NCBI RefSeq assembly: GCF_018305005.1
Contig: NZ_JAGQEG010000016.1
Coordinates: forward strand, 1 to 64,000
DNA: 64,000 nt
Direction: 5' to 3'
Source: Collimonas silvisoli
Lineage (GTDB): Bacteria; Pseudomonadota; Gammaproteobacteria; Burkholderiales; Burkholderiaceae_D
This document shows positions 1 to 64,000 of this stretch, piece by piece (the first letter of the stretch is position 1; each line of letters starts with the position of its first letter). Made by a program: the position numbers and the translations under genes. A model generated the notes under the pieces. That model made no database searches. It was not told the DNA's origin and was given only the letters and a program-made list of their open reading frames with translations.

Positions 1-78
1 TTAGCAATGCGTTTGGTGATGCTTGGTGATAAGTACGCGACGCCGCCGAATTTCGAAGGTTCTGTCTATGCAGTTTAA
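1..78 (+). CDS. 3' end of an unidentified gene (partial)
   Basis: Frame 1 is open from the first base to a TAA at 76-78 and gives 25 residues ending in GSVYAV. The window cuts off the rest, so no family can be named. The reading looks coding because no other frame stays open with sensible composition, but 25 codons is weak support. The stop sits directly in front of the promoter assigned to the esterase gene. Confidence 0.4.
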   Translation, partial: LAMRLVMLGDKYATPPNFEGSVYAV

Positions 79-107
79 TTGACAATGGTGTCGGCGTGGA
101 ATATGTT
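79..107 (+). promoter_or_regulatory. Sigma-70-type promoter of the esterase autotransporter gene
   Basis: A perfect TTGACA at 79-84 is followed after exactly 17 bases by TATGTT at 102-107. Transcription would start near 114, leaving a leader of about 30 bases before the TTG start at 146. The element begins right after the stop of the partial upstream gene, so the esterase gene appears to be transcribed on its own. Confidence 0.6.
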
Positions 108-145
108 GACGGCACAACATCTATAAATAGAAGAAGGAGACACAA

Positions 146-2074
146 TTGCAACTATCTTTATCCAAATTCCGCCTGCGCCCTATGGTTCACGCATTGACGG
201 TGGTGACGCGCACCGTGGCAGTATTCGGCGCAGGGTTTGTGATTTGCGCGCCGGCAAGCGCCGCGAATTTTTCCCAGGCGGTGATTTTCGGCGACTCGTT
301 GACCGATAGCGGATATTTTACCGGCGTCGGCAAGCAGCCTTCGGCTACCACTAACCCTGATCCGGTCTGGGCACAAATCCTGGCACACAAATACGGCACT
401 GCTGCCAATCCCGCCGCGGTGCTGACGCCGACCGGCGTACAGGCTGCCGGCGGTACCGACTTTGCTGTCGCCGGCGCCCGTGTCACCAACCAGAACGGTT
501 TCCCCGACGCTGCCACAGCGCCCTTGATACCGACCGTCACCAGCCAGGTCCAGGGTTATCTGGCCGCCAATCCGAAACTGGACAGCAAGGGCTTGTATGC
601 TGTCTGGGCTGGCGCCAACGATGTGTTCGGCTATACCCTGTCGAATCTCGCCGGTTTGCTGAATCCGGCGACGCAGACTGCCACCGCGGCGCAGGTGATT
701 CAACAAGTAACCGGCGAGGCCGGCAATGTGGTCGGCCTGGTCAAGCAATTGCAGCAAGCCGGCGCCGGCACTGTGATCGTGATCAATTTGCCGGATATCG
801 GTCGCACCCCGCAGGGATCGTCGAATCCGGCCTTGGGTTCCTTGTGGACGGCGGCTTCAACCAGTTTCAACGCCAATCTGAACAGCGGCTTGAGCGGCCT
901 TGGAGGCAATATCGTCGCCCTCAACGCCTTTGGCCTGCTGCGTGAAGCGATTGCCAATCCCGGTTTGTACGGCTTCACCAACGTCACCGCGCCGGCTTGC
1001 ACCACCAGTTCTTCTTCGACCTGCACCACGTCGACCCTGGTGGCGCCGAATGCCAATAAAACCTATTTGTTTGCCGACGGCGTTCATCCAACCGGCGCCG
1101 GCCATGCCATCCTGGCGCAATATATCGTCTCGGTATTGCAGGCTCCCGGCCAGATCGGCATGCTGGCGGAAGCGCCGCTGGCCAGCGCCCAGAGCTTCAC
1201 TCGGGTGATCGACGATCGCATGCGCCTGACGCCGCGGGCGGGGCAGGTCGAAGCCTATGCGGCCTATGATAATACGCATCAAAGCCTGGATCACAACGGC
1301 AATAATCCCGGCCTGGACGGTTCCTCCAACAGCTTGTCGGTTGGCGCCGACTATGCGCTCAATCAGAATGTCACGGTCGGCGGCGCTTTCGGTTTCGCCC
1401 ATAACCGGGCGCATTTTGGCGCCAATACCGGCGGCTTCAAGCTGGACCAGGCCATGCTCTCGGCCTACACCCAATACCGCGACGGCGCCTGGGCTCTCAA
1501 CGCGCTGGGGATGATCGGCTCGCTGCAGTACAAGGACGTTAGCCGCAACGTCGCCTTGGGCGCGGCTACCCGCAGCGAGACTGGCAGCACCAATGGCCAT
1601 CAGTTCCTGTTGCGCATCGGCGGCCAGTATGACTTCAACCTTGGCGCAATGGTGCTGAGCCCGGTCGCCAACCTAACCTGGCAACAGGTCCATGTCGGCG
1701 GCTACATGGAAAACGGCAATGACAGCACAGCCATGAATTTCCAGTCGCAACGGCGCAACTCGCTGGTCTCCAGCCTGGGGGCGCAAGTCAGCAGCAAGCT
1801 GGTGCTGGGCACATATACGGTGCAGCCGTTTGCCAAGCTGGCATGGGAAAAGGAGTATGACAACAGCGAGCGCGATGTGCGCGCCAATGTGGTCGGCATG
1901 GCCGGCAGCTTCGGTTTGCCTGCATACCAGGGGCCTTCCAACAGCGCCCGTCTGGATCTCGGCGCCAGCATTGCACTGGCGACGGACTTCAGTGCTTACG
2001 CCAGTTACAGCGGCCAGTTCGCCGGCGGCAACAAGAGCAATTCCTTCCAGATCGGCTTGAAAAAAGCGTTTTAA
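146..2074 (+). CDS. estA: GDSL/SGNH esterase autotransporter (EstA type)
   Basis: Secreted lipolytic esterase anchored in the outer membrane by its own beta-barrel. A signal peptide runs to about residue 39 (APASA). The SGNH hydrolase passenger follows: block I FGDSLTDSG at 48-56 with nucleophile Ser51, Gly156 and Asn158 of block III, and block V DGVHPTGAGH with Asp311 and His314. A type V autotransporter barrel fills about residues 370-642 and ends in the usual terminal Phe. At 642 residues it has the usual length for the EstA family. The start is a TTG at 146, chosen because AAGGAG at 134-139 lies at good spacing. Natural substrate is unknown; family members cleave short- and medium-chain esters and can affect surfactant production and motility. 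A dedicated promoter and terminator flank it, so it is probably monocistronic. Confidence 0.9.
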   Translation: MQLSLSKFRLRPMVHALTVVTRTVAVFGAGFVICAPASAANFSQAVIFGDSLTDSGYFTGVGKQPSATTNPDPVWAQILAHKYGTAANPAAVLTPTGVQAAGGTDFAVAGARVTNQNGFPDAATAPLIPTVTSQVQGYLAANPKLDSKGLYAVWAGANDVFGYTLSNLAGLLNPATQTATAAQVIQQVTGEAGNVVGLVKQLQQAGAGTVIVINLPDIGRTPQGSSNPALGSLWTAASTSFNANLNSGLSGLGGNIVALNAFGLLREAIANPGLYGFTNVTAPACTTSSSSTCTTSTLVAPNANKTYLFADGVHPTGAGHAILAQYIVSVLQAPGQIGMLAEAPLASAQSFTRVIDDRMRLTPRAGQVEAYAAYDNTHQSLDHNGNNPGLDGSSNSLSVGADYALNQNVTVGGAFGFAHNRAHFGANTGGFKLDQAMLSAYTQYRDGAWALNALGMIGSLQYKDVSRNVALGAATRSETGSTNGHQFLLRIGGQYDFNLGAMVLSPVANLTWQQVHVGGYMENGNDSTAMNFQSQRRNSLVSSLGAQVSSKLVLGTYTVQPFAKLAWEKEYDNSERDVRANVVGMAGSFGLPAYQGPSNSARLDLGASIALATDFSAYASYSGQFAGGNKSNSFQIGLKKAF

Positions 2075-2106
2075 GCGACATCCTGAAACGCGGAACAGAG
2101 CTTGCA

Positions 2107-2130
2107 GGCTGCACTAGCGGCCTTTTTCTT
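2107..2130 (+). terminator. Rho-independent terminator after the esterase gene
   Basis: GGCTGC and GCGGCC at 2107-2122 form a six-pair stem (one G-U pair) around the loop ACTA. A T-rich run TTTTTCTT follows at 2123-2130. It lies 32 bases past the esterase stop and just before the convergent DUF2242 gene. Confidence 0.75.
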
Positions 2131-2139
2131 GCACAGCGT

Positions 2140-2757
2140 TTATTCGGGCGCTTTGGCCGACGGCTTGACCGGCAACGCCGGCTTGTCGTCGAGATCCACC
2201 GCAGGCAAGCCGGTGTCGAGACCCAGGTAATGTTCAATCAGGCCGAAGAAACGATCATAGAATTGCCCGGCTGGAATGGTTTCACTGGCAACCTTGACCA
2301 GCGAATCGGAGGTGCTGCCGATGGGCATCGAGACCGAACCCAGCACGCTCAGGCCGACGCTGGCAGAGTTGTTGGTTTTCTTGAGCGCGTACCGATCCTG
2401 GGTGGCGCTGACAAACAGCGTGGTGCTTTTGCCTTGGCCGTCGTTGGGGGCGCACACCACATGGAATTCGATCTCGACGTGGACATCGCTTTCCGGCTGG
2501 AAGTGCTTGTGGCCATCGACCATATCGGCCTTGGCTTGCTTGATGATGTAACCCTGGCTCAGCAAGGTGCGGCGCGCCGCTTCGCAGGTGGCAGGAGCGG
2601 AGGTGGCAAAGTCATGGGAAAAAGTGCTGGTTTCGCTGAATTCCTCGCCTTGATAGACCGCCGGCTTGGTGGTCGAGCAGGCGCCAAGGGCGCCCGCCAT
2701 CAACGCAATCACGAAAGCCGGCAGCGAGGCGCGAGAAAAGCTGTACATCCTGGACAT
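2140..2757 (-). CDS. DUF2242 family lipoprotein
   Basis: A predicted outer- or inner-membrane lipoprotein of unknown role. The first 26 residues are a signal peptide ending in the lipobox LGAC, so Cys27 would be lipidated. The next part matches the betaproteobacterial DUF2242 family: a conserved segment on oxidative-type residues around the CEAARRTLL and QGYIIKQAKADMVDGHKHFQ stretches, then a small-residue region rich in Ser and Val. Length 205 fits the family. It points toward the esterase gene and shares its terminator region, but nothing in the context indicates a shared function. A relation to envelope maintenance is only a guess. Confidence 0.75.
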   Translation of the reverse strand: MSRMYSFSRASLPAFVIALMAGALGACSTTKPAVYQGEEFSETSTFSHDFATSAPATCEAARRTLLSQGYIIKQAKADMVDGHKHFQPESDVHVEIEFHVVCAPNDGQGKSTTLFVSATQDRYALKKTNNSASVGLSVLGSVSMPIGSTSDSLVKVASETIPAGQFYDRFFGLIEHYLGLDTGLPAVDLDDKPALPVKPSAKAPE

Positions 2758-2866
2758 AAACGAAACTCCTTGATTCGACTAATTTCAAACGGCGGCTGCA
2801 TTTTAGACTATGCGCCCGCAATATTCAGTCGATTCGACAGAAGTTCAGGAGTTTCGTTGCAGCCGA

Positions 2867-3530
2867 TCAAGCTGCTTTTGGCCCGCGCACGATCGCGTAC
2901 CGGGCTGAATTGCTGGCAAGCCACCGTTCGGCCAGCTCCCGGTTGTCATGCTGCCATGGATGAAAGTCGCGTTTCAGGTAACTGAGCAGAGGACCGACCG
3001 TGAGCCAGACCAGGCCGTAGCGGCCAAAAAAGAAACGCGCCGCATCAATCCAGGTGCTGGGTTTGAACAAAACCCGGTCATGCCAGAGATTGTTGATGGT
3101 TTGCCTGGTTGCCATCACGCTAAAGCGCAGCATGGCAAAACCGTAGCAGCGCACCCGCGTCTTGTAGCTGCCGCCCAGTGTGCGATACAGGTCGAAGGCA
3201 ACTGCCTTGTGTTCGGTTTCTTCCACCGCATGCCAGTTCCACAGCGTCTGCAGCATCGGCTCCGATCCCGCCATCACTTCGGGGTGGCGCAAGGTCCGAT
3301 CGGCCAGCACTGCGGTGGCGTGTTCAAAGGCGGCAGTAACGGCCAGCCTGCTCAAGGCCGGGATATTGCGCTGGCGTCCCAGTTAAGTCTTGTTCGCCGA
3401 CCGGAAAGCTCATCGACAAGGCATTGAAAAATTGCGTGCGGAAGGCTTTGCCAGCCAGCCAGTGGCGCGGAAAGCCCTGCGACAGATCGACCAGTAGTTT
3501 TCTTACCATCAGGGGATTGGATGTGTTCAC
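2867..3530 (-). pseudogene. Broken metal-dependent hydrolase gene (internal deletion and frameshift)
   Basis: Two minus-strand frames carry the two ends of one protein of the family annotated as predicted metal-dependent hydrolases. The N-terminal part starts at a GTG at 3530 (VNTSNPLMVRKLLVDL) and runs to FPVGEQ near 3390. It then leaves frame and stops near 3324. The C-terminal part is in another frame from about 3378 (QRNIPALSRLAVTAAFEH) to 2867. It contains the WHAVEETEHKAVAFDLYR segment that is a family hallmark. Family proteins normally have some 60-80 residues between these parts, including FF.. and EA..H metal-ligand helices. These are missing. The deletion and frame change make a working enzyme unlikely. 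A TetR gene points away from it. Confidence 0.75.
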
Positions 3531-3578
3531 GGATTGCCTTTGCGGAATGACGTTATGCAATAACGATAGAAGCACTAT

Positions 3579-3618
3579 ACTGAGCTTTATTCAGTTTTAA
3601 ACTCGCAAGTTGCTCAGT
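3579..3618. promoter_or_regulatory. Candidate TetR operator between hydrolase remnant and TetR gene
   Basis: ACTGAGC at 3579-3585 and GCTCAGT at 3612-3618 are a perfect 7-base inverted repeat. A third half-site TCAGT at 3591-3595 pairs with ACTGA at 3579-3583 across a 7-base spacer. A TATACT hexamer (3576-3581) overlaps the first half-site. This is the only conspicuous dyad in the divergent intergenic region, so it is the natural binding site for the adjacent TetR protein. Which half-sites are used cannot be told from sequence. Confidence 0.45.
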
Positions 3619-3635
3619 TTTTGACAGGTGTCGAT

Positions 3636-4289
3636 ATGACCAGGCGTAATCCCGCTTCCTCCTCTGAAGTAATGCGAAAACTACCCACCCAGGAACGTGC
3701 GCAGCGCACCATAGAGACCATTTTCCAGACTACTGCTCAGATTGTGGAGAGCGAAGGCGAAGCCGGCCTGACCACCAATAAAGTGGCCGAAAAGGCCGGC
3801 TTTTCGATAGGCACCTTGTATCAGTATTTCCCCAGCAAGGACGCGATACTGACGGCGCTCATCGCCCGCGAGCGGCGGCGCGTAATGGATGAGCTCGACG
3901 CCTTGATGGAAAGCGCCGAGAACCAGGTAGACCAGCTCGATCCGATTTCCCTCCTGCGCCAGTTCATCCGCATCAATATCGAAGGTCTCGGCAGCGGCAG
4001 AAGCGCCAAGCGCGCGATGATCCGCTTTGCCTGGCAGCACGATCATCACGAAGACATCACCCAGGCCCTGCGCGAAACGGCGGAGCGGATCGCCATCAGC
4101 ATGCAGAGAATTCATCACCCCAAGCTGCGGCCGCCGACGCCAGCCATGATGTTCGTGGTTACCCGCGCCGTCATCGGCGCCATCCGCAGCGCTTCGCTGG
4201 AAAAGTCGCCGCTGCTGGGCAGCGTTGAATTTGAAGACGAGCTGGTGCGGCTGGCCTGGGGCACGTTGTCGCAGCCGGATGATTTCTGA
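3636..4289 (+). CDS. TetR/AcrR family transcriptional regulator
   Basis: A one-component repressor with an N-terminal TetR helix-turn-helix. The recognition region reads LTTNKVAEKAGFSIGTLYQY, followed by FPSKDAIL, the usual end of the DNA-binding domain at about residue 65. The rest is an all-helical ligand-binding and dimer domain that I cannot assign to a ligand. I prefer the ATG at 3636 over the TTG at 3621. It gives 217 residues, normal for the family. It is divergent from the broken hydrolase gene, with a dyad in the gap. By position it once repressed that gene and probably itself. With the hydrolase gene broken, this regulator may now be an orphan. Confidence 0.85.
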   Translation: MTRRNPASSSEVMRKLPTQERAQRTIETIFQTTAQIVESEGEAGLTTNKVAEKAGFSIGTLYQYFPSKDAILTALIARERRRVMDELDALMESAENQVDQLDPISLLRQFIRINIEGLGSGRSAKRAMIRFAWQHDHHEDITQALRETAERIAISMQRIHHPKLRPPTPAMMFVVTRAVIGAIRSASLEKSPLLGSVEFEDELVRLAWGTLSQPDDF

Positions 4290-4347
4290 TGGCTAGAGCA
4301 ACATGGCAAATGCTTATAATGATCAATCCGCCTGACAGAAAACGCGC

Positions 4348-5409
4348 ATGAAATACCCAGCATTGCTTTCTTTTGAAGAAGTCCTTCCGCAACTCCGGCA
4401 ATTCGACGCCATCATCGATGCCCGCAGCCAGTCTGAATTTGCCGAAGACCACATTCCCGGCGCCATCAACTGCCCGGTGCTGGACGATGCGCAACGGGTG
4501 CAGATCGGCACCATGTACAAGCAAGTCAATGCGTTTGAAGCGAAGAAACTCGGCGCGGTGCTGGTCGCCCACAATATTGCATCCCATATCGAGACCCTGT
4601 TTCTCAGCAAGCCGCGTGAATGGACACCCTTGATTTACTGCTGGCGCGGCGGCAACCGCAGCGGTTCGATGGCGCACATCATGGCGAAAATCGGCTGGCC
4701 GGTAGCGCAGCTCGACGGCGGCTACCGGGAATACCGCAGATACGTCAGCGCCAGCCTGGCCGAACTGCCGCAGCGCTTCAGCTTCAAGGTGATTTGCGGC
4801 CCTACCGGCAGCGGCAAGAGCCGTCTGCTGCAAGTGCTGGCGCAGCAGGGCGCACAGGTGCTGGATCTGGAACAGATGGCGGCGCATCGCGGCTCGGTGC
4901 TGGGCAATCTGCCGGCCGAACCTCAACCTTCGCAAAAAACCTTCGAGAGCCGTATCTGGGAAGCGTTGCGGCATTTCGATCCGCAGCAGCCGGTATTCAT
5001 CGAATCCGAAAGCAAGAAGGTCGGCAATCTGCGGGTGCCCGACATGCTGATGGAACGCATGCGCAGCTCGCCCTGTTTTGCGGTCGCGCTTGCGCGCCCG
5101 GACCGCGTGCGGCTGCTGTTGGAAGATTATGCGCATTTCATCGCCGCCCCGGCCTTGCTGAATACCCAGCTGGCTTGCCTGACGTATGTTCACGGCCGCG
5201 AGAAGGTCGCCTATTGGCAGCAGCTGAATTTGTCCGGCCGCATCGAGGAACTGGTGGATGAGCTATTGCTGAAACACTATGATCCGGCTTATGCGCAATC
5301 GATCAAGAGAAATTTCGATCAGTTTTCCGAGGCGCAGATACTTGATCTTCCGGATATTTCAGACGCTACTTTCCAGCGTGCGGCAAGACTGCTGCATCAA
5401 AATAAATAA
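4348..5409 (+). CDS. mnmH: tRNA 2-selenouridine synthase
   Basis: Replaces the sulfur of 2-thiouridine at the wobble position of certain tRNAs by selenium, working through a geranylated intermediate and using selenophosphate. An N-terminal rhodanese domain covers about residues 1-130 with catalytic Cys98 in YCWRGGNRS. A P-loop domain follows, with the Walker A motif GPTGSGKS at 151-158. At 353 residues it is the usual length for MnmH (SelU, YbbB). The gene lies 59 bases before selD, which makes its selenium donor. A TATAAT hexamer at 4315-4320 could be the -10 element but lacks a good -35. No clear ribosome binding site precedes the ATG. Confidence 0.93.
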   Translation: MKYPALLSFEEVLPQLRQFDAIIDARSQSEFAEDHIPGAINCPVLDDAQRVQIGTMYKQVNAFEAKKLGAVLVAHNIASHIETLFLSKPREWTPLIYCWRGGNRSGSMAHIMAKIGWPVAQLDGGYREYRRYVSASLAELPQRFSFKVICGPTGSGKSRLLQVLAQQGAQVLDLEQMAAHRGSVLGNLPAEPQPSQKTFESRIWEALRHFDPQQPVFIESESKKVGNLRVPDMLMERMRSSPCFAVALARPDRVRLLLEDYAHFIAAPALLNTQLACLTYVHGREKVAYWQQLNLSGRIEELVDELLLKHYDPAYAQSIKRNFDQFSEAQILDLPDISDATFQRAARLLHQNK

Positions 5410-5468
5410 GTCCGGATCGAGCGTATGCTTGCATCCTATCTCTTACCCATATCCACCCGAGGACCCGT

Positions 5469-6527
5469 ATGCCCGATCTCGCTCAAGCAAACATCAAACT
5501 GACTTCCTTTTCGCACGGCGGCGGTTGCGGCTGCAAGATCGCGCCCGGCGTGCTGGCGGAAATTCTCAAGAATTCGAGTGGCTTTCCTGTGCCGAAAGAA
5601 TTGATGGTCGGGATTGAAACCGCCGACGACGCCGCCGTCTACAAGCTGAACGACGAACAGGCGCTGATTGCCACCACCGATTTTTTCATGCCCATAGTCG
5701 ACGATCCCTATGACTTCGGCCGTATCGCCGCCACCAATGCGATTTCCGATGTGTACGCCATGGGCGGCACGCCGATCATGGCGCTGGCCCTGGTTGGCAT
5801 GCCTATCGATAAACTGCCGCTGGAAGTCATCGGCAAAATCCTCGAAGGCGGCGCGGCCATCTGCGCCGAGGCCGGCATTCCGATTGCCGGCGGCCATACC
5901 ATCGATTCGGTTGAGCCGATCTATGGCCTGGTGGTGCTGGGCCTGGTCCATCCCTCCAAAGTCAAGCGCAATGCCGGCGCCAAGGCAGGCGATAAACTCA
6001 TCCTGGGCAAGCCGATCGGTGTCGGCATTCTGTCGGCAGCGCTGAAAAAAGGCGCGCTGGATAGCGCAGGTTATGCCGCGCTCATCAGCAACACAACCAA
6101 ACTGAACACGCCGGGCCGTCTGCTGTCGGAACTGGCCGGGGTTAACGCACTGACCGATGTCACCGGGTTTGGATTGCTGGGACATCTGCTGGAGCTGGCG
6201 CGGGCCGCGAAGTTGTCGGCCAGGCTTGAAATGGGATTGATCCCCTTGTTACCGCAGGTGCAGCCACTGGCCGAACAGGGATACATCACCGGCGCCTCCG
6301 GCCGCAACTGGAACGGCTACGCGCAGGATGTGGTTTTGGCAGAAAACATCACATCGGTACAACGCAGCTTGCTGACCGATCCGCAAACCTCGGGCGGCTT
6401 GCTGGTTTCCTGCGATGCGGCTGCGGTGGCGCAGGTACTTGAATTGTTCCGGCGCGAAGGGTTTGCCGAAGCTGCTGTCATCGGTGAAATGACAGCAGGC
6501 AGCATCGCCGCAGAAGTTCTGGCCTGA
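5469..6527 (+). CDS. selD: Selenide, water dikinase (selenophosphate synthase)
   Basis: Makes selenophosphate from selenide and ATP in the cytoplasm. The glycine-rich N-terminus SHGGGCGCK carries Cys20 and Lys23, which correspond to the catalytic Cys17 and Lys20 of the Escherichia coli enzyme. The catalytic position is Cys, not selenocysteine. The AIR-synthase-like fold is visible in the DFFMPIVDDP and NAISDVYAMGG motifs and in the C-terminal DPQTSGGLL. Length 352 is typical. It follows mnmH as a likely two-gene operon. selA, selB and selC are not in this window, so from here the only visible use of selenophosphate is tRNA modification. Confidence 0.95.
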   Translation: MPDLAQANIKLTSFSHGGGCGCKIAPGVLAEILKNSSGFPVPKELMVGIETADDAAVYKLNDEQALIATTDFFMPIVDDPYDFGRIAATNAISDVYAMGGTPIMALALVGMPIDKLPLEVIGKILEGGAAICAEAGIPIAGGHTIDSVEPIYGLVVLGLVHPSKVKRNAGAKAGDKLILGKPIGVGILSAALKKGALDSAGYAALISNTTKLNTPGRLLSELAGVNALTDVTGFGLLGHLLELARAAKLSARLEMGLIPLLPQVQPLAEQGYITGASGRNWNGYAQDVVLAENITSVQRSLLTDPQTSGGLLVSCDAAAVAQVLELFRREGFAEAAVIGEMTAGSIAAEVLA

Positions 6528-6557
6528 AAAGGTTGGGATGCAAACGATTCAGAAACC

Positions 6558-7988
6558 TCAAGCCCGGTTTCTGAAAAACAGCGTATCGCCCAGCCATACC
6601 GCAATCATCGACACCCCCATCAATGGAAACAGGATGCCGAGGATCGCCATATAACTTTTCCAGCGCCTGATCGACGGCGGCGCTTGCAGCACGCGTTTCG
6701 GCGCACCCAGGGAATTCTGCGGGCGGCGCTGCCACCACATCACGAAGCCGGTGACAGCCATTGCCAGCAAGGTTAATGAAATAGCCGCGCAAATCAGCTG
6801 GTTCGTCAAGCCGAAGTATTCACCCATATGCAAGGCAACTCCCAGCGTAACCAGCTTGGAGACTGGGTTGTAGTCGGTAAAGCGCAGGTCTTTCATGATC
6901 TTGCCGCTGTATTGGTCGATATGCAGCGTGCGTTGCCGATCGAGGTCGGAGCGCAAGAACTCGCCAGCGCCCGGCGCATAGGCTGCGGTAAATACATCCG
7001 AACTTTTGCCAGGCAGCGCGAGTTGATAGGTTTGCATGCCGTTGCGCGCCGCGATCGCCGCCACCTGATCGATGCTCAGGGATTGGCGCGGCATGTCCTG
7101 CGACATCGGTACCGTGGTTGCGCCGACTGCCCACGGGATGTCGGCAAGCGGCAGGTCCTGCATCTTCATTGGCATATTCGGCATCGAATGATGAGCGTCA
7201 GCCGGCGCATCTGTTCCGTGGATGTGCTCGCTTTGCGCCGCTGCCTGTGGCCGCGGCGAGCCGGCCCAGGTCACGACAGCCTGGAAATTCTTGCCCCAGA
7301 AGCTGGACCACGGCAAGCCGCTCATGATGAAAAACAGCGCGCCGATCGAGACCCAGACGCCAACCACCAGATGCAGCTCGCGCCAGATAGCCCGCCCGCT
7401 CAGGTTAAGGCGGGGCAGCAAGGTGCCCCACACGGAAAACTGCTTGCGCGGCCACCACAAGGCGATGCCGGTGCCGAGCATGATCAAGGTCCAGCAAGCC
7501 GCCAGTTCCATCAGCCAGCCGCCCCATTTCCCCAGCAGCAGATCGCGATGGATTTGCCGCACCTGCTTCATCAACCTGTGTTCCACGCTGAGCGTGCCCA
7601 GCACCTGGCCTGTGTACGGATTCACATACACGCTGCTGCTGTCGCCGGACGCCAGACGGAATACCGCTTCGGTGCTGCGTCGCGGGTCCTGGCTGACGGC
7701 AATCGCGCTTGCTTTTGCATCCGCCGGCAATGCGGCAGCGGCGATGCCGAGCAGCTTGTCGTAACCAAGCCTTGTCTGCGTGCTGACAGGTACAAATAAT
7801 TTGTCGCCGTAAAGAACGCTTTCTATTTGCGGTTTGAATACATAGATGGACCCGGTAATCGCCAGCACGATTAAAAAGGGCATCACGAATAAACCGGCAT
7901 AAAAATGCCAGCGCCACAAGATGCGGTAATTGCGCGATGAGACTGAGCTGCTCTCGTCCGGCGCTGCTTGCTGAAAGACTGTCTGCAT
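6558..7988 (-). CDS. PepSY-associated inner-membrane protein (iron/metal uptake type)
   Basis: A multi-pass inner-membrane protein of the PepSY_TM/PiuB family, commonly next to TonB-dependent receptors and proposed to reduce or move the metal delivered by them. Membrane segments are seen near residues 24-48, 160-182, 205-230, 395-420 and 445-470, with PepSY-type periplasmic domains between. Conserved HRDLLLGKWG and HMGEYFGL motifs supply membrane-proximal His residues of the kind that could bind haem. A loop at about 253-280 is rich in His and Met (HIHG, HHSMPNMPMKM), which could bind copper or another soft metal. It lies 58 bases after the TonB-dependent receptor gene on the same strand and is probably co-transcribed. 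A 10-base inverted repeat overlaps its stop. Confidence 0.85.
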   Translation of the reverse strand: MQTVFQQAAPDESSSVSSRNYRILWRWHFYAGLFVMPFLIVLAITGSIYVFKPQIESVLYGDKLFVPVSTQTRLGYDKLLGIAAAALPADAKASAIAVSQDPRRSTEAVFRLASGDSSSVYVNPYTGQVLGTLSVEHRLMKQVRQIHRDLLLGKWGGWLMELAACWTLIMLGTGIALWWPRKQFSVWGTLLPRLNLSGRAIWRELHLVVGVWVSIGALFFIMSGLPWSSFWGKNFQAVVTWAGSPRPQAAAQSEHIHGTDAPADAHHSMPNMPMKMQDLPLADIPWAVGATTVPMSQDMPRQSLSIDQVAAIAARNGMQTYQLALPGKSSDVFTAAYAPGAGEFLRSDLDRQRTLHIDQYSGKIMKDLRFTDYNPVSKLVTLGVALHMGEYFGLTNQLICAAISLTLLAMAVTGFVMWWQRRPQNSLGAPKRVLQAPPSIRRWKSYMAILGILFPLMGVSMIAVWLGDTLFFRNRA

Positions 7989-8046
7989 GACTGTTCCTTG
8001 CTAAAAATGTTGTACGCGGCTTGCTGTCTGAATCTGCTTGAGCCCG

Positions 8047-10422
8047 TCATAGACTGACTTTGGCTTCCAGATAGAAAGTCCGGCCCGGGTAGGGGTAGTA
8101 GACGTAGTAGCGCCGATTGGTCAGGTTGTCGATGCCGATTCCCAGCTCGGTATTTTTGGTCGGCTTGAGCGTCAGTTTGGTGTCGAACACCAGGAAAGAA
8201 CTGGTGCCGCCGAAAGTATTCGGGTTGCTGTCGGTATTGGTCAGCGTGTTGTATTGCCGCCCGGAATAGCGCCCGGCCAGCATCACGGTGACCTGGTCGT
8301 TGATGCGATAGCTGCCGACCAGGTTGCTGCGCCACAAAGGGATGCGATAGAAATTCTTGCTGACGGTCGCCGGATTCTTGCTGTTTTCCAGGATGATCGA
8401 TCTGGTGTAGCCGACGCTGGCGCTCAGGTCCAGCCCGCGCAGGAAGACGTCTTCGGCGGAGTAGCTGAGTTCTATCCCGCGCGAGCGTACCCGGTCTATG
8501 TTCTGGATATTGGTCACATTGGGAAATACCGTCGTGTTGGTCTGGCTGAATAAGGTGTTCTTCACATCATCCTCAAACAAGGACATGCGCAGCATGCCCT
8601 TCAATTGCGACCATTCGGCGCTCAGCTCTTTCGCCAGATCGTTTTCCGGCTTGAGATTCGGGTCGTTGTTGACCAGCGTGGAACCGGTCAGGCTACCCTG
8701 GAATAGTTCGCTGACGGTCGGGAAGCGGTAGGCGCGACCGGTGGAAAAGCGGATTGTCAGGTCAGAGGAAGCCTTATAGGACAGCGCCGCCTTGGGCGAC
8801 CAGTAGGACAGGCTGCGGTTGTCGTAACGGCTGTCATAGCGTTGCGCGGAAGTGCCTGTGGCGCGAGCGCCGTCGTAGGCGCGCCAGTTTTCATAGCGCA
8901 CACCGTAGGTCAGTTTCCAGAGCTGGCTCACTTGCCACGCGTCCTGCGCAAACAGCGCCTGGGTTTTGGTCTTGCCGGCAAAGGCATTGTTGAAACCACC
9001 GCCGTCGCTGCGCCAGTTGCTCAGGTTGACGGTAGTATTTTCCAGGAAATAATTATCGTAGTGATAGCCGAAGGTCGGCCAATGGCTGCCGGCGTTGATG
9101 GTTGCCGGTTTGTAGTCTGCCGCCAGGTCCAGCGTTTTCCAGCCCGAGCCGTCGCCATAGGTGGCTACGCCGCTGGTATTGCCGGCCAGCCTGCTGCTGG
9201 CGGATCTGGCAATGCTCTTTGAAATGTCGAAATACGATGCAATCGCAGCGTAGTTCCAACCGCTGGCGTGACGGGTTTTCAGCGTCAAGCCGTACAGCTG
9301 GTTCTCGCTTTCGCTGGCCGCCGGCGCAAAGAAATTGTCTGGCAGCTTGTACTGATAACCGCCGATATTGACCAGGCCCGAATACACGGGATTACCTTTG
9401 GCGTCGCGCAAGAAAGTCTGGGTGCTGTTGCTCACCTGCTGGCGCCAGTAGCCGAAAGTGAAGCCGGCTTGCACGGCGGGCGTTATGTCGTAGACGGCCT
9501 TGAACTTGAACTGATCCTGCACCGCCCGCTCGGCGCCCTCGGCATTGACGCCGAAGATGGTGGCTGGAGCACCGTTAGGATTGGTGTATTGGTAGGCGCC
9601 GCTGACCGGAATCGCGGCCGCAGTTGCAATCTGGGTAGAGCGCAGCTGATTGGCATACACAAGAGGCTGGCCGGCATTGCTAAGGTGGTCTATGCCAAGC
9701 AGGAAGGACAGGTCGCCGATCTTGTTGCCGATGGCCGCGGTGCTTTTGTTACCGTCGAAATGACCTTCGACGCCGAACAGGCGGAATTGCTGGCTGAATA
9801 CCTGCGCCTTGGCCATTGCTTCCAGTCTGGTCGGCATCTTGGTGGTGATCGCAACTGTCGCCCCCATCGAATTGCCCGGGTATAGCGCGGAAAAGGGGCC
9901 GTAGATCACATCCACCTGTGCAATATCTTCCGGGGAAACCATAGACCAGCGCGGTGGGAAGCTAAACGTATTGCCGAGAAAATTGCTGAGCAACAGGCCG
10001 TCGGCATACACTAGGCCGCGTGCGGTCTGGGAGTTGCCGTTGCCGCGCACCGATATGGTGGCGTTTTCATCGCCGATAAAACGTTTACGAATCGCCATGT
10101 TGGGCATGTACTTCAAGGCGTCTTCAGTATTGATGACGTTGAGATTCTCTAGTTGCGCAGCCGTGATCCGTTCGCTGCTGGCGGGCAGGTTGGGATCAAG
10201 CACCCGCTTTTCCCTGGCGCCGGTGACTAACACTTCCGGCACCGCGTGCGTGTCCTCTTCTGCCGCCCATGCGCTTTGCGATAGCATGGGCAAGGCGAGC
10301 ATAAGGAAGAACGGCAGCGGCAGCAGCACCGCGGATAATCCGGATGACTGACGTAACAAATGTGGTGACGACAAGTAGCGGCGCGCTGAAACACTCTCGG
10401 TTTGCGCGAGCAAAGCAAGCAT
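8047..10422 (-). CDS. TonB-dependent outer-membrane receptor
   Basis: An outer-membrane gated channel for a metal chelate or similar substrate. A long N-terminal signal region runs to about residue 54 (SAWA). A TonB-box-like EVLVTGARE at about 60 follows, then the plug domain with typical ISVRGNGNSQ and VDVIYGPFSALYPGNSMGA motifs, and a 22-strand barrel to the C-terminus YLEAKVSL. Length 791 is normal for siderophore-type receptors. The start is the ATG at 10422. The neighbours are DUF2946 upstream and a PepSY membrane protein downstream, a common arrangement for metal uptake. The substrate is not identifiable. Copper is an inference from the DUF2946 CxxC and the Met-His loop in the PepSY protein. 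Confidence 0.9.
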   Translation of the reverse strand: MLALLAQTESVSARRYLSSPHLLRQSSGLSAVLLPLPFFLMLALPMLSQSAWAAEEDTHAVPEVLVTGAREKRVLDPNLPASSERITAAQLENLNVINTEDALKYMPNMAIRKRFIGDENATISVRGNGNSQTARGLVYADGLLLSNFLGNTFSFPPRWSMVSPEDIAQVDVIYGPFSALYPGNSMGATVAITTKMPTRLEAMAKAQVFSQQFRLFGVEGHFDGNKSTAAIGNKIGDLSFLLGIDHLSNAGQPLVYANQLRSTQIATAAAIPVSGAYQYTNPNGAPATIFGVNAEGAERAVQDQFKFKAVYDITPAVQAGFTFGYWRQQVSNSTQTFLRDAKGNPVYSGLVNIGGYQYKLPDNFFAPAASESENQLYGLTLKTRHASGWNYAAIASYFDISKSIARSASSRLAGNTSGVATYGDGSGWKTLDLAADYKPATINAGSHWPTFGYHYDNYFLENTTVNLSNWRSDGGGFNNAFAGKTKTQALFAQDAWQVSQLWKLTYGVRYENWRAYDGARATGTSAQRYDSRYDNRSLSYWSPKAALSYKASSDLTIRFSTGRAYRFPTVSELFQGSLTGSTLVNNDPNLKPENDLAKELSAEWSQLKGMLRMSLFEDDVKNTLFSQTNTTVFPNVTNIQNIDRVRSRGIELSYSAEDVFLRGLDLSASVGYTRSIILENSKNPATVSKNFYRIPLWRSNLVGSYRINDQVTVMLAGRYSGRQYNTLTNTDSNPNTFGGTSSFLVFDTKLTLKPTKNTELGIGIDNLTNRRYYVYYPYPGRTFYLEAKVSL

Positions 10423-10450
10423 AAATTCCCCTGGACTTTAAACGATAAGC

Positions 10451-10479
10451 GTCCCCGGATTGCAGGCGCAATCGGGGAC
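10451..10479 (-). terminator. Strong hairpin between DUF2946 and receptor genes
   Basis: GTCCCC...GATTGC and GCAATCGGGGAC pair over 11-12 bases with one bulged G and the loop AGGC. On the minus strand a modestly T-containing tail GCTTATCGTTT follows. It may terminate or attenuate transcription between the DUF2946 gene and the receptor gene. A second GC-rich dyad (GGCGCCTNAGGCGCC form) lies beside it at 10483-10497. The weak T tract makes attenuation or mRNA protection possible alternatives. Confidence 0.45.
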
Positions 10480-10509
10480 AGGCGGCGCCTCAGGCGCCGG
10501 CAACGGAAA

Positions 10510-10896
10510 TCAGGAAAGCGTCAGGGGAGGCGGGTCGAGCGGATGAGTCTGCCCGCGAAACGGGCGTGGCGGGATGTAGTCGTACAGCGCAAGGCTGGCG
10601 TGCGCGAAACTCGCAGCAATCGCCTGCAGTACGCCGAAAGAAGCTGGCGGCGGCGGGCTGTTGGCCAGCAACGTACAGTAGCCGCATGCATTCCAATGAT
10701 CGGCCTTCGGCGCAGAAGACTTGCCGCTGTCGGCTGGATCGGCATGGATCAGTCCGGCCGAGGTGCAGATGTCGTTGTAGATCTGTATCGTTCCCGCCGC
10801 CTTGAGAGACTGGGAAACCGTCGGCATGAGGATATCCAGCCAGATGGCAAACAGGCAGGCCCAGACCACAAGTTTTTGACGGCGGATACGTGACAT
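10510..10896 (-). CDS. DUF2946 family protein, possible metal handling
   Basis: A small membrane-attached protein with one N-terminal hydrophobic segment (VVWACLFAIWLDILMPTV) and a soluble part containing HWNACGYCTLLANSPPPP. This CxxC-and-His signature is typical of DUF2946, a family often found next to TonB-dependent metal receptors. It probably binds a metal on the periplasmic side. I chose the ATG at 10896, giving 128 residues, because a TATAAT (minus strand, 10952-10947) lies where a -10 element would sit for it. This would put an upstream TTG at 10947 before the transcript start. It is the first gene of the receptor operon. Confidence 0.7.
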   Translation of the reverse strand: MSRIRRQKLVVWACLFAIWLDILMPTVSQSLKAAGTIQIYNDICTSAGLIHADPADSGKSSAPKADHWNACGYCTLLANSPPPPASFGVLQAIAASFAHASLALYDYIPPRPFRGQTHPLDPPPLTLS

Positions 10897-11007
10897 GGAT
10901 GACTTACAGGGACGCAAGCATTGCGCAGACAGGATGAAACGGGCCAATTATAGATGATGATTGCCGCACAGACCTGTCACGCCGGACGGCATTTTTTTGT
11001 CAATTTT

Positions 11008-11895
11008 TCATGCGGCCGTTTTGCCGGCTGCCAACTGCGCTTGCTTCATCTCGCTCAGCAGGCAGTGCAGCATCTCGCTCGACAGCCCGTGCAATACAAG
11101 GCGGTAGCCGGCGCCGAGGGTGGACATCGGCACCAGCGGATGCTTGTTGTTCAACAGCAGCAGGTGCTGGGGAGAGTTGAGGATGGTGGCCGCATACACT
11201 GCCATGGTTTCATCCAGTTGCAGCGAATTGGCGGCGCGCCAGAAATCGTTATCGGTCAGGAACAGCTGGTAGACCGGCGTAAAAATCTCGATCGCGGTCT
11301 GCAGGTCGATGAAGTTGAGAGCGCGCTGCGGCATGGCCGCCAGCGCCAGCGGCGGCTCGCTGATCATGCTGAAGTCGACCTCTTGCACCGCCGCCAGGGC
11401 CTTGCCTTCGGAGCGCAGCTGCTGGTTGAGCCGGATCACGAAATTGAACAGGTTCAGGTCATGTTTCAAAAACAGCTCGTCGCCCAGGTCGTCGATCGTC
11501 AACGGCGTCAGCGGCGTCAGGGCGACGCCGACCGGCGCGTTGCGCTCGATGAATTCGATGATCTGCGCGCCAACGTGGAAGTGGCGCAGTATCAGCCAGT
11601 TGGCCTCGGGCGAGACGAATCCTTTCAAGCCCCATACCAGCAGGCGGTGCAGTGTTTTCGAGGCCGACCAGCGCTTCGGCAGGATCGTCTTCAGGATCTG
11701 GATCAGGATGATCATCAGCCGCGCCAGCGGCCGTACGAACGGCAGCAGGTACTGGCGCGATGGCGACGCCAGGTCGTGCAGCCAGGCGCTCTTGACCGGA
11801 TCCGGCAGCGGCGTGCTGCCATCCAGGTAGAGCGCCAGCCAGGGATTGGGATCGCGCGGATCGTGCGCGCGCTGCAGGAAATCGTCGCTTTGCAT
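11008..11895 (-). CDS. Unrecognised protein, last gene of ketosynthase-oxidase operon
   Basis: I do not recognise this 295-residue protein. It has no signal peptide. A hydrophobic stretch near residues 53-70 (PFVRPLARLMIILIQIL) could be amphipathic or membrane-associated. Notable segments are ANWLILRHFHVGAQIIEF and DELFLKHDLNLFNF, with His and acidic residues that might bind metal, but no known motif is complete. The C-terminus is Ala/Lys-rich. It starts 16 bases after the ketosynthase-oxidase gene ends, on the same strand, so it almost certainly belongs to the same operon. Its role, enzyme or accessory, should be read from that context only. Confidence 0.6.
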   Translation of the reverse strand: MQSDDFLQRAHDPRDPNPWLALYLDGSTPLPDPVKSAWLHDLASPSRQYLLPFVRPLARLMIILIQILKTILPKRWSASKTLHRLLVWGLKGFVSPEANWLILRHFHVGAQIIEFIERNAPVGVALTPLTPLTIDDLGDELFLKHDLNLFNFVIRLNQQLRSEGKALAAVQEVDFSMISEPPLALAAMPQRALNFIDLQTAIEIFTPVYQLFLTDNDFWRAANSLQLDETMAVYAATILNSPQHLLLLNNKHPLVPMSTLGAGYRLVLHGLSSEMLHCLLSEMKQAQLAAGKTAA

Positions 11896-11911
11896 GGTTT
11901 CGGCCCGGTAA

Positions 11912-13798
11912 TTAATCTTGTATATGTTCCAGCTGCATCAGGTACAGCTGCGCGGTGCGCTTGGCGGTGGCGTAGATTGCCTCAGCCGCCTTTGGATCCA
12001 GGGCCAGGGTGATCTCCACCGCGGTTAGCCAGCGCGCCAGGTGATGTTCATCGTTGGCGCCGTGGTATTCCAGGAAACGGAATGCCTGCGGCGGCAATGC
12101 CACCTGCTGGCGCAGCAAGGGCAGCAGCGCCGGCACGATCCGTTGTCCGGTGCCTTCGATAATGTAGATGGCGCCCAGCAGCCCGACCGGGTTGGAGTTA
12201 GAGGCCAAGGCGTGCAGATAGCTGTTGAGCGCTTCGCCGCCGGGATTGCGCTTGAGCGCCTCCAGCGGCAGTTCACCGCCGGCCGCCTGGTAGTCCTGGT
12301 ATAGGATCTGGAAATCGTTCTGCTCTTCGCCGGCATGGGTAGTGATGAGCTGGCCGAGCGCGGCAAACTCGCCGTTGAGCGAGGTCACGGCTTCGCGCAT
12401 CCACAAACTGCCTTCCTTCACTTGCGGCACCCACTGCGCGGTCCAGTTGCGGTAGGCGGCGACGTCGAAACGGCCGCTGACCAGGCGATGGATCACGGGG
12501 GTGCGCCAGGCTTGCGAACGGTAGTCTTGCCACAGGCTGGCAAGGCGCGTCAGCAGAGGCTGCAGCGGCAGCGGCGCAGCCTCGGGCTGATGCGGGGCGG
12601 CGATCGCCGGCGTGGCGGCGCTGGCGCCGGGACTGTCGCCCGCCGCCGCGGCAGACTGCACGGATTCAGGCGCGTTCGCATCTTCCACCTCAAACAGCAT
12701 GTAGGCGGCAGTGATGCGGCCCGATTCCGGTATGAAGCAGAAAATCTTTTCGCCGGCGTGCAGCGTCTTTTCCTGCAGGAATTCCGCCAGCATGATGAAA
12801 ATCGACGCCGCGCCGGTATTGCCGCGGGTAGCCAGGTTGCTGTACCAGCGTTCAGGCGGGATGGTGAGCCCTGCTTTGGCCAGCAACTCTTCCACCACCG
12901 GCATGAATTTGGCGGAAGAGTAGTGACACAGGAAATGGTCAACCTCTTCAGACTTGATCCATCCTGCTTCCACCAGCTTGACGTACTCGTGGATGCAGAC
13001 ATCGAACAGATGCGGCAGCAGGCGGATATCCTGGCGCAGCGACAGTGCGCCTGCGGCTTCAGCTTCGCCAGAAGAGGCAAAGTCCAGGAATGATTTGCTG
13101 CGGTCTTCCGTCAGGCCGAGCTGCATGCAGACCGGATAGTCCCCGGAAAAGCTTTTCTGGTGCACCCATTTGAGCTTGATGCGCAGGCCGTTGCGCGACC
13201 GCGGCTGGCGGCTGAACAGCATCGCTCCGGCGCCGTCAGATAGCATCCAGCGCAAGAAGTGCGCGTCGAAATCGCTCTGGTAGCCGCGCGGAGCAAAGCG
13301 GCTGCGCTTGAACATGCGCGACGGCATTTCGGCGGCGACCGCCAGCGCCAGCTGGTGAGTGCCGAGTTCTATCGCCTGCGCGGCAAATTCTATGGCGCTG
13401 ACGCCGGCCGCGCACACGCCTTGGCTGGACAGGGTTTGCATGGGCGGTGCGCCCAGTTCGCCCTGGATCATGTTGGCAAAGCCTGGCATCAGGGCGTCGC
13501 CGCCGGAAGATCCTACGCTCAGCAAGGAAACCTGGTCTAGCGTGGTATCGATCTGCCGCAGGCAGTCGCGGATGGCGCCGGCCGCCAGCTGGGCGTGGCT
13601 TTGCCCGGTATTGCCATCGGCGTCGATGGCATAGTGTCGCGTCCGTATGCCATTCTCGGCCAGGATGCGCTGCTTGATGCGGGCAGAGATGCGGTTGATC
13701 GGAGCGATATAGCGATCCATGTCGTCGTTGCCGACGGGTGCGCCGGGCAGGTGGAATCCTGCGGCGGCGAGATATACGCGGTTGAACTCAGTTGGCAT
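11912..13798 (-). CDS. Ketosynthase III (FabH-like) fused to haem-oxygenase-like diiron oxidase
   Basis: A 628-residue two-domain enzyme. Residues 1-370 are a thiolase-fold ketosynthase of the FabH kind. Cys129 lies in SSQGVCAAG, His292 in CHYSSAKF, and Asn327 in GNTGAAS, so the Cys-His-Asn triad is intact. This would condense an acyl thioester with malonyl-ACP or load an acyl group. A Pro/Ala-rich linker (about 372-415) leads to a C-terminal domain of the iron-containing redox (HDO, TenA-like) superfamily. Likely metal ligands are His488 and Glu491 or Glu492 (THAGEE), Glu548 (YIIEGTGQ) and His579, Asp583, His586 (EYHGANDEHH). HDO relatives do oxidative C-C or N-O chemistry, for example alkene formation by UndA. 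The start overlaps the desaturase stop by 11 bases, suggesting translational coupling. The product is unknown. Confidence 0.8.
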   Translation of the reverse strand: MPTEFNRVYLAAAGFHLPGAPVGNDDMDRYIAPINRISARIKQRILAENGIRTRHYAIDADGNTGQSHAQLAAGAIRDCLRQIDTTLDQVSLLSVGSSGGDALMPGFANMIQGELGAPPMQTLSSQGVCAAGVSAIEFAAQAIELGTHQLALAVAAEMPSRMFKRSRFAPRGYQSDFDAHFLRWMLSDGAGAMLFSRQPRSRNGLRIKLKWVHQKSFSGDYPVCMQLGLTEDRSKSFLDFASSGEAEAAGALSLRQDIRLLPHLFDVCIHEYVKLVEAGWIKSEEVDHFLCHYSSAKFMPVVEELLAKAGLTIPPERWYSNLATRGNTGAASIFIMLAEFLQEKTLHAGEKIFCFIPESGRITAAYMLFEVEDANAPESVQSAAAAGDSPGASAATPAIAAPHQPEAAPLPLQPLLTRLASLWQDYRSQAWRTPVIHRLVSGRFDVAAYRNWTAQWVPQVKEGSLWMREAVTSLNGEFAALGQLITTHAGEEQNDFQILYQDYQAAGGELPLEALKRNPGGEALNSYLHALASNSNPVGLLGAIYIIEGTGQRIVPALLPLLRQQVALPPQAFRFLEYHGANDEHHLARWLTAVEITLALDPKAAEAIYATAKRTAQLYLMQLEHIQD

Positions 13799-14663
13799 TT
13801 TTCTTCCCTGGCTGCATAAGGCTGCGGCTGGCCCGGTGCGGCAGCAGCAGACTCAAAATGAAAGTACGGAACATATAAGGCAGTAACGGTCCTGCATTCA
13901 GTTGCGGATGCACCAGGTGGCGGTAGCGCTGGTGCAGGGCGGACAATTGCGTCCAGTGCGCACGCGGATGGCGATGGTGCGCCGTATGCAAGCCGATATT
14001 GAATAGCAGCGGATTGACCAGGCCCTCGAAATTGCGGGCGAAGTCGGTCGGCGAATCGCCGTCCGCATGCGCATGCTGCAGATAGTTGGTGGCCAGCAGC
14101 CAGTGCAAGCCGTGCAGCTGAGGCAGCAGCACCAGCAGCAGGAATTTGTGCCAGTCGAGCCAGGCCAGCAGCATCCACAGCAAAGCCACTGCGAGGTATT
14201 GACGCAGGAAGTAACGGAATACGCCGGCATGGCGCCTGCGCATGCGCAGCAGCCAGCGCCATATCAGGGGATACAGGGCAAGCGCGGCCTGCACCGGATG
14301 CAGCAGGTAACCGAGCAGATGGTTGGTGTCGCCGCCGAAACGGTAAGTGCGCGCCACGTCCAGCGGGCCGTGGCGGTTGCGGTGATGGTTGCCGTTGTGC
14401 GCCGGATAGAAGACGAAAGTGGGATGGCCTTGCAGCAGGGTGATCCAGAAATCGGTGAGGCGGTTGAGTTGCCGCCCGTTCCACATGCGCAAATGGGCGT
14501 GGTTGTGATGGATCACGCCTGTGCCTAAGGTCAGGAATAGCAGCAAGCCGTACAGCAGCGCGTTCAGCAGCGACAGTTCCGGATGGCGCCAAAGATAGGC
14601 TGCCAGCAGCGGCAAGGCAATGAGATACGCCAGGCTTTGCCAGTCGCGGCGGTTACGCAGCAT
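13788..14663 (-). CDS. Membrane fatty acid desaturase
   Basis: An integral-membrane diiron desaturase of the acyl-lipid/acyl-CoA type. Three His clusters are present: HHNHAH near residue 53, HNGNHHRNRH near residue 91, and HTAHHRHP near residue 222. Hydrophobic segments surround them. The start is the ATG at 14663 (MLRNRRDW), giving 291 residues. Upstream codons of the same open frame read across the previous gene and are not protein-like. It overlaps the hydroxylase gene by 11 bases and the ketosynthase-oxidase gene by 11 bases, so the three are tightly coupled. The substrate could be a free lipid, acyl-CoA or an acyl-ACP bound to the pathway. Confidence 0.85.
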   Translation of the reverse strand: MLRNRRDWQSLAYLIALPLLAAYLWRHPELSLLNALLYGLLLFLTLGTGVIHHNHAHLRMWNGRQLNRLTDFWITLLQGHPTFVFYPAHNGNHHRNRHGPLDVARTYRFGGDTNHLLGYLLHPVQAALALYPLIWRWLLRMRRRHAGVFRYFLRQYLAVALLWMLLAWLDWHKFLLLVLLPQLHGLHWLLATNYLQHAHADGDSPTDFARNFEGLVNPLLFNIGLHTAHHRHPRAHWTQLSALHQRYRHLVHPQLNAGPLLPYMFRTFILSLLLPHRASRSLMQPGKKNAN

Positions 14664-15432
14664 TCTGCTTCTCGTCCGGTTTCGCACCGCGGGCAATCCT
14701 GGCTTCCGCCGCATCGGGCGCCAGTTCGGTGGCAAACAGCCGGTCCATGAACGGGAACATGAAGCCGTAATTGCCGTGGTAGCAGGCGTGGTGCAAATGA
14801 TGGCGGCGCGCGCCGTTGAGCCACCAGCGGTCGCGGTCGGCGTCGGGCAGGTAATCGTAGTTGGAATGGCCGATGTTGTTGAACACGATGCTGAAAACCG
14901 GCACGAAGGCCAGCGAATAAATGCTGAAATCGTGCAGCAGCATGGGCAGCAGCAGTACATTGCCCAGCATCATGGCTTCCAGCGGCGTGAAGCTGTAGCA
15001 AGTCCATGGCGTGGTGACCACTGAACGGTGATGCGGCAGGTGAAAACGCTTCAGCCACGAAACATGCAGCAGCCTGTGGCTGAGGTAAAAATGCACTTCA
15101 TTCCACACCACCATGAACAGGATTTCCAGCGCGATCTGCCAGCCTGATGCTTGCTCGGCCAGCCTGGCCCAGCCGAGCTGCAGCAAGCCCCAGGGGAATA
15201 CCATGCCGGTGCCGAACAGGAATATGGTGACGGCGGATTCGCCCAGTTCGCGCCGCAGCTGCCGCGGCGCCAGCGGCCGCGGATCGAGCACCCGGCCATA
15301 GCCGAAAGCGGGCAGGATGCAGCGGCTGAACAGCCAGTTGATGCTTCCGAAAACAAAATACAGGCAGGCAAAAAATACGATGCCAACGCCCATGATGGTG
15401 TGCCACTGGCAAGTCAGGATGAAATCGCGCAT
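14653..15432 (-). CDS. Fatty acid hydroxylase/sterol desaturase superfamily enzyme
   Basis: A membrane diiron monooxygenase of 259 residues with four or five membrane segments. The characteristic His boxes are HFYLSHRLLH (about 123-132), HLPHH (about 141-145) and ARRHHLHHACYHG (about 219-231). Such enzymes hydroxylate or desaturate sterols, fatty acids, carotenoids or ornithine lipids. It opens the minus-strand operon. The ATG at 15432 has only a weak ribosome binding site. The 219 bases before it hold a 10-base palindrome ATGATATCAT near 15530 but no promoter I can defend. Paired with a desaturase and a ketosynthase-oxidase, it suggests tailoring of a modified alkyl chain. Confidence 0.85.
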   Translation of the reverse strand: MRDFILTCQWHTIMGVGIVFFACLYFVFGSINWLFSRCILPAFGYGRVLDPRPLAPRQLRRELGESAVTIFLFGTGMVFPWGLLQLGWARLAEQASGWQIALEILFMVVWNEVHFYLSHRLLHVSWLKRFHLPHHRSVVTTPWTCYSFTPLEAMMLGNVLLLPMLLHDFSIYSLAFVPVFSIVFNNIGHSNYDYLPDADRDRWWLNGARRHHLHHACYHGNYGFMFPFMDRLFATELAPDAAEARIARGAKPDEKQNAA

Positions 15433-15651
15433 GGGATTGAGGCTGCCTTTAAAGTGGCGGGCCGGTTCTTTGACCGGTCTTCATGAATGCATTTCCGATG
15501 CCGCCTCGACGCACGCCAGAATTTTGCGATGATATCATATTGGTAATAGAAAAAGGTTGGGAAAGAACAATAAATTTCATCGAAATGCCGGCGCCGGCCG
15601 CTTGGCCGGGAACCGCATTTCGCCAGCGGATGGAGCGGCCCTGGCCTGGCC

Positions 15652-16332
15652 TTACATGTCGACCGGTGGCCTGGCTTCCAGTTGCTGCAGCGACGCGATC
15701 AGGTCGACAAAGCGCTGCCCCTGGACCGTGACGTGCTGGCGCAGCAGGTCGGCCGCCAGTTCGCTGTCGCCGGCGATGATGCCTTGCACCACGCCGTCGT
15801 GCTCCTGGTATGACACTTTCAGGCGGTCGCGCACCCGCAGCTGCAGCCGCCGGTAAGGCCGCAGCCGGCGATGCAGCGACCGAGCCTGGGTCGCCAGGAA
15901 GGCGTTATGGCTGCCTTCATAGATGGCGTCATGGAAGGCTTCGTTCTTGTAGAAATAGGCGTCGGGATCGTGCGCGTCGCGCGCTTCCATGCATGCCTGG
16001 TGCGCCGCCAGCAGGCCGGCGTGTTCCTCGCCCGACATCCTGCGCGCCGCCAGACGGCCGCACATGGCTTCGAATTCCGCCATCACCTCGAACATCTCCA
16101 CCAACTGGCGCGGGCCGATTTCGGCGACCACGGTGCCGCGTCGCGGCCGGGTTACTACGATGCCCATCGAAGCCAGCTGAATCAATGCTTCCCGTATGGG
16201 AGTGCGGGATACGCCGAATTTGATTGCCAAGTCGGTCTCGTCAAGATGCTGGCCCGGGCGGAACTCACCAACTGCGATCATTTCTTCGATGGTTTCGCGT
16301 AGCGATTCCGAGCGATTTTTTGTCGTGAGCAT
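15652..16332 (-). CDS. GntR family (FCD/FadR-type) regulator of the TRAP operon
   Basis: A winged helix regulator of 226 residues starting at the ATG at 16332. The N-terminal winged helix includes LDETDLAIKFGVSRTPIREA, the typical GntR recognition region. The C-terminal all-helical FCD domain contains the metal or ligand pocket residues in FEAMCGRLAARRMS and NEAFHDAIYEGSHN. The longer open frame upstream reads across the promoter region and is not protein-like. The gene is divergent from the TRAP genes, and a TGTATACA dyad sits at the TRAP promoter. This places it as their repressor, released by the transported acid or a metabolite of it. Confidence 0.87.
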   Translation of the reverse strand: MLTTKNRSESLRETIEEMIAVGEFRPGQHLDETDLAIKFGVSRTPIREALIQLASMGIVVTRPRRGTVVAEIGPRQLVEMFEVMAEFEAMCGRLAARRMSGEEHAGLLAAHQACMEARDAHDPDAYFYKNEAFHDAIYEGSHNAFLATQARSLHRRLRPYRRLQLRVRDRLKVSYQEHDGVVQGIIAGDSELAADLLRQHVTVQGQRFVDLIASLQQLEARPPVDM

Positions 16333-16392
16333 AATTGGTCCGTTTCTGGGATTATGTGTATTCGAGATTTGATTGTAAGGCGTATTTATTCG

Positions 16393-16429
16393 TTGACATG
16401 AAAATGTTTTATGGAATATTGTGTATACA
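16393..16429 (+). promoter_or_regulatory. TRAP operon promoter with GntR operator
   Basis: TTGACA at 16393-16398 and TATTGT at 16417-16422 are 18 bases apart. The 8-base palindrome TGTATACA at 16422-16429 begins at the last base of the -10 element and covers the expected start site. This is the palindrome form used by several GntR/FCD regulators. The divergent GntR gene lies on the other side of the intergenic region, so repression by it is the simple reading. Confidence 0.55.
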
Positions 16430-16529
16430 AGGAAACATAAAAAGAATACATAACATCTATCTTCGGCAATAACGGCTTGAAAAGTAGCTAAAACCAAAGC
16501 GGTAGTTTTCCCATAACAGGAGAGGGGAT

Positions 16530-17549
16530 ATGTCTTCAATCAGCAGAAGGACCGTGCTGGGCGCGCTCGCAAGCACACCGTTCTGGTCTATGCCGTCAGC
16601 CTGGGCGCAGTCCAGCGCCTTGAAAATTTCCCACCAATTTCCCGGCGGCACCATCAGCGAAGGCGACTTCCGTGATCGCCTGACCCGCATGTTCGCCGCT
16701 GAAGTCAGCAAGCGCACCAACGGCAGTTTGAAATTCGAAATCTACCCCGGTTCTTCCTTGATGAAGACCAATTCCCAATTTTCTGCACTGCGCAAAGGCG
16801 CCCTGGATTTCTCCCTGGTGCCGCTCAATTACGCCGGCGGCGAAGTGCCGGAGGTAAACATCGGCCTGATGCCCGGGCTGGTGACTTCGTATGAGCAAGG
16901 CGCGGCCTGGAAGAATGCGGAAGTCGGCAAGGAATTGTCGCGCATCCTGCTGGAAAAGGGCGTCATCATCGTCAGCTGGATCTGGCAGGCCGGCGGTGTC
17001 GCCTCGCGCAGCAAGCCGATCGTCGATCCGGCCGATGCCAAGGGGCTGAAGGTGCGCGGCGGTTCGCGTGAAATGGATATGATCCTGAAAGAAGCCGGCG
17101 CTGCAGTGGTGACCCTGCCTTCCAATGAAATCTATGCAGCGATGCAGACCGGCGCGATGGACGCCGCCATGACCTCGTCGACCTCGCTGATTTCCTTCCG
17201 TCTGGAAGAAGTATCGAAGAGCCTGACCAGCGGCCGCGATAAAGCCTATTGGTATATGTTGGAACCCTTGATGATATCCAAGGCGACTTACGACCGCCTC
17301 ACCAAGGAACAGCAGGCAGCGGTGATGGCAGTCGGCGCCGATATGGAGAAGTTTGCCCTGAACGCGGCGCGGCTCGACGATTCCGGTGTGGCTGCGGTAT
17401 ATCAGAAAGCCGGCGCCAAGGTGGTCGACTTGAACGCGGCGACTGTCAAGAAGTGGCAGGACATCGCCCGTACTACAGCGTGGAAGGATTACGCTGCAAA
17501 AAACGACAACTGCGCCAAATTATTGAAACTGGCTGAGAAACTGCTATGA
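16530..17549 (+). CDS. dctP: TRAP transporter substrate-binding protein (DctP type)
   Basis: A periplasmic binding protein that captures an organic acid for the TRAP permease. The N-terminus SRRTVLGALA followed by a hydrophobic stretch and AWA looks like a twin-arginine-type or Sec signal peptide cleaved near residue 26. The mature part shows the DctP fold, with GGTISEGDF and YPGSSLMKTNSQFSALRKGA segments. The conserved Arg that bonds the substrate carboxylate is probably in KGLKVRGGSREMD. Length 339 is typical. GGAGAGG precedes the ATG at 16530. It overlaps the small permease gene by ATGA. The ligand is not predictable in detail; the mdcH remnant downstream hints at malonate or a related diacid. 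Confidence 0.9.
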   Translation: MSSISRRTVLGALASTPFWSMPSAWAQSSALKISHQFPGGTISEGDFRDRLTRMFAAEVSKRTNGSLKFEIYPGSSLMKTNSQFSALRKGALDFSLVPLNYAGGEVPEVNIGLMPGLVTSYEQGAAWKNAEVGKELSRILLEKGVIIVSWIWQAGGVASRSKPIVDPADAKGLKVRGGSREMDMILKEAGAAVVTLPSNEIYAAMQTGAMDAAMTSSTSLISFRLEEVSKSLTSGRDKAYWYMLEPLMISKATYDRLTKEQQAAVMAVGADMEKFALNAARLDDSGVAAVYQKAGAKVVDLNAATVKKWQDIARTTAWKDYAAKNDNCAKLLKLAEKLL

Positions 17550-18133
17550 GCCACGGCTTCGATGCGAAGCCAAACGCCGGGCCTGTCTTGCCAGCCGTCC
17601 CGGACAATCCGGCAGTGGCAGTCTTGGCCGGCATCCTCGAACGCTTCAATCAGCTGGCTTTGTATCTGTCCATGGCGGCGCTGATGTCGACGGCGCTGAT
17701 CATGACCTATTCGGTGGTGGCGCGCTATTTCTTCCATGTTCCTACCGACTGGCAGGACGACGCCACGGTATTCATGCTGGTCGGCGTGATCTTCCTGTGC
17801 GCCGGTTACGCCCAGTCGTATCGCGGCCATATCGGCATCGAAGCCTTGGCTTCGATCTTGCCGGCGGCGGTGAACGCGGTGCGTTTGCTGCTGGTCGATT
17901 TGGTCTCGTTCGTATTCTGCGGCTTCTTCTCATGGAAATCGTGGGCGCTGTTCCATGAAGCATGGTCGGAAGGACAGACCACCTCATCCACTTTTGCGCC
18001 GCCATTGTGGATTCCCTATGCGCTGATGGCGCTTGGCATGACGGCGCTGACTTTGCAGTTGCTGGTGCAAGTGCTGGCGCGCCTGACGGACCGCAGCGCG
18101 CCTGCTAATCCACAAACCGTTTCGGGAGAGTGA
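17546..18133 (+). CDS. dctQ: TRAP transporter small permease (DctQ type)
   Basis: The small membrane subunit that, with DctM, forms the sodium-driven TRAP permease in the inner membrane. It has 195 residues and four hydrophobic helices (about 32-55, 68-88, 108-128, 150-172), with the family motif YARYFFHVP-like VVARYFFHVPTDWQDD after the first helix. A cytosolic N-terminal extension of about 30 residues is longer than usual. ATGA overlap with dctP and TGATG overlap with dctM show translational coupling of the three genes. Confidence 0.88.
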   Translation: MSHGFDAKPNAGPVLPAVPDNPAVAVLAGILERFNQLALYLSMAALMSTALIMTYSVVARYFFHVPTDWQDDATVFMLVGVIFLCAGYAQSYRGHIGIEALASILPAAVNAVRLLLVDLVSFVFCGFFSWKSWALFHEAWSEGQTTSSTFAPPLWIPYALMALGMTALTLQLLVQVLARLTDRSAPANPQTVSGE

Positions 18134-19482
18134 TGAGTCCGCTTGCCTTGGGTGCTTTGTACGGCATCGTCACCATTGTCGTGATGTGTTCCGGCATGCC
18201 GATTGCGTTTGCGCTCGGCGTGGTCGCAACCAGCTTCATGTACTTCTTCATGCCGGCGTCCTCGCTCGATACGATCACGCAAAACGTCTACGAAGAAATC
18301 GCCTCGGTCACCTTGCTCTCGATTCCCCTGTTCATTTTGAAAGGGGCGGCCATCGGCAAATCACCGGCCGGGCGCGATCTGTATTCGGCGATCCATGCCT
18401 GGTTGAACCGGGTGCCGGGCGGCCTCGGCATTGCCAACGTCTTTGCCTGCGCCTTGTTTGCAGCGATGGCCGGTTCCTCGCCGGCGACTTGCTCAGCCAT
18501 CGGTTCCGCCGGCATTCCGGAAATGCGGCGGCGCGGTTATTCGCCGGGCTTCGCGGCCGGCATCATCGCCGCCGGCGGTACGCTGGGCATCTTGCTGCCG
18601 CCTTCGATCACCATGATCTTGTATGCGGTGGCGTCGGAGCAATCGCTGGGCCGGCTGTTCCTGGCGGGAGTCGGTCCCGGCGTGCTGCTGGTGATCCTGT
18701 TTGCCGGCTACGCGGTGTACCGCGCCCGCAAGGAATACCGGATTGCGCACGAGATCTATCGCCAGGGCGGCGTCAAGTCCGCCTATCTGGATGACGAGCA
18801 TTTCACCCTTGCGCAAAAAGTCGAGATGCTGCCGCGGGTGCTGCCTTTCCTGATTTTGCTGATCGGCGTGATGATTGCCTTGTACGGCGGTTTTGCGACG
18901 CCCTCCGAAACCGCCGGCCTGGGCGCATTGCTGGCGATCGTGCTGATCGCGCTGGTGTATCGCATGTGGCGGCCGCGCGACCTGGCGCCGTTCCTGAATT
19001 CGACCATCAAGGAATCCTGCATGCTGCTGCTGATCATCGGCATGTCGCTGCTGTATTCGTATGTGATGAGTTACTTGCACATCAGCCAGTCGGCGGCGCA
19101 ATGGGTGGTGGCGCTGCATCTGTCGAAATGGCTGCTGCTGGCGGTGATTCTGCTGATGGTGATCGTGCTTGGTTTCTTCCTGCCGCCGGTGTCGATCATC
19201 TTGATGACCGCGCCTATCATCTTGCCGCCGCTGCGCGAGGCAGGGTTTGACTTGATCTGGTTCGGGGTGGTGATGACGGTGGTGATGGAGATGGGCCTGA
19301 TCCATCCGCCGGTGGGCTTGAACCTGTTTGTCATCAAGAATATCGCGCCTGACATTGCTCTATCGGATGTGATCAAGGGTACGCTGCCGTTCCTGCTGCT
19401 GATGTTCCTGGCGATCATCCTGCTGTGCCTGTTCCCCGGCATTGTGACCGGGGTGCCCGATATGTTGATGGGAGCCAGGTGA
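18133..19482 (+). CDS. dctM: TRAP transporter large permease (DctM type)
   Basis: The large channel subunit, 449 residues with about twelve membrane segments, of the ion-transporter superfamily. The hallmark FKNIAPDIALSDVI-like NLFVIKNIAPDI segment and two conserved Gly/Pro-rich helix-breaks (AAMAGSSPATCSAIG; GFFLPPVSIILMTAPII) lie in the two symmetric halves. I use the ATG at 18133, which overlaps the dctQ stop as TGATG, and not the GTG three bases earlier. Its stop overlaps the ATG of the broken mdcH-like gene the same way. Co-transcription of that gene was therefore intended. Confidence 0.9.
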   Translation: MSPLALGALYGIVTIVVMCSGMPIAFALGVVATSFMYFFMPASSLDTITQNVYEEIASVTLLSIPLFILKGAAIGKSPAGRDLYSAIHAWLNRVPGGLGIANVFACALFAAMAGSSPATCSAIGSAGIPEMRRRGYSPGFAAGIIAAGGTLGILLPPSITMILYAVASEQSLGRLFLAGVGPGVLLVILFAGYAVYRARKEYRIAHEIYRQGGVKSAYLDDEHFTLAQKVEMLPRVLPFLILLIGVMIALYGGFATPSETAGLGALLAIVLIALVYRMWRPRDLAPFLNSTIKESCMLLLIIGMSLLYSYVMSYLHISQSAAQWVVALHLSKWLLLAVILLMVIVLGFFLPPVSIILMTAPIILPPLREAGFDLIWFGVVMTVVMEMGLIHPPVGLNLFVIKNIAPDIALSDVIKGTLPFLLLMFLAIILLCLFPGIVTGVPDMLMGAR

Positions 19483-20509
19483 TGGATAGCCGGCGCTGGG
19501 ATTTGCGCAACGCCAATCGCGAACAGCGCTTGCAGCGCGCCGCCGGCATCCTTGGCAGCGCCTGCAAAGGCAAACTGGTTTGGGCCAGCCGCTGCAGCAG
19601 ATACTGGCTGACGATGCCCTGATGTTTTCCAACCGGCTGGCGCAGCCGCTGATCGTGGCGGCGACCGCAGCGGCCTGGTCGGCGTTGCAGCCGCTGTTGC
19701 CAACTCCGGTATTGGCGGCCGGTTATAGCGTAGGCGAGATCGCCGCCTATCATATTGCCGGCGCCATTTCTGCGCCGCAGGCGATCCGGCTTGGAGCCTC
19801 GCGCGCGGCCTTGATGGACGCTTGTTTGCAAGCGGCGTCGCCGCAGGTTTTGTTCGCGGTGAGCGGCGTCGCGGTCCGCGCATTAGCCGCCTTGCTCGCG
19901 CGGCATCGCCTGTATGTGGCGATCGAAACCGACGCCGATAGCTGCATCGCGGGCGGTCTTGTTCAAGACATGGTTCTGGCGGCAAGCGAGATCGTCCATC
20001 TGGGCGGCAGAATCCGCGTGTTGCCGGTGACGGTGGCTTCTCACACGCCTTTGATGGATGGCGCCGTGCTGCCGTTTTCGCAGCAGCTGCGCCGGGAATT
20101 TTCAGCAAACCCACAACTGCCGGTGCTGTCGGGCTTGAACGGGCAGGCGCTGATAAAAAAAGAACAAGCGATCACCGTGCTGTCCCGGCAGATGGTGCAA
20201 ACCATCCACTGGGACGCATGTATGGACGCCTGCGCCGAGCAGGGTGTCACGGCAGCGCTGGAGCTGGGCCCGGGGGCGGCACTGTCGCGCATGCTGCGAG
20301 AGCGTCACCCGCAGATCGCTTGCCGCTCGCTGAGCGAGTTTCGCTCGCTGCAAGGCGTGCACAGCTGGTTGCACCGCTTGCGATGTGGGTCATGCTGTGT
20401 TCGGCGGCCGTCAGAATTTCTCCGCATCCGGCATCAGCTGCAAAAACGCTTCGATGAAATTGGCCGTCATCGCTGGCGCATCGCGCCGGTAAATCAGCGC
20501 CACGACTGA
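19482..20509 (+). pseudogene. Damaged mdcH-like malonyl transferase gene
   Basis: The main frame from about 19560 on encodes an acyltransferase most like betaproteobacterial MdcH, which transfers malonyl from malonyl-CoA to the malonate decarboxylase acyl carrier. Catalytic Ser (GYSVGEIAAY) and His (VASHTPLMDGAV) are kept. Three faults show. The gene opens at 19482 in another frame (MDSRRWDLRNANREQ) and shifts to the main frame near 19560-19580. The usual N-terminal GQG.Q oxyanion-loop motif is absent. The normal end (FRSLQGVHSW) is followed by about 50 unrelated residues into the 3' end of the LysR gene. The TGATG junction with dctM suggests an old operon. Function is probably lost. Alternatively, programmed frameshifting would need proof. 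Confidence 0.65.
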
Positions 20510-21316
20510 GTGGGCGTCCGGTTCCGGCAGGCGCAGGAAATGAACGCCGGCTGGCGCTACCTCGCGCATGCATTGCGGCACGATCGCAATCCCCATATTG
20601 GCTTCAATCAGATTCAGCTGCGACGATTTGCGCGAGGTGGCGCGCGCCGCCTTCGGAAAAAAGCCATGCCGCATGCAGAGTTCCGCCACCAAGTAACTGA
20701 GGCCGCCACGATCCTTGTGCGGGAATGAAACGAAATGTTCGTCGCGTAATCCGGCAATCTCTATCTCGCTCTTTTGCGCCAGCGGATGTTGACGCGATAC
20801 CGCCACCACCAGCTTTTCATCAAACACCTTTTTCACCTGGATATTCGGAAACTTGCGCAGGATCGGCAGGCGCACCAGGCCGAAATCGGCACGGCCTTCA
20901 TCGACGTCCGGCGCTTGATGCTCGGACGGCGCCATGGACAAATCCAGCGATACCCCGGGAAACCGGAGCAGCAGTGTATTGAAGACAGCGCCGATAGCAG
21001 AGGATAAGGTGACCGAGCTCGAATGCAGTACGCGAATCCGCCCCTGCTCGCCTTTGCCGACCTGATGCGTCTGCACGATGGCGTCCTCCAGATCTTCCAG
21101 AATCCGTTTGCTTCTCTCATAAAACAGTTGTCCGGCCTGGGTCAGTTCGATATGCCGTGAGTCGCGCTGCAGCAGGCATACCTGCATGTCGCTCTCCAGT
21201 TCCTTCATCTGCCGGCTCAGCGCCGACTGCGCGATATACAGGCGTTCGGCGGCCCGCGTGTAGTTGCCGGCGTCGACAATTTCGACGAAATACTTCAGCT
21301 GTCTGAGTGAAATCAT
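20411..21316 (-). CDS. LysR family transcriptional regulator
   Basis: A 301-residue activator or repressor with an N-terminal winged helix-turn-helix (LRQLKYFVEIVDAGNYTRAA, then QSALSRQMKELE) and a periplasmic-binding-like effector domain. The start is the ATG at 21316; upstream codons of the frame are not protein-like. It faces the mdcH-like gene tail to tail, and their 3' ends overlap. LysR regulators are usual in malonate decarboxylase regions (MdcR), which fits the neighbour, but residue-level evidence for MdcR is lacking. It may also control the TRAP genes. No LysR box could be found with confidence in the 215 bases beyond its start. Confidence 0.85.
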   Translation of the reverse strand: MISLRQLKYFVEIVDAGNYTRAAERLYIAQSALSRQMKELESDMQVCLLQRDSRHIELTQAGQLFYERSKRILEDLEDAIVQTHQVGKGEQGRIRVLHSSSVTLSSAIGAVFNTLLLRFPGVSLDLSMAPSEHQAPDVDEGRADFGLVRLPILRKFPNIQVKKVFDEKLVVAVSRQHPLAQKSEIEIAGLRDEHFVSFPHKDRGGLSYLVAELCMRHGFFPKAARATSRKSSQLNLIEANMGIAIVPQCMREVAPAGVHFLRLPEPDAHSVVALIYRRDAPAMTANFIEAFLQLMPDAEKF

Positions 21317-21531
21317 TGCTATGCCGTTTCGAGATAGATGTGCGCCATATTCGGTATTGGCGCTGGCCGCTGCTGTAGCGCTACAGTGCTGACATGGGGG
21401 CATGCTAGGGCGCCGGAAAGCGCTGGATCAAGCATTGCCAGACGCTGTTTTACCTTGGCTTTTTCTTGCGGTCAATCAAATAGTTGCAGGGTCGACTGCG
21501 TGACCGTTTGCAGAAAACTCGTGGGGGAGTG

Positions 21532-21657
21532 ATGTTGGAATTTCTATTAATTATCGTTGCTATCATCGGCATGGCGATCAGCATTGTCGCCAAGTTTGTC
21601 TTTGCGCGGCGCAGCGGTATATCTGTTACGGATGCTGAAACGCGCCGCGATCCTTGA
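21532..21657 (+). CDS. Small membrane protein, hypothetical
   Basis: A 41-codon frame opens at ATG 21532, or at the TTG three bases later, behind GGGGGAG at 21523-21529. The start gives a single hydrophobic helix (LLIIVAIIGMAISIVA) followed by a basic, soluble tail (KFVFARRSG...TRRDP). The hydrophobic N-terminus and positive tail are typical of small inner-membrane proteins. I know no family. It lies alone between the LysR and GST genes. The purine-rich site is very close to the ATG, so the TTG at 21535 may be the true start. Confidence 0.35.
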   Translation: MLEFLLIIVAIIGMAISIVAKFVFARRSGISVTDAETRRDP

Positions 21658-21760
21658 CTAGCGCGGTGGTTAACGTCGATTCCGTCTAAGCCGCGTCCTC
21701 ATCGCGCGGACGCGTGATGAGGATGCGGTACACCCATCGGCACGCAAGGCAGGCCTTAGT

Positions 21761-22405
21761 TCAGGAGACGTTGCCTTGCGCCAGCCTGCCTTCCCAGATC
21801 GGCACGAATTCCGCCATGACCTTGGCGTAGCTTGGACGCTGCCTGGCGCGCTCGTGGTAGCGCACGATGTTCGGATAGTCGGTAAACGGCGCCACCACCT
21901 GGCAATAGAAAAGCGCCGGGATGGCTGCGCAATCCGCCATCGAGAACGCCCCGCACAGCCAATCCTGATTTGCCAGGCGCTGGTTGAAATGGTCGAACGT
22001 GATATGCAGATATTTGCTGGCCTTGGCCAGCTCCTCTTCGCTATGCTTGCTGAAACCCAAGCGTTCGAAAAGCAAGGTGACGGCCGGATTGTTCAGGTAC
22101 AAGTCGCTCATGCGATCCATGAAACGCACCTGGCGCGCCGCGTCCGCGCCGTCGGGGATCAAGCGAGTGCCGCTTGCATGATGGCTTTCCAGGTATTCGA
22201 TGATGATGGTCGATTCGGGGATCATGTGGTCGTCGCTCGGCTTGAACAGCGGGACCTTGCCGATCGGATAGATCTTGGCATATGCCGCCTTGCCTTCCGG
22301 CGAGCTCAGATCGACCAATTCGGGTTTGAATGCGACTTCTTTTTCATAGAAGGCGATCAGCGTTTTTTGTGAATAAGTCGAGAGCGGGTTGTAGTAGAGT
22401 TTCAT
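21761..22405 (-). CDS. Glutathione S-transferase family protein
   Basis: A cytosolic thiol transferase of 214 residues. The N-terminal thioredoxin fold reads MKLYYNPLSTYSQKTLIAFYE and includes KVPLFKPSDDHMIPESTIIIEYL, whose cis-Pro and Glu-Ser bind glutathione. The C-terminal helical domain contains the N-cap-like FSMADCAAIPALF (SxAD) motif. The start is ATG 22405 with AAGGAGC at 22412-22418 on the minus strand. It is the third gene of an ArsR-SRPBCC-GST operon, 28 bases after the SRPBCC gene. The substrate is unknown. Confidence 0.88.
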   Translation of the reverse strand: MKLYYNPLSTYSQKTLIAFYEKEVAFKPELVDLSSPEGKAAYAKIYPIGKVPLFKPSDDHMIPESTIIIEYLESHHASGTRLIPDGADAARQVRFMDRMSDLYLNNPAVTLLFERLGFSKHSEEELAKASKYLHITFDHFNQRLANQDWLCGAFSMADCAAIPALFYCQVVAPFTDYPNIVRYHERARQRPSYAKVMAEFVPIWEGRLAQGNVS

Positions 22406-22433
22406 GGCATGCTCCTTGATGAATGAACGCGGA

Positions 22434-22847
22434 TCAATCGAGCGCAACCAACTTGTCGAGGCAACTTTCCCAGCCATGTTGGTGCGAGTCGAGCGATTCT
22501 GCAGTCGGGATCTGGCGATGAACCAGGGTCAGGTCGGTTTGCGCGCCAACAGGCCGGAAGCTCAGCTCAACTTCGCTGGTGACGCCGCTGCCTTCCCACG
22601 ACCAGGTGAAAGACAGGCGCTCATTGGTCACGATTTCGCGGTAAATGCCGCCCACGATGTGGGTCTGGCCGTCCGGCCGCTGAATCACGATGCGGTAACT
22701 GCCGCCGACACGGAAATCTATCTCGGCTTGCGACACGCTCATGTCGCCAGGCGCGAACCAGCGCTTGACCTGATCCGCCGTTCCCCACGCCGCAAAAACC
22801 CGTTCTACCGGTCCCTTGCAGCGCTTGTTCATGGTCAGTTCGAACAT
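22434..22847 (-). CDS. SRPBCC (AHSA1/Aha1-like) domain protein
   Basis: A 137-residue START-like barrel protein of the AHSA1 family. It reads MNKRCKGPVERVFAAWGTAD near the start, then GGSYRIVIQ and YREIVTNERLSFTWSWEG, all typical. Such proteins bind hydrophobic ligands; many pair with an ArsR regulator, as here. It starts 10 bases after the ArsR stop, so the two are co-transcribed. Its role, for example binding a xenobiotic that the downstream GST also handles, is only inferred from context. Confidence 0.85.
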   Translation of the reverse strand: MFELTMNKRCKGPVERVFAAWGTADQVKRWFAPGDMSVSQAEIDFRVGGSYRIVIQRPDGQTHIVGGIYREIVTNERLSFTWSWEGSGVTSEVELSFRPVGAQTDLTLVHRQIPTAESLDSHQHGWESCLDKLVALD

Positions 22848-22857
22848 TTCACTCTCC

Positions 22858-23211
22858 TTATGGTTCCGGGCTGCCGCCCGTACTGAAAAGATCGTCCAGC
22901 GCAGCCAGCCGGCGTTGCCAGAAGTTGCGGTAAATCGTGATCCAGTCCAACGCGCCGGTAAGCGACTCCGGGCGCAGCGTCAGGGTGTGCACGCGGCCGT
23001 CGACGCGGCGCGCAACCACGCCAGCCGCTTCGAGCACCTTGATGTGCTTGCTGACGGCGGCAAGCGACATGTCGAACGGTTGGGCCAGTTGGCTCACCGT
23101 GCAATCGTGCTCTGCCAGCATGCGCACCAGCTGGCGCCGCGTGGGATCGGCCAGCGCCATGAAAACCTGGTCCAGGTTGTCGAGGTTTTCTTGAGGTGGT
23201 GTTTGACTCAT
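22858..23211 (-). CDS. ArsR family transcriptional regulator
   Basis: A 117-residue winged helix repressor starting at ATG 23211. The fold reads MALADPTRRQLVRMLAEHD, then VSQLAQPFDMSLAAVSKHIK and the wing VLEAAGVVARRVDGRVHTL. No Cys pairs of the metal sensors (CXC) are present, so it is more likely one of the ArsR proteins that pair with SRPBCC partners than a metal sensor. A 28-base palindrome lies directly over its own promoter, indicating autoregulation. Operon order is arsR, SRPBCC, GST. Confidence 0.9.
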   Translation of the reverse strand: MSQTPPQENLDNLDQVFMALADPTRRQLVRMLAEHDCTVSQLAQPFDMSLAAVSKHIKVLEAAGVVARRVDGRVHTLTLRPESLTGALDWITIYRNFWQRRLAALDDLFSTGGSPEP

Positions 23212-23215
23212 CGTG

Positions 23216-23266
23216 TAATATTCAACTGATATGTTGAATATTAGTTCGCTCGAATTCAATTGTCAA
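23216..23266 (-). promoter_or_regulatory. ArsR operon promoter and operator
   Basis: On the minus strand TTGACA (23266-23261) and TAATAT (23243-23238) are exactly 17 bases apart. The 28-base sequence 23216-23243 is a perfect inverted repeat: TAATATTCAAC, a 6-base spacer, GTTGAATATTA. It covers the -10 box and start site, so the ArsR protein bound there would block transcription. The -35 box lies across the stop region of the large glucan synthase gene. AACCATTTGGTT at 23265-23276 is a second, related dyad overlapping coding sequence. Confidence 0.8.
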
Positions 23267-26200
23267 CCATTTGGTTTAATGATTTCGGCAGCAATATTTC
23301 CACCGCATGCTCATGCTTGTCATCCCGCAGCACAATCACCGTGTCCGCCTGTGCGATTCCATCTACGGCGACTTGAATGTTTGCGCCATCGACTGCGCTT
23401 TGTTTCACCACGATCTTGTACAGGGTGTCGCGATAACGGTAATCCATGCGATAGCTATCCCAGTAATGCGGCAGGCATGGCGTGACATGCAATTTGTCGA
23501 CTTCCAGTTTCAGGCCCAGCAGCGATTCCACGATCAGGCGGTACATCCATCCGGCCGATCCGGTATACCAGGTCCAGCCGCCGCGGCCGATGTGCGGCGC
23601 GCCGGCATAAACGTCGGCCGCGACAACATAAGGCTCGACCTTGTAAGTAGCAATTCTCCTGGCGGTCTTGCCATGGTTGACCGGATTGATCAGCCGCATC
23701 AATTCCCAGGCTCGCTGCTGGTCGCCGAGCTTGGCGAACGCCATCACGGTCCAGATCGCGGCATGGGTGTACTGGCCGCCGTTTTCGCGCACGCCGGGAA
23801 CATAGCCGCGGATATAGCCGGGGTCTTGATCTGATTTGTCGAACGGCGGGTCCAGCAGCTGGATGATGCTCTCGTTGCGCCGCACCAGGTGCTGGTCGAC
23901 CGCCAGCATAGCGGTCCGTGCCCGTTGCGGATCGCCGGCGCCGGACAAGACCGCCCAGCTTTGCGAAATCGAATCGATCTGGCATTCGGCGTTCTGGGCA
24001 GAGCCAAGCGGCGTGCCGTCGTCGAAATAGGCGCGCCGGTACCAGCCGCCGTCCCAGCCGTTCTTGTCGATATTCTGTTTCAGCTGATCCGCTTCGGCAC
24101 GGCAACGACCGGCGAAAACCTGGTCCTTGTGGCCGGCGGCGATTTCGGCAAAGCCGGTCAGCACTTCGTACAGGAAAAAGCTGAGCCAGATACTTTCGCC
24201 TTTGCCTTTGTCGCCGACCTTGTCCATGCCGTCGTTCCAGTCGCACGATCCCATCAGCGACAAGCCGTGCACGCCAAATTGCAAACCTCTTTCGATGGCG
24301 CGTACGCAATGTTCGTAGAGTGTCGCCGCCTGGTTCGAACGGTTCGGCAGATCGTAGTAAGAATCCTCGTCCGGGTTGAGCGCGCGACCTTCCAGGAAGT
24401 GCGCGCTCTCATCCAGCACGGTGCCGTCGCCGGTGCTGCTGATATACCGATGGACCGCCAGCGGCAGCCACAGGTAATCGTCGGAGCAATGGGTGCGCAC
24501 GCCGCGATCGCTAGGCGGATGCCACCAATGCTGGACATCGCCTTCCACGAACTGATGCGCAGCGCACAGCAGCAGATGGGCGCGCAGCAACTGCGGCTGG
24601 CAGTGCACCATCGCCATCGCATCTTGCAACTGGTCGCGGAAACCGAAAGCGCCGCCGGACTGGTAATAGCCGCTGCGAGCCCACATGCGGCAAGCGAGAA
24701 CCTGGTACATCAGCCAGCCGTTGGCGAGCAGATTCAATTCCTGGTCCGGGGTTTCGACCCGGACTGCGCCCAGCGTGCGCTGCCAGTACGCATGCACCGC
24801 TTGCAGGGCTTCCTGGGCGGCCGCTGCGCCGCGGTAGCGCTGCACCAGGTTGCTGGGATTGGTCTGGCGGGTGTCGGCCATGCCGAGGATGAAGACGATT
24901 TCGCGTTGCTGGCCCTGGTTCAGCTCGAATTGCATCTGGAGCGCGGCGCAGGGGTCGAGGCCGGCGCCGACCTTGCCTGACAGGCGCAGCCGTTCCATCG
25001 CCGCAGGTTTTTGCAAAGAGCCGTTGCGGCCGATGAATTCGTTGCGGTCGCCGCTGACGCTGCGGGCGCTGGTGTCGACATCGAAGAACGCGGTGCGCTC
25101 GGGGAATTCGGTGTTGTAGGGATTGCGCGCAAACAGCGCGCCGGTGGCCGGATCGGTTTCTGTGACGACATGCATGGCGGTTTTCGGGCGCAGATCGCCG
25201 AGCACCCATTCGACATAGCCGGTGGCGGACAATTTGCGCACGCCGTCGGATTCGTTGCGCACCCGCAGCACCGAATATTTGACCGCTGCATCCAGCGCCA
25301 CGTACACCGTCAGCTCGGACACAATGCCATCTTCGACGTGCTCGAACACGCTGTAGCCGAAGCCGTGCCGGGTCACATAGTCGCCGTTGCCGCGCCGCGG
25401 CAGCGGGGCAGGCGACCAGTAGCGACCGCTTTCTTCGTCGCGCAGATAGAACACTTCGCCGCCGAGGTCGCTGACCGGATCGTTGGCCCATGGCGTGAGA
25501 CGGAATTCATGGGCGTTCTCGCCCCAGGTGTAGGCTTGCCCGCTTTCCGATACGACGCAGCCGAACTGCGGATTGGCGATGACATTGACCCAGGGCGCAG
25601 GCGTGAGCTGGGCGCTGGAGGTGGTGATGACATATTCCCGTCCATCCAGCGTGAAGCCGCCGATGCCGTTGGCCAGTTGCAGATCGTGGCCGGGCAGCTT
25701 GATTTCCTGGGCGATTGCCGGCGACGCTGGTCTTGACGACGGCGTGAATGAGGACGTGAATGACGAAGTGAATGAGGACGTCAATGCCGGCATCAGGCGC
25801 GGCACGCGGATCTCCATCAGGTCGCGCCGGCTGATCTGTTCCGCCAGCGTGCCGCGGCTATCGCTCAGGATGACCCGCGCCACCGACTGGAACAGCACCC
25901 GGTCTTCGTCGGAAATCTGATCCGCCAGCCGCACGAATATGCCGCCCGGGCGGTCGATTTGGTGGGCGCCGGTGACCGATGAAATCAATCCCAGGATCTG
26001 TTCCTGCAGTAATTGCCGATAGCCGGCGTGATCCTCGTTCCAGATCACCAGATCGACCGCCAGTCCTTTCGAGCGCCAGTAGGCGTGCGCTTGCACCAGC
26101 TGGCGCACCAGCTCGATGTGTTCCTGGCTCTTGAGGCGGACCAGCACGATCGGCAGATCGCCGGAAATGGCGTAGCCCCACAAGCCTGATTGTCCACGGT

Positions 26201-29200
26201 GATTGCGGATCAGGATGCTGGCGTCGGCGCGCAGCAGCGGATTGACGTAAATCACCGAATTGGCCAGCCGGCTATATAGCTGGGCGTCGGCTTCGCTGGC
26301 GTTGAGCTGGCGCAGCACCACCTGGCTGTGCGGCCAGGATAATTCGACTACGCGGTCGGCCAGATGCCTGTCCTGATATTTCTCGATCAGGCCGAGACAG
26401 ATTTCGCGTGAATCGCCGATGCCGGTCACCATGTCGATGGTGGCGGTTTGCTCTGCATCCAGCGTGATCCGGTAACGGATGGCGACGATCGGATCGAGCA
26501 CCGGACCGGCGGTGCCTGCCAGCGGCCCCGCTTCGCGCATCGCTTGCGGCGCGGCGACGGTGTTGCCGCGGCCGATGAACCGCATGCGATCGGTTTCATA
26601 CGATACCGCGCCGATATCGGCGCCATGCAGAGCCATCAGATGGAACATCCATGGCACTTTTTCATGCATCGAACGCGGCCGGCGGGTGCACAGGATGGCG
26701 CGTTGCGGCGCCACGATTTCGGTTTGCACAAACAGGTTGCTGAAGGCCGGGTGGGTGGCGTCGGCGGCGGCCGGCGCCAGCACCACTTCAGCGTAGCTGG
26801 TGACGTCGATGGTGCGGCGGCTGCGCGAACGGTTGACGATGCGGGTGCGGCGCAGCTCGATATCGTCTTCCTGCGAGACGACGATTTCGGTGTGCATGTC
26901 GAAATTGTTGTCGCGCCGGCGGAATTCGGCGCGGCCTTCGGAGAAGATCACTTCGTAGCTGTCAGGTTGTGTCAGGGTCGGCTGCAATGCGGTCGACCAG
27001 AAATTACCAGGTTCGCCGCCGATCAATTCGCGCACGTAACAGAACATGCCCCAGTTGTCGCGCGTGCTGTCTTCCTGCCAGCGGCTGACGGCCAGATCGT
27101 TCCAGCGGCTGCGGCTGCCGCCGGCGCTGGTGATCATCACGTGATAGCGGCCATTCGACAGCAGCTGCACTTCCGGGGTACGCGGATCGGCGCGTTGCAG
27201 CACCCGCATCTGCATGCCCTGGTCGGCTCCGGCGGTGCGTATGTCGGCCAGTTCGGTGGTGTTGGAATACGTTGCGCTGGCTTTTGGCACGCGCTCGTGC
27301 AGCAGCGACATGGTGGCCTGGAACATGGGGTCGGATTCGAAGCGCTTTTGCATCGGGCGCTCAAGCAGCAGATACGCCAGCGACAGGAAACCCATGCCCT
27401 GGTGGTGCGCCATGAAGGAACGGATGACAACGCTGCTTTGGCCGCGCGGCAGGCGCGACGGCGTGTAATCGATCGCCTCGAAGAAGCCGTAGCCGCCCTC
27501 GAAACCTTCGGCCGACAATTGCTGCAGATTGCGGCAGGCTTCCTCCGGCGCCACCATCAGGGCCATCATCGATGCATAGGGGGCGATCACCAGGTCGTCG
27601 CCGAGACCGCGCTTGAAGCCGAGCCCGGGCACGCCGAAGGCACGATACTGATAATTCAGGCTGGCGTCGAAAGTGTGATAACCCGATTCCGACATGCCCC
27701 ATGGCACGCCGCGTTGCACGCCGTATTCGATTTGCCGTTTTACCGCCGATGCATAAGTCTGGCCAAGCAGGGTGTTGTCAAAGTTCGGCATCACCAGCAA
27801 AGGCATCAGGTATTCGAACATCGAGCCGCTCCACGACAGCAGAATCGGATCGCCGCCGGCGATGGTGAGCTGGCGTCCCAGTGCGAACCAGCTTTCCTGC
27901 GGCAGCTGGCCCTGGGCGATGGCGACGAAGGTGGCGAGCCTGGCCTCGGAGGCCAGCAGATCGTAGAAACTGAGGTCGCGCCGGCGCTCGCTGACGTTGT
28001 AGCCGATGGCCAGCAGATGGGTGGCCGGGTCGTATAGAAAACCGTATTCCATGCGGCCGAACTCGGCGGCTTGCGTCACCAGCTGTTCGATCAATAGCAT
28101 GCGTTCGGCGGCGCGCCGGCTGCCTTCGGAGACCAACTGATTGAGAGCCGACGGCGCGTCGGCCTGGCGCTGATCGCTATGATGGTCGGGTTGACCGAGA
28201 CTGTCTGAGTCCGGTTCAAGCCGCGGCGCCAGATCGGTATGGGTGCGCGCCAGCTGGCGTAGCGTCGGAATTTGGTCGAGTTGCGGGAACCTGCTTACCC
28301 AATCTGCCGGCGCCAGCACGGATACCCACGGCGCCAGCAGATTCAGTTCGTTCAAGGCTTCGCGGCATTGGCTGGCCAGGGCGCGCGCCCAGACGTTGAG
28401 CTGGGTATCCGGTACGGTGTCGAGGCCGGCAACGAAGCCGGCCGCGCAGTGGCTGAGGCTTTGCAGGCAATCGTGGGCCACGGTCAGGGTGGCCGGCGCC
28501 GATTCGCAGGTGGCTTCCAGGTCTTTTTCGAACTGGATCAGTTTCGCCAGCGGCCCGCCGCCGGCCGTGTCGCGCAGGATTTCATAAGTGTCGCGGATGC
28601 CGGAGAAGACCTTGGCGCCGAATATCGGCGTGTCGAGCAGATCGCTCAAGCCCGGCCGCAGCGTCAGCAAATGGCCGGCCAGATTGCCGCTATCCACCGC
28701 CGAGACATAAATCGGGTGCAGCGGTTTCAGATACTGGGTGTCGTACCAGTTATAGAAATGCCCCTGGTAACGCTCCAGCGAGGCCATGCTCTGGAACGTG
28801 TTCTGGGTCCGCTCCAGCAATTGTCCTGCCGGGATGTAGCCGAAATCATAGGCTGCCAGATTGGCCAGCAGAGACAGGCCGATGTTGGTGGGCGAGGTGC
28901 GGCGCGCCACCACCGCAACCGGGTGTTCCTGCACATTGTCGAGCGGCAGCCAGTTATCTTCAGGGCCGACATAGGTTTCGAAAAACAGCCACATCTTGCG
29001 CGACAGCGATTTCAGGAACCGCGTCTGCTCATGCGACAGCTGCGCCGGGCGGCGCGCAATCGGCCGGCTGATCCAATACGCAATCAAGGGCGACAACCAC
29101 CACAGCAGCAGAATCGGCGCAGCCGCGCCCAGGGCAAACGGATTTTTGACCGCCAGCCCGGCGGTAGTCGCCAGCGCAACAGCCGGTGCGATCCACATCA

Positions 29201-32123
29201 AGCGGTAGTAGGACAGCAAGCCGTTGGCGGTCTGCCGGTTGACCTCGCTGAACTGTTTCCATTCCAGCAGTTTGCGATGCGAGACCAGTATCCGCCACTG
29301 GGTGCGGACGATGGCGTCGAGATTGAGCGCAGTTTCATACGGCAGAAAAATCAAGCTCAGCGCCGCATGCGAGAAATGCTGGGTAGCGGTGCGCAACGAC
29401 GCCGAGAAATGCTGGCGCAACAGCACATCTTCCGGCTTGCGCAGCAGGCTCAGGATGCTGGCGCAGATGGAGGGGGTCAGCAAGATGCCGAGCGCGGCGC
29501 CGGTCCAGAACCAGGCCGCAGGCAGAGCGATCCAGCCGGTTAGCAGCAAGGCCGTCAACGCCGGCGGCGCCAGGCTGCGGCGCAGATTGTCGAACAGCTT
29601 CCAGCGCGACAAGGTCGACAGCGGATTGCGCTGGCGGCCGATCTTGCCGCTGGCGGCGTCGCGTGCGGCGGGCACGCTGGGCAGCAGCCAGGAAGCTATC
29701 TGCCAGTCGCCGCGTATCCAGCGATGACGGCGGCTGATGTCGGCACTGTAGCTGGAGGGATATTGTTCGTACAGCTGGACATCGCTGAGCAAGCCGGCGC
29801 GGGCATAACAGCCTTCCAGCAAGTCATGGCTGAGCACGCGGTTTTCCGGCATGCGGTCCTTCAATGTCTGTTCGAAGACGTCGACATCGTAGATGCCTTT
29901 GCCGACGAAAGAACCTTCGGCGAACAGGTCCTGGTAGACATCGGATACGGTGCGGGTGTAGGGATCGATGCCGGCTTCGCCGCCGCACAGCAGTTCATAG
30001 CGCGAGGCGTCGGCGCTGGGCAGGCTGACCGCGACGCGCGGTTGCAGGATGCCGTAACCTTCGACCACGCGCTGGAGGCCGGCGTCATACAAAGCCCGGT
30101 TCAGCGGATGGGCCATGGTCGCCACGAACTGCCTGGCGGCGTCGCGCGGCAGTTCGGTATCGGTATCGAGCGTGATCACGTAGCGGACGTTGCCCAGCCC
30201 CTCCGTACTGCCGACGATGAGCGAAAAGGCGTCCGCCGCGCCGCCGCGCAGGAAGGCGTTGAGATCGGCCAGTTTACCGCGCTTGCGCTCGTAGCCCATC
30301 CAGATTTTCTCTTGCGGGTTCCAGCGCCGCGGGCGGTGCAGCAGCAGGAAGCCAGCGTCTTGATCCTGCTGATATTTCTTGTTCAGTTCCCGGATGTTGT
30401 GTTCGATGTGCCGCAGCAAGCCGTCGTCCGCGGGCATTGCTGCAGTCTCTGCGTCGGCGAAGTCGGTGAGCAGGCAAAAGCGCAGATTGAGGTCGCGATT
30501 GGCAAGGTAGCGGACTTCCAGGGCTTCTGTCAGGCTGTCGATATTCTGCTGCGCCGAGAGTATCGTCGGCACCGCCACCAGAGTCCGCGATGCGGCCGGA
30601 ATGCCTTTCGAAAAATCCATGCGCGGCAGCGGGCGCGGTGTGGCGATCAAGGTAATCAGCCAATTGACCATGGCGTGCCCCAGCTGGCTGCCGGCGATCA
30701 GGGCCGGCGCGGCGATCAGCGCCAGCAGCCAATCGGCAGCGCCGCCGGCATAGGCTTGGGCGACGATGGCGCCAGTGACGGCCAACGTGATCAGCAGTAT
30801 GCCGCTCAGGTAGACGCTCAAGGGGGCGGCCCTGCCTGCGCGTTTTAGCGCCTCTATCGGCGGCGCCTTGTATGCCGCCGCCTGTTCCAGTTGCAGCAGG
30901 CCTTGGCTGATCAGGCAGTAGCCGACATGCGCGCTGCGCTGGTTACGTTGGTCGACGCCGTTCGGCGTTGCCTGCTGGCCTGCGGGCTGGGCTGCAGACC
31001 CGGCTGCAAGCCGGACTGCGTGCTCGGCGATTTCAGACTCCGACAAGTTGCTGTGCCTGGCAATTCTTTCGATGACATGCCGATACTGATCGCGGGTGGC
31101 GAAATCCATGCGGGCGTAGACATCGGCCGGATCCTTGCGCAAGGTATGGTCGACCACGCTCATGGTTTCGACGAACTCGCGCCAATCCATAGCGCTCAGA
31201 AAACGCAGGCTGCCGATGCTGTTGCTGATCGATACCTGATCCGCAGCTTGCTGCTGGGTTTCGATCTGCACCAGTTGTTCGATGGTATGGCCGGATTCCG
31301 ACAGGCGTTGCGAGAGCCAGGTCAAGGGCAGTGTCAGTGCCGGGTTTTGCCCTTGCAGGCGACGCACCAGTTCGGCTACGAATGCGCTATCCAGCGGCGG
31401 ATTGGAGCGCGCCATGTCGGCAACCTGCAGGATCAGGTTGCTGGGGTCGCTTTCGGCGGTTTCCGCCATGGCGTCGGCCCAGGAATCGGCCAGGTTGCGG
31501 TTGAGGCGGGTGAGCGCCAGATGCGCCGCCACGCGCCGCAGGTTTTCGATCAGCGCCAGCCGCAGCATGATAGGAATCGCCCACAGCTCGCCCAGTTTCA
31601 GAGGGGTGACTTGCTGGTAGGCGGCGACAAAACGGCTCAGGCTTTCAGGATCGACGCGGCCGTCGCCGTGCGAAATGGTTTCCAGCGCGATGTCGTACAC
31701 CCGCGGCCGGCCGGCCGAGCTGCCGCGCTGCAGACGCGGCAGTTCCTTGCTGTAGTTCTTGGGCAGATGGCGCTTGGCGGTGCGGATCTGTTCTTCGATC
31801 AGATAGAAATTGTCGAGCAGCCATTCCGCCGCCGGCGTTACCTGGCGCCCGGCCTTGATGGCGTCGGTCAACTGGCTGCAGGCGTCGATGATGACATTTT
31901 CATTGTCGGCCAGGCGCGTCAGCAACTGGTCGCGCCAGCGTTCGCTGCTGAGCCTGTGAGCGTTCGCCAGGACCCGGCCGTGTTGCTCCATTTGCAAGGC
32001 GCTGAATAATTCCGCGCGCAGCGGCAACTCATCATTTGCCGGACCGTTGCGCATGCTGCCGGGCAGCAAAGCATGCTTGATATCGAGCAAATTATCGCCT
32101 AAGGATTTATTGTCTGATTTCAA
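23256..32123 (-). CDS. ndvB: Cyclic beta-1,2-glucan synthase (NdvB/ChvB type)
   Basis: A 2955-residue inner-membrane enzyme that makes cyclic beta-1,2-glucan from UDP-glucose and releases it to the periplasm, where it has roles in osmoadaptation and host contact. An N-terminal cytosolic part (1-420) leads to membrane helices near 430-490. The GT84 glycosyltransferase domain has LDTDTELPRD near 648 and RRHRWIRGDWQ near 798. More helices are near 860-920 and 960-1060. A glucoamylase-like domain (about 1330-1560, SWSGSMFEYLMPLLV) does cyclisation in homologues. Two GH94-type halves follow; WNDGMDKVGDKGKGES near 2635 carries the phosphorylase-like acid. Between them is a Ser/Thr linker with a 12-base repeat. 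The TTG start at 32123 has a weak ribosome site; ATG at 32054 is possible. Length agrees with rhizobial NdvB. Confidence 0.92.
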   Translation of the reverse strand: MKSDNKSLGDNLLDIKHALLPGSMRNGPANDELPLRAELFSALQMEQHGRVLANAHRLSSERWRDQLLTRLADNENVIIDACSQLTDAIKAGRQVTPAAEWLLDNFYLIEEQIRTAKRHLPKNYSKELPRLQRGSSAGRPRVYDIALETISHGDGRVDPESLSRFVAAYQQVTPLKLGELWAIPIMLRLALIENLRRVAAHLALTRLNRNLADSWADAMAETAESDPSNLILQVADMARSNPPLDSAFVAELVRRLQGQNPALTLPLTWLSQRLSESGHTIEQLVQIETQQQAADQVSISNSIGSLRFLSAMDWREFVETMSVVDHTLRKDPADVYARMDFATRDQYRHVIERIARHSNLSESEIAEHAVRLAAGSAAQPAGQQATPNGVDQRNQRSAHVGYCLISQGLLQLEQAAAYKAPPIEALKRAGRAAPLSVYLSGILLITLAVTGAIVAQAYAGGAADWLLALIAAPALIAGSQLGHAMVNWLITLIATPRPLPRMDFSKGIPAASRTLVAVPTILSAQQNIDSLTEALEVRYLANRDLNLRFCLLTDFADAETAAMPADDGLLRHIEHNIRELNKKYQQDQDAGFLLLHRPRRWNPQEKIWMGYERKRGKLADLNAFLRGGAADAFSLIVGSTEGLGNVRYVITLDTDTELPRDAARQFVATMAHPLNRALYDAGLQRVVEGYGILQPRVAVSLPSADASRYELLCGGEAGIDPYTRTVSDVYQDLFAEGSFVGKGIYDVDVFEQTLKDRMPENRVLSHDLLEGCYARAGLLSDVQLYEQYPSSYSADISRRHRWIRGDWQIASWLLPSVPAARDAASGKIGRQRNPLSTLSRWKLFDNLRRSLAPPALTALLLTGWIALPAAWFWTGAALGILLTPSICASILSLLRKPEDVLLRQHFSASLRTATQHFSHAALSLIFLPYETALNLDAIVRTQWRILVSHRKLLEWKQFSEVNRQTANGLLSYYRLMWIAPAVALATTAGLAVKNPFALGAAAPILLLWWLSPLIAYWISRPIARRPAQLSHEQTRFLKSLSRKMWLFFETYVGPEDNWLPLDNVQEHPVAVVARRTSPTNIGLSLLANLAAYDFGYIPAGQLLERTQNTFQSMASLERYQGHFYNWYDTQYLKPLHPIYVSAVDSGNLAGHLLTLRPGLSDLLDTPIFGAKVFSGIRDTYEILRDTAGGGPLAKLIQFEKDLEATCESAPATLTVAHDCLQSLSHCAAGFVAGLDTVPDTQLNVWARALASQCREALNELNLLAPWVSVLAPADWVSRFPQLDQIPTLRQLARTHTDLAPRLEPDSDSLGQPDHHSDQRQADAPSALNQLVSEGSRRAAERMLLIEQLVTQAAEFGRMEYGFLYDPATHLLAIGYNVSERRRDLSFYDLLASEARLATFVAIAQGQLPQESWFALGRQLTIAGGDPILLSWSGSMFEYLMPLLVMPNFDNTLLGQTYASAVKRQIEYGVQRGVPWGMSESGYHTFDASLNYQYRAFGVPGLGFKRGLGDDLVIAPYASMMALMVAPEEACRNLQQLSAEGFEGGYGFFEAIDYTPSRLPRGQSSVVIRSFMAHHQGMGFLSLAYLLLERPMQKRFESDPMFQATMSLLHERVPKASATYSNTTELADIRTAGADQGMQMRVLQRADPRTPEVQLLSNGRYHVMITSAGGSRSRWNDLAVSRWQEDSTRDNWGMFCYVRELIGGEPGNFWSTALQPTLTQPDSYEVIFSEGRAEFRRRDNNFDMHTEIVVSQEDDIELRRTRIVNRSRSRRTIDVTSYAEVVLAPAAADATHPAFSNLFVQTEIVAPQRAILCTRRPRSMHEKVPWMFHLMALHGADIGAVSYETDRMRFIGRGNTVAAPQAMREAGPLAGTAGPVLDPIVAIRYRITLDAEQTATIDMVTGIGDSREICLGLIEKYQDRHLADRVVELSWPHSQVVLRQLNASEADAQLYSRLANSVIYVNPLLRADASILIRNHRGQSGLWGYAISGDLPIVLVRLKSQEHIELVRQLVQAHAYWRSKGLAVDLVIWNEDHAGYRQLLQEQILGLISSVTGAHQIDRPGGIFVRLADQISDEDRVLFQSVARVILSDSRGTLAEQISRRDLMEIRVPRLMPALTSSFTSSFTSSFTPSSRPASPAIAQEIKLPGHDLQLANGIGGFTLDGREYVITTSSAQLTPAPWVNVIANPQFGCVVSESGQAYTWGENAHEFRLTPWANDPVSDLGGEVFYLRDEESGRYWSPAPLPRRGNGDYVTRHGFGYSVFEHVEDGIVSELTVYVALDAAVKYSVLRVRNESDGVRKLSATGYVEWVLGDLRPKTAMHVVTETDPATGALFARNPYNTEFPERTAFFDVDTSARSVSGDRNEFIGRNGSLQKPAAMERLRLSGKVGAGLDPCAALQMQFELNQGQQREIVFILGMADTRQTNPSNLVQRYRGAAAAQEALQAVHAYWQRTLGAVRVETPDQELNLLANGWLMYQVLACRMWARSGYYQSGGAFGFRDQLQDAMAMVHCQPQLLRAHLLLCAAHQFVEGDVQHWWHPPSDRGVRTHCSDDYLWLPLAVHRYISSTGDGTVLDESAHFLEGRALNPDEDSYYDLPNRSNQAATLYEHCVRAIERGLQFGVHGLSLMGSCDWNDGMDKVGDKGKGESIWLSFFLYEVLTGFAEIAAGHKDQVFAGRCRAEADQLKQNIDKNGWDGGWYRRAYFDDGTPLGSAQNAECQIDSISQSWAVLSGAGDPQRARTAMLAVDQHLVRRNESIIQLLDPPFDKSDQDPGYIRGYVPGVRENGGQYTHAAIWTVMAFAKLGDQQRAWELMRLINPVNHGKTARRIATYKVEPYVVAADVYAGAPHIGRGGWTWYTGSAGWMYRLIVESLLGLKLEVDKLHVTPCLPHYWDSYRMDYRYRDTLYKIVVKQSAVDGANIQVAVDGIAQADTVIVLRDDKHEHAVEILLPKSLNQMVDN
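25744..25791 (-). repeat. 12-base tandem repeat in the glucan synthase gene
   Basis: Four units of 12 bases, GTGAATGAGGAC, GTGAATGACGAA, GTGAATGAGGAC and a diverged fourth, sit in the Ser/Thr linker between the GH94-type halves. They encode TSSF repeats in the protein. Because the unit is a multiple of three, changes in copy number keep the frame. Confidence 0.9.
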
Positions 32124-32532
32124 TTCCGAGGTTTCTTTTTATGCAATGAATCAGGGGGAACCGGATCGCGCAGCATAAACCTGGTGTCAGAGATCTGATT
32201 CTGGCCCTGTCGGGCATTGCTGGTATTGTTTCGACAACAGAAGCAGCTTGCTCGGCAACAGCAAACACAGGACAGGGGACGGTAGAGACTGGGGCCGTAG
32301 GAATACCGACGAATGTGCCGCGGACTGATTTCCTGCGGGCCGTCCTACGGAAATCAGCATACACTGATTTCTGTCGCTGACATCGGTATCTGCGCGCGGC
32401 TTAGGTGCGCTGGCGTACAGAATTCATCGTTTGCCAAGCCTATCTTGCTAACAGGTCTTGCCCGGATAACTGCAAGACCCGCGCCCAAGTGCAAGCGACG
32501 AACAGGGTACTTCTCATCAAATGGAGTCTGAT
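32124..32532. other. Intergenic region between glucan synthase and RcnB genes
   Basis: 409 bases without a convincing gene; short frames on both strands lack ribosome sites and protein-like composition. It should hold the promoter of the large glucan synthase gene (minus) and of the RcnB gene (plus). One dyad stands out: CTGATTTCC at 32325-32333 and GGAAATCAG at 32349-32357, nine bases each with a 15-base loop. CTGATTT recurs at 32364. It could be a protein site or a terminator without a T tract. I cannot place a sigma-70 promoter with confidence. Confidence 0.5.
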
Positions 32533-33003
32533 ATGAAACAGAACGCGAAACTGAAAGCAATTGCGTCCGCTGTCATGGCGATACTCTTGCTCACCGGAGG
32601 ATCTGCCTTTGCTCAAGACTATGGCGATCGCAATGATCAGCGTAATGACCAGCGCAATGACCAGCAACAACGCAACGATCGAGGAGAGCGGCGCGACAAC
32701 CAGAGATGGCAACAGGATCATCGCGACGACCAGAGACGGCCGCAGGATCGCCGCGACGGCAGGGATCGCGGGCAGTTTAACGATGAACGGCATGATGAAC
32801 GTGGCGCCGGCCCCGAGCATCAGTTCTACCGCGGCCAGCGCCTGCCGCCCGAATATCGCAACCGCCAATATGTGGTCGAGGACTGGCGCGGCCACCACCT
32901 GAACCCGCCGCCGCGCGGCTATCATTGGGTGCAAGTCGGCGGCGACTACGTACTGGTGGCGATTTCCAACGGCATCATCTTGCAGCTCTTTCTGAATAAC
33001 TGA
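32533..33003 (+). CDS. RcnB-family periplasmic protein
   Basis: A secreted protein of 156 residues. The signal peptide runs to about residue 27 (GGSAFAQ). A hydrophilic middle rich in Asp, Arg, Gln and Asn, built on repeats such as RNDQ, leads to the RcnB domain with RQYVVEDWRGHHLNPPPRGYHW and the hydrophobic end ISNGIILQLFLNN. RcnB is a periplasmic partner of nickel/cobalt efflux in Escherichia coli. Many betaproteobacterial homologues have no known function. The start is ATG 32533 with GGAG at 32523-32526. Lacking an RcnA gene nearby, metal function is only an inference. Confidence 0.8.
   Translation: MKQNAKLKAIASAVMAILLLTGGSAFAQDYGDRNDQRNDQRNDQQQRNDRGERRDNQRWQQDHRDDQRRPQDRRDGRDRGQFNDERHDERGAGPEHQFYRGQRLPPEYRNRQYVVEDWRGHHLNPPPRGYHWVQVGGDYVLVAISNGIILQLFLNN
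32629..32664 (+). repeat. 12-base tandem repeat in the RcnB-like gene
   Basis: Three units CGCAATGATCAG, CGTAATGACCAG and CGCAATGACCAG run back to back and encode RNDQ three times in the disordered part after the signal peptide. Units differ by one or two bases. Confidence 0.9.
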
Positions 33004-33050
33004 TAAAGCTGCGTTTGCCGCCTTGCATCTGATAATTCGAGGAGATTATT

Positions 33051-33353
33051 TTGTTGGAGTCAAATTTGAAAGCCGTCAACGATGACGTAAAAAAACTGAT
33101 CAAGGATGCGCAAGCCTTATTTCAGGCAGCCGCCGAATTGAGCGGAGAGAAGGCCGAGGAAATGCGCAATCGCGGCATGCGCTTGCTCGACAAAGCGGTG
33201 CTTGCAGCCCAGGATGCGCAAGCCGGTGTCAGAGTCGCAGGCAAGGAAATGGCGGATTCAACCGAGAGTTATATAAAAGAAAATCCATGGCAGGCAATGG
33301 CGACAGCAGCCAGCGCGGGATTTTTGGTGGGGGTGATCCTTACCAAGAAGTAG
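33051..33353 (+). CDS. DUF883 (ElaB/YqjD-like) membrane-anchored protein
   Basis: A 100-residue helical protein with a C-terminal membrane anchor (MATAASAGFLVGVIL) preceded by the family motif ENPWQ. The long N-terminal helix is rich in Ala, Glu and Lys. Relatives ElaB, YqjD and YgaM bind ribosomes and lie in the inner membrane in stationary phase. The start is a TTG at 33051 behind GAGGAG at 33039-33044. It lies 47 bases after the RcnB gene, possibly in one operon, and ends in a strong terminator. Confidence 0.82.
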   Translation: MLESNLKAVNDDVKKLIKDAQALFQAAAELSGEKAEEMRNRGMRLLDKAVLAAQDAQAGVRVAGKEMADSTESYIKENPWQAMATAASAGFLVGVILTKK

Positions 33354-33379
33354 AGTTGTCCCGGCTTCCCGGGAAACCG

Positions 33380-33405
33380 GCGTGGCGCACATCGCGCCAC
33401 GCTTT
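33380..33405 (+). terminator. Rho-independent terminator after the DUF883 gene
   Basis: GCGTGGCGC at 33380-33388 and GCGCCACGC at 33394-33402 form a perfect nine-pair stem with the loop ACATC, followed by TTTGCTT. It lies 27 bases after the stop. Confidence 0.8.
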
Positions 33406-33623
33406 GCTTGCTGCCGGGTTCTTGCTGAATGATTGCCGAACTGCCCTCAAAGCCGCCAGGCCGGCAGCATGACGGATTGCCGGACGCATGATTGTGCTGC
33501 CGATATTTACAGTAGTAGTATTGAACAAAACATGCTCTGATCGGAAGCGCCGCGTTGGTTTTGACAGAGTATCAAGTCCAGTAGATGCCGGCATACCCAT
33601 CTGCACACCGTCTGGAGACTGCA

Positions 33624-33869
33624 ATGCATACCGAAACAATTGGCGAGTATGAAATCGAATACTCCGGAATCCAATTACCCGACAGCAGGGACTGGATTGC
33701 CAACCTGGTGATTTACGCCCCTTCCACCAATCCCATGCATAGAAACGATATTTTTCCGTCGCAACGGGTTGCGGTCGACGCCGTCTTTGCCAGCGAACAG
33801 GAGGCGGCGGCAGAGGCGCGTGCATTTGCCCTTTCATTGATAGAAAAAGGAAGAAAAAAACCGATCTGA
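33624..33869 (+). CDS. Conserved-looking hypothetical protein
   Basis: An 81-residue cytosolic protein that I do not recognise. It starts at ATG 33624 with GGAG at 33613-33616. It reads GEYEIEYSGIQLPDSRDW near the start and has a helical end with EQEAAAEARAFALSLIEKG. The alternation and amphipathic end suggest a small alpha/beta fold. The upstream ATG at 33585 gives a poorer N-terminus and has no ribosome site. No clear promoter or partner is seen. It precedes gnd by 87 bases on the same strand. Confidence 0.55.
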   Translation: MHTETIGEYEIEYSGIQLPDSRDWIANLVIYAPSTNPMHRNDIFPSQRVAVDAVFASEQEAAAEARAFALSLIEKGRKKPI

Positions 33870-33956
33870 TAATGACGCTAAAGCGTAATGACAGCGCGCA
33901 ATGACAGCTCGGCTTCGCCGGTTCCGGATAGGGATTGTTCAGCAAGGGGATGCACA

Positions 33957-34985
33957 ATGCAGCTAGGAATGATTGGATTGGGGCGCATGGGCGCGAATAT
34001 GGCGAAGCGCCTGGCCAAGGGCGATCATCAATGCGTAGTGTATGACTTGCATCCGGCTGCGGTCCAGGCGGCTTTGCAGCCTGGCGTGACCGGCGCTTCT
34101 TCATTGCCGGATCTGGTCGGCAAGCTGAGCAAGCCACGCGTGCTGTGGCTGATGCTGCCGGCCGCCGTGGTGGATCAGAACCTGGCTCTGCTGACGCCTT
34201 TGCTGGAGGCCGGCGACATCGTGATCGACGGCGGCAATTCTTATTACCGCGACGACATCCGCCGTGGCAACGAACTCAAAGCGCACAACATCCATTACGT
34301 CGACGTCGGCACCAGCGGCGGCGTCGCCGGTTTCGAGCGCGGTTATTGCCTGATGATCGGCGGCGATAAAGAAGCGGTGCAGCATCTGGCGCCGATTTTT
34401 TCCACACTGGCGCCCGGCGCCGGCGCCGCAAGCGCAACCCCCGGCCGCAGCAAACTTGAAAGCAGCGCAGAACAGGGTTATCTGCATTGCGGGCCGCAAG
34501 GTGCGGGGCATTTCGTCAAGATGGTGCACAACGGCATCGAGTACGGCATCATGGGCGCCTATGCCGAAGGCTTGAACATTCTGCGCAACGCCAATGCCGG
34601 CAAACGTAACGGCGATACGGATGCGGAAACAACGCCGCTGCGCCATCCGGAATATTATCAATACGAATTGGATCTGCCCGAGATCGCCGAACTTTGGCGG
34701 CGCGGCAGCGTGATCGGATCATGGCTGCTGGACCTCACCGCCGGCGCGCTCTTGAACGATCCGCAGCTGGAGCATTACGCCGGCCGCGTCTCGGATTCGG
34801 GCGAAGGGCGCTGGACGATCAACGCCGCCATCGACGAAGCGGTGCCGGCGCCGATTTTGAGCGCCGCGCTTTTTACACGTTTCAGTTCACGCGGCGAGGG
34901 CGATTTTGCCGATAAGGTATTGTCGGCGATGCGGCAAGGCTTCGGCGGGCATGTGGAAAAGCCGGCCAAGCCGCAAGGGGATTGA
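33957..34985 (+). CDS. gnd: 6-phosphogluconate dehydrogenase (short, GndA type)
   Basis: Oxidatively decarboxylates 6-phosphogluconate to ribulose 5-phosphate in the pentose phosphate pathway. The Rossmann motif GLGRMG is at 7-12. The 6PG signature includes [10 protein letters not shown] and [14 protein letters not shown], where the Lys and Asn are catalytic. At 342 residues it is the short form (tetrameric, mostly NAD-linked in relatives). The ATG at 33957 has AAGGGG before it. The longer upstream frame is not protein-like. It is the first of three tightly linked sugar genes: gnd, 45 bases, pgm, then overlap to the GH gene. Cofactor specificity cannot be told here. Confidence 0.9.
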
Positions 34986-35030
34986 TGGCGGCAGCGATAA
35001 AAGTATTACTTTCCACCGCCGAGGAAAAAC

Positions 35031-36725
35031 ATGATGAAAATAAGCCCCCTGGCTGGCAAGCCGGCGCCTTTGGCGTTGCTGGTGGATGTGCCGAAACTGG
35101 TCAGCGCCTACTACACGAATACTCCCGATCCGGAATTTCCCGAACAGCGGGTAGCTTTCGGAACCTCGGGCCATCGCGGCTGCTCTTTCGAGCATAGTTT
35201 TAATGAGGCGCATGTACTGGCGATCACCCAAGCCATTTGCGCCTACCGCAGCAAGCAAGGCATCAACGGCCCTTTATTTCTAGGCGTCGACACGCATGCG
35301 CTGTCAACTCCCGCTTGCGCCAGCGCGCTCGAAGTGCTGGCCGCCAACGGCGTCGATGTGATGCTGGCACAGGGCGATGAATACACGCCGACGCCGGCGG
35401 TCTCGCACGCCATCCTCAAGTACAACCGCAACCGCAACCGCAACCGCAACCGTAGCAGCGGCTTGGCCGACGGCATCGTGGTCACGCCTTCGCACAATCC
35501 GCCGCAAGACGGCGGTTTCAAGTACAACCCGCCTAACGGCGGCGCCGCCGATACCGATGTCACCGGCTGGATCGAGACTGCCGCCAATCAGCATCTGAGA
35601 AGCGCTCTCAAGGATGTCAAACGCATGCCGCTGGAGAGGGCGCTGCGGCTGGCCACCACCCATCGCTACGACTATCTGAGTACCTACGTGAATGAGCTTG
35701 AGCAGGTCATCGACATGGCGGCGATTCGCAGCGCCGGCATCCATCTCGGCGTCGATCCGCTGGGCGGCGCCGGCGTCCATTACTGGCAGCGGATTGGCGA
35801 ACGCTACCGGTTGAACCTGAGTGTGGTCAGCGAGGAGGTCGATCCTGCCTTTCGCTTCATGACGCTGGATTGGGATGGCCGGATCCGCATGGATCCGTCA
35901 TCGTCTTACGCGATGCAGCGCCTGCTTGGAATGAGGGATCGTTACGATATTGCCTTCGCCTGCGATACCGATCACGACCGCCACGGCATCGTCACCAAAA
36001 GCGCCGGCCTGCTGCCGGCCAACCATTATCTTGCGGTTGCCATCGATTATCTGTTCCAGCAGCGGCCGTTATGGCCGCAGGCGGCAAAGGTCGGCAAGAC
36101 GGTGGTCAGCAGCCAGATCATCGATCGTGTCTGCGCCAGGTTGCAGCGCCAGCTGTACGAGGTGCCAGCCGGGTTCAAATGGTTTGCCGATGGCTTGAAC
36201 GATGGTTCGCTCGGGTTTGGCGGCGAAGAAAGCGCAGGCGCAAGCTTTCTGCGGCATGACGGCGCGGTCTGGACCAGCGACAAGGACGGCTTGGCGCCGG
36301 CCCTGCTGGCGGCAGAGATCACGGCGCGCAGCGGCCGGGATCCGGGCGAAATCTATCGCAAACTGGCCGCCGGGCTGGGTGATCCTGTCAGCACCAGAGT
36401 CGAGGCCAGCGCCACGCCGGCGCAGAAAAAAATGCTGGCGGCGCTATCGCCGCAACAGATACAGTGCAGCGATCTGGCCGGTGAAAAAATTCAAGACATC
36501 CTCAGCCAGGCGCCGGGCAACCGCGCTGCGATTGGCGGTGTCAAAGTGGTCACTGCGAGCGGCTGGTTTGCGGCGCGGCCGTCGGGCACGGAAGACATCT
36601 ACAAGATCTACGCCGAAAGTTTTCTCGGCGAAGATCACTTGCAGCGCATCGTGCAGGAGGCGCAAGCAATTGTCGATGCGGCGCTGGCAGGCAGTCCGCA
36701 ATCGCCATCGGGCGTCAGCACATGA
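35031..36725 (+). CDS. pgm: Phosphoglucomutase (alpha-D-glucose phosphate specific)
   Basis: Interconverts glucose 1- and 6-phosphate in the cytoplasm, supplying UDP-glucose precursor for glucan synthesis. The active-site Ser154 is in [11 protein letters not shown]. Metal ligands Asp312, Asp314 and Asp316 are in CDTDHDRHG. The C-terminal phosphate-binding [13 protein letters not shown] is present. Length 564 is a little more than the 546 of the E. coli enzyme. Part of the difference is an Asn-Arg repeat just before the active-site segment. The start may be the ATG at 35031 or at 35034. It ends by an ATGA overlap with the following GH gene. Confidence 0.93.
35424..35453 (+). repeat. Hexamer repeat in pgm
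   Basis: AACCGC occurs four times perfectly and a fifth time as AACCGT, encoding an Asn-Arg ladder ([10 protein letters not shown]) between helix KY and the conserved [15 protein letters not shown] segment. Typical Pgm proteins have only a few residues here. Confidence 0.92.
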
Positions 36726-38053
36726 ACCGGAAAGCGCTGACGATACCGGCTGAGCTGGATATGCTGCAGCGCGAATCGTTCAGTTATTTCATGCACGAGA
36801 CCAATCGCTGCAACGGCCTGGTGATCGATAAAACCGCGCCTGGATGGCCCGCCAGCATTGCCGCCGTGGGCCTGGCGCTGGCGGCGTATCCGGTGGCGGT
36901 GGAGCGTGGCTTCATCTCACATGCGGCGGCGCTCAAGCGGGTGCTGCGGACCCTGCAATTTTTCTGGAACAGTGCGCAAGGGCCGCAGCCGGACGCCAGC
37001 GGCTACAAGGGTTTTTATTATCACTTCCTGAATATGCAAACCGGCCGCCGCGCCTGGCAATGCGAGCTGTCGACCATCGACACTACTTTTCTCCTGGCCG
37101 GCGCGCTCACTGCGGCCAGCTATTTCGATGCAGCCAGTGCTGCCAGTGCAGATGAAGCGGAAGTGCGGCGGCTGGCTGAAGCGCTGTATCTGCGGGTCGA
37201 CTGGCCGTGGGCGCAGAATGGCGGCGAGGCGGTATCCATGGGATGGAAGCCGGAGTCCGGATTCTTGCCTAACCGCTGGGACGGCTACGACGAAGCGTTG
37301 CTGTTGTACCTGCTTGGACTTGGTTCGCCGTCGCACCCGCTGCCGGCGGATAGTTATTGCGACTGGACGGCGGCCTATCAGTGGCAGCATAGCTACGGCT
37401 ACGATTATTTCTATTCCGGGTCCATGTTCACCCATCAGCTATCGCATATCTGGGTGGATTTCCGCGGCATACAGGACAGCCCCATGCGCAGCAAAGGCAT
37501 CGATTATTTCGAGAACAGCCGCCGCGCCACCTTGGTTCAGCAGCAATACGCGATAGCCAATCCCGGCGGCTTTGCCGGCTACGGCGAGTATTGCTGGGGC
37601 ATTACCGCCAGCGACGGCCCTGGTCCGGCGGTACTTGAGGTCAACGGCGTCAAGCGCGAGTTTTACGACTATGTGGCGCGCGGCGTGCCGCATGGCCCCG
37701 ACGACGGCACCATCGCACCGTGGGTGGTGGTGGCCTCGCTGCCATTCGCACCCGAAATCGTGTTGCCGACCATCGCCTATTTCGTCCATCAGGTCGCCCT
37801 GAAAACCGGCAATCCCTATGGCTTCAAGGCGACCTTCAACCCCAGCTATCCATGCAATTGCGCCAACCCATACGGCTGGGTATCGCCCTGGCATTTCGGC
37901 ATCGACCAGGGGCCGATCATTTTGATGATAGAGAACTATCGCAGTGAAATGCTATGGGACTTGATGCGCAACTGCCCGTATATCGTCACCGGTTTGCGCC
38001 GTGCCGGATTCAGCGGCGGCTGGCTGGGAACGGAGAATGGCAAGGGAGTTTGA
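36722..38053 (+). CDS. Glucoamylase-family protein, GH144-like (probable beta-1,2-glucan enzyme)
   Basis: A 443-residue (alpha/alpha)6-barrel protein of the glucoamylase-like family that includes GH144 endo-beta-1,2-glucanases. Family marks are [34 protein letters not shown], the [13 protein letters not shown] stretch and [17 protein letters not shown], with many conserved Asp and Glu that include the likely acid. No signal peptide is present, so it should be cytosolic, unlike secreted GH144 enzymes. It overlaps the pgm stop by ATGA and so is translated with it. Together with the nearby NdvB gene, a role in beta-1,2-glucan turnover is likely. Activity on another glucan cannot be excluded. Confidence 0.72.
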
Positions 38054-38207
38054 TGAGAGTGGTGCTGGTATGTTTCCCGACCGCCAGCCCCGGTAGTCCG
38101 ATATTTACTATCGCTAAGCTTGCACTACCAGGCTTCGGAGGCCGGGTAGGGAAGATGGGGGGTACTGTAGCTAATCGCCATGGGTTTATCTGTTCGCTGA
38201 CTAACAT

Positions 38208-38226
38208 AGAAAAAATTATTTTTTCT
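38208..38226. terminator. A/T dyad, possible bidirectional terminator
   Basis: AGAAAAAA and TTTTTTCT are eight-base arms with the loop TTA, in the 227-base gap between the GH144-like gene and the convergent GST gene. Both ends are rich in A or T, as needed for termination on either strand. The stem lacks G-C pairs, so termination is uncertain. Confidence 0.3.
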
Positions 38227-38280
38227 AAATCAATTGCAGATGCTTATCCGGATTTGGCCATGGCGTGCTTGTTGCCGCTC

Positions 38281-38898
38281 TCAGGATTTTGCGCGATACA
38301 GAGCCAGTTCTTCTGCCAGCGCCTTGGCTATGCTGGGACGTTGCAACTGCCTTGCGTAATAGTCTTTGACTTGCGGCCATTGCGCCAGATCGATGGCGCA
38401 ATGCGGTGTCCAGTTGAGCACGGCGAACAGGTAGGCGTCGGCTACGCTGAAACGGTCGAGCAGGAATTCGTGTGTCGTGAAATGCTCTTGCAAGTGGTCG
38501 AGACGCAAGGCGACTTGTTCACGTGCGTAAGCTTTTACCGGTTCAGAGGCGTCCGGATCGAGCAGCGGGGAAAACACGGCTCTGTGCAGTTCGGTGCTGA
38601 TGAAACCCAGCCATTGCTGCATCCTGGCGTGTTGCAGCCGGTCCGTCGGTGCTAGTTGCGCTTCAGGGAAATGTTCTGCGACGTAGGGCAGGATAGCGGT
38701 GTTCTCGGTCAGCAGCGAGCCGTCGCCGGTGCGCAATACCGGTACTTGCCCGAGCGCATTGATGGCGTAAAAATCGGAGCCGTCCTGTAATTTTTTTTGT
38801 TTGAGATCGACCTGGATATAGCCGACTTTTGCATCCGCCTCATAGAAGGCAATCCGGGTCGCCAGCGAACAGGCGAGTGGAGAAAAGTATAGATTCAT
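38281..38898 (-). CDS. Glutathione S-transferase (GstA-like)
   Basis: A 205-residue cytosolic enzyme. The N-terminal fold begins MNLYFSPLACSLATRIAFYE, where the SPLACS residues mark bacterial beta-class enzymes whose Cys binds glutathione. The motif GQVPVLRTGDGSLLTENTAI holds the cis-Pro and the Glu-Asn glutathione contacts. The C-terminal SVADAYLFAVL is the usual N-capping box. The start is ATG 38898 with GGGAG at 38906-38910 on the minus strand. It is divergent from a TetR gene that likely represses it. Confidence 0.9.
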   Translation of the reverse strand: MNLYFSPLACSLATRIAFYEADAKVGYIQVDLKQKKLQDGSDFYAINALGQVPVLRTGDGSLLTENTAILPYVAEHFPEAQLAPTDRLQHARMQQWLGFISTELHRAVFSPLLDPDASEPVKAYAREQVALRLDHLQEHFTTHEFLLDRFSVADAYLFAVLNWTPHCAIDLAQWPQVKDYYARQLQRPSIAKALAEELALYRAKS

Positions 38899-38920
38899 CT
38901 GGAACTCCCATAGGTTATGT

Positions 38921-38981
38921 TTTTGTACTATAGTGTACAAAAATACCTTCGTCAATTATTTTTATACTATATGGAACAAAA
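38921..38981. promoter_or_regulatory. GST promoter and two TetR operator copies
   Basis: Two 22-base sites have the same pattern, TTTT.TACTATA..G.ACAAAA: site 1 at 38921-38942 and site 2 at 38960-38981. They match at 18 of 22 positions. Site 1 has eight-base inverted arms (TTTTGTAC/GTACAAAA). The GST promoter on the minus strand reads TTGACG (38955-38950), 17 bases, TATAGT (38932-38927). Site 1 covers its -10 box and start site. Site 2 covers the TetR start codon at 38971. Binding there would block both genes. Confidence 0.8.
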
Positions 38982-39588
38982 AGAAAACAAACGTGCCCGC
39001 GGCCGGCCGCGCGCTTACGATCCGGAGCAAGCCTTCTCTAGCGCAAGGGATGTGTTCTGGCGCTCCGGTTATGCCGGCAGCTCGCTGGATGACCTGAGCG
39101 CGGCCACCGGCATGAACCGGCCCAGCTTATACGCAGCGTTCGGCGACAAACACGCGCTTTACCTGCAAACGCTGGATCGTTATATCGAGGCCAGCCGCCA
39201 GAAGATGGATCAGATCCTGGCCGCCGATCTGCCCTTGGCGCAAGCTTTGCAGCGCGTGTACGACCTGGCGCTGGCGATGTATCTGCCGTCCGGCGACGAT
39301 GCGCGCGGTTGCCTGCTGATCGGCACCGCAGCGACGCCGGCGGTGGCGGATATCGAAGTGCGCGACAGGCTGGGGGATGGCTTGCGCAGTTTCGACCAGG
39401 CGTTTGAGATACGCTTGCAACAGGCGCTGGAGCAGGGCGAACTGGCGGCCGGCGCGGAACCGGCGCTGCTGGCGAAGCTGGCCTCGGCGATTTTGCATAC
39501 CTTGGCGCTGCGTTCGAGAGCAGGCGATACGCGGGCGTCGCTGGAGGCGACTGCAGCGGCTGGCGTCAAGCTGATTTGCGGCGCTTAG
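38971..39588 (+). CDS. TetR family transcriptional regulator
   Basis: A 205-residue repressor. It begins with a basic stretch ARGRPRAYDPEQAF and has the TetR helix-turn-helix DDLSAATGMNRPSLYAAFGDK at about 37-57. The C-terminal helical domain is of the TetR_C type seen with oxidoreductases and transporters; its ligand is unknown. The ATG at 38971 is chosen because upstream codons cross the operator. The start itself is within operator site 2, so it autoregulates at initiation or translation start. It is 14 bases before the gamma-glutamyltransferase gene, suggesting co-transcription. Confidence 0.88.
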   Translation: MEQKENKRARGRPRAYDPEQAFSSARDVFWRSGYAGSSLDDLSAATGMNRPSLYAAFGDKHALYLQTLDRYIEASRQKMDQILAADLPLAQALQRVYDLALAMYLPSGDDARGCLLIGTAATPAVADIEVRDRLGDGLRSFDQAFEIRLQQALEQGELAAGAEPALLAKLASAILHTLALRSRAGDTRASLEATAAAGVKLICGA

Positions 39589-39602
39589 AGAATAGAGAAA
39601 AC

Positions 39603-41231
39603 ATGTTCAGCTTCGATCCCAATCACTATCCTTACCCCTCCCGCCGCACTGCGGTATACGCCAAACGCGGCATGGTCGCCACTTCGCAGCCGCTGGCGGC
39701 GCAAGCCGGGCTGGCGGTGCTGCAAGCCGGCGGCAACGCGATCGATGCGGCGATCGCCACCGCCGCTGCGCTGACGGTGGTCGAACCGACTGCCAACGGC
39801 ATCGGCGGCGACGCCTTTGCACTGATCTGGCATGCGGGCGAATTGCACGGCTTGAACGCCAGCGGCGCTGCGCCGCTGGCAATCTCGATAGACAAGCTGC
39901 GCGCCGCCGGCCATCAAAGCATGCCGAAGTATGGTGCGCTGCCCATTACCGTACCCGGCGCGCCGGGCGCATGGGCCAGCATGGCAGAGCGTTTCGGCAA
40001 GCTGCCGCTGCAGCGTTCCATGGCCGGCGCCATCGCGCTGGCGCAAGACGGTTATCCGGTGTCGCCGACGGTGGCGTTTGCCTGGCAGCAGGCATACAAA
40101 TTATTTCGGCAAGAATTCAAGGATGCCCATTTTCAAGCCTGGTTCGCTACTTTCAGCATGGATGGCATAAATGGAATAGGCGGCCGCGCGCCCCACGCCG
40201 GCGAAGTCTGGCATGCGCAGGGTCATGCCGATACCTTGCGCGCGATTGCTGCCGACAATGGCGCTAGCTTCTATCGTGGCGCACTGGCGCAACAGATTGC
40301 CGCTTGCGTGCGCGCCGCCGGGGGTTATCTGGATAGCGCCGACCTGGCGGCGTACCAGCCGCAATGGGTGACGCCGATCAGCAGCAATTATCGCGGTGTC
40401 GATGTCTGGGAAATGCCGCCCAACGGCCACGGCCTGGTGGCCTTGCTGGCCCTGAATATATTGAAGGGCTTCGATTTCAGCGAACGCGATACCTTGTTGA
40501 CCTATCACCGCCAGATCGAAGCGATCAAGCTGGCTTACGCCGACGGCCTGGCGCATATCGCCGACAGCGGGCATATGCGGGTCGCGGTCGAGGATTTGCT
40601 GTCCGATGCTTATGCCGATGAGCGGCGCAAATTGATAGGCAAGCGCGCGGCATTGCCGCTGGCCGGCCAGCCGTCGCGCGGCGGCACGGTGTACCTGAGC
40701 ACCGCCGACGACGAGGGCAATATGGTGTCCTTCATCCAAAGCAACTACATGGGTTTCGGCTCCGGGCTGGTAGTGCCGGGAACCGGCATCGCCCTGCATA
40801 ATCGCGGCAACAATTTCACGCTCGACGCCGCCCATCCGAATTGCCTGGCCCCGGGGAAAAGACCGTATCACACCATCATTCCGGGCTTTTTGACCAGGGA
40901 TGGCAAGGCGGTCGGCCCGTTCGGCGTGATGGGCGGTTTCATGCAGCCGCAGGGACATGTGCAGATGGTCATGAACACGATCGACTTCGGCCTCAATCCG
41001 CAATCCTCGCTGGACGCCCCGCGCTGGGAATGGGAGGGGGCTAATAATGTCAGCATCGAGCATGGCAACCCCGAGCATCTGTTCCGCGGCTTGCGCGGCC
41101 TTGGACATGATGCATCGTGGTCAGCCAACCAGCTCGGTTTCGGCCGCGGCCAGATCATCTGGCGCGATCGGCACGGCGTGTTATGCGGCGGCGCCGAGCC
41201 GCGCACCGACGGTTGTGTGGCGGCTTGGTAA
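39603..41231 (+). CDS. Gamma-glutamyltransferase-family protein (YwrD type)
   Basis: An Ntn hydrolase of 542 residues that self-cleaves before the catalytic Thr, here Thr362 in RGGTVYLSTADDEG. The large subunit has the AAQAGLAVLQAGGNAIDAA and GIGGDAFALIWH motifs. The small subunit has NYMGFGSGLVVPGTGIALHNRG. There is no signal peptide, so it belongs to the cytosolic YwrD-like branch and not the periplasmic GGT. It would cleave or transfer gamma-glutamyl groups from glutathione or related amides. Context with a GST across the operator fits glutathione conjugate breakdown. ATG 39603 is 14 bases after the TetR stop. Confidence 0.87.
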   Translation: MFSFDPNHYPYPSRRTAVYAKRGMVATSQPLAAQAGLAVLQAGGNAIDAAIATAAALTVVEPTANGIGGDAFALIWHAGELHGLNASGAAPLAISIDKLRAAGHQSMPKYGALPITVPGAPGAWASMAERFGKLPLQRSMAGAIALAQDGYPVSPTVAFAWQQAYKLFRQEFKDAHFQAWFATFSMDGINGIGGRAPHAGEVWHAQGHADTLRAIAADNGASFYRGALAQQIAACVRAAGGYLDSADLAAYQPQWVTPISSNYRGVDVWEMPPNGHGLVALLALNILKGFDFSERDTLLTYHRQIEAIKLAYADGLAHIADSGHMRVAVEDLLSDAYADERRKLIGKRAALPLAGQPSRGGTVYLSTADDEGNMVSFIQSNYMGFGSGLVVPGTGIALHNRGNNFTLDAAHPNCLAPGKRPYHTIIPGFLTRDGKAVGPFGVMGGFMQPQGHVQMVMNTIDFGLNPQSSLDAPRWEWEGANNVSIEHGNPEHLFRGLRGLGHDASWSANQLGFGRGQIIWRDRHGVLCGGAEPRTDGCVAAW

Positions 41232-41250
41232 ATCCAACCTGACTGGAAAA

Positions 41251-41475
41251 ATCGTGGCGGGCAATGCCGCGGACGCATTTTCCAATTTGCCGCCGCCCGC
41301 AAGTCAGATCGCATCGGTAAGCGCTAAGGCAGCTTTTGTCAGCGGCTTTTCAAGCGTCTTGTATTTTGCGGCGCTGCTTGCGGCAATCAGTAGCCTGCTG
41401 GTCTTCGTGCTGACAAAGCCGGTTCGTGTCAAACGGGAAATGAGCGATCGTGCAAATGCAGTAATAAGTGAATAG
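41251..41475 (+). pseudogene. C-terminal remnant of a major facilitator transporter
   Basis: A frame ending at 41475 encodes DAFSNLPPPASQIASVSAKA, then AFVSGFSSVLYFAALLAAIS and SLLVFVLTKPVRV. This last helix with its polar end resembles the last membrane helix of DHA2-type MFS drug transporters, which often read A..AFVSGF in this place. No start or earlier helices fit in the preceding bases, which belong to the gamma-glutamyltransferase gene. It is best read as the tail of a deleted transporter gene. The similarity is by eye only. Confidence 0.4.
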
Positions 41476-41792
41476 ATGGCAAGCAGGCGGCGAGCACCAT
41501 AGCTGTCCGACTAGCGATATGTGAGGAGATTCTAGCCGTCCAGTGCTATCTGCAAAGTGACAGGGCTATTGATGAATCTACTCACATATCGGTAGTCAAT
41601 TGCGCGATAGTCAACTGCGCGACAGTCAACCGCGCGCCAGTCAGGTACGAATCTGGAACAGATCTTAGCGCCAAATTATTACAGGCGTTTGACATTGTGA
41701 TCGGGCGGGCGAAATTCACTCGCATCACATTCCTGATTTACTGAGATGGACCGGGCGCCTGGGCCATCGCTTCGGCATGCAAAGCCTCGCTA
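41476..41792. other. Non-coding gap with a 15-base repeat
   Basis: 317 bases with no convincing gene. It contains the tandem repeat at 41594-41638 and, near the 3' end of the PAP2 gene, a dyad GATGG..CCATC (41745-41768) around a GC-rich core. No T tract follows this dyad. Confidence 0.5.
41594..41638. repeat. 15-base tandem repeat
   Basis: AGTCAATTGCGCGAT, AGTCAACTGCGCGAC and AGTCAACCGCGCGCC follow each other directly; a fourth unit is cut after AGTCAG. Units differ at positions 7, 8, 14 and 15. The gap is not coding, so phase is not the reason for the 15-base unit. Confidence 0.9.
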
Positions 41793-42506
41793 CTACCGCG
41801 GAAAGTATTTGATGATTCCTTCGAGCAGCATGCGAACGTCACTGAACATCGTAGCTATTTCAAAGGTGATGATGAACAGCGCGGCCTGAAAGGCAGCCGG
41901 GTAGCGATTCAACAGCATATCGCAGCGCCGGCCATAGAGTTTGACCACGCTGGCGCGAGTGCTGAGTGCGACACACGCTATTCCCAACAGTCCGCCCGCG
42001 AGAATATCGGTAGGGTAATGCAAGCCCAGATACACCCGCGGCAGCGCAATAAAGATCAGGGTATAGAGATAGAGCAGGGATCCGCTCATCCTTGAAATCA
42101 GAAAAATCCCGGTAGCGAGACTGAAAAACAAAGTGGCGTGATCGCTAGGGAAAGAATTCCAGATATACAAAGCCTGGCTCTCCGGCGCCGCCAGCCCGAT
42201 GTACGTGTGAGAGGGCAGTGCCGCGTTGGCAAAGGGACGCGGCTGATAGGCGCCCATATTGTTCGCGGCTCTGGCAATGAAGACGGCAACCACGCAGCCG
42301 ATCAGGGTCGCGATAATGATTTCCCTGGTGTTCGATTTTGGATCCGTATCCCTGAACCAGAAATACCAAAGTATGGCCATGAAGGGTATGCCCTTGAACA
42401 GATCGGATCCGGAAATATAGTGAACGATCTGATTGAAGGGCGCCGACATCGATGTGAATTGCCCCAGCCAATTCATCACAGAAAGATTCAGATAATTGTT
42501 CCACAT
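41793..42506 (-). CDS. PAP2-superfamily membrane phosphatase
   Basis: An inner-membrane phosphatase of the undecaprenyl-diphosphatase/lipid phosphatase type. It has 237 residues and five or six helices. The three active-site blocks are seen in degenerate form: RAANNMGAYQPRPF for block 1, FPSDHATLFF for block 2 (PSGH becomes PSDH) and RVYLGLHYPTD for block 3, where Arg, His and Asp are kept. Substrates could be undecaprenyl pyrophosphate or phosphatidyl lipids. Its location near an exopolysaccharide locus makes a lipid-carrier recycling role plausible, but it is on the opposite strand and 1.3 kb away. Confidence 0.82.
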   Translation of the reverse strand: MWNNYLNLSVMNWLGQFTSMSAPFNQIVHYISGSDLFKGIPFMAILWYFWFRDTDPKSNTREIIIATLIGCVVAVFIARAANNMGAYQPRPFANAALPSHTYIGLAAPESQALYIWNSFPSDHATLFFSLATGIFLISRMSGSLLYLYTLIFIALPRVYLGLHYPTDILAGGLLGIACVALSTRASVVKLYGRRCDMLLNRYPAAFQAALFIITFEIATMFSDVRMLLEGIIKYFPR

Positions 42507-42521
42507 GATAGCCAGTTCCCC

Positions 42522-42671
42522 TTAGTAATACTGTTTGAATTGCAGACGCCAGTACTCGGAGCATATGCCGTCTTGTTGGTTCACTTCGTTTTTCTTCATC
42601 AGCATCTGCTGCGGGTAACTTACCACCGAGATGCGGCTTTCGCGCGTAATTTTGTTGCCTTGGATAATCAT
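42522..42671 (-). CDS. Small hypothetical protein upstream of PAP2
   Basis: A 49-residue frame from ATG 42671 to TAA, 15 bases before the PAP2 start on the same strand. It reads MIIQGNKITRESRISVVSYP and ends in YWRLQFKQYY. Its residue mix is protein-like, with no low-complexity. There is no clear ribosome site. It may be a short leader or an independent small protein. I know no family. Confidence 0.25.
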   Translation of the reverse strand: MIIQGNKITRESRISVVSYPQQMLMKKNEVNQQDGICSEYWRLQFKQYY

Positions 42672-43859
42672 TTTTGACGGGGGTGAATATTTTACGAATT
42701 TGTGCCTTGCACAATTAAATATCTGAACGATACTAAGGGCTAATAGCGATCTTCTAAATCACTTGCAAACCGCGATAGTGCATTGCCAAATGGAAATGCA
42801 GTGATGCTGGCCTATGAAAATCGGATAAATAATATCTCATACATTTCTATAGTATTTCGCATTCTGTTTTTTTTTATTTTAATTATATGGTCAGCCGGAA
42901 ATGCCCATTCTGTAAGGGTTTGGCAAAGGTTCGCATTCGACATTTTTACTTGCGAGCATGTCAGATCTCAAGATTTTCCGTGCGAGCAATGTTGGTTTTC
43001 CGCATTCTTTTTCGATCAACACCTTAGTTGTTAATGTGAAAACCGATGTGCTACAAGATGTAAAAAAACGGGTCTTGAATGAACTCACGACATAAATTGA
43101 AGTCCCTACGTGGTGTGCTTATGTTGTGTTGCACCATGCGTTGCACAGCTTCCGCATAACGCCTTTTCATGTCGAAAAGTCGGAGCAATTTCTCGTCCCC
43201 CGCTTTTAAAAAAAGTGCTGGCCATGGGAGTCCGTTCCGGCTTTGCTCAGATTCCTGATATCCGCCAGTACCTGGTGAGATAAGCATTTTGTTGAAGGAA
43301 AGATCATGCAAAAAAACCTCTCCCTGATGCGCCACGCGTCAGACTTCAATTCCAATTCCGTCAGAGCAATGAGGCTTGCAGCTGCCTGTAAGGCAAGTGC
43401 GAAACCGATGCCTGTGTGACAAACATCGCGCAGGGGTTCTTGCATAAGCTGCAAATGCTCTCTGCATCCTATCCATTATTTTTTCTCCTGCTTCTGTAGT
43501 TGTCTTTGGCGCATGTAGAGATAGATGCGATAGACGCCGGGTAGATGTAGATGCACGGCCTTTACGCGGTTTCAATCCCTCCATGACAAATGACGGCGCT
43601 AATAGTTTGTGTTGTGTGTGTGCTTGCGCACGGAGTCCGGCGATCTATTGGTTTACTTTGCGTATTGCAATCGCAGCCTGCTTGAAATTTTTGTAATCAA
43701 GCGATGCTTCGCCCGTTCTCAGTCTTCCGACAGAACTGAACTGATTTTTAAACGACTGTTTCCGCCGTTTTTTTTGAGCCGGAAAAGAGCTTTATCAAAT
43801 GATCGGTGAAGTTGAATCGATAAATTTTTGGTGCAGCGATGCACTGGAAAAGGTGTGTA
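42672..43859. other. A+T-rich gene-free region before the exopolysaccharide locus
   Basis: About 1.2 kb that is visibly richer in A and T than everything around it. Short frames on both strands overlap each other and look neither conserved nor well-started. One minus-strand frame (about 43339-43478) has AGGAG before an ATG at 43478 but continues sensibly only in two frames, as if a small gene decayed. Near 43511-43555, two related sequences GTAGAGATAGATGC and GTAGATGTAGATGC occur. It must contain the start of the long exopolysaccharide transcript, but I see no defensible promoter. Confidence 0.5.
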
Positions 43860-45161
43860 ATGAACAGACGATCAAAACCGCGCGCGGAACACCGTGCAGA
43901 ATTTCTCCGCTTGTCATGGAAAGCCATTTTCCTGATACCGATATGTTCCTGCGTGCCGGCATTGGCCGGCGCTAACGACCTGGTGCCTACGGATACCATG
44001 CCGCCGCCGGATGTGATCGTGGCAGCGCCCGATTCCGTCAAGCCGTATGCGGGCTATGGCGTCAGCTACGACGATAATCTGCTGGAATTGCAAAATTCTG
44101 CCGCCGCGCAAGCCATGGGGATCGGCAGCGATCTTTCGGATATCACGCGCCGGCTGCAGTTCGGCCTCGCCGTCGACAAGAGCATCAGCCAACAGCATCT
44201 GACGGCGAACTTGAATGTCGCCAAGGTCGATTACGACCGGTTCCAGCAACTCGATCACCTGGACAAGAATCTAGCCGCCAATTGGAACTGGCATGCGGGA
44301 CCGCATGTAGAGGGCAATGCCGGCGTCACTTATTCGCAGGGGCTTACCCCTTTCATCGATTTCCATTTGCTGGAAAAAAATCTGCGCACGCAAGAAAGCG
44401 CCTATGTTGACGGCTCCTGGCTGTTCCATCCGAGCTGGCGGGTACACGCCGGTCTGGTACACAGCAAATTGTCGTATGACCTGGCGTCGCAGCAGCCGGC
44501 CGACAACTCGCAGAACCAAACCGAAGTGGGGCTCGACTATCTGGCCGCCAGCGGCAGCACCGTCGGCGTTCAGCTGCGCCACACACGCGCTGATTTTCCG
44601 AATCCGGAAATAGACGCCGGTACGCAGGTGTTCAACGGTTATAACCAGGACGAAATAAAGGGCAAGGTTGACTGGCAGTTGAGCGGCAAGACGAAGCTGC
44701 ACTTTTTAGGCGGCTGGGTCAGCAGAAAGCAAGACGCATCTTCTGTCAGAGATTTCAGCGGCATAAATTCGCGGGTCTCCGCCGACTGGTCGCCCACCGG
44801 AAAAATCGACCTTACCGTCGCCGGCTGGCGCGAGATCGGCGCCGTGGATGATCTGTCCACTGTGTATTCCCTGAATCACGGCGCCAGCGTTGCGTCGGCT
44901 TGGCAGTACTCCGAAAAGATCCGCATGGTTGCGCAATTCAAATATCAGAAGCGGGATTTCAGCCAGTCAATGGCGTCCGGCACGCCCGGTTCGCCGAATC
45001 AAAACGACGTGCTGCGCAACACGGCGCTGACGATGATTTACAACCCGACACTACGCTGGCAGGTCCAGTTGTCGGGCATCCGCAGCACGCGCGCCTTAAC
45101 CAGCACGCCAGGCGGGTATGTGAATAACGGCGTAATGCTGAACACGCGCTTTGCATATTGA
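43860..45161 (+). CDS. epsL: EpsL-like outer-membrane beta-barrel protein of polysaccharide export
   Basis: First gene of the exopolysaccharide locus. It is a 433-residue outer-membrane protein of the EpsL family found in EpsD/E/F/G-type operons. A signal peptide ends near residue 38 (PALAGA). The rest is a series of amphipathic strands with aromatic girdles (such as LAANWNWHAGPHVEG and LRWQVQLSGIRSTRAL) ending in Phe-Ala-Tyr, typical of a porin-type barrel. In related operons it is thought to help the polymer cross the outer membrane. The ATG at 43860 has AAAGGTG before it; ATG 43839 is possible. The next gene is 11 bases on. Confidence 0.85.
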   Translation: MNRRSKPRAEHRAEFLRLSWKAIFLIPICSCVPALAGANDLVPTDTMPPPDVIVAAPDSVKPYAGYGVSYDDNLLELQNSAAAQAMGIGSDLSDITRRLQFGLAVDKSISQQHLTANLNVAKVDYDRFQQLDHLDKNLAANWNWHAGPHVEGNAGVTYSQGLTPFIDFHLLEKNLRTQESAYVDGSWLFHPSWRVHAGLVHSKLSYDLASQQPADNSQNQTEVGLDYLAASGSTVGVQLRHTRADFPNPEIDAGTQVFNGYNQDEIKGKVDWQLSGKTKLHFLGGWVSRKQDASSVRDFSGINSRVSADWSPTGKIDLTVAGWREIGAVDDLSTVYSLNHGASVASAWQYSEKIRMVAQFKYQKRDFSQSMASGTPGSPNQNDVLRNTALTMIYNPTLRWQVQLSGIRSTRALTSTPGGYVNNGVMLNTRFAY

Positions 45162-45172
45162 GGTAGGGAAAA

Positions 45173-46555
45173 ATGACCGAGAATGACATCCCGCTGGTTT
45201 CCTTCTTCAAACGCCTGCTCGATCCGGCCATTATTCTTGGCTCCTTGTATCTGGTCATTCTGGCAAAGGATGAAGTGCTCACCGGCGATTACCTGGTTCT
45301 GATGATTATCGCCTTCTTCATTTCCTCGTATATCTACGAACAGATTGACCTGTACCGCACTTTGCATATCGGCAAGCAGCTCGGGTATGCCGGCGATATC
45401 TTCTTCGGCTGGCTGATTATCGCCGCCGTTCTGATGTTGATGGGGCAGGTGACAGGGCTGCGCTATGAGTTTTCCGACGGCGTCATCTGGACCTGGTTTG
45501 CGCTGGCGCCTTTCGCGCTGCTGCTGAGCCGCTCGACGGCGCATATGCTGGTATTCAGATTTGGGAAAAAACTTGAAGTCCGGTCGGCAGTGATCGTCGG
45601 CTCCAACGAGCCCGGCGCCGATATTCACAAGTGCCTGACCTCAGGCAGCAACGCTGGCATCGATTTGCGCGGATTCTTCGATGATCGCGATCAAGCCAGC
45701 CGGCCGTCTGACTTGACCGGTCCCTATCTCGGCCCCATCGCAGAAGTTGGGTCGTATGTACGCGAACACAAGATCAAGACCATCTTTATCTGCTTGCCAA
45801 TGTCGGCGCAGCCGAGGGTGCTGGCCTTGATGGACGAATTGCGGGATACCACGGCTTCGGTGTACTTCGTGCCCGACATCTATACCTTCGGACTGATACA
45901 GGCGCGCCTCGATCATGTCGGCGGCATCCCGGTAATCGGCATCTGCGAAACCCCATTCACCGGTCTGCGCGGCGTGGTGAAACGTGGCAGCGATATTGTC
46001 CTGGCGCTGCTGATCCAGATCATCCTGCTGCCGGTCATGCTGGTGATTGCGATAGGCGTAAAACTTTCTTCGCCGGGCCGGATCATTTTCGCCCAGCGCC
46101 GATACGGCTTGAACGGAGAAGAAATCGTGGTCTATAAATTTCGCTCGATGGCCGTCACCGAGGACGGCGCCGTGGTCAATCAGGCAAAAAAGAACGATGC
46201 GCGCGTGACCAAATTCGGCGGCTTTCTGCGCCGCACATCGCTTGACGAATTGCCGCAGTTTTTCAATGTATTGCAAGGCCGCATGAGCATCGTCGGTCCG
46301 CGTCCGCACGCTGTCGCCCACAACGAGATGTATCGCAAGCTGATCCAGGGCTACATGTTGCGGCATAAGGTGAAACCGGGAATTACCGGATGGGCGCAGG
46401 TGAACGGCTACCGCGGCGAGACCGATACCTTGGACAAAATGCGTTCGCGGATTGAATTCGATCTGGAGTATTTGCGTAACTGGTCGTTGGCGCTGGACCT
46501 GTGGATCATCTTCCGCACCATCAAGGAAGTGTTGAAAAAAGACAGCGCGTATTGA
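45173..46555 (+). CDS. Undecaprenyl-phosphate glucose phosphotransferase (WbaP/WcaJ family)
   Basis: Starts each repeat unit by moving a sugar-1-phosphate, usually glucose or galactose, onto undecaprenyl phosphate. It has 460 residues. The N-terminal half has four membrane helices (about 15-110), a Rossmann-like soluble domain (about 130-240) and a fifth helix near 275-300 that starts the catalytic part. That part has KRGSDIVLALLIQI, FAQRRYGLNGEEIVVYKFRS, RRTSLDELPQFFNVLQGRMS and VKPGITGWAQVNGYRGET, which are strongly conserved in the family. Its presence in front of the export genes marks a Wzx/Wzy-type pathway. Confidence 0.9.
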   Translation: MTENDIPLVSFFKRLLDPAIILGSLYLVILAKDEVLTGDYLVLMIIAFFISSYIYEQIDLYRTLHIGKQLGYAGDIFFGWLIIAAVLMLMGQVTGLRYEFSDGVIWTWFALAPFALLLSRSTAHMLVFRFGKKLEVRSAVIVGSNEPGADIHKCLTSGSNAGIDLRGFFDDRDQASRPSDLTGPYLGPIAEVGSYVREHKIKTIFICLPMSAQPRVLALMDELRDTTASVYFVPDIYTFGLIQARLDHVGGIPVIGICETPFTGLRGVVKRGSDIVLALLIQIILLPVMLVIAIGVKLSSPGRIIFAQRRYGLNGEEIVVYKFRSMAVTEDGAVVNQAKKNDARVTKFGGFLRRTSLDELPQFFNVLQGRMSIVGPRPHAVAHNEMYRKLIQGYMLRHKVKPGITGWAQVNGYRGETDTLDKMRSRIEFDLEYLRNWSLALDLWIIFRTIKEVLKKDSAY

Positions 46556-46583
46556 ATCCGATGATTTTTTTGGGAGAAATATC

Positions 46584-47111
46584 ATGCAAAGAACCATGTT
46601 GTTGATGAGCTTCGCACTAGTGGTTTCCAGCAATGCAGCACTGGCGGCAACTCCGGTTTTTCAAATCAATACGCCCGAGGCCGGCGTCCAGCGCCTGCTG
46701 GCAATCGATGCTTATCCATCCAGCGCCGGGCGCGCCAATCCGGGCGAGGCGACGCCAGCCACATTGGCAACGCCTCCGGTGCGATCTGCTTCGACCGTTT
46801 CCCTTGTTCCGGGCTCAAGCGGAGAAGCGAGCGATGAATGGCGCGGCGCGGTTCCCGTTGCAGTGACTTTTTCACGCAGTGCCGATGACGGCGGCCGGCC
46901 TAGAAAAATAACTTCCAGTTTGAGCAATCCGGACGACTTGCTGTTTTATTTCCTCAAGGATTTCCAGGCCCAGCCGCGGCAAAAGCCCGAGCGCTGGGCA
47001 TTGCTCCTGGTCGGGCTCTGCTTCGTGCTGTATCAGGTACGCCGTCGTCCCATGCGGACCTCTATCGGTTTCTTTTCCGGGTCGAGACCTATTGGGCAGC
47101 TTAGTGTTTGA
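46584..47111 (+). CDS. Secreted protein with a PEP-CTERM-like tail
   Basis: A 175-residue protein of unknown function. A signal peptide ends near residue 22 (AALAA). The middle is Pro/Ala/Ser-rich and not homologous to anything I know. The C-terminal part is KPERWALLLVGLCFVLYQ then VRRRP at residues 134-156. PE-x, a short hydrophobic helix and an Arg cluster are the three parts of the PEP-CTERM sorting signal, here with PER for PEP. Then about 19 further residues follow. PEP-CTERM proteins often accompany EpsL/EpsH loci and are cut by an exosortase, none of which is seen here. It might instead be a simple membrane anchor. Confidence 0.6.
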   Translation: MQRTMLLMSFALVVSSNAALAATPVFQINTPEAGVQRLLAIDAYPSSAGRANPGEATPATLATPPVRSASTVSLVPGSSGEASDEWRGAVPVAVTFSRSADDGGRPRKITSSLSNPDDLLFYFLKDFQAQPRQKPERWALLLVGLCFVLYQVRRRPMRTSIGFFSGSRPIGQLSV

Positions 47112-47206
47112 TGCCTTGCTTGATGCTTCGCCAGGCAGCAGTTCTCACCGGCTCGAAACATGGAAAGTGGTTTTATGAAATCCGATTTACTGATAGGAGT
47201 CGACTC

Positions 47207-48208
47207 TTGAGTTGCTCTGAACGATTCGACTATATGCCTCCTGTCATGGGCGGCCTGTTTAGCGGCGTGCTGCGCGGAAAAGGCATGGCCGCCCTGATGC
47301 TGCTTGCTGCAATCAGCTTGACGGCTTGCGGCGACCAGAAAAAAAAGACCGGCAAGATACTGGCCAGAGTCAATGGCGATGAAATCACGGCACAGCAGCT
47401 TGACGCAGAGTTGCAGCATGCGAGCGGTGCGGCGGAAGAAAAGGGCACGCAGCGGCCGGCGCGCAAGCAGGTCCTGGAAGCGTTGATTGACCGCCAGGTT
47501 TTGCTGGAGGAGGCGCTGCGCAAAAAGCTCGATCGCGATCCGAAATTGCTTCAAGTTATCGAGCGCTTCAAGACGCAAGCGATTGTGCAGGCGTATCTGG
47601 AAGCCAAGGGAGAGAGCCTGGCCAAGCCTTCCAAAGCGGAGATCGACGCTTATTTTCAAGATCACCCGGAATTATTCGCGCATCGCAAGGTTCTGGATAT
47701 CGAACAATTAGCCATAGCCGCACAAGATTTCAGCGAGCCGCTCAAAGCGGAGATGGACACGGCAAAGTCGTTGAATCAAATGGCCGCCTGGCTGGAGCAG
47801 CACAACGTCGCGTATGTGAAAACCCAGCTTACCTACTCCAGCGCCGACCTGTCGGCGGAGATTATCGGAAAAATCAAGAAGCTGGGCAGGAATCATTTAT
47901 TTGTGATGCAAGACGGCCAACAGGCTCTGCTCTGTGCACTGACTGAATTAAGAGAGAGCCCGGTCACGGGAGATATCGCCAGCGCGCAGATCGAGCGCTA
48001 TCTGCTGAACAAGAAGATGCAAGAAGTTGCCGCCGCAGAAATCGCGCGTTTGCGTTCTTTGGCGAAACTTGAATACGTCGACAAGAGCGCCGGGCTGGCT
48101 GCGGAAGAATCGCCGGCGCCAGCCGGTTTGCCCGGCAAGCAAAGTGCCGCTGCAGAGAACCGGAACCGCGGCCGCGAGATGGCGGAAGTCAAGGCGGAAG
48201 TCAAATGA
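47207..48208 (+). CDS. epsD: EpsD-like peptidyl-prolyl isomerase lipoprotein
   Basis: A periplasmic lipoprotein of the EpsD group, with SurA/PpiC-like folding domains. The signal peptide ends in the lipobox LTAC, so Cys at about residue 41 is lipidated. After it, DQKKKTGKILARVNGDEI begins the N-terminal chaperone domain, with coiled helices to about 150, then the PPIase part near 160-260. The start TTG at 47207 has AGGAG at 47195-47199 and gives 333 residues. The ATG at 47234 or 47246 is an alternative. The longer frame to 47108 overlaps the preceding gene and is unlikely. Its last residues repeat as EVKAEVK. Confidence 0.8.
   Translation: MSCSERFDYMPPVMGGLFSGVLRGKGMAALMLLAAISLTACGDQKKKTGKILARVNGDEITAQQLDAELQHASGAAEEKGTQRPARKQVLEALIDRQVLLEEALRKKLDRDPKLLQVIERFKTQAIVQAYLEAKGESLAKPSKAEIDAYFQDHPELFAHRKVLDIEQLAIAAQDFSEPLKAEMDTAKSLNQMAAWLEQHNVAYVKTQLTYSSADLSAEIIGKIKKLGRNHLFVMQDGQQALLCALTELRESPVTGDIASAQIERYLLNKKMQEVAAAEIARLRSLAKLEYVDKSAGLAAEESPAPAGLPGKQSAAAENRNRGREMAEVKAEVK
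48181..48204 (+). repeat. Perfect 12-base tandem duplication at the end of epsD
   Basis: GGCGGAAGTCAA occurs twice without a gap, ending two bases before the TGA. It encodes the closing EVKAEVK. Confidence 0.9.
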
Positions 48209-48246
48209 GCAAGATGAAGATGTGGCAGGGAAAATAATTTAACAGG

Positions 48247-49047
48247 ATGACGATAATGATGAAACAAGTCTACGCATGCCTGCTGGCGACGCTGCTGGCA
48301 ATTTACGCGATCTCCGCGGCGGCGGCCGATACGCCGCTAGGGGCGGGCGACGCCTTGAAAATTTCCGTATTCGGGAATCCCGATTTGAGCCTGGAGACAA
48401 AAGTCAGCGAAGCGGGAAGCATTACATTCCCGCTCATCGGCGATGTCAGTATCGGCGGCCTGTCTACCGCCGACGCTGAAAAGAAGATCTCCGGCCTGCT
48501 GACAGGCGGCGGCTTCCTGCGCAAGGCGGAAGTCAACATCATGGTCACCGAGCTGCAAAGCCAGCAGGTGTCGGTGCTCGGCCAGGTGCTGCATCCGGGC
48601 CGCTATCCGGTCAGCGGCAAGCGCAGCGTGACCGACATGCTGGCGGTGGCGGGCGGCGTCGGCCCCGAAGGCGGCGATAGCGCTACTGTGGTCCGCACCC
48701 GCAATGGAAAAACCACCAAGCAGGTCGTCAATCTGGCTGAAATGATTCAGTCGGCCGATATGAAATCGAATCTTGACCTGAGCAACGGCGACGTGGTTTA
48801 CGTGGAGCGCGCTCCCAGGTTTTATATCTACGGTGAAGTGCAGCATCCCGGCGGCTACAAGCTGGAACGCAATATGACCGTGATCCAGGCGCTGTCGGTC
48901 GGCGGCGGCCTGACGCCGCGCGGAACCCAGCGCGGCATGCGCATCAAGCGCCGCGACGCCAAGGGCAACCTGCAGGAGATAGATGCGAAACAGGACGAAG
49001 CGCTGCAGGCGGACGACGTTGTGTATGTGAAAGAGAGCTTGTTTTGA
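48247..49047 (+). CDS. epsE: Polysaccharide export protein EpsE (Wza/OPX family)
   Basis: Forms the outer-membrane side of the polymer export channel. It has 266 residues with a signal peptide to about residue 26 (ISAAAA). The Poly_export domain opens with PLGAGDALKISVFGNPDLS and DVSIGGLSTADAEKKI. SLBB domains follow: VSVLGQVLHPGRYPVSG and FYIYGEVQHPGGYKLE. No lipobox Cys is seen, unlike E. coli Wza, so it belongs to the non-lipoprotein EpsE type. The start is ATG 48247 or 48259. It is 38 bases after epsD. Confidence 0.9.
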   Translation: MTIMMKQVYACLLATLLAIYAISAAAADTPLGAGDALKISVFGNPDLSLETKVSEAGSITFPLIGDVSIGGLSTADAEKKISGLLTGGGFLRKAEVNIMVTELQSQQVSVLGQVLHPGRYPVSGKRSVTDMLAVAGGVGPEGGDSATVVRTRNGKTTKQVVNLAEMIQSADMKSNLDLSNGDVVYVERAPRFYIYGEVQHPGGYKLERNMTVIQALSVGGGLTPRGTQRGMRIKRRDAKGNLQEIDAKQDEALQADDVVYVKESLF

Positions 49048-49070
49048 TCTATCTCATTGAGGCTGATGCC

Positions 49071-49106
49071 TTGCGTTCTGTATTGCGTTTTGAATTGCGT
49101 TTGGCA
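49071..49106 (+). repeat. 12-base tandem repeat between epsE and epsF
   Basis: TTGCGTTCTGTA, TTGCGTTTTGAA and TTGCGTTTGGCA run back to back, with a fourth half unit TTGAC. They fill the gap between the epsE stop and the ribosome site of epsF, and are not coding. Confidence 0.9.
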
Positions 49107-49144
49107 TTGACTTTTTTCCATGCCATTACCGGAGAGGAGCTCCC

Positions 49145-50536
49145 ATGACTTTTTCTCAGCTTCTAATCATTCTGCGGGCTCGCTACAAGGTCATTTTATT
49201 GACATTGCTGGTGACGATAACTGCCACCGCGGCCGTCAGCCTTGCGCTGCCAAAAATCTACAAGACCTCAACCACGCTGCTGCTCAATTACAAGGGCACC
49301 GACCCGGTGTCCGGCCATGTCCTGCCGGCGCAGCTGGTGTCCGGCTACATGGCGACCCAGATCGATATCGTCACCAGCCGGCGGGTCGCCTTGAAGGCGG
49401 TCGACAATCTTGGACTGGCGCAGCAGCCAGGCTTTAAGCAGCGCTTCCAGAAATTCGCGAACGGCAATGGCTCGATCCGCGAATGGCTGGCCGATTCCTT
49501 GCTGAAGATGGTGGAGGTATCGCCGTCGCGCGAAAGCAGCATGATCGAAATCACCGCCAAGGGCAGCGATCCGGCATTTGTCGCAGCGGTTGCCAACGGC
49601 TTTGCGACGGCTTACCAGCAACTCAATCTGCAAATCAAGGTTGAACCTTTGCAGCAGGCCGCCAAGTATTTCACCGAACAGGTCAAGACCTTGCGCGCCG
49701 ACCTGGAACAGGCGCAAAGCAAGCTATCCAAATACCAGCAAGAGCATGGCCTGGTCAGTACCGACAACCGTCTCGACGTCGAATCGGCGCGCTTGAACGA
49801 TTTGTCCAGCCAACTGGTGCAGGCGCAGGGGCAGGCAGCGGAAGCGTCGTCGCGCGGCAATCAGGCGATGGGCAGCGGCGGCAGGGACTCGCCGGATGTG
49901 ATATCGAACACGCTGATTCAAAATCTGAAATCGTCATTGGCGCAGGCGGAAGGAAAATTCGCCCAGCTATCCAAGAATCTGGACGTAAATCATCCGCAGT
50001 ACCAGGCCGCCAAAGCCGAGGTCGACCGGCTGCGCGCCGAGCTCAACAGCAATATCAGTGCAACCAACAACGGCGTTGCGAATAACGGCCGCATCTTGCG
50101 CCAGCGCGAGGCGGAGGTGCGCGCCGCGCTGGCCGCCCAGACGGCCAAGGTGCTGCAGCTCAACCGCGCTCGCGATGAGCTGTCGGTGATGGTCAAGGAT
50201 GTCGAAAGTGCGCAGCATGCATACGACGCCGCCAATCTGCGCCTGACGCAGAGCGAACTCGAAGGACAGTCGAATCAATCCGATGTCTCGGTGCTCAATC
50301 CGGCGGCGGCGCCGATGTTTCCGGTCAGCCCCAATGTGGCGTTGAACGTGGTGCTGTCGGTAGTGCTCGGCGCCATGCTTGGACTGGCCTTGGCGGTGCT
50401 GGCTGAACTGGCGAACCGGCGCGTGCGCTCCAGCGCCGATCTGGTCAACGTCCTGAAGGCGCCGGTACTCGGCAGCATCACCTGGGGCAAGCAGCCGAGA
50501 AGATTCGGATTCTCCAAATTATTTTTATCGCAATGA
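49145..50536 (+). CDS. epsF: Chain-length determinant protein EpsF (Wzz type)
   Basis: An inner-membrane polysaccharide copolymerase, 463 residues. The first helix is near 13-33 (YKVILLTLLVTITATAAVSL) and the second near 405-425 (VALNVVLSVVLGAMLGLAL). A long periplasmic part between them is mostly coiled coil (about 165-390), including QVKTLRADLEQAQSKLS. The Pro-rich PAAAPMFPVSPN before the second helix is the Wzz family mark. It sets how long the polymer grows and links polymerase and export. GAGAGGAG lies before the ATG. It overlaps the next gene by ATGA. Confidence 0.9.
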   Translation: MTFSQLLIILRARYKVILLTLLVTITATAAVSLALPKIYKTSTTLLLNYKGTDPVSGHVLPAQLVSGYMATQIDIVTSRRVALKAVDNLGLAQQPGFKQRFQKFANGNGSIREWLADSLLKMVEVSPSRESSMIEITAKGSDPAFVAAVANGFATAYQQLNLQIKVEPLQQAAKYFTEQVKTLRADLEQAQSKLSKYQQEHGLVSTDNRLDVESARLNDLSSQLVQAQGQAAEASSRGNQAMGSGGRDSPDVISNTLIQNLKSSLAQAEGKFAQLSKNLDVNHPQYQAAKAEVDRLRAELNSNISATNNGVANNGRILRQREAEVRAALAAQTAKVLQLNRARDELSVMVKDVESAQHAYDAANLRLTQSELEGQSNQSDVSVLNPAAAPMFPVSPNVALNVVLSVVLGAMLGLALAVLAELANRRVRSSADLVNVLKAPVLGSITWGKQPRRFGFSKLFLSQ

Positions 50537-51447
50537 ACGCGCGCAAGCTGGAAAGGTTGGACAAAATGAGCAATCCGGTAAGTTCTATCGCCAGTGCTGC
50601 CGCGGCGTCCCGCAGGGACGTCAACATGGGCCGCATGCTGGTCGAGCAGGGCAAGATGACGCTGGAAGAAGTGGAAAGCGTGCGCCGTCTGCAAAAGGCC
50701 GAGGGGCTGCGCTTCGGCGAGGCGGCGCAACGCCTGGGGCTGGTTAGCGAGGCTGATATCCAGCAGGTGCTGGCGCGTCAATTCGATTACCCCTATCTGC
50801 AGGCGGGCAGCGGCAATTATCCGTCGACGCTGATGGCCGCCTATCAGCCGTTCAGCGCGGAAGTGGAAATGCTGCGCTCGGTGCGCAGCGAGTTGATGCT
50901 GCGCTGGTTCCGTCCAGGCCGCAAGACCCTGGCGATTGCCGGCGTTAACTCGGGGGACGGCGCCAGCCTGCTGGCGGCAAATCTGGCCGTCGTGTTTTCG
51001 CAGCTCGGCGAGCAGACGCTGCTGGTCGATGCGAATTTGCGCCATCCACGTCAGCACAAGATATTCAATCTGGCCGCCGAGAGTGGGCTGGGGCTGGCCG
51101 ATGTCCTGGCCGGGCGCGCCGGCCTGGACATGCTGGCGATGGCCGAATCGTTCATCGACCTCTCGCTATTGCCGGCCGGATCGCTGGTGCCCAATCCTCA
51201 GGAACTGATCAATCGCTCCAGCTTCGTCCTTATGAATGAAACCTTGTGCGATCGTTTCGACATCATTCTGTATGACACGCCGGCGTTCTCTAGCGCAGCC
51301 GATGTCTTGACCATTGCCGCCCGCGCCGGCGGCGTGCTGCTGGTGGTCCGCAAGGATCATACCCGCATCGCCGATCTCGCCGCTTTGAGCGATCAGTTCC
51401 GGCGCAGCGGCACGGAAGTCGTCGGCTCGGTGATGGTGAGTTTCTGA
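50533..51447 (+). CDS. epsG: EpsG-like tyrosine kinase domain protein (degenerate ATP site)
   Basis: A cytosolic MinD-like protein of the BY-kinase/EpsG group, 304 residues, partner of EpsF. The N-terminal part (RMLVEQGKMTLEEVESV) is a GspE-like helical domain. The nucleotide site is odd. The P-loop reads GVNSGDGAS at 137-145, where the invariant Lys (Arg in many EpsG) is Ala144. The Walker A' motif reads VDANLRHPR, with Asn168 in place of Asp. Walker B ILYDTPAFS is present. There is no tyrosine cluster at the C-terminus. ATP hydrolysis or autophosphorylation may be lost. The ATG at 50566 is a second possible start, with GAAAGG before it. Confidence 0.85.
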   Translation: MNARKLERLDKMSNPVSSIASAAAASRRDVNMGRMLVEQGKMTLEEVESVRRLQKAEGLRFGEAAQRLGLVSEADIQQVLARQFDYPYLQAGSGNYPSTLMAAYQPFSAEVEMLRSVRSELMLRWFRPGRKTLAIAGVNSGDGASLLAANLAVVFSQLGEQTLLVDANLRHPRQHKIFNLAAESGLGLADVLAGRAGLDMLAMAESFIDLSLLPAGSLVPNPQELINRSSFVLMNETLCDRFDIILYDTPAFSSAADVLTIAARAGGVLLVVRKDHTRIADLAALSDQFRRSGTEVVGSVMVSF

Positions 51448-51469
51448 TGAGAGCGTGAACGGATATGAG

Positions 51470-51493
51470 TCAGAACATAAATCAGGACATAAG
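51470..51493 (+). repeat. 12-base tandem duplication before the Wzy-like gene
   Basis: TCAGAACATAAA and TCAGGACATAAG are adjacent in the gap before the ATG at 51497, and differ at two bases. The second copy lies where a ribosome site should be. Confidence 0.85.
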
Positions 51494-51496
51494 CGT

Positions 51497-52777
51497 ATGA
51501 ATTTTTATTCAAACATCAAGAATTTCATTTTCCCTGGCCAAGCCGGTTCGCCCTTGCCGGCGGGGCGGATGGCGTTCTGGATTCTGATGTTCGCGCTGGT
51601 GTATCAGGCGGTCTTATGTGCGGTTCATACGAATGTTCATGCCATTTCCGTTGCCGGCGTGGGACTCGCCGAAGCCCTCATCTACATCGCATGCATCGCC
51701 ATTCTGATCAAGCGCATCCGGCTTGAATTCGTTGCCGTTGCAAGCTTGGTGGCCGCCTACCTGCTCCTGATGGCGATCTTGCGCAATCAGCTGGACCCGA
51801 AAGGATTCAGGGATGTGATGATTCCTATCCTGTTCTATGGGCTCGGACGGGAAATCGGCGATGTCAACTATACCGATCGCCTGCTGAAGCTGATGGTTTT
51901 GGTGGTGCTGGCTTTCGGATTCTTCGAATTGTTCTTCCTCGACTGGTTTTCGCGGGTCTTCAATATTTTTTCCTATTACGTCAACCAGGGCGGCCTGGCT
52001 GCCGGATCCAACTGGGCAAAAGACAGCGTGCTGGGCTTGAACGGCATGCGGCCCGAAGGAATCGGGCGCACGATCTTGCCTTCGCTGATTGGCAACCACC
52101 GGATTTCGTCGATCTTTCTGGAGCCCGTTTCACTCGGCAATTTTGCGGTCATCGTCGCCGCCTGGGGCTTGTCGAAGCGGCGCGACGAGATCAAGGAAAT
52201 GATTTTTTTCCTGCTGGCCGCCGTCACCATGATTGCCTTGAGCGATTCGCGCTACGGCATGATCACGGTTGCCGCGCTGCTTGTGATGCGCTGCCTGCCG
52301 CTGGGCCGAAACTATGCCTGGATGATCGTTCTCCCTTTACTTAGCGTGGCGCTGCTATTGCTGCTCGCGACGGTGTTTGGCGGCCACTACAGCGACAGCG
52401 TCCTGGGCCGTCTTTTCGTGAGCGGCAAGACATTGTCGAATCTGGATCTGGGCATGATATTCGGCCTCGACGGATTCAATATCAGTTTCGGCGACATGGG
52501 CTATCCCTCTTTGCTCACGCGGCTCGGCGCGCTGCTATGCATTTTTCTATGGGGCGTGTTCTGGATGCTGAAGATGGCAGACGAGAGAGGCGACCGGTTC
52601 CGCGCCTACATCACGCTGTACATGTCTCTGATCCTGTGCGTCAGCGGCACTTCTCTGTTCGCGTTGAAAACCGCCGGCATTCTGTGGTTCCTGGTCGGCT
52701 GCGCCGCCGGCCGTCCGAAGGACGTTCTGGCGGCGTCGCCTGCAACCGCAACCGCCTCACAACCGTCTGCCATCTAA
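51497..52777 (+). CDS. Polysaccharide polymerase-like membrane protein (Wzy/O-antigen ligase type)
   Basis: A 426-residue inner-membrane protein with about ten helices. A large polar loop near residues 175-215 contains NWAKDSVLGLNGMRPEGIGRTI. SDSRYGMITV and LEPVSLGNFAVI fit O-antigen polymerase/ligase-type proteins, where such loops carry substrate-binding Arg. In this position, between chain-length and glycosyltransferase genes, it is the likely Wzy polymerase joining repeat units in the periplasm. I use ATG 51497. The frame opens earlier at 51455, but that part is a repeat and not protein-like. Sequence identity in this family is always low. Confidence 0.7.
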   Translation: MNFYSNIKNFIFPGQAGSPLPAGRMAFWILMFALVYQAVLCAVHTNVHAISVAGVGLAEALIYIACIAILIKRIRLEFVAVASLVAAYLLLMAILRNQLDPKGFRDVMIPILFYGLGREIGDVNYTDRLLKLMVLVVLAFGFFELFFLDWFSRVFNIFSYYVNQGGLAAGSNWAKDSVLGLNGMRPEGIGRTILPSLIGNHRISSIFLEPVSLGNFAVIVAAWGLSKRRDEIKEMIFFLLAAVTMIALSDSRYGMITVAALLVMRCLPLGRNYAWMIVLPLLSVALLLLLATVFGGHYSDSVLGRLFVSGKTLSNLDLGMIFGLDGFNISFGDMGYPSLLTRLGALLCIFLWGVFWMLKMADERGDRFRAYITLYMSLILCVSGTSLFALKTAGILWFLVGCAAGRPKDVLAASPATATASQPSAI

Positions 52778-52802
52778 CATGAAACCAAAACAGGAAGCAA
52801 AA

Positions 52803-53924
52803 ATGTCTATTAAAGTCGTGCACATCGTGCGTCAGTATGCGCCGTCCATAGGCGGCATGGAAGACGTGGTCCAGAATATCGCCCGCCAGCAGCGCGAGCA
52901 CCACGGCCAGATTCCCAAGATCGTCACGCTCAACCGGCTGTTCAGAAACTCTGCCGAATTTCTCGCTCCTGAAGCGCAGGTCAACGGCGTTGGCGTGGTG
53001 CGGCTGCCGTTCCACGGCAGCAGCAGATATCCGCTTTGTCCTCAGGTGCTGGAGCATGTGGCGGACGCCGATGTGATTCATGTGCATGGCGTCGATTTCT
53101 TTTTCGACTATCTGGCGCTGACCAAGTCCTTACATCGGCGGCCCTTGGTTGCTTCGACGCACGGCGGCTTTTTTCATACGAAGTTTGCGTCGAATCTGAA
53201 AAAAATCTACTTCAATACGGTAACCCGCGCTTCGTCCATGGCTTACGACAAGATCATTGCCACCAGCGATAACGATGGCGATATCTTTAAAAAAATCGTC
53301 AAGCCGCCAAAACTGGCCGTGATTGAAAACGGCGTCAACGTCGAAAAATACAGCGGCCAGGCGGCGTCCGCGCCGAAGCAGACGCTGATCTATTTCGGCC
53401 GCTGGTCGGTCAACAAAGGTTTGCTGGAAACACTGGCCTTATTCAAGCAACTGGCCACGCGCGAAGCAGGCTGGAAGCTGATCATCGCCGGCCGCGAATA
53501 CGATCACACGGCCGAGGAACTGCGCGCCGTGGTGGCTCAGCAGCAGCTTGGCGGCCTGGTGCAGATAGTGCCGAATCCGGCCGATCACGAACTGGCGGCG
53601 CTGATCGGACAATCCAGCTATTTCATCTGCCTGTCGCGGCATGAAGGTTTTGGCATCGCGCCGATTGAAGCGATGAGCGCCGGACTGACGCCGGTGTTGA
53701 GCGACATCCCGCCGTTTCGCCATCTGATCGAACAATCAAGGATCGGACTGCTGCTGGCGCCAGGAAACGGCGCAGACAATATCGCCGGCCTCTTGAAATT
53801 GCATGCGGAAACGCAAGCGGAATATGCGCTCAGACGGGTGCAGGTGCAGCAGTTCGCGGATCGCTATAACTGGCGGCGGATAGCGGATAAATATGTCGAT
53901 GTTTACAAGAGGCTGGTGGCTTAA
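52803..53924 (+). CDS. Glycosyltransferase family 4 protein
   Basis: A GT-B glycosyltransferase of 373 residues. It starts MSIKVVHIVRQYAPSIGGME, typical for the N-terminal donor-independent half with the GG.E motif. The C-terminal nucleotide-sugar half has IYFGRWSVNKGLLETL and the EX7E region in SRHEGFGIAPIEAMSAGLT. It adds one sugar to the lipid-linked repeat unit on the cytosolic face. The sugar cannot be read from sequence; mannose is common in GT4 and fits the ManC/ManB genes. ATG 52803 has AGGAAG before it. Confidence 0.88.
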   Translation: MSIKVVHIVRQYAPSIGGMEDVVQNIARQQREHHGQIPKIVTLNRLFRNSAEFLAPEAQVNGVGVVRLPFHGSSRYPLCPQVLEHVADADVIHVHGVDFFFDYLALTKSLHRRPLVASTHGGFFHTKFASNLKKIYFNTVTRASSMAYDKIIATSDNDGDIFKKIVKPPKLAVIENGVNVEKYSGQAASAPKQTLIYFGRWSVNKGLLETLALFKQLATREAGWKLIIAGREYDHTAEELRAVVAQQQLGGLVQIVPNPADHELAALIGQSSYFICLSRHEGFGIAPIEAMSAGLTPVLSDIPPFRHLIEQSRIGLLLAPGNGADNIAGLLKLHAETQAEYALRRVQVQQFADRYNWRRIADKYVDVYKRLVA

Positions 53925-53948
53925 ACCCACCTGAACTGAAGATATCTG

Positions 53949-55058
53949 ATGGCGGCCATGGATAAAACAAGAATCGATGCAATCACAGGCTTGCGCGGGC
54001 TGGCGGCGCTGCTGGTTGTGTACGGCCATTCGGTGGACTGGTTTTCCCTGCCCTGGAAAGTCAATTTTTCCGGCGAAATCGGCGTGATGATTTTCTTTTC
54101 ATTAAGCGGCTTCCTGATGGCCTATCTGTATCTTGGAAAGAAATTTTCGGTCCTGAGCGTGACCGATTACGCGTTTTCCAGGTTTTCAAGAATTGCGCCG
54201 GCCTATCTTGTCATCCTCCTGTTCTCTTATTTCATCTACACCGGCATCGATCCGAATTTCGTATATGGCATATCGAGCAAGAACATCCTTCGTCACATTC
54301 TGTTTTCGGGCAATGTGTCGGTGTTCTGGAGTATCACGCCCGAAGTCGAATTCTATTTCCTGTTCGTCCTGGTGTGGGCCGCTGCCAGCCGCTACCTGAC
54401 GCGCTTCGATATCCTCGGACTGGCATTCCTGACCTTTGGCGGCATGATTCTCTTGTCGTATCGGGATGTCTTTCCAGGCACCTTTGTCGGCGCAAAACTG
54501 CATTATTTTCTGTTTGGCGTGATCGCCGGAATAATCCGTTCGAAAATCAAGGCCGAGAACCAGGGCCGGACATCGCTCATCATCCTGCATGGCTTGTTGC
54601 TGGCCGCGATGGTCTTGATGGAGAGCGGGTGGATAGCCCTTCCTTTTTCCAGCAACAAGGAGTTTTATAGCAGCATATTGACCGCCGTCTTCGGTTCCTT
54701 CCTGGTCTTCGGTTTTTCGTTTCCATCCGCGCTGGGCGGATTTTTCTTCGAAAACCGGGCGATTGTTTTATGCGGTGAGTGCAGCTTCTCGATTTATCTG
54801 CTGCACATGCCGATCATTTATCTCTGTCATAAATTTTTTCCGCTGTCGTCTTCACCCCTGTTTCAGATTGCCTTCCTGATCCCCTTTGTGGTTCTGCTGC
54901 TGCTGTTCTCATGGCTCAACTATCAACTGGTGGAAAGGCCCGGAGCACGGCTGATCAAATCCATGGGCAATCTCTTCAAACGAAAATTCATTCCGCTCTT
55001 TCCGCTGGCGACCCGCGCCCAACCTCAACCCCTCTCCGTTGAAAGTGAGACCAGATGA
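53949..55058 (+). CDS. Acyltransferase 3 family membrane protein (OafA/ExoZ type)
   Basis: An integral-membrane O-acetyl transferase, 369 residues with about ten helices. The family start DAITGLRGLAALLVVYGHSVDWF includes the His near residue 27. IGVMIFFSLSGFLMAYLY and CSFSIYLLHMPIIYL are also typical. It probably adds acetyl or a similar acyl group to the polysaccharide. The ATG at 53949 or at 53958 may be the start. It overlaps the GH5 gene by ATGA. Confidence 0.88.
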   Translation: MAAMDKTRIDAITGLRGLAALLVVYGHSVDWFSLPWKVNFSGEIGVMIFFSLSGFLMAYLYLGKKFSVLSVTDYAFSRFSRIAPAYLVILLFSYFIYTGIDPNFVYGISSKNILRHILFSGNVSVFWSITPEVEFYFLFVLVWAAASRYLTRFDILGLAFLTFGGMILLSYRDVFPGTFVGAKLHYFLFGVIAGIIRSKIKAENQGRTSLIILHGLLLAAMVLMESGWIALPFSSNKEFYSSILTAVFGSFLVFGFSFPSALGGFFFENRAIVLCGECSFSIYLLHMPIIYLCHKFFPLSSSPLFQIAFLIPFVVLLLLFSWLNYQLVERPGARLIKSMGNLFKRKFIPLFPLATRAQPQPLSVESETR

Positions 55059-56137
55059 TGAAATTCTTGCCGAATCTGTTGTCGCATCGGGCGCGTGGCA
55101 GCGCCTGCCCGCCGCCGCCAATCTGGCGCCGGGCGTTAGCCATAGCGCTGGCCCTCGGATCGATCCTGTTGTGCGATCTGGCGGCCGCCAATTGCCTGGA
55201 CGGCAAACGCATGGCCGGCGTCAATCTGAGCGGCGCCGAGTTCGCTGCGGATAAATTGCCAGGGACTATCTTCAAGGATTACGTCTATCCCGATGCTGCC
55301 GACATGCGCCATTTCCAATCGCTGGGCATGAATACTTTTCGCCTGCCGTTCCTGTGGGAACGGCTGCAACCGCAATTATTCGGCGCACTTGATGCGGCTG
55401 AATTGCAGAGGATAAAGGACAGCGTAGCTTCCGCGCAATCGCTGGGAGTCTGCGTGGTTCTCGATGTCCACAATTTCGGCCAGTATCGCGGCAATCCTAT
55501 CGGTTCGTCCGAGGTGCCGCGCGCGGCTTTCTACGATTTGTGGCGGCGCTTGCTGGCGGCGTTCCCGGACTCCGCCAGCACGGCGTTCGGCCTGATGAAT
55601 GAACCGGCCAAACTGCCGGTGGCGACCTGGGCCTCCATTGCGCAGGAGACGCTTAACATCTTGCGCCGGCGCGGCTCGAAACATCTGATTCTGGTTCCCG
55701 GCGGCGGCTGGAGCGGCGCCCATTCGTGGGATGCGAAAGATAACGGCGTCTCGAACGCCGATGCATTCCGCGCGTTTCACGATCCTGCGAATAATTACAT
55801 GATCGAAGTACATCAATACGCAGACGCCGATTTCTCTGGAACCGCCAACACCTGCATCGACCCCGCACGCCTGAGCGCGATCATGGCAAACCTCACGCTA
55901 TGGGCCAACTCGACCCGGCAGCGCCTGTTTCTGGGCGAGTTCGGTGTCGCCGTCAACGACCAGTGCTTAAAGGCCCTGACCGCAATTCTGGATGGCATGC
56001 AAGGCAGTTCTGCCTGGGGCGGCTGGACTTACTGGGCCGCCGGCAAGTGGCTGGGGACTTATCCATTCAGCCTCCAGCCCGACAGCAACGGCGACAGGCC
56101 GCAAATGGCAATTCTGAAAAATTACATGGCGCCTTAA
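55055..56137 (+). CDS. Glycoside hydrolase family 5 (cellulase-like)
   Basis: A secreted endoglucanase-type enzyme, 360 residues. A long signal region ends near residue 46 (LAAA). The (beta/alpha)8 barrel contains the acid/base Glu183 in GLMNEPAKL and nucleophile Glu295 in LGEFGV. GMNTFRLPFLWERLQP and the WTYWAAGKWLGTYPFSL end are GH5 marks. In exopolysaccharide loci such hydrolases cut or trim the polymer in the periplasm or outside. A role in releasing or shortening the polymer fits; degradation of environmental cellulose is the alternative. ATGA overlap with the acyltransferase gene shows coupling. Confidence 0.88.
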   Translation: MMKFLPNLLSHRARGSACPPPPIWRRALAIALALGSILLCDLAAANCLDGKRMAGVNLSGAEFAADKLPGTIFKDYVYPDAADMRHFQSLGMNTFRLPFLWERLQPQLFGALDAAELQRIKDSVASAQSLGVCVVLDVHNFGQYRGNPIGSSEVPRAAFYDLWRRLLAAFPDSASTAFGLMNEPAKLPVATWASIAQETLNILRRRGSKHLILVPGGGWSGAHSWDAKDNGVSNADAFRAFHDPANNYMIEVHQYADADFSGTANTCIDPARLSAIMANLTLWANSTRQRLFLGEFGVAVNDQCLKALTAILDGMQGSSAWGGWTYWAAGKWLGTYPFSLQPDSNGDRPQMAILKNYMAP

Positions 56138-56154
56138 CAGCAAAAGGAATCTAG

Positions 56155-56991
56155 ATGAAATTTTCATTGGTGTTAGCTACGGTAGGACGCTCCGACGAAG
56201 TCGCCAGGCTTTTAGCATCGCTGGACGCTCAGGATTATCGGAATTTCGAATTGATCGTGGTCGATCAAAACCACGACGACAGGCTGGTGCAGATGCTGGC
56301 TGCGTATCGCGAGAGGTTTCCGGTCCGGCATCTGCGCTCGGCCGTGCGTGGCGTGTCGCGCGCACGCAATGCCGGCCTGGAGTTCGCCGATGGCGACGTG
56401 ATTACCTTTCCCGACGACGATTGCTGGTATCCGGACGGTTTGTTGCAAGAGGCGGCCACCGTATTGAACAGCCATCCTGAACTGGATGGAATTACCGGAC
56501 GTTTCACCGATGGCGAAGGCCGTACCGAGGGGCGCTGGCTGGAAAGCAGCGTCTTGCTGAATCGCTATAACGTGTGGCGCGGCGCGATTGAATTCAGTAT
56601 TTTCCTGCGCCGCCGCGTGGTCGATGCAGTCGGCCGGTTCAACGAATCGCTGGGAGTCGGCGCCGGCACGGCTTGGGGGGCAGCGGAGGGCACCGATTAT
56701 CTGCTGCGCAGCCTGCGGCATGGCTTCAAGCTGAAATTCCTGGTCGAAATGACCTTGCACCATCCGGTCAAGACCAGCGATTTCGATCTCAACGCCTGCG
56801 ACCGGCAAAAGAAATATGAGACCGGGATCGGCCATGTGATGCGGATCAACGATTATCCGCCCTGGTATTTCCCGGGTACCTGCCTGCGTACTTGCTGCGG
56901 GATGCTATTCGCGATGGCGAGGGGCGATTTCCCGAAGGCGCGCTTCAAATACGTCAGCGTGCTGGCGCGCGTGCAGGGCTGGCGTGGTTAG
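56155..56991 (+). CDS. Glycosyltransferase family 2 protein
   Basis: A GT-A enzyme of 278 residues, cytosolic or membrane-bound. It has KFSLVLATVGRSDEVARLL at the start, then VVDQNHDDRL and the metal-binding acidic motif FPDDDCWYPDG near 91-101. AEGTDYLLRSLRHG follows. It adds a sugar to the lipid-linked unit. No transmembrane segment is strong enough to call. The ATG at 56155 has AAAGGA before it, 17 bases after the GH5 stop. Confidence 0.88.
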   Translation: MKFSLVLATVGRSDEVARLLASLDAQDYRNFELIVVDQNHDDRLVQMLAAYRERFPVRHLRSAVRGVSRARNAGLEFADGDVITFPDDDCWYPDGLLQEAATVLNSHPELDGITGRFTDGEGRTEGRWLESSVLLNRYNVWRGAIEFSIFLRRRVVDAVGRFNESLGVGAGTAWGAAEGTDYLLRSLRHGFKLKFLVEMTLHHPVKTSDFDLNACDRQKKYETGIGHVMRINDYPPWYFPGTCLRTCCGMLFAMARGDFPKARFKYVSVLARVQGWRG

Positions 56992-57034
56992 GGCCGGCAT
57001 GCTGCGCGCCGCCCAATCGAGGCGGATGGAGAGA

Positions 57035-57070
57035 GCGGCGGAAGGAATGGCGGAAGGAGCGGGGGAAGGA
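57035..57070 (+). repeat. 12-base tandem repeat before the flippase gene
   Basis: GCGGCGGAAGGA, ATGGCGGAAGGA and GCGGGGGAAGGA follow one another in the 117-base gap before the Wzx-like gene. Each unit ends in the ribosome-site-like core GGAAGGA, but all are too far from the ATG at 57109 to act for it. Confidence 0.88.
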
Positions 57071-57108
57071 ACATCCATGCTGGAAATTCTTACAGAAACG
57101 GGAGTCCG

Positions 57109-58590
57109 ATGAGTCAGAACAACCCCGGCGGCGGCCTGGCGTCCGGATCGATCTGGTCGATCGTGGATAACCTCGCGCAGCAAGTCCTGTCATTCGCTGT
57201 CTTTGCGGTTCTGGCGCGCTTTCTGACGCCGGACGCCTTCGGCTTGCTGACGATTGCCCATCTCTTCATTTTGTTCACCCGGCTGGTGGTGTTCGACGCC
57301 ATCGCCATGCCCGTGGTGCGTACCGCCATACCAGACGACAGGCTGTATTCCTGGGTATTTACGTGTTGCACGGTAGTTGGCTTGCTGCTGGCCGGAGCGA
57401 TGTTTTTTTCGGCAGGCGCGGTTTCGTCCCTGTTTCGCGCGCCGGAACTGAAAACGGTGTTGCAGGGCATGAGCGTCTCAGTGCTGTTTTTCGGCCTGGT
57501 GCGGGCTTATGAGGCGCGGCTGGTGCGCAACATGATGTTCCGGCAGCTTGCAATCCGTTCGATTTTTTCGGTAACCGCCGGCGGTGCTATCGGCATCGTG
57601 CTGGCGGCCAGCGGCTGGGGGGCGATGTCGCTGGTGGTGCAGCAGGTAACGGCGTCGGGCCTGGCTTTGGTGCTGGTCGTGATGCAGAGCCGTTGGCTGC
57701 CGCGGGTGGTCTTTGACAGCGTGCTGACACGCAAATACTGGAGCGATATCCGGCAGGTGGGGCTGAGCGGCATTCTGGGATTTGCCAACGCCAATGGCGA
57801 CTCCCTGCTGGTCGGCATTTTTCTGGGGCCGTACGCCACCGGCCTGTACAACCTGGCGAAGCGCATGACCTCGGCTGTGTACCTGGTCATCTCAAGCTCC
57901 ATGCACAGGGTCGCGCTGCCGGTGTTCTCCGACGCCGGGACGGACCTGGCTGCGCTGCGCCGCGGATATCTGAAAATTCTCGGCATCACGCTGTTTTGCG
58001 TTGCCCCCTTGCTGTGTTTCCAGGGCGTGCTGGCGATGCCTTTGGTCGTGGCTGTTTTCGGCGAAAAATGGTTGCCGGCGGCGCCGACCGTTGGCGCTCT
58101 GGCGCTGCTGTATCTGATCTCGTCGATTGTGCAATTGAATGATTACTTGTTCTTCGCAATGGGAAAAAATCGCATTCCGGTGCTGCTTGGCGTCGCGCAA
58201 TTGACGCTGGCGACCGTGCTGGCCGCGGTCTTCTACCGATTCGGCCTGCTCGGCATGAGCCTGTCGTTTTGCGCTGCCTACCTGCTGGTGTTTCCGGTGT
58301 CGCAACGGCTGCTGAACCGGGCGCTTGGCTTGAGCCTGCGCATGGCGTGGTACGCGCTGGCGCCGCCGCTGGTGGGAAGCGTGATTTTGTTTCTGGGTCT
58401 AGGCGCCTATTTGTCGCTGATGCCGCAGCACTTCGCCAATGTGACCTTGGTCGGCGGTGGAATTCTGCTTGCCTGTTTGCTGTATCCGTTCATGGTGATC
58501 GTCACAGGATGGCGCATCAGAGCGGTCAACGGTTCCTGGCACGGATTGGTGCTTTCGCTGACCCGGCTGCGCCGTTTCTTTGCGCGGTGA
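57109..58590 (+). CDS. Wzx-like polysaccharide flippase
   Basis: Moves the finished lipid-linked repeat unit across the inner membrane. It has 493 residues and about fourteen helices of the MATE/Wzx superfamily. The start ASGSIWSIVDNLAQQVLSFA and RFLTPDAFGLLTIAHLF are typical of polysaccharide transporters with the WzxC domain. GPYATGLYNLAKRM and VFGEKWLPAAPTVGALAL occur later. It is 117 bases after the GT2 gene. With the Wzy-like protein and EpsF/EpsG it completes a Wzx/Wzy pathway. Confidence 0.87.
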   Translation: MSQNNPGGGLASGSIWSIVDNLAQQVLSFAVFAVLARFLTPDAFGLLTIAHLFILFTRLVVFDAIAMPVVRTAIPDDRLYSWVFTCCTVVGLLLAGAMFFSAGAVSSLFRAPELKTVLQGMSVSVLFFGLVRAYEARLVRNMMFRQLAIRSIFSVTAGGAIGIVLAASGWGAMSLVVQQVTASGLALVLVVMQSRWLPRVVFDSVLTRKYWSDIRQVGLSGILGFANANGDSLLVGIFLGPYATGLYNLAKRMTSAVYLVISSSMHRVALPVFSDAGTDLAALRRGYLKILGITLFCVAPLLCFQGVLAMPLVVAVFGEKWLPAAPTVGALALLYLISSIVQLNDYLFFAMGKNRIPVLLGVAQLTLATVLAAVFYRFGLLGMSLSFCAAYLLVFPVSQRLLNRALGLSLRMAWYALAPPLVGSVILFLGLGAYLSLMPQHFANVTLVGGGILLACLLYPFMVIVTGWRIRAVNGSWHGLVLSLTRLRRFFAR

Positions 58591-58703
58591 GCTGCAATGC
58601 GGCGGCATGATGGTTCGAGGCCGAATAGCCCTGATTAAGGTTGACTGAGGCTGAATAAGATTCCGGCATTTTTTTAAGTATTGCTGTTATGAAGGAGCTG
58701 TCC

Positions 58704-59450
58704 ATGAAAGCGGAAAAGATCATTCCGATCGCCGGTTATCCGGTGGTTAAAACCACTTCACCGGTGTTGACCAGGTACCTGTTGCGCACGGTGTGGGCCA
58801 ATAAAAAGGCGACGCTGTTTTTTGCCAACGCCAATTTTATTGTTCAATGCCGCAGCCTGCTTGACAAGATCAAGAGAGGTTCGGTGACAGTTGTGAATGA
58901 CGGCGTTGGCATGGATATCGCGGCATTTCTGTTTCGCCGCGAAGCATTCAAGGAAAACCTGAACGGCACCGATTTCATGCCGCAGCTATTTTCCGCTGCG
59001 AGAAGGCCGATGCGCGTGTTTATGCTGGGCGGCAAGCCGGAGGTGCTGAAAAAATCCGCGGATCATGTCAGCACGGCCTTGAACCAGACGGTAGTCGGCT
59101 GCTGCGACGGCTACCACGGCATGACAGCCAATCGCGCAACGCTGGTTGAGTCGATCAACCGCTCGCAAGCACAAGTTGTGCTGGTGGCGCTTGGCAATCC
59201 GATTCAGGAAGAGTGGATTCTCGCCCACCGCCAGTCCCTCAATGCAAATGTGGTTATCGGTGTCGGCGCGCTGTTCGATTTCTGGAGCGGCGACAAGCCG
59301 CGCGCGCCGCTCCTGGTGCAGCGCATCCGCCTCGAATGGCTGTATCGGCTGTGCCTTGAGCCGCGGCGATTATTGCGCCGCTACACCATCGACATCATGA
59401 CGTTCCTGATTTTGTGCAACAAATATCGCGAAGGCAATCGCCAGACTTGA
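58704..59450 (+). CDS. WecG/TagA/CpsF family glycosyltransferase (GT26)
   Basis: A cytosolic glycosyltransferase of 248 residues. The family core includes FFANANFIVQCRSLL, VTVVNDGVGMDIAAFLFR and VALGNPIQEEWILAHRQSL. The last segment GVGALFDFWSGDKPRAPLLVQ is strongly conserved. GT26 enzymes transfer N-acetylmannosamine (WecG is a ManNAcA transferase) or glucose to a lipid-linked sugar. I use ATG 58704 because AAGGAG sits at 58692-58697; the frame opens at 58689. Confidence 0.9.
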   Translation: MKAEKIIPIAGYPVVKTTSPVLTRYLLRTVWANKKATLFFANANFIVQCRSLLDKIKRGSVTVVNDGVGMDIAAFLFRREAFKENLNGTDFMPQLFSAARRPMRVFMLGGKPEVLKKSADHVSTALNQTVVGCCDGYHGMTANRATLVESINRSQAQVVLVALGNPIQEEWILAHRQSLNANVVIGVGALFDFWSGDKPRAPLLVQRIRLEWLYRLCLEPRRLLRRYTIDIMTFLILCNKYREGNRQT

Positions 59451-59538
59451 AGTGGATGGTTGGGTGCTTGCCGGCCGGTCGATAACAGCCTGCGGCGCCC
59501 GATCTTATTTTTAACGATTTTTTTATGAGGTAGGAAAC

Positions 59539-60693
59539 ATGAAAGCAATGATTCTAGCTGCCGGCAAGGGCACGCGTGTCCGTCCATTGACCTACGATCT
59601 GCCGAAGCCGATGATTCCGATCCTGGGCAAGCCGGTAATGGCTTACCTGGTCGAATACCTTGCCAGCTACGGCGTGCGCGACATCATGGTGAATGTCAGT
59701 TATCTGCACCACAAGATCGAAGAGTATTTCGGCGATGGCAACCAGTTTGGAGTGCAGATCGGCTACTCCTTCGAGGGCTACGTCAACGATAGCGGCGAAG
59801 TGGTGCCTGAGCCCTTGGGCTCGGCCGGCGGCATCAAGAAGATCCAGCAGTTCGCGAATTTTTTCGACGAAACCACCATCGTGATATGCGGCGACGCCCT
59901 GATCGATCTCGATCTCACCTCCGCGCTGTTCGAGCACAAGCGAAAAGGGGCGCTGGCCAGCGTGATTACCAAGGAAGTGCCGTGGGACAAAGTGCACAAC
60001 TACGGCGTAGTGGTGACGGATCAGGATGGCCGGGTGCAGTCGTTCCAGGAAAAGCCGGAGCGGGAAGACGCCTTATCCAATTTTGCCAGCACCGGCATCT
60101 ATATCTTCGAGCCGGAAGTCATCGACCTGATTCCGGCCGACACTGTGTTCGACATCGGTTCCGAACTGTTTCCGCTGATGGCGCAAAAGGGCATGCCGTT
60201 TTATGCGCAGCAGCGTTTTTTCAACTGGATCGATATCGGCAGCGTGACCGATTTCTGGAGCGTGCTGCAAAGTGTATTGCAGGGCGAGGTGGCGCAACTG
60301 GAGGTGCCTGGCAAGCAAATCGCCGACGGCCTGTGGGTCGGCCTTAACACCTCCATAGATTGGGACGGGACGACAATCGAAGGCCCGGTGTACATCGGTT
60401 CGGGATGCAAGATCGAAGCCGGTTGCAAAATCGTCGGCCCGACCTGGATCGGCCATGGCAGCCATCTATGCGCCGGCGCGGAAGTGGTGCGCAGCGTGTT
60501 GTTTGAATACACCCGGATCCTCGATAACGCCCATCTGGATGAAGTCATCGTGGTCAAGGAATATAGCGTGGACCGCGCCGGCAACATGCGCAAATTGCCG
60601 GAAGCAAGCGATCAGAACTGGGGCGATGCACGCGACCGGCTGCCGGAAAGACATTTGGAAAATGCAGCATCTTTGTCAATGAGCGAGCTATGA
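59539..60693 (+). CDS. Sugar-1-phosphate nucleotidyltransferase (mannose-1-P guanylyl-type)
   Basis: A 384-residue NDP-sugar pyrophosphorylase. The N-terminal nucleotidyl-transferase fold begins MKAMILAAGKGTRVRPLTYDLPKP. The signature for the metal site VICGDALIDLDL is at about 114-125. A left-handed beta-helix (about 265-345, with IEGPVYIGSGCKI) ends it. It belongs to the large RfbA/GlmU-like family whose members use glucose-, mannose- or N-acetylglucosamine-1-phosphate. With ManC in the next gene, GDP-mannose or NDP-glucose are both reasonable. It overlaps ManC by ATGA. Confidence 0.82.
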   Translation: MKAMILAAGKGTRVRPLTYDLPKPMIPILGKPVMAYLVEYLASYGVRDIMVNVSYLHHKIEEYFGDGNQFGVQIGYSFEGYVNDSGEVVPEPLGSAGGIKKIQQFANFFDETTIVICGDALIDLDLTSALFEHKRKGALASVITKEVPWDKVHNYGVVVTDQDGRVQSFQEKPEREDALSNFASTGIYIFEPEVIDLIPADTVFDIGSELFPLMAQKGMPFYAQQRFFNWIDIGSVTDFWSVLQSVLQGEVAQLEVPGKQIADGLWVGLNTSIDWDGTTIEGPVYIGSGCKIEAGCKIVGPTWIGHGSHLCAGAEVVRSVLFEYTRILDNAHLDEVIVVKEYSVDRAGNMRKLPEASDQNWGDARDRLPERHLENAASLSMSEL

Positions 60694-62144
60694 ACATATA
60701 CCCCGTCATCCTCGCCGGAGGTTCCGGCACGCGCCTGTGGCCGCTCTCGCGCGAGGCGTTGCCGAAGCAGCTGCTGCCGCTGTGCTCGGAGCGCTCCATG
60801 CTGCAAGAAGCGTTGCTGCGCCTGTCGGACTGGCCGGAATTAATGCCGCCGCTGCTGACCTGCGGCAATGAACATCGTTTCCTGGTGGCGGAACAACTGC
60901 GCGCCATCGGCGTCGCTCCGCTCGATATCCTGCTGGAACCGGAAAGCAAGAATACCGCGCCGACGGTCGCCGTGGCGGCGCATTATCTGTTGCAACAGGA
61001 TAAGGACGCAGTGATGCTGGTGCTGCCGGCCGATCATGTGATCGGCGACGTGCCAGCCTTCCATGCGGCGGTTCAGCGTGCGGTAAAGGCCGCCGAAAGC
61101 GGCGCCTTGGTGACCTTCGGCATCGTGCCGTCCGGCCCTGAAACCGGCTATGGCTATATCCGCCGGGGCAAAGCCGCGGTGCAAGGGCAGGGGGACGCTG
61201 GCTCCGGCTCCGGCTCCGGCTGTTACGCCGTCGAACAATTCGTTGAAAAGCCTGACCGTGCCACAGCGGAGAGTTTCGTCGCAGATAAGGCGTATAGCTG
61301 GAATAGCGGCATGTTTTTATTCCAGGCGGCGCGTTACCTCGATGAGCTGCGAGAGTTTCGTCCGGCGATTGCGGACAGCTGTCAAAAGGCCTTCGATGGC
61401 GCTTATCACGATCTTGATTTCTGTCGTTTGAACGAAGCCTCATTTGCAGTTTGTCCGGCGGAATCTATCGATTACGCCGTGATGGAACATACCCGGCATG
61501 CAGTGGTGGTGCCGGCCGATATCGGCTGGAGCGACGTCGGTTCCTGGTCGGCGCTGTGGCAAATACTGGAGGGCGTGGAGGGCGACGCCGACGGCAATGT
61601 GTTGCGTGGCGACGTGTATACGGACGATGTCCGGAATTCGATGGTTCGCGCAGAGAATCGCTTTGTCGCGGTGATCGGCGTCGAGGACCTGGTGGTGGTG
61701 GAAACCAAGGATGCGGTATTGGTAGTGCACAAAGACCAGGTGCAGGGCGTCAAGAAGATCGTTGAAGATCTCAAGAAAAACAGCCGCAGTGAGCACATGA
61801 ATCATACGCGTGTGTATCGGCCCTGGGGCAACTATGAGGGCATCGACGCCGGCGAACGCTTCCAGGTCAAGCGTATTACGGTTAACCCCGGCGGCAAATT
61901 ATCGCTGCAGATGCATCATCACCGCGCCGAGCATTGGGTGGTGGTCACCGGAACCGCGCGGATTATTTGCGGTGATGAGGAAAAGCTGCTTACCGAAAAT
62001 GAATCCACCTATATACCGATAGGCGTCAAGCACCGCCTGGAAAATCCCGGAAAAATGCCGCTGCATCTGATCGAAGTGCAGTCCGGCGGTTATCTGGGAG
62101 AGGACGACATCGTTCGTTTCGACGATATCTACAAGCGCAGCTGA
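60690..62144 (+). CDS. manC: Mannose-1-phosphate guanylyltransferase/mannose-6-phosphate isomerase
   Basis: A bifunctional enzyme making GDP-mannose. The N-terminal guanylyltransferase begins YPVILAGGSGTRLWPLSRE. FVEKPDRATAESFVADKAYSW and IDYAVMEHTRHAVVVPADIG are other marks. The C-terminal cupin (about 370-484) isomerises fructose 6-phosphate to mannose 6-phosphate and has RPWGNYEGIDAGERFQVKRI and QMHHHRAEHWVVV, whose His and Glu bind metal. Length 484 is typical (AlgA/CpsB). It contains a GSGSGSG loop from a hexamer repeat at 61200. ManB is next, 53 bases on. Confidence 0.92.
   Translation: MNIYPVILAGGSGTRLWPLSREALPKQLLPLCSERSMLQEALLRLSDWPELMPPLLTCGNEHRFLVAEQLRAIGVAPLDILLEPESKNTAPTVAVAAHYLLQQDKDAVMLVLPADHVIGDVPAFHAAVQRAVKAAESGALVTFGIVPSGPETGYGYIRRGKAAVQGQGDAGSGSGSGCYAVEQFVEKPDRATAESFVADKAYSWNSGMFLFQAARYLDELREFRPAIADSCQKAFDGAYHDLDFCRLNEASFAVCPAESIDYAVMEHTRHAVVVPADIGWSDVGSWSALWQILEGVEGDADGNVLRGDVYTDDVRNSMVRAENRFVAVIGVEDLVVVETKDAVLVVHKDQVQGVKKIVEDLKKNSRSEHMNHTRVYRPWGNYEGIDAGERFQVKRITVNPGGKLSLQMHHHRAEHWVVVTGTARIICGDEEKLLTENESTYIPIGVKHRLENPGKMPLHLIEVQSGGYLGEDDIVRFDDIYKRS
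61200..61217 (+). repeat. Hexamer repeat in manC
   Basis: GGCTCC occurs three times in a row and encodes Gly-Ser, followed by a fourth partial unit. It sits in a surface loop of the guanylyltransferase domain between GKAAVQGQ and CYAVEQFVEKP. Confidence 0.85.
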
Positions 62145-62197
62145 GAGCGCAACCCAGGCGGGCCTCGATAAATTTATCTTTCACTCACATTAAAATT

Positions 62198-63625
62198 ATG
62201 CTCCCACTCCAAAACTCCATATTCAAGGCTTACGACATCCGCGGCATCGTCGGCAAAACGCTGGATGCCGGCATTGCGCATCAAATCGGCCGGGCTTTCG
62301 GGATTGCCTCCCGCGCAAAAGGGGAAAACACGGTGGTCATCGGCCGCGATGGGCGTTTGTCCGGCCCCGAATTGACAGCCGCACTGGCAGACGGATTGCT
62401 GCAAGCCGGCGTCGATGTGATCGATATGGGCATGGTCGCCACGCCGATGGTTTATTTTGCTACCCATGTGCTTGGCGCCCAATCCGGCGTGATGGTGACC
62501 GGCAGCCATAATCCACCCGATTACAACGGCTTCAAGATGGTGTTGGCTGGCGAAGCGATTCATGGCGAGACGATACAGGCGCTGTATCAGGAAATTGTTA
62601 ATCAAGAGATCGTCAATCAGGAGATCGTCAATGCCGCCGCCAGGCCGGCGCTGGCGCAGGCAGGCAATTACCGCACTCACGACATCAGGAACGCCTATCT
62701 CGAACGCATCCTGAGCGACGTCAAGTTGGCGCGGCCGATGAAGATCGTGCTGGATTGCGGCAATGGCGTCGCAGGCGCCTTTGCCGGCGACTTGTATCGG
62801 GCACTCGGATGCGAGGTGCAAGAGTTGTTTTGCGAAGTGGATGGGACGTTTCCCAACCATCATCCCGACCCGGCTCATCCCGAGAATCTGCAGGATGTGA
62901 TTCGCGCCTTGCAAAGCGGCGATGCCGAACTCGGCCTGGCCTTCGATGGCGACGGCGATCGTCTCGGCGTGGTCACCAAAGACGGCCGGATCATTTATCC
63001 GGACCGTCAGCTGATGTTGTTTGCTGCGGATGTACTGACGCGTCATCCCGGCCAGCAAATTTTATACGACGTCAAATGCACTCGCCATCTGGCGCCGTGG
63101 ATCGCCAAGCACGGCGGCCAGCCCTTGATGTGGAAGACAGGGCATTCCTTGGTGAAGGCCAAGATGCGCGAGACCGGAGCGCCGCTCGGTGGCGAGATGA
63201 GTGGGCACGTGTTTTTCAAGGACCGCTGGTACGGTTTTGACGACGGCCTGTATGCAGGCGTCCGTCTGCTGGAACTGTTAAGCCGCGAGAGCGATCCGTC
63301 GGCACTGCTGAACGCATTGCCTCAATCGATCAGCACGCCTGAATTGCAATTGCAACTGGCCGAAGGCGAGAATTTCACATTGATAGAGAAATTGCAGGAG
63401 CAGGCGGAATTCCCCGGGGCTGAGGAAATCATCAAGATCGATGGCCTGCGCGTCGAATATCCGGATGGATTCGGATTGGCGCGTTCATCAAATACGACAC
63501 CGGTTGTAGTGATGCGCTTTGAGGCCGAATCGGAAACGGCGTTGTTGCGCATACAGGCAGAGTTCAAGCGCGTGATTCTGGCTGCTAAGCCGGATGCGGT
63601 TCTGCCTTTTCCAACACCCTTTTAG
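62198..63625 (+). CDS. manB: Phosphomannomutase/phosphoglucomutase
   Basis: Interconverts mannose 6- and 1-phosphate, the last step before ManC. It has 475 residues in four domains. Phosphoserine Ser103 lies in VTGSHNPPDYNG. Metal Asp250, Asp252 and Asp254 lie in FDGDGDRLG. The sugar loop GGEMSGHVFFKDRWYGFDD and the C-terminal phosphate-binding region are also present. An insertion at about residues 131-145 consists of three copies of QEIVN made by a 15-base repeat. It completes the GDP-mannose branch of the locus and lies 14 bases before the next gene. Confidence 0.92.
   Translation: MLPLQNSIFKAYDIRGIVGKTLDAGIAHQIGRAFGIASRAKGENTVVIGRDGRLSGPELTAALADGLLQAGVDVIDMGMVATPMVYFATHVLGAQSGVMVTGSHNPPDYNGFKMVLAGEAIHGETIQALYQEIVNQEIVNQEIVNAAARPALAQAGNYRTHDIRNAYLERILSDVKLARPMKIVLDCGNGVAGAFAGDLYRALGCEVQELFCEVDGTFPNHHPDPAHPENLQDVIRALQSGDAELGLAFDGDGDRLGVVTKDGRIIYPDRQLMLFAADVLTRHPGQQILYDVKCTRHLAPWIAKHGGQPLMWKTGHSLVKAKMRETGAPLGGEMSGHVFFKDRWYGFDDGLYAGVRLLELLSRESDPSALLNALPQSISTPELQLQLAEGENFTLIEKLQEQAEFPGAEEIIKIDGLRVEYPDGFGLARSSNTTPVVVMRFEAESETALLRIQAEFKRVILAAKPDAVLPFPTPF
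62588..62632 (+). repeat. 15-base tandem repeat in manB
   Basis: CAGGAAATTGTTAAT, CAAGAGATCGTCAAT and CAGGAGATCGTCAAT are consecutive and encode QEIVN three times between two helices of domain I. Units 2 and 3 differ by one base; unit 1 has diverged more. Confidence 0.92.
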
Positions 63626-63639
63626 ATAAGGGCTTCGAT

Positions 63640-64000
63640 ATGGATCTTCTCATGCATTCGATTTCAAAGCTTCCGTTCAAATTTTTCTTTGCCAACACAT
63701 CCAGAATTACCAGGAATATCGTGCTGAGGGGCTCGATGCTGAAACCAAAGACGTGGCACAGAGGGATGTTGTTTGTCATGAATATCAGGCAACATTTAAA
63801 ATTTATCCGTATTCTCAGTCACCAGCAAACGAAGCAACTGATCAATAGCAAGCCAGAGCTGACTTATAAATATTTAAGAAACTACATCTCCTTTGATATT
63901 CCAGCAAGAAACGGCTTGTTGATATTGATTTCGCACTATTCCTATCTTCAACATAATTTCAAAACCGATTTTCTTGATAATATTTCCAGCTCTCCCGCCC
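63640..64000 (+). CDS. VirK/YbjX-family protein (DUF535), 5' part
   Basis: The frame from ATG 63640 is open to the end of the window (120 codons). It starts MDLLMHSISKLPFKFFFANT. The stretch YKYLRNYISFDIPARNGLLILIS and then HYSYLQHNFKTDFLDNI resembles the VirK/YbjX family, in which HY.FL and NF mark the conserved helix. The family was first seen in Shigella and Salmonella and has an unclear role in envelope function and virulence. It lies 14 bases after manB on the same strand. The call is by eye and depends on the missing 3' part. Confidence 0.55.
   Translation, partial: MDLLMHSISKLPFKFFFANTSRITRNIVLRGSMLKPKTWHRGMLFVMNIRQHLKFIRILSHQQTKQLINSKPELTYKYLRNYISFDIPARNGLLILISHYSYLQHNFKTDFLDNISSSPA

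Follow-up and report, generated by a model that had tools for sequence, protein, structure and literature searches.

The locus considered here raises the question of what a ketosynthase (KS) joined in one chain to a haem-oxygenase-like oxidase (HDO) might make, and which of the genes beside it take part. The source DNA is from the soil bacterium Collimonas silvisoli (GCF_018305005.1, NZ_JAGQEG010000016.1); the window, the whole stretch that was analysed, comprises positions 1-64,000 of this contig, and the locus lies at 11008-15432. All four minus-strand open reading frames described in the earlier note were confirmed at the same positions, and each of the four proteins matches Pfam above the cut-off, bearing out a four-gene set:

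14653-15432, minus strand: membrane fatty acid hydroxylase (PF04116), 259 aa, accessory; FA_hydroxylase 80.8 bits, cut-off 31
13788-14663, minus strand: membrane fatty acid desaturase (PF00487), 291 aa from the ATG at 14663, accessory; FA_desaturase 80.3 bits, cut-off 29.7
11912-13798, minus strand: KS-HDO fusion protein, 628 aa; ACP_syn_III_C (39 bits, cut-off 26.6) and Haem_oxygenas_2 (43.7 bits, cut-off 28.9) in one chain
12680-13798, minus strand: StlD/DarB-type KS domain, residues 1-373, with Cys129, His292 and Asn327
12572-12679, minus strand: interdomain linker, residues 374-409, with low model confidence at 382-398
11927-12571, minus strand: HDO domain, residues 410-624; PF14518 43.7 bits, cut-off 28.9
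12314-12337, minus strand: HDO helix 1 motif His488-x3-Glu492-x2-Asp495, in 50/50 aligned rows and 7/7 further rows
12155-12157, minus strand: HDO helix 2 candidate ligand Glu548, in 50/50 aligned rows
12041-12064, minus strand: HDO helix 3 motif His579-x3-Asp583-x2-His586, in 50/50 aligned rows
11008-11895, minus strand: DUF6999 protein (PF22523), 295 aa, all-helical; 433.2 bits, cut-off 27

The 11-base overlaps of the desaturase gene with both neighbours hold if translation starts at the ATG at 14663; the reading frame itself is open as far as 14960. None of the four proteins matched in PADLOC at E ≤ 0.01, and terminator- and promoter-like sites occur at the locus at no more than chance level.

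The 295-residue protein, previously called unrecognised, belongs to Pfam DUF6999, with 275/275 profile positions matched. Its predicted model has pLDDT 89.8, and the protein has an apolar helix and eight invariant His, Asp or Glu residues. Searches of the PDB returned nothing at E ≤ 1 by sequence and no clear match by structure (Foldseek best E 0.59, VIA best Z 3.2), and so gave it neither a fold nor a function; the probability of a match to the HDO profile was 0.1%. Any role for it in a pathway is at present a guess.

Genes that accompany the fusion

In the 30 neighbourhoods viewed by eye, genes were called with a codon-usage score and named by eye, as antisense ORFs spoil gene calling from long ORF tables in these genomes. 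Locus counts refer to the best 80 of 582 confirmed relatives, a sample that therefore leans to close kin. Within it KS and HDO are fused in frame in 75 of the 80 loci, through a linker that differs in length among loci. In four of the other five the two are distinct genes, adjacent and in unchanged order; in the fifth (L089) they lie side by side in different frames, with stops, and this locus was scored as not fused. Some gammaproteobacteria have such unfused neighbours in this order, as do genomes from a different class, probably the alphaproteobacteria, judging from their listing as same phylum, other class. The genome search and tabulation of neighbours suggested in the earlier note thus returned, among the 80 loci, none with the two domains separate and in unrelated contexts, and bore out that KS and HDO belong together.

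A DUF6999 gene lies downstream within 4 kb of KS-HDO in 77 of the 80 loci and, starting from DUF6999 instead, KS and HDO adjoin in 16 of 18 genomes. Homologues of the hydroxylase and the desaturase, on the other hand, are found within 4 kb in only 52/80 and 49/80 loci, which rules them out as core genes. The conserved core is KS-HDO-DUF6999, with the hydroxylase and desaturase as accessories; of the pathway read earlier from the operon, the link between KS and HDO stands, while the two membrane enzymes do not serve as its basis. The order of the module genes is kept across distant bacteria; their surroundings, viewed by eye, otherwise differ between loci. Two Variovorax loci (L057, L064) carry KS-HDO with no DUF6999 in the 10 kb downstream, and L126 has DUF6999 without KS or HDO. 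The DUF6999 counted at L022 is a 25-residue match at a contig end, and L067, L083 and other short contigs offer little flanking DNA.

An exchange of DUF6999 partners between lineages, hinted at by the identity tables, was unsupported in tree tests (AU p 0.558 and 0.338). The KS tree is weakly against a single clade of fused rows (AU p 0.037), whereas the HDO tree is not (p 0.449); two independent fusions are possible but were not adopted as an explanation. The HDO and DUF6999 trees carried long-branch warnings and many weak branches.

The ketosynthase and the kind of product

Cys129, His292 and Asn327 are kept in all 50 aligned KS rows, that of the window included, confirming that the catalytic residues are intact. 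The domain had been described as FabH-like; it is indeed a ketosynthase, but its type is more exactly StlD/DarB, as indicated by its match to profile NF005293 and by StlD being its top structural match. The profile match (E 1.4e-98, 330.4 bits) falls below the curated cut-off of 450, as do those of other module KS domains (L102, 321.7 bits; L096, 374.2 bits), while the cyanobacterial L085 passes it with 461.8 bits. In the VIA structural comparison StlD (5gk0) was matched with Z 50.1 and rmsd 1.8 over 363 aligned residues, the next best being AbyA1 (Z 38.8) and OleA (Z 38.2). At 23 positions, no fewer than 36 of the 37 module rows and 9/9 canonical DarB rows share a fixed residue that differs from the commonest one of eight FabH rows, and at a single position module and DarB rows are fixed for different residues. 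In the KS tree, where the L120 row contained a stop, the nine canonical DarB rows above the cut-off form one clade (100/99) that excludes all 37 module rows, L085 among those outside. The window KS is therefore nearest to StlD/DarB yet outside the canonical DarB clade. The products of StlD/DarB ketosynthases are cyclohexane-1,3-diones or stilbene precursors, and the type of the KS, as assigned from sequence and structural comparison, points to ring formation; the oxidative breaking or rearranging of an alkyl chain inferred in the earlier note may likewise occur. The evidence on type has its limits, although only in this sense: with a score below the curated cut-off and a separate clade of canonical DarB, the chemistry of the KS may have drifted.

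The dar cluster resembles the module in its KS fold, catalytic triad and 23 fixed positions, and in having the KS gene beside that of an oxidative partner. In the module the partner is an HDO, fused or adjacent, and DUF6999 is present. A homologue of the aromatase DarA adjoins the KS in 7/7 canonical DarB loci (L130-L136, counted apart from L010 and L011, which also supplied the DarA queries and so are not independent), whereas neither DarA nor DarE homologues were found in any of 94 module loci, a set that includes L089 and two loci that are not intact modules (L126, L129). No DarA was found at E ≤ 1 in the C. silvisoli genome itself, in a search run without a positive control. The dar (dialkylresorcinol) cluster also has an ACP gene, as given in PMC3949708, in contrast to the four genes here, which, as had been stated, include neither an ACP nor an adenylating gene.

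A condensation that forms no ring, as in OleA, would leave the HDO to turn a long beta-keto product, by cleavage or hydroxylation, into a ketone, an alkene or a hydroxy lipid. The head-to-head ketosynthases OleA and PpyS also use a thiolase fold to join two acyl chains, and in the structural comparison OleA was among the runners-up to StlD. Chain-lipid genes commonly have a desaturase and a hydroxylase nearby, and the HDOs include a decarboxylase of fatty acids, UndA (PMC13108848). StlD, however, lies about 12 Z units above OleA. The catalytic base is Glu117 in OleA and Glu105 in PpyS (PMC4578411). Residues 99-113 of the window KS, the segment where such a base would be expected, contain no Glu, and in the alignment, which covered 50 rows other than OleA, position 104 is occupied by M, L, V, I or A throughout. 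This alternative would seem unlikely.

It is also unlikely that the product is a lipid of primary metabolism with a structural or redox role, for example a quinone-like or membrane-modifying one, made by chemistry different from that of the other readings. The occurrence of the module in neighbourhoods that differ otherwise (by eye) would be consistent with this, as would a short Coq4-like protein, scoring under its curated cut-off, that is encoded divergently to the module in some cyanobacteria. The distribution, though, is patchy in the genus (5/15 genomes, its own included) and rare in the phylum (9/398 genomes by DUF6999), which fits an accessory product better.

The oxidase domain and its putative metal site

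The PF14518 match covers residues 522-619 only, and the HDO family profile matches PDB 3dde, of haem-oxygenase-like fold, at E 3.5e-11. The predicted model is helical in the HDO region; the structural matches returned for the chain span only the KS, residues 1 to ~375. Among the ligand candidates proposed earlier, His488, Glu492, Glu548, His579, Asp583 and His586 are present in 50/50 HDO rows, drawn from beta- and gammaproteobacteria, Bdellovibrionota and cyanobacteria, while Glu491 is not conserved (D 28, E 20, Q 1, A 1). Asp495, which had not been listed, is likewise invariant.

With the HDO superfamily (UndA, AetD, SznF, CADD) the domain shares PF14518, the helix-2 Glu (Glu548) and a helix-3 H-x3-(D/E)-x2-H motif (His579, Asp583, His586), H-x3-D-x2-H in the module and H-x3-E-x2-H in AetD (PMC11611611). 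Helix 1 is broken at 492/495 in the predicted model, which fits the kink reported in the same source where helix 1 of HDOs supplies ligands. The helix-1 motif itself, judged from the alignment, is odd: AetD has D-x2-H in helix 1 (PMC11611611), whereas the module has H-x3-E-x2-D, with Asp at 495 where relatives have an iron-ligand His. Instead of the canonical set of three His and three carboxylates with a His following the helix-1 carboxylate, the His is at 488 and residue 495 is Asp in every row. Six standalone proteins with PF14518 from members of the same family or order (L012, L013, L014, L016, L017, L019), with 24-29% identity to the HDO domain, have Y488, E492 and H495 in 6/6, the canonical E-x2-H; the KS matches listed for these genomes lie on other contigs or, in L017, ~160 kb off, unlike the KS-fused or KS-linked HDO of the module. 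As the usual helix-1 His is missing, metal binding by the module HDO may be of another kind, or the domain may not work as an ordinary diiron oxidase.

The same replacement of His by Asp in 50/50 rows would be in keeping with an HDO that is non-catalytic or protective, whether a TenA-like scaffold or a handler of metal or peroxide akin to DtpC, a desiccation factor through which an HDO is linked to survival of oxidative stress (PMC13232832), with KS and DUF6999 making the product between them. This appears improbable, since none of the seven polar residues of the putative metal site varies among the 50 rows, and the helix-1 and helix-3 motifs recur in 7/7 more, which is more than a scaffold would need.

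The substrates of known HDOs are mostly fatty or amino acids, and their reactions comprise olefin-installing cleavage, desaturation and N-oxygenation (PMC13108848). Several of those characterised use amino acid substrates or N-oxygenate, and aminotransferase-like genes were seen by eye a few genes off in L060, L066 and L072, but entry of the KS product into a nitrogen-containing pathway, with the HDO as an N-oxygenase or cleaving enzyme in the manner of SznF or FlcE, is very improbable, as no such gene recurs at the same place in 30 neighbourhoods viewed by eye and the commonest recurring neighbours are the fatty acid hydroxylase and desaturase (best 80 of 582).

Proposed route and its significance

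We tentatively prefer a reading, plausible although short of an even chance, in which two acyl chains are condensed by the KS into a cyclohexanedione, which the HDO then oxidises in place of DarA. This would probably be a route to an alkyl-ring lipid related to, but distinct from, the known dialkylresorcinol pathway. The locus would then comprise a three-part lipid-making module of KS, HDO and DUF6999 together with two membrane tailoring enzymes. The KS would join a beta-ketoacyl thioester to an alpha,beta-unsaturated acyl thioester, both from primary fatty acid metabolism, to give a dialkyl cyclohexane-1,3-dione that retains the ring carboxyl; DarB is thought to form a carboxyl-bearing dialkyl cyclohexane-1,3-dione in the same way. 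With O2 and iron the HDO would remove two hydrogens, most simply through an UndA-like loss of CO2 with desaturation, yielding a dialkylresorcinol or a close oxidation product, and the covalent or operon linkage of KS and HDO would pass the unstable intermediate along. The following step, at the ring or at the thioester, may fall to DUF6999, and the alkyl chains would be modified within the membrane by the desaturase and the hydroxylase.

Taken as a whole, the proposal is rather doubtful: an O2-dependent route to alkyl-ring lipids in proteobacteria, Bdellovibrionota and cyanobacteria, in which a DarB-like KS is coupled, covalently or through the operon, to a new HDO subclass (H-x3-E-x2-D, in place of E-x2-H) that would aromatise by oxidative decarboxylation instead of DarA, and DUF6999 would be a further enzyme of the pathway, from a new family.

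No member of the module has, to our knowledge, an established activity, substrate or product. In the open-licence PMC literature no paper on DUF6999 was found, and nothing on a KS-HDO fusion appeared in the titles and opening lines of abstracts among the papers listed, though a paper elsewhere is possible; the three linked enzymes are apparently widespread and undescribed. In the Caulobacter vibrioides control genome PF22523 and PF14518 were both matched over their cut-offs, so that this species may offer a genetically tractable model. Tying DUF6999 and an unusual HDO subclass to a specific kind of KS gives both a concrete, testable chemistry, and the change from His to Asp at a metal-ligand position bears on how far the ligand sets of HDOs vary. 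If the HDO does the job of DarA, then one ring-forming pathway would have two different oxidative partners in nature.

The operon and its conserved core

The earlier note proposed a four-gene operon built around a ketosynthase (KS) fused to a haem-oxygenase-like oxidase (HDO) domain, and this is borne out. The genes lie in a genome of 5.66 Mb as follows:

15432-11008, minus strand: four-gene operon of fatty acid hydroxylase, desaturase, KS-HDO and DUF6999

The desaturase starts at 14663 and overlaps its neighbours by 11 bases at either end, while 16 bases separate KS-HDO from DUF6999. Only the description of the last protein as unrecognised has to be revised, as it belongs to DUF6999, a Pfam family without known function. 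Among the matches listed, the closest named one to the locus is a Collimonas fungivorans MAG (L022), with 94% identity over the best segment. Upstream of the operon, at 15652-20509 of the window, are a GntR-type regulator and TRAP-transporter-like genes and, beyond these, an acyltransferase-like open reading frame (19580-20509), all named by eye.

Contigs were scanned using eight aligned KS-HDO proteins; at least 582 relatives were confirmed, and the best 80 of them were kept. Among these 80 loci the KS and HDO are in a single open frame in 75 and are adjacent separate genes in four from gammaproteobacteria (L090, L093, L096 and L098). In L089, on a MAG contig that bears the name Bordetella parapertussis, they are in different frames with stops on read-through, perhaps because the gene is disrupted or the contig misassembled. 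DUF6999 is found within 4 kb of KS-HDO in 77 of the best 80, always downstream of the HDO; it was not found at L057 and L064, and the third locus counted as lacking it, L095, stops 170 bases past the HDO. Of the same 80 loci, 52 have the hydroxylase and 49 the desaturase inside this 4-kb range, and 46 have the complete set of four genes. Judged by eye, the surroundings beyond the module vary between loci.

To avoid selection by KS-HDO, DUF6999 was used as a second starting point. Family searches over 398, 289 and 274 genomes, in partly overlapping sets, located it in 18 different genomes. The KS and HDO adjoin it in unchanged order in 12 of the 14 neighbourhoods searched; L126 has DUF6999 without KS or HDO, and L129 has only fragments of KS and DUF6999. 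With G000, G003, G027 and G071, where adjacency was judged from match coordinates, KS-HDO stands beside DUF6999 in 16 of the 18 genomes. In L102, L121, L122, L123 and L124 two adjacent genes encode the KS and the HDO; these loci come from a different class of the window genome's phylum, probably the alphaproteobacteria. A control genome of Caulobacter vibrioides gave matches over cut-off to both DUF6999 and Haem_oxygenas_2, and this model organism may carry the module.

Fifteen positions of DUF6999 are invariant in all 46 rows, including D25, H105, H145, D146, D197, D228, H269 and E274, and an apolar helix is seen around residues 45-69. The protein is well modelled (pLDDT 89.8); a search of solved structures gave no match for it. 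Our guess is that DUF6999 may be a membrane-associated metalloenzyme.

In separate-gene modules of gammaproteobacteria (L090, L093, L096, L098 and L128) the KS is preceded by a membrane protein rich in His, about 185 residues long, which may replace the hydroxylase or desaturase; the L096 copy had no Pfam match over cut-off. Directly upstream of KS-HDO in L008 (532-1419), in the place that hydroxylase and desaturase occupy at other loci, is a PF10118 'predicted metal-dependent hydrolase'. Some cyanobacteria have a short protein divergent to KS-HDO (L092 9058-9723, L099 9086-9598, L100 9087-9596), for which the L092 and L099 copies gave a weak Coq4 match below threshold. About 50 bases past DUF6999 in L102 is the gene of a 1133-residue protein (5697-9098) that by eye resembles an Aas-like MFS-acyltransferase-ligase; it had no match in the other 13 of the 14 DUF6999-anchored loci searched. 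A protein resembling it by eye lies about 3 kb downstream of DUF6999 in L023 (16376-18256). Aminotransferase-like genes, also named by eye, are a few genes away from the module in L060, L066 and L072.

The ketosynthase and StlD/DarB

The top NCBIfam model for the window KS is StlD/DarB (E 1.4e-98), at 330 bits below the cut-off of 450. StlD was also first in a PDB sequence search (E 1.1e-60) and in the VIA structure comparison with the predicted KS-HDO model (mean pLDDT 90.0, pTM 0.72), with Z 50.1 and rmsd 1.8 over 363 aligned residues, followed by AbyA1 (Z 38.8) and OleA (Z 38.2). A tree was built from 54 KS rows (25 fused, 12 separate, nine canonical DarB-type and eight FabH). All nine canonical rows pass the DarB cut-off and form a single clade (support 100/99), outside which all 37 module rows fall, even the cyanobacterial L085, which passes the same cut-off. 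A single clade for the module rows was not rejected (AU p 0.541). At 23 positions unlike the commonest FabH residue, the module rows (at least 36 of 37) and canonical DarB (9/9) are nevertheless fixed alike; one position alone is fixed differently between them. Because of these shared positions and its place outside the canonical clade, the module KS looks DarB-like as an enzyme but separate as a lineage.

The oxidase domain and the place of DarA

The HDO domain matches PF14518 over cut-off, and the sole convincing solved relative by family profile is 3dde, a haem-oxygenase-like fold without known function. PMC11611611 gives the ligands of AetD as D76-x2-H79, E140 and H172-x3-E176-x2-H179 and reports a kink of helix 1 at this site. 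In the numbering of the window's KS-HDO protein, all six standalone relatives have the matching E492-x2-H495, with Tyr at 488. In contrast to AetD and these relatives, with their helix-1 His at the equivalent of 495, the module HDO has Asp at 495 and His at 488, both in 50 of 50 rows; the helix-1 and helix-3 motifs are identical in kind in seven further rows (L102, L120-L124 and L128). Helix 1 is broken between 492 and 495 in the predicted model. These alignments are most simply read as His and Asp having changed places across helix 1, in which case a putative metal site would be kept with a changed ligand set.

The Azoarcus dar gene table in PMC3949708 lists darA (aromatase), darB (cyclase), darE (BtrH-like) and darC (ACP). 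As DarA queries we used the FMN_red-like proteins adjoining the KS of two canonical loci, L010 and L011, named by dar layout and position rather than by a curated model. A homologue adjoins the KS in all seven other canonical loci (L130-L136; 39.9-53.4% identity), whereas none was found at E <= 1e-3 within the available flanks of the 94 module loci. Nor did the window's own genome give one at E <= 1, in a search without a positive control. Since DarA stands beside the canonical KS and was not found at the module loci, we infer that the HDO may take its place.

Proposed chemistry

The KS class that makes 2,5-dialkylcyclohexane-1,3-diones is, we presume, DarB, which agrees with a reference listed in PMC3949708. 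PMC4578411 states that KS of this class form them from two acyl thioesters, one beta-ketoacyl and the other alpha,beta-unsaturated. Beside the observed gene linkage, KS type, invariant residues and lack of DarA in the module-locus sequence examined, ring formation by the module KS would be the first step of a possible pathway. By our own reasoning, the first ring product would carry its thioester carboxyl adjacent to a hydrogen-bearing carbon, and it is therefore conceivable that a decarboxylation of the UndA type, coupled to desaturation, would convert it to an aromatic ring in a single step. No description of the KS-HDO fusion or of DUF6999 was found in the open-access literature searched. 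The individual parts are of known kinds; their combination and the helix-1 motif appear to be new.
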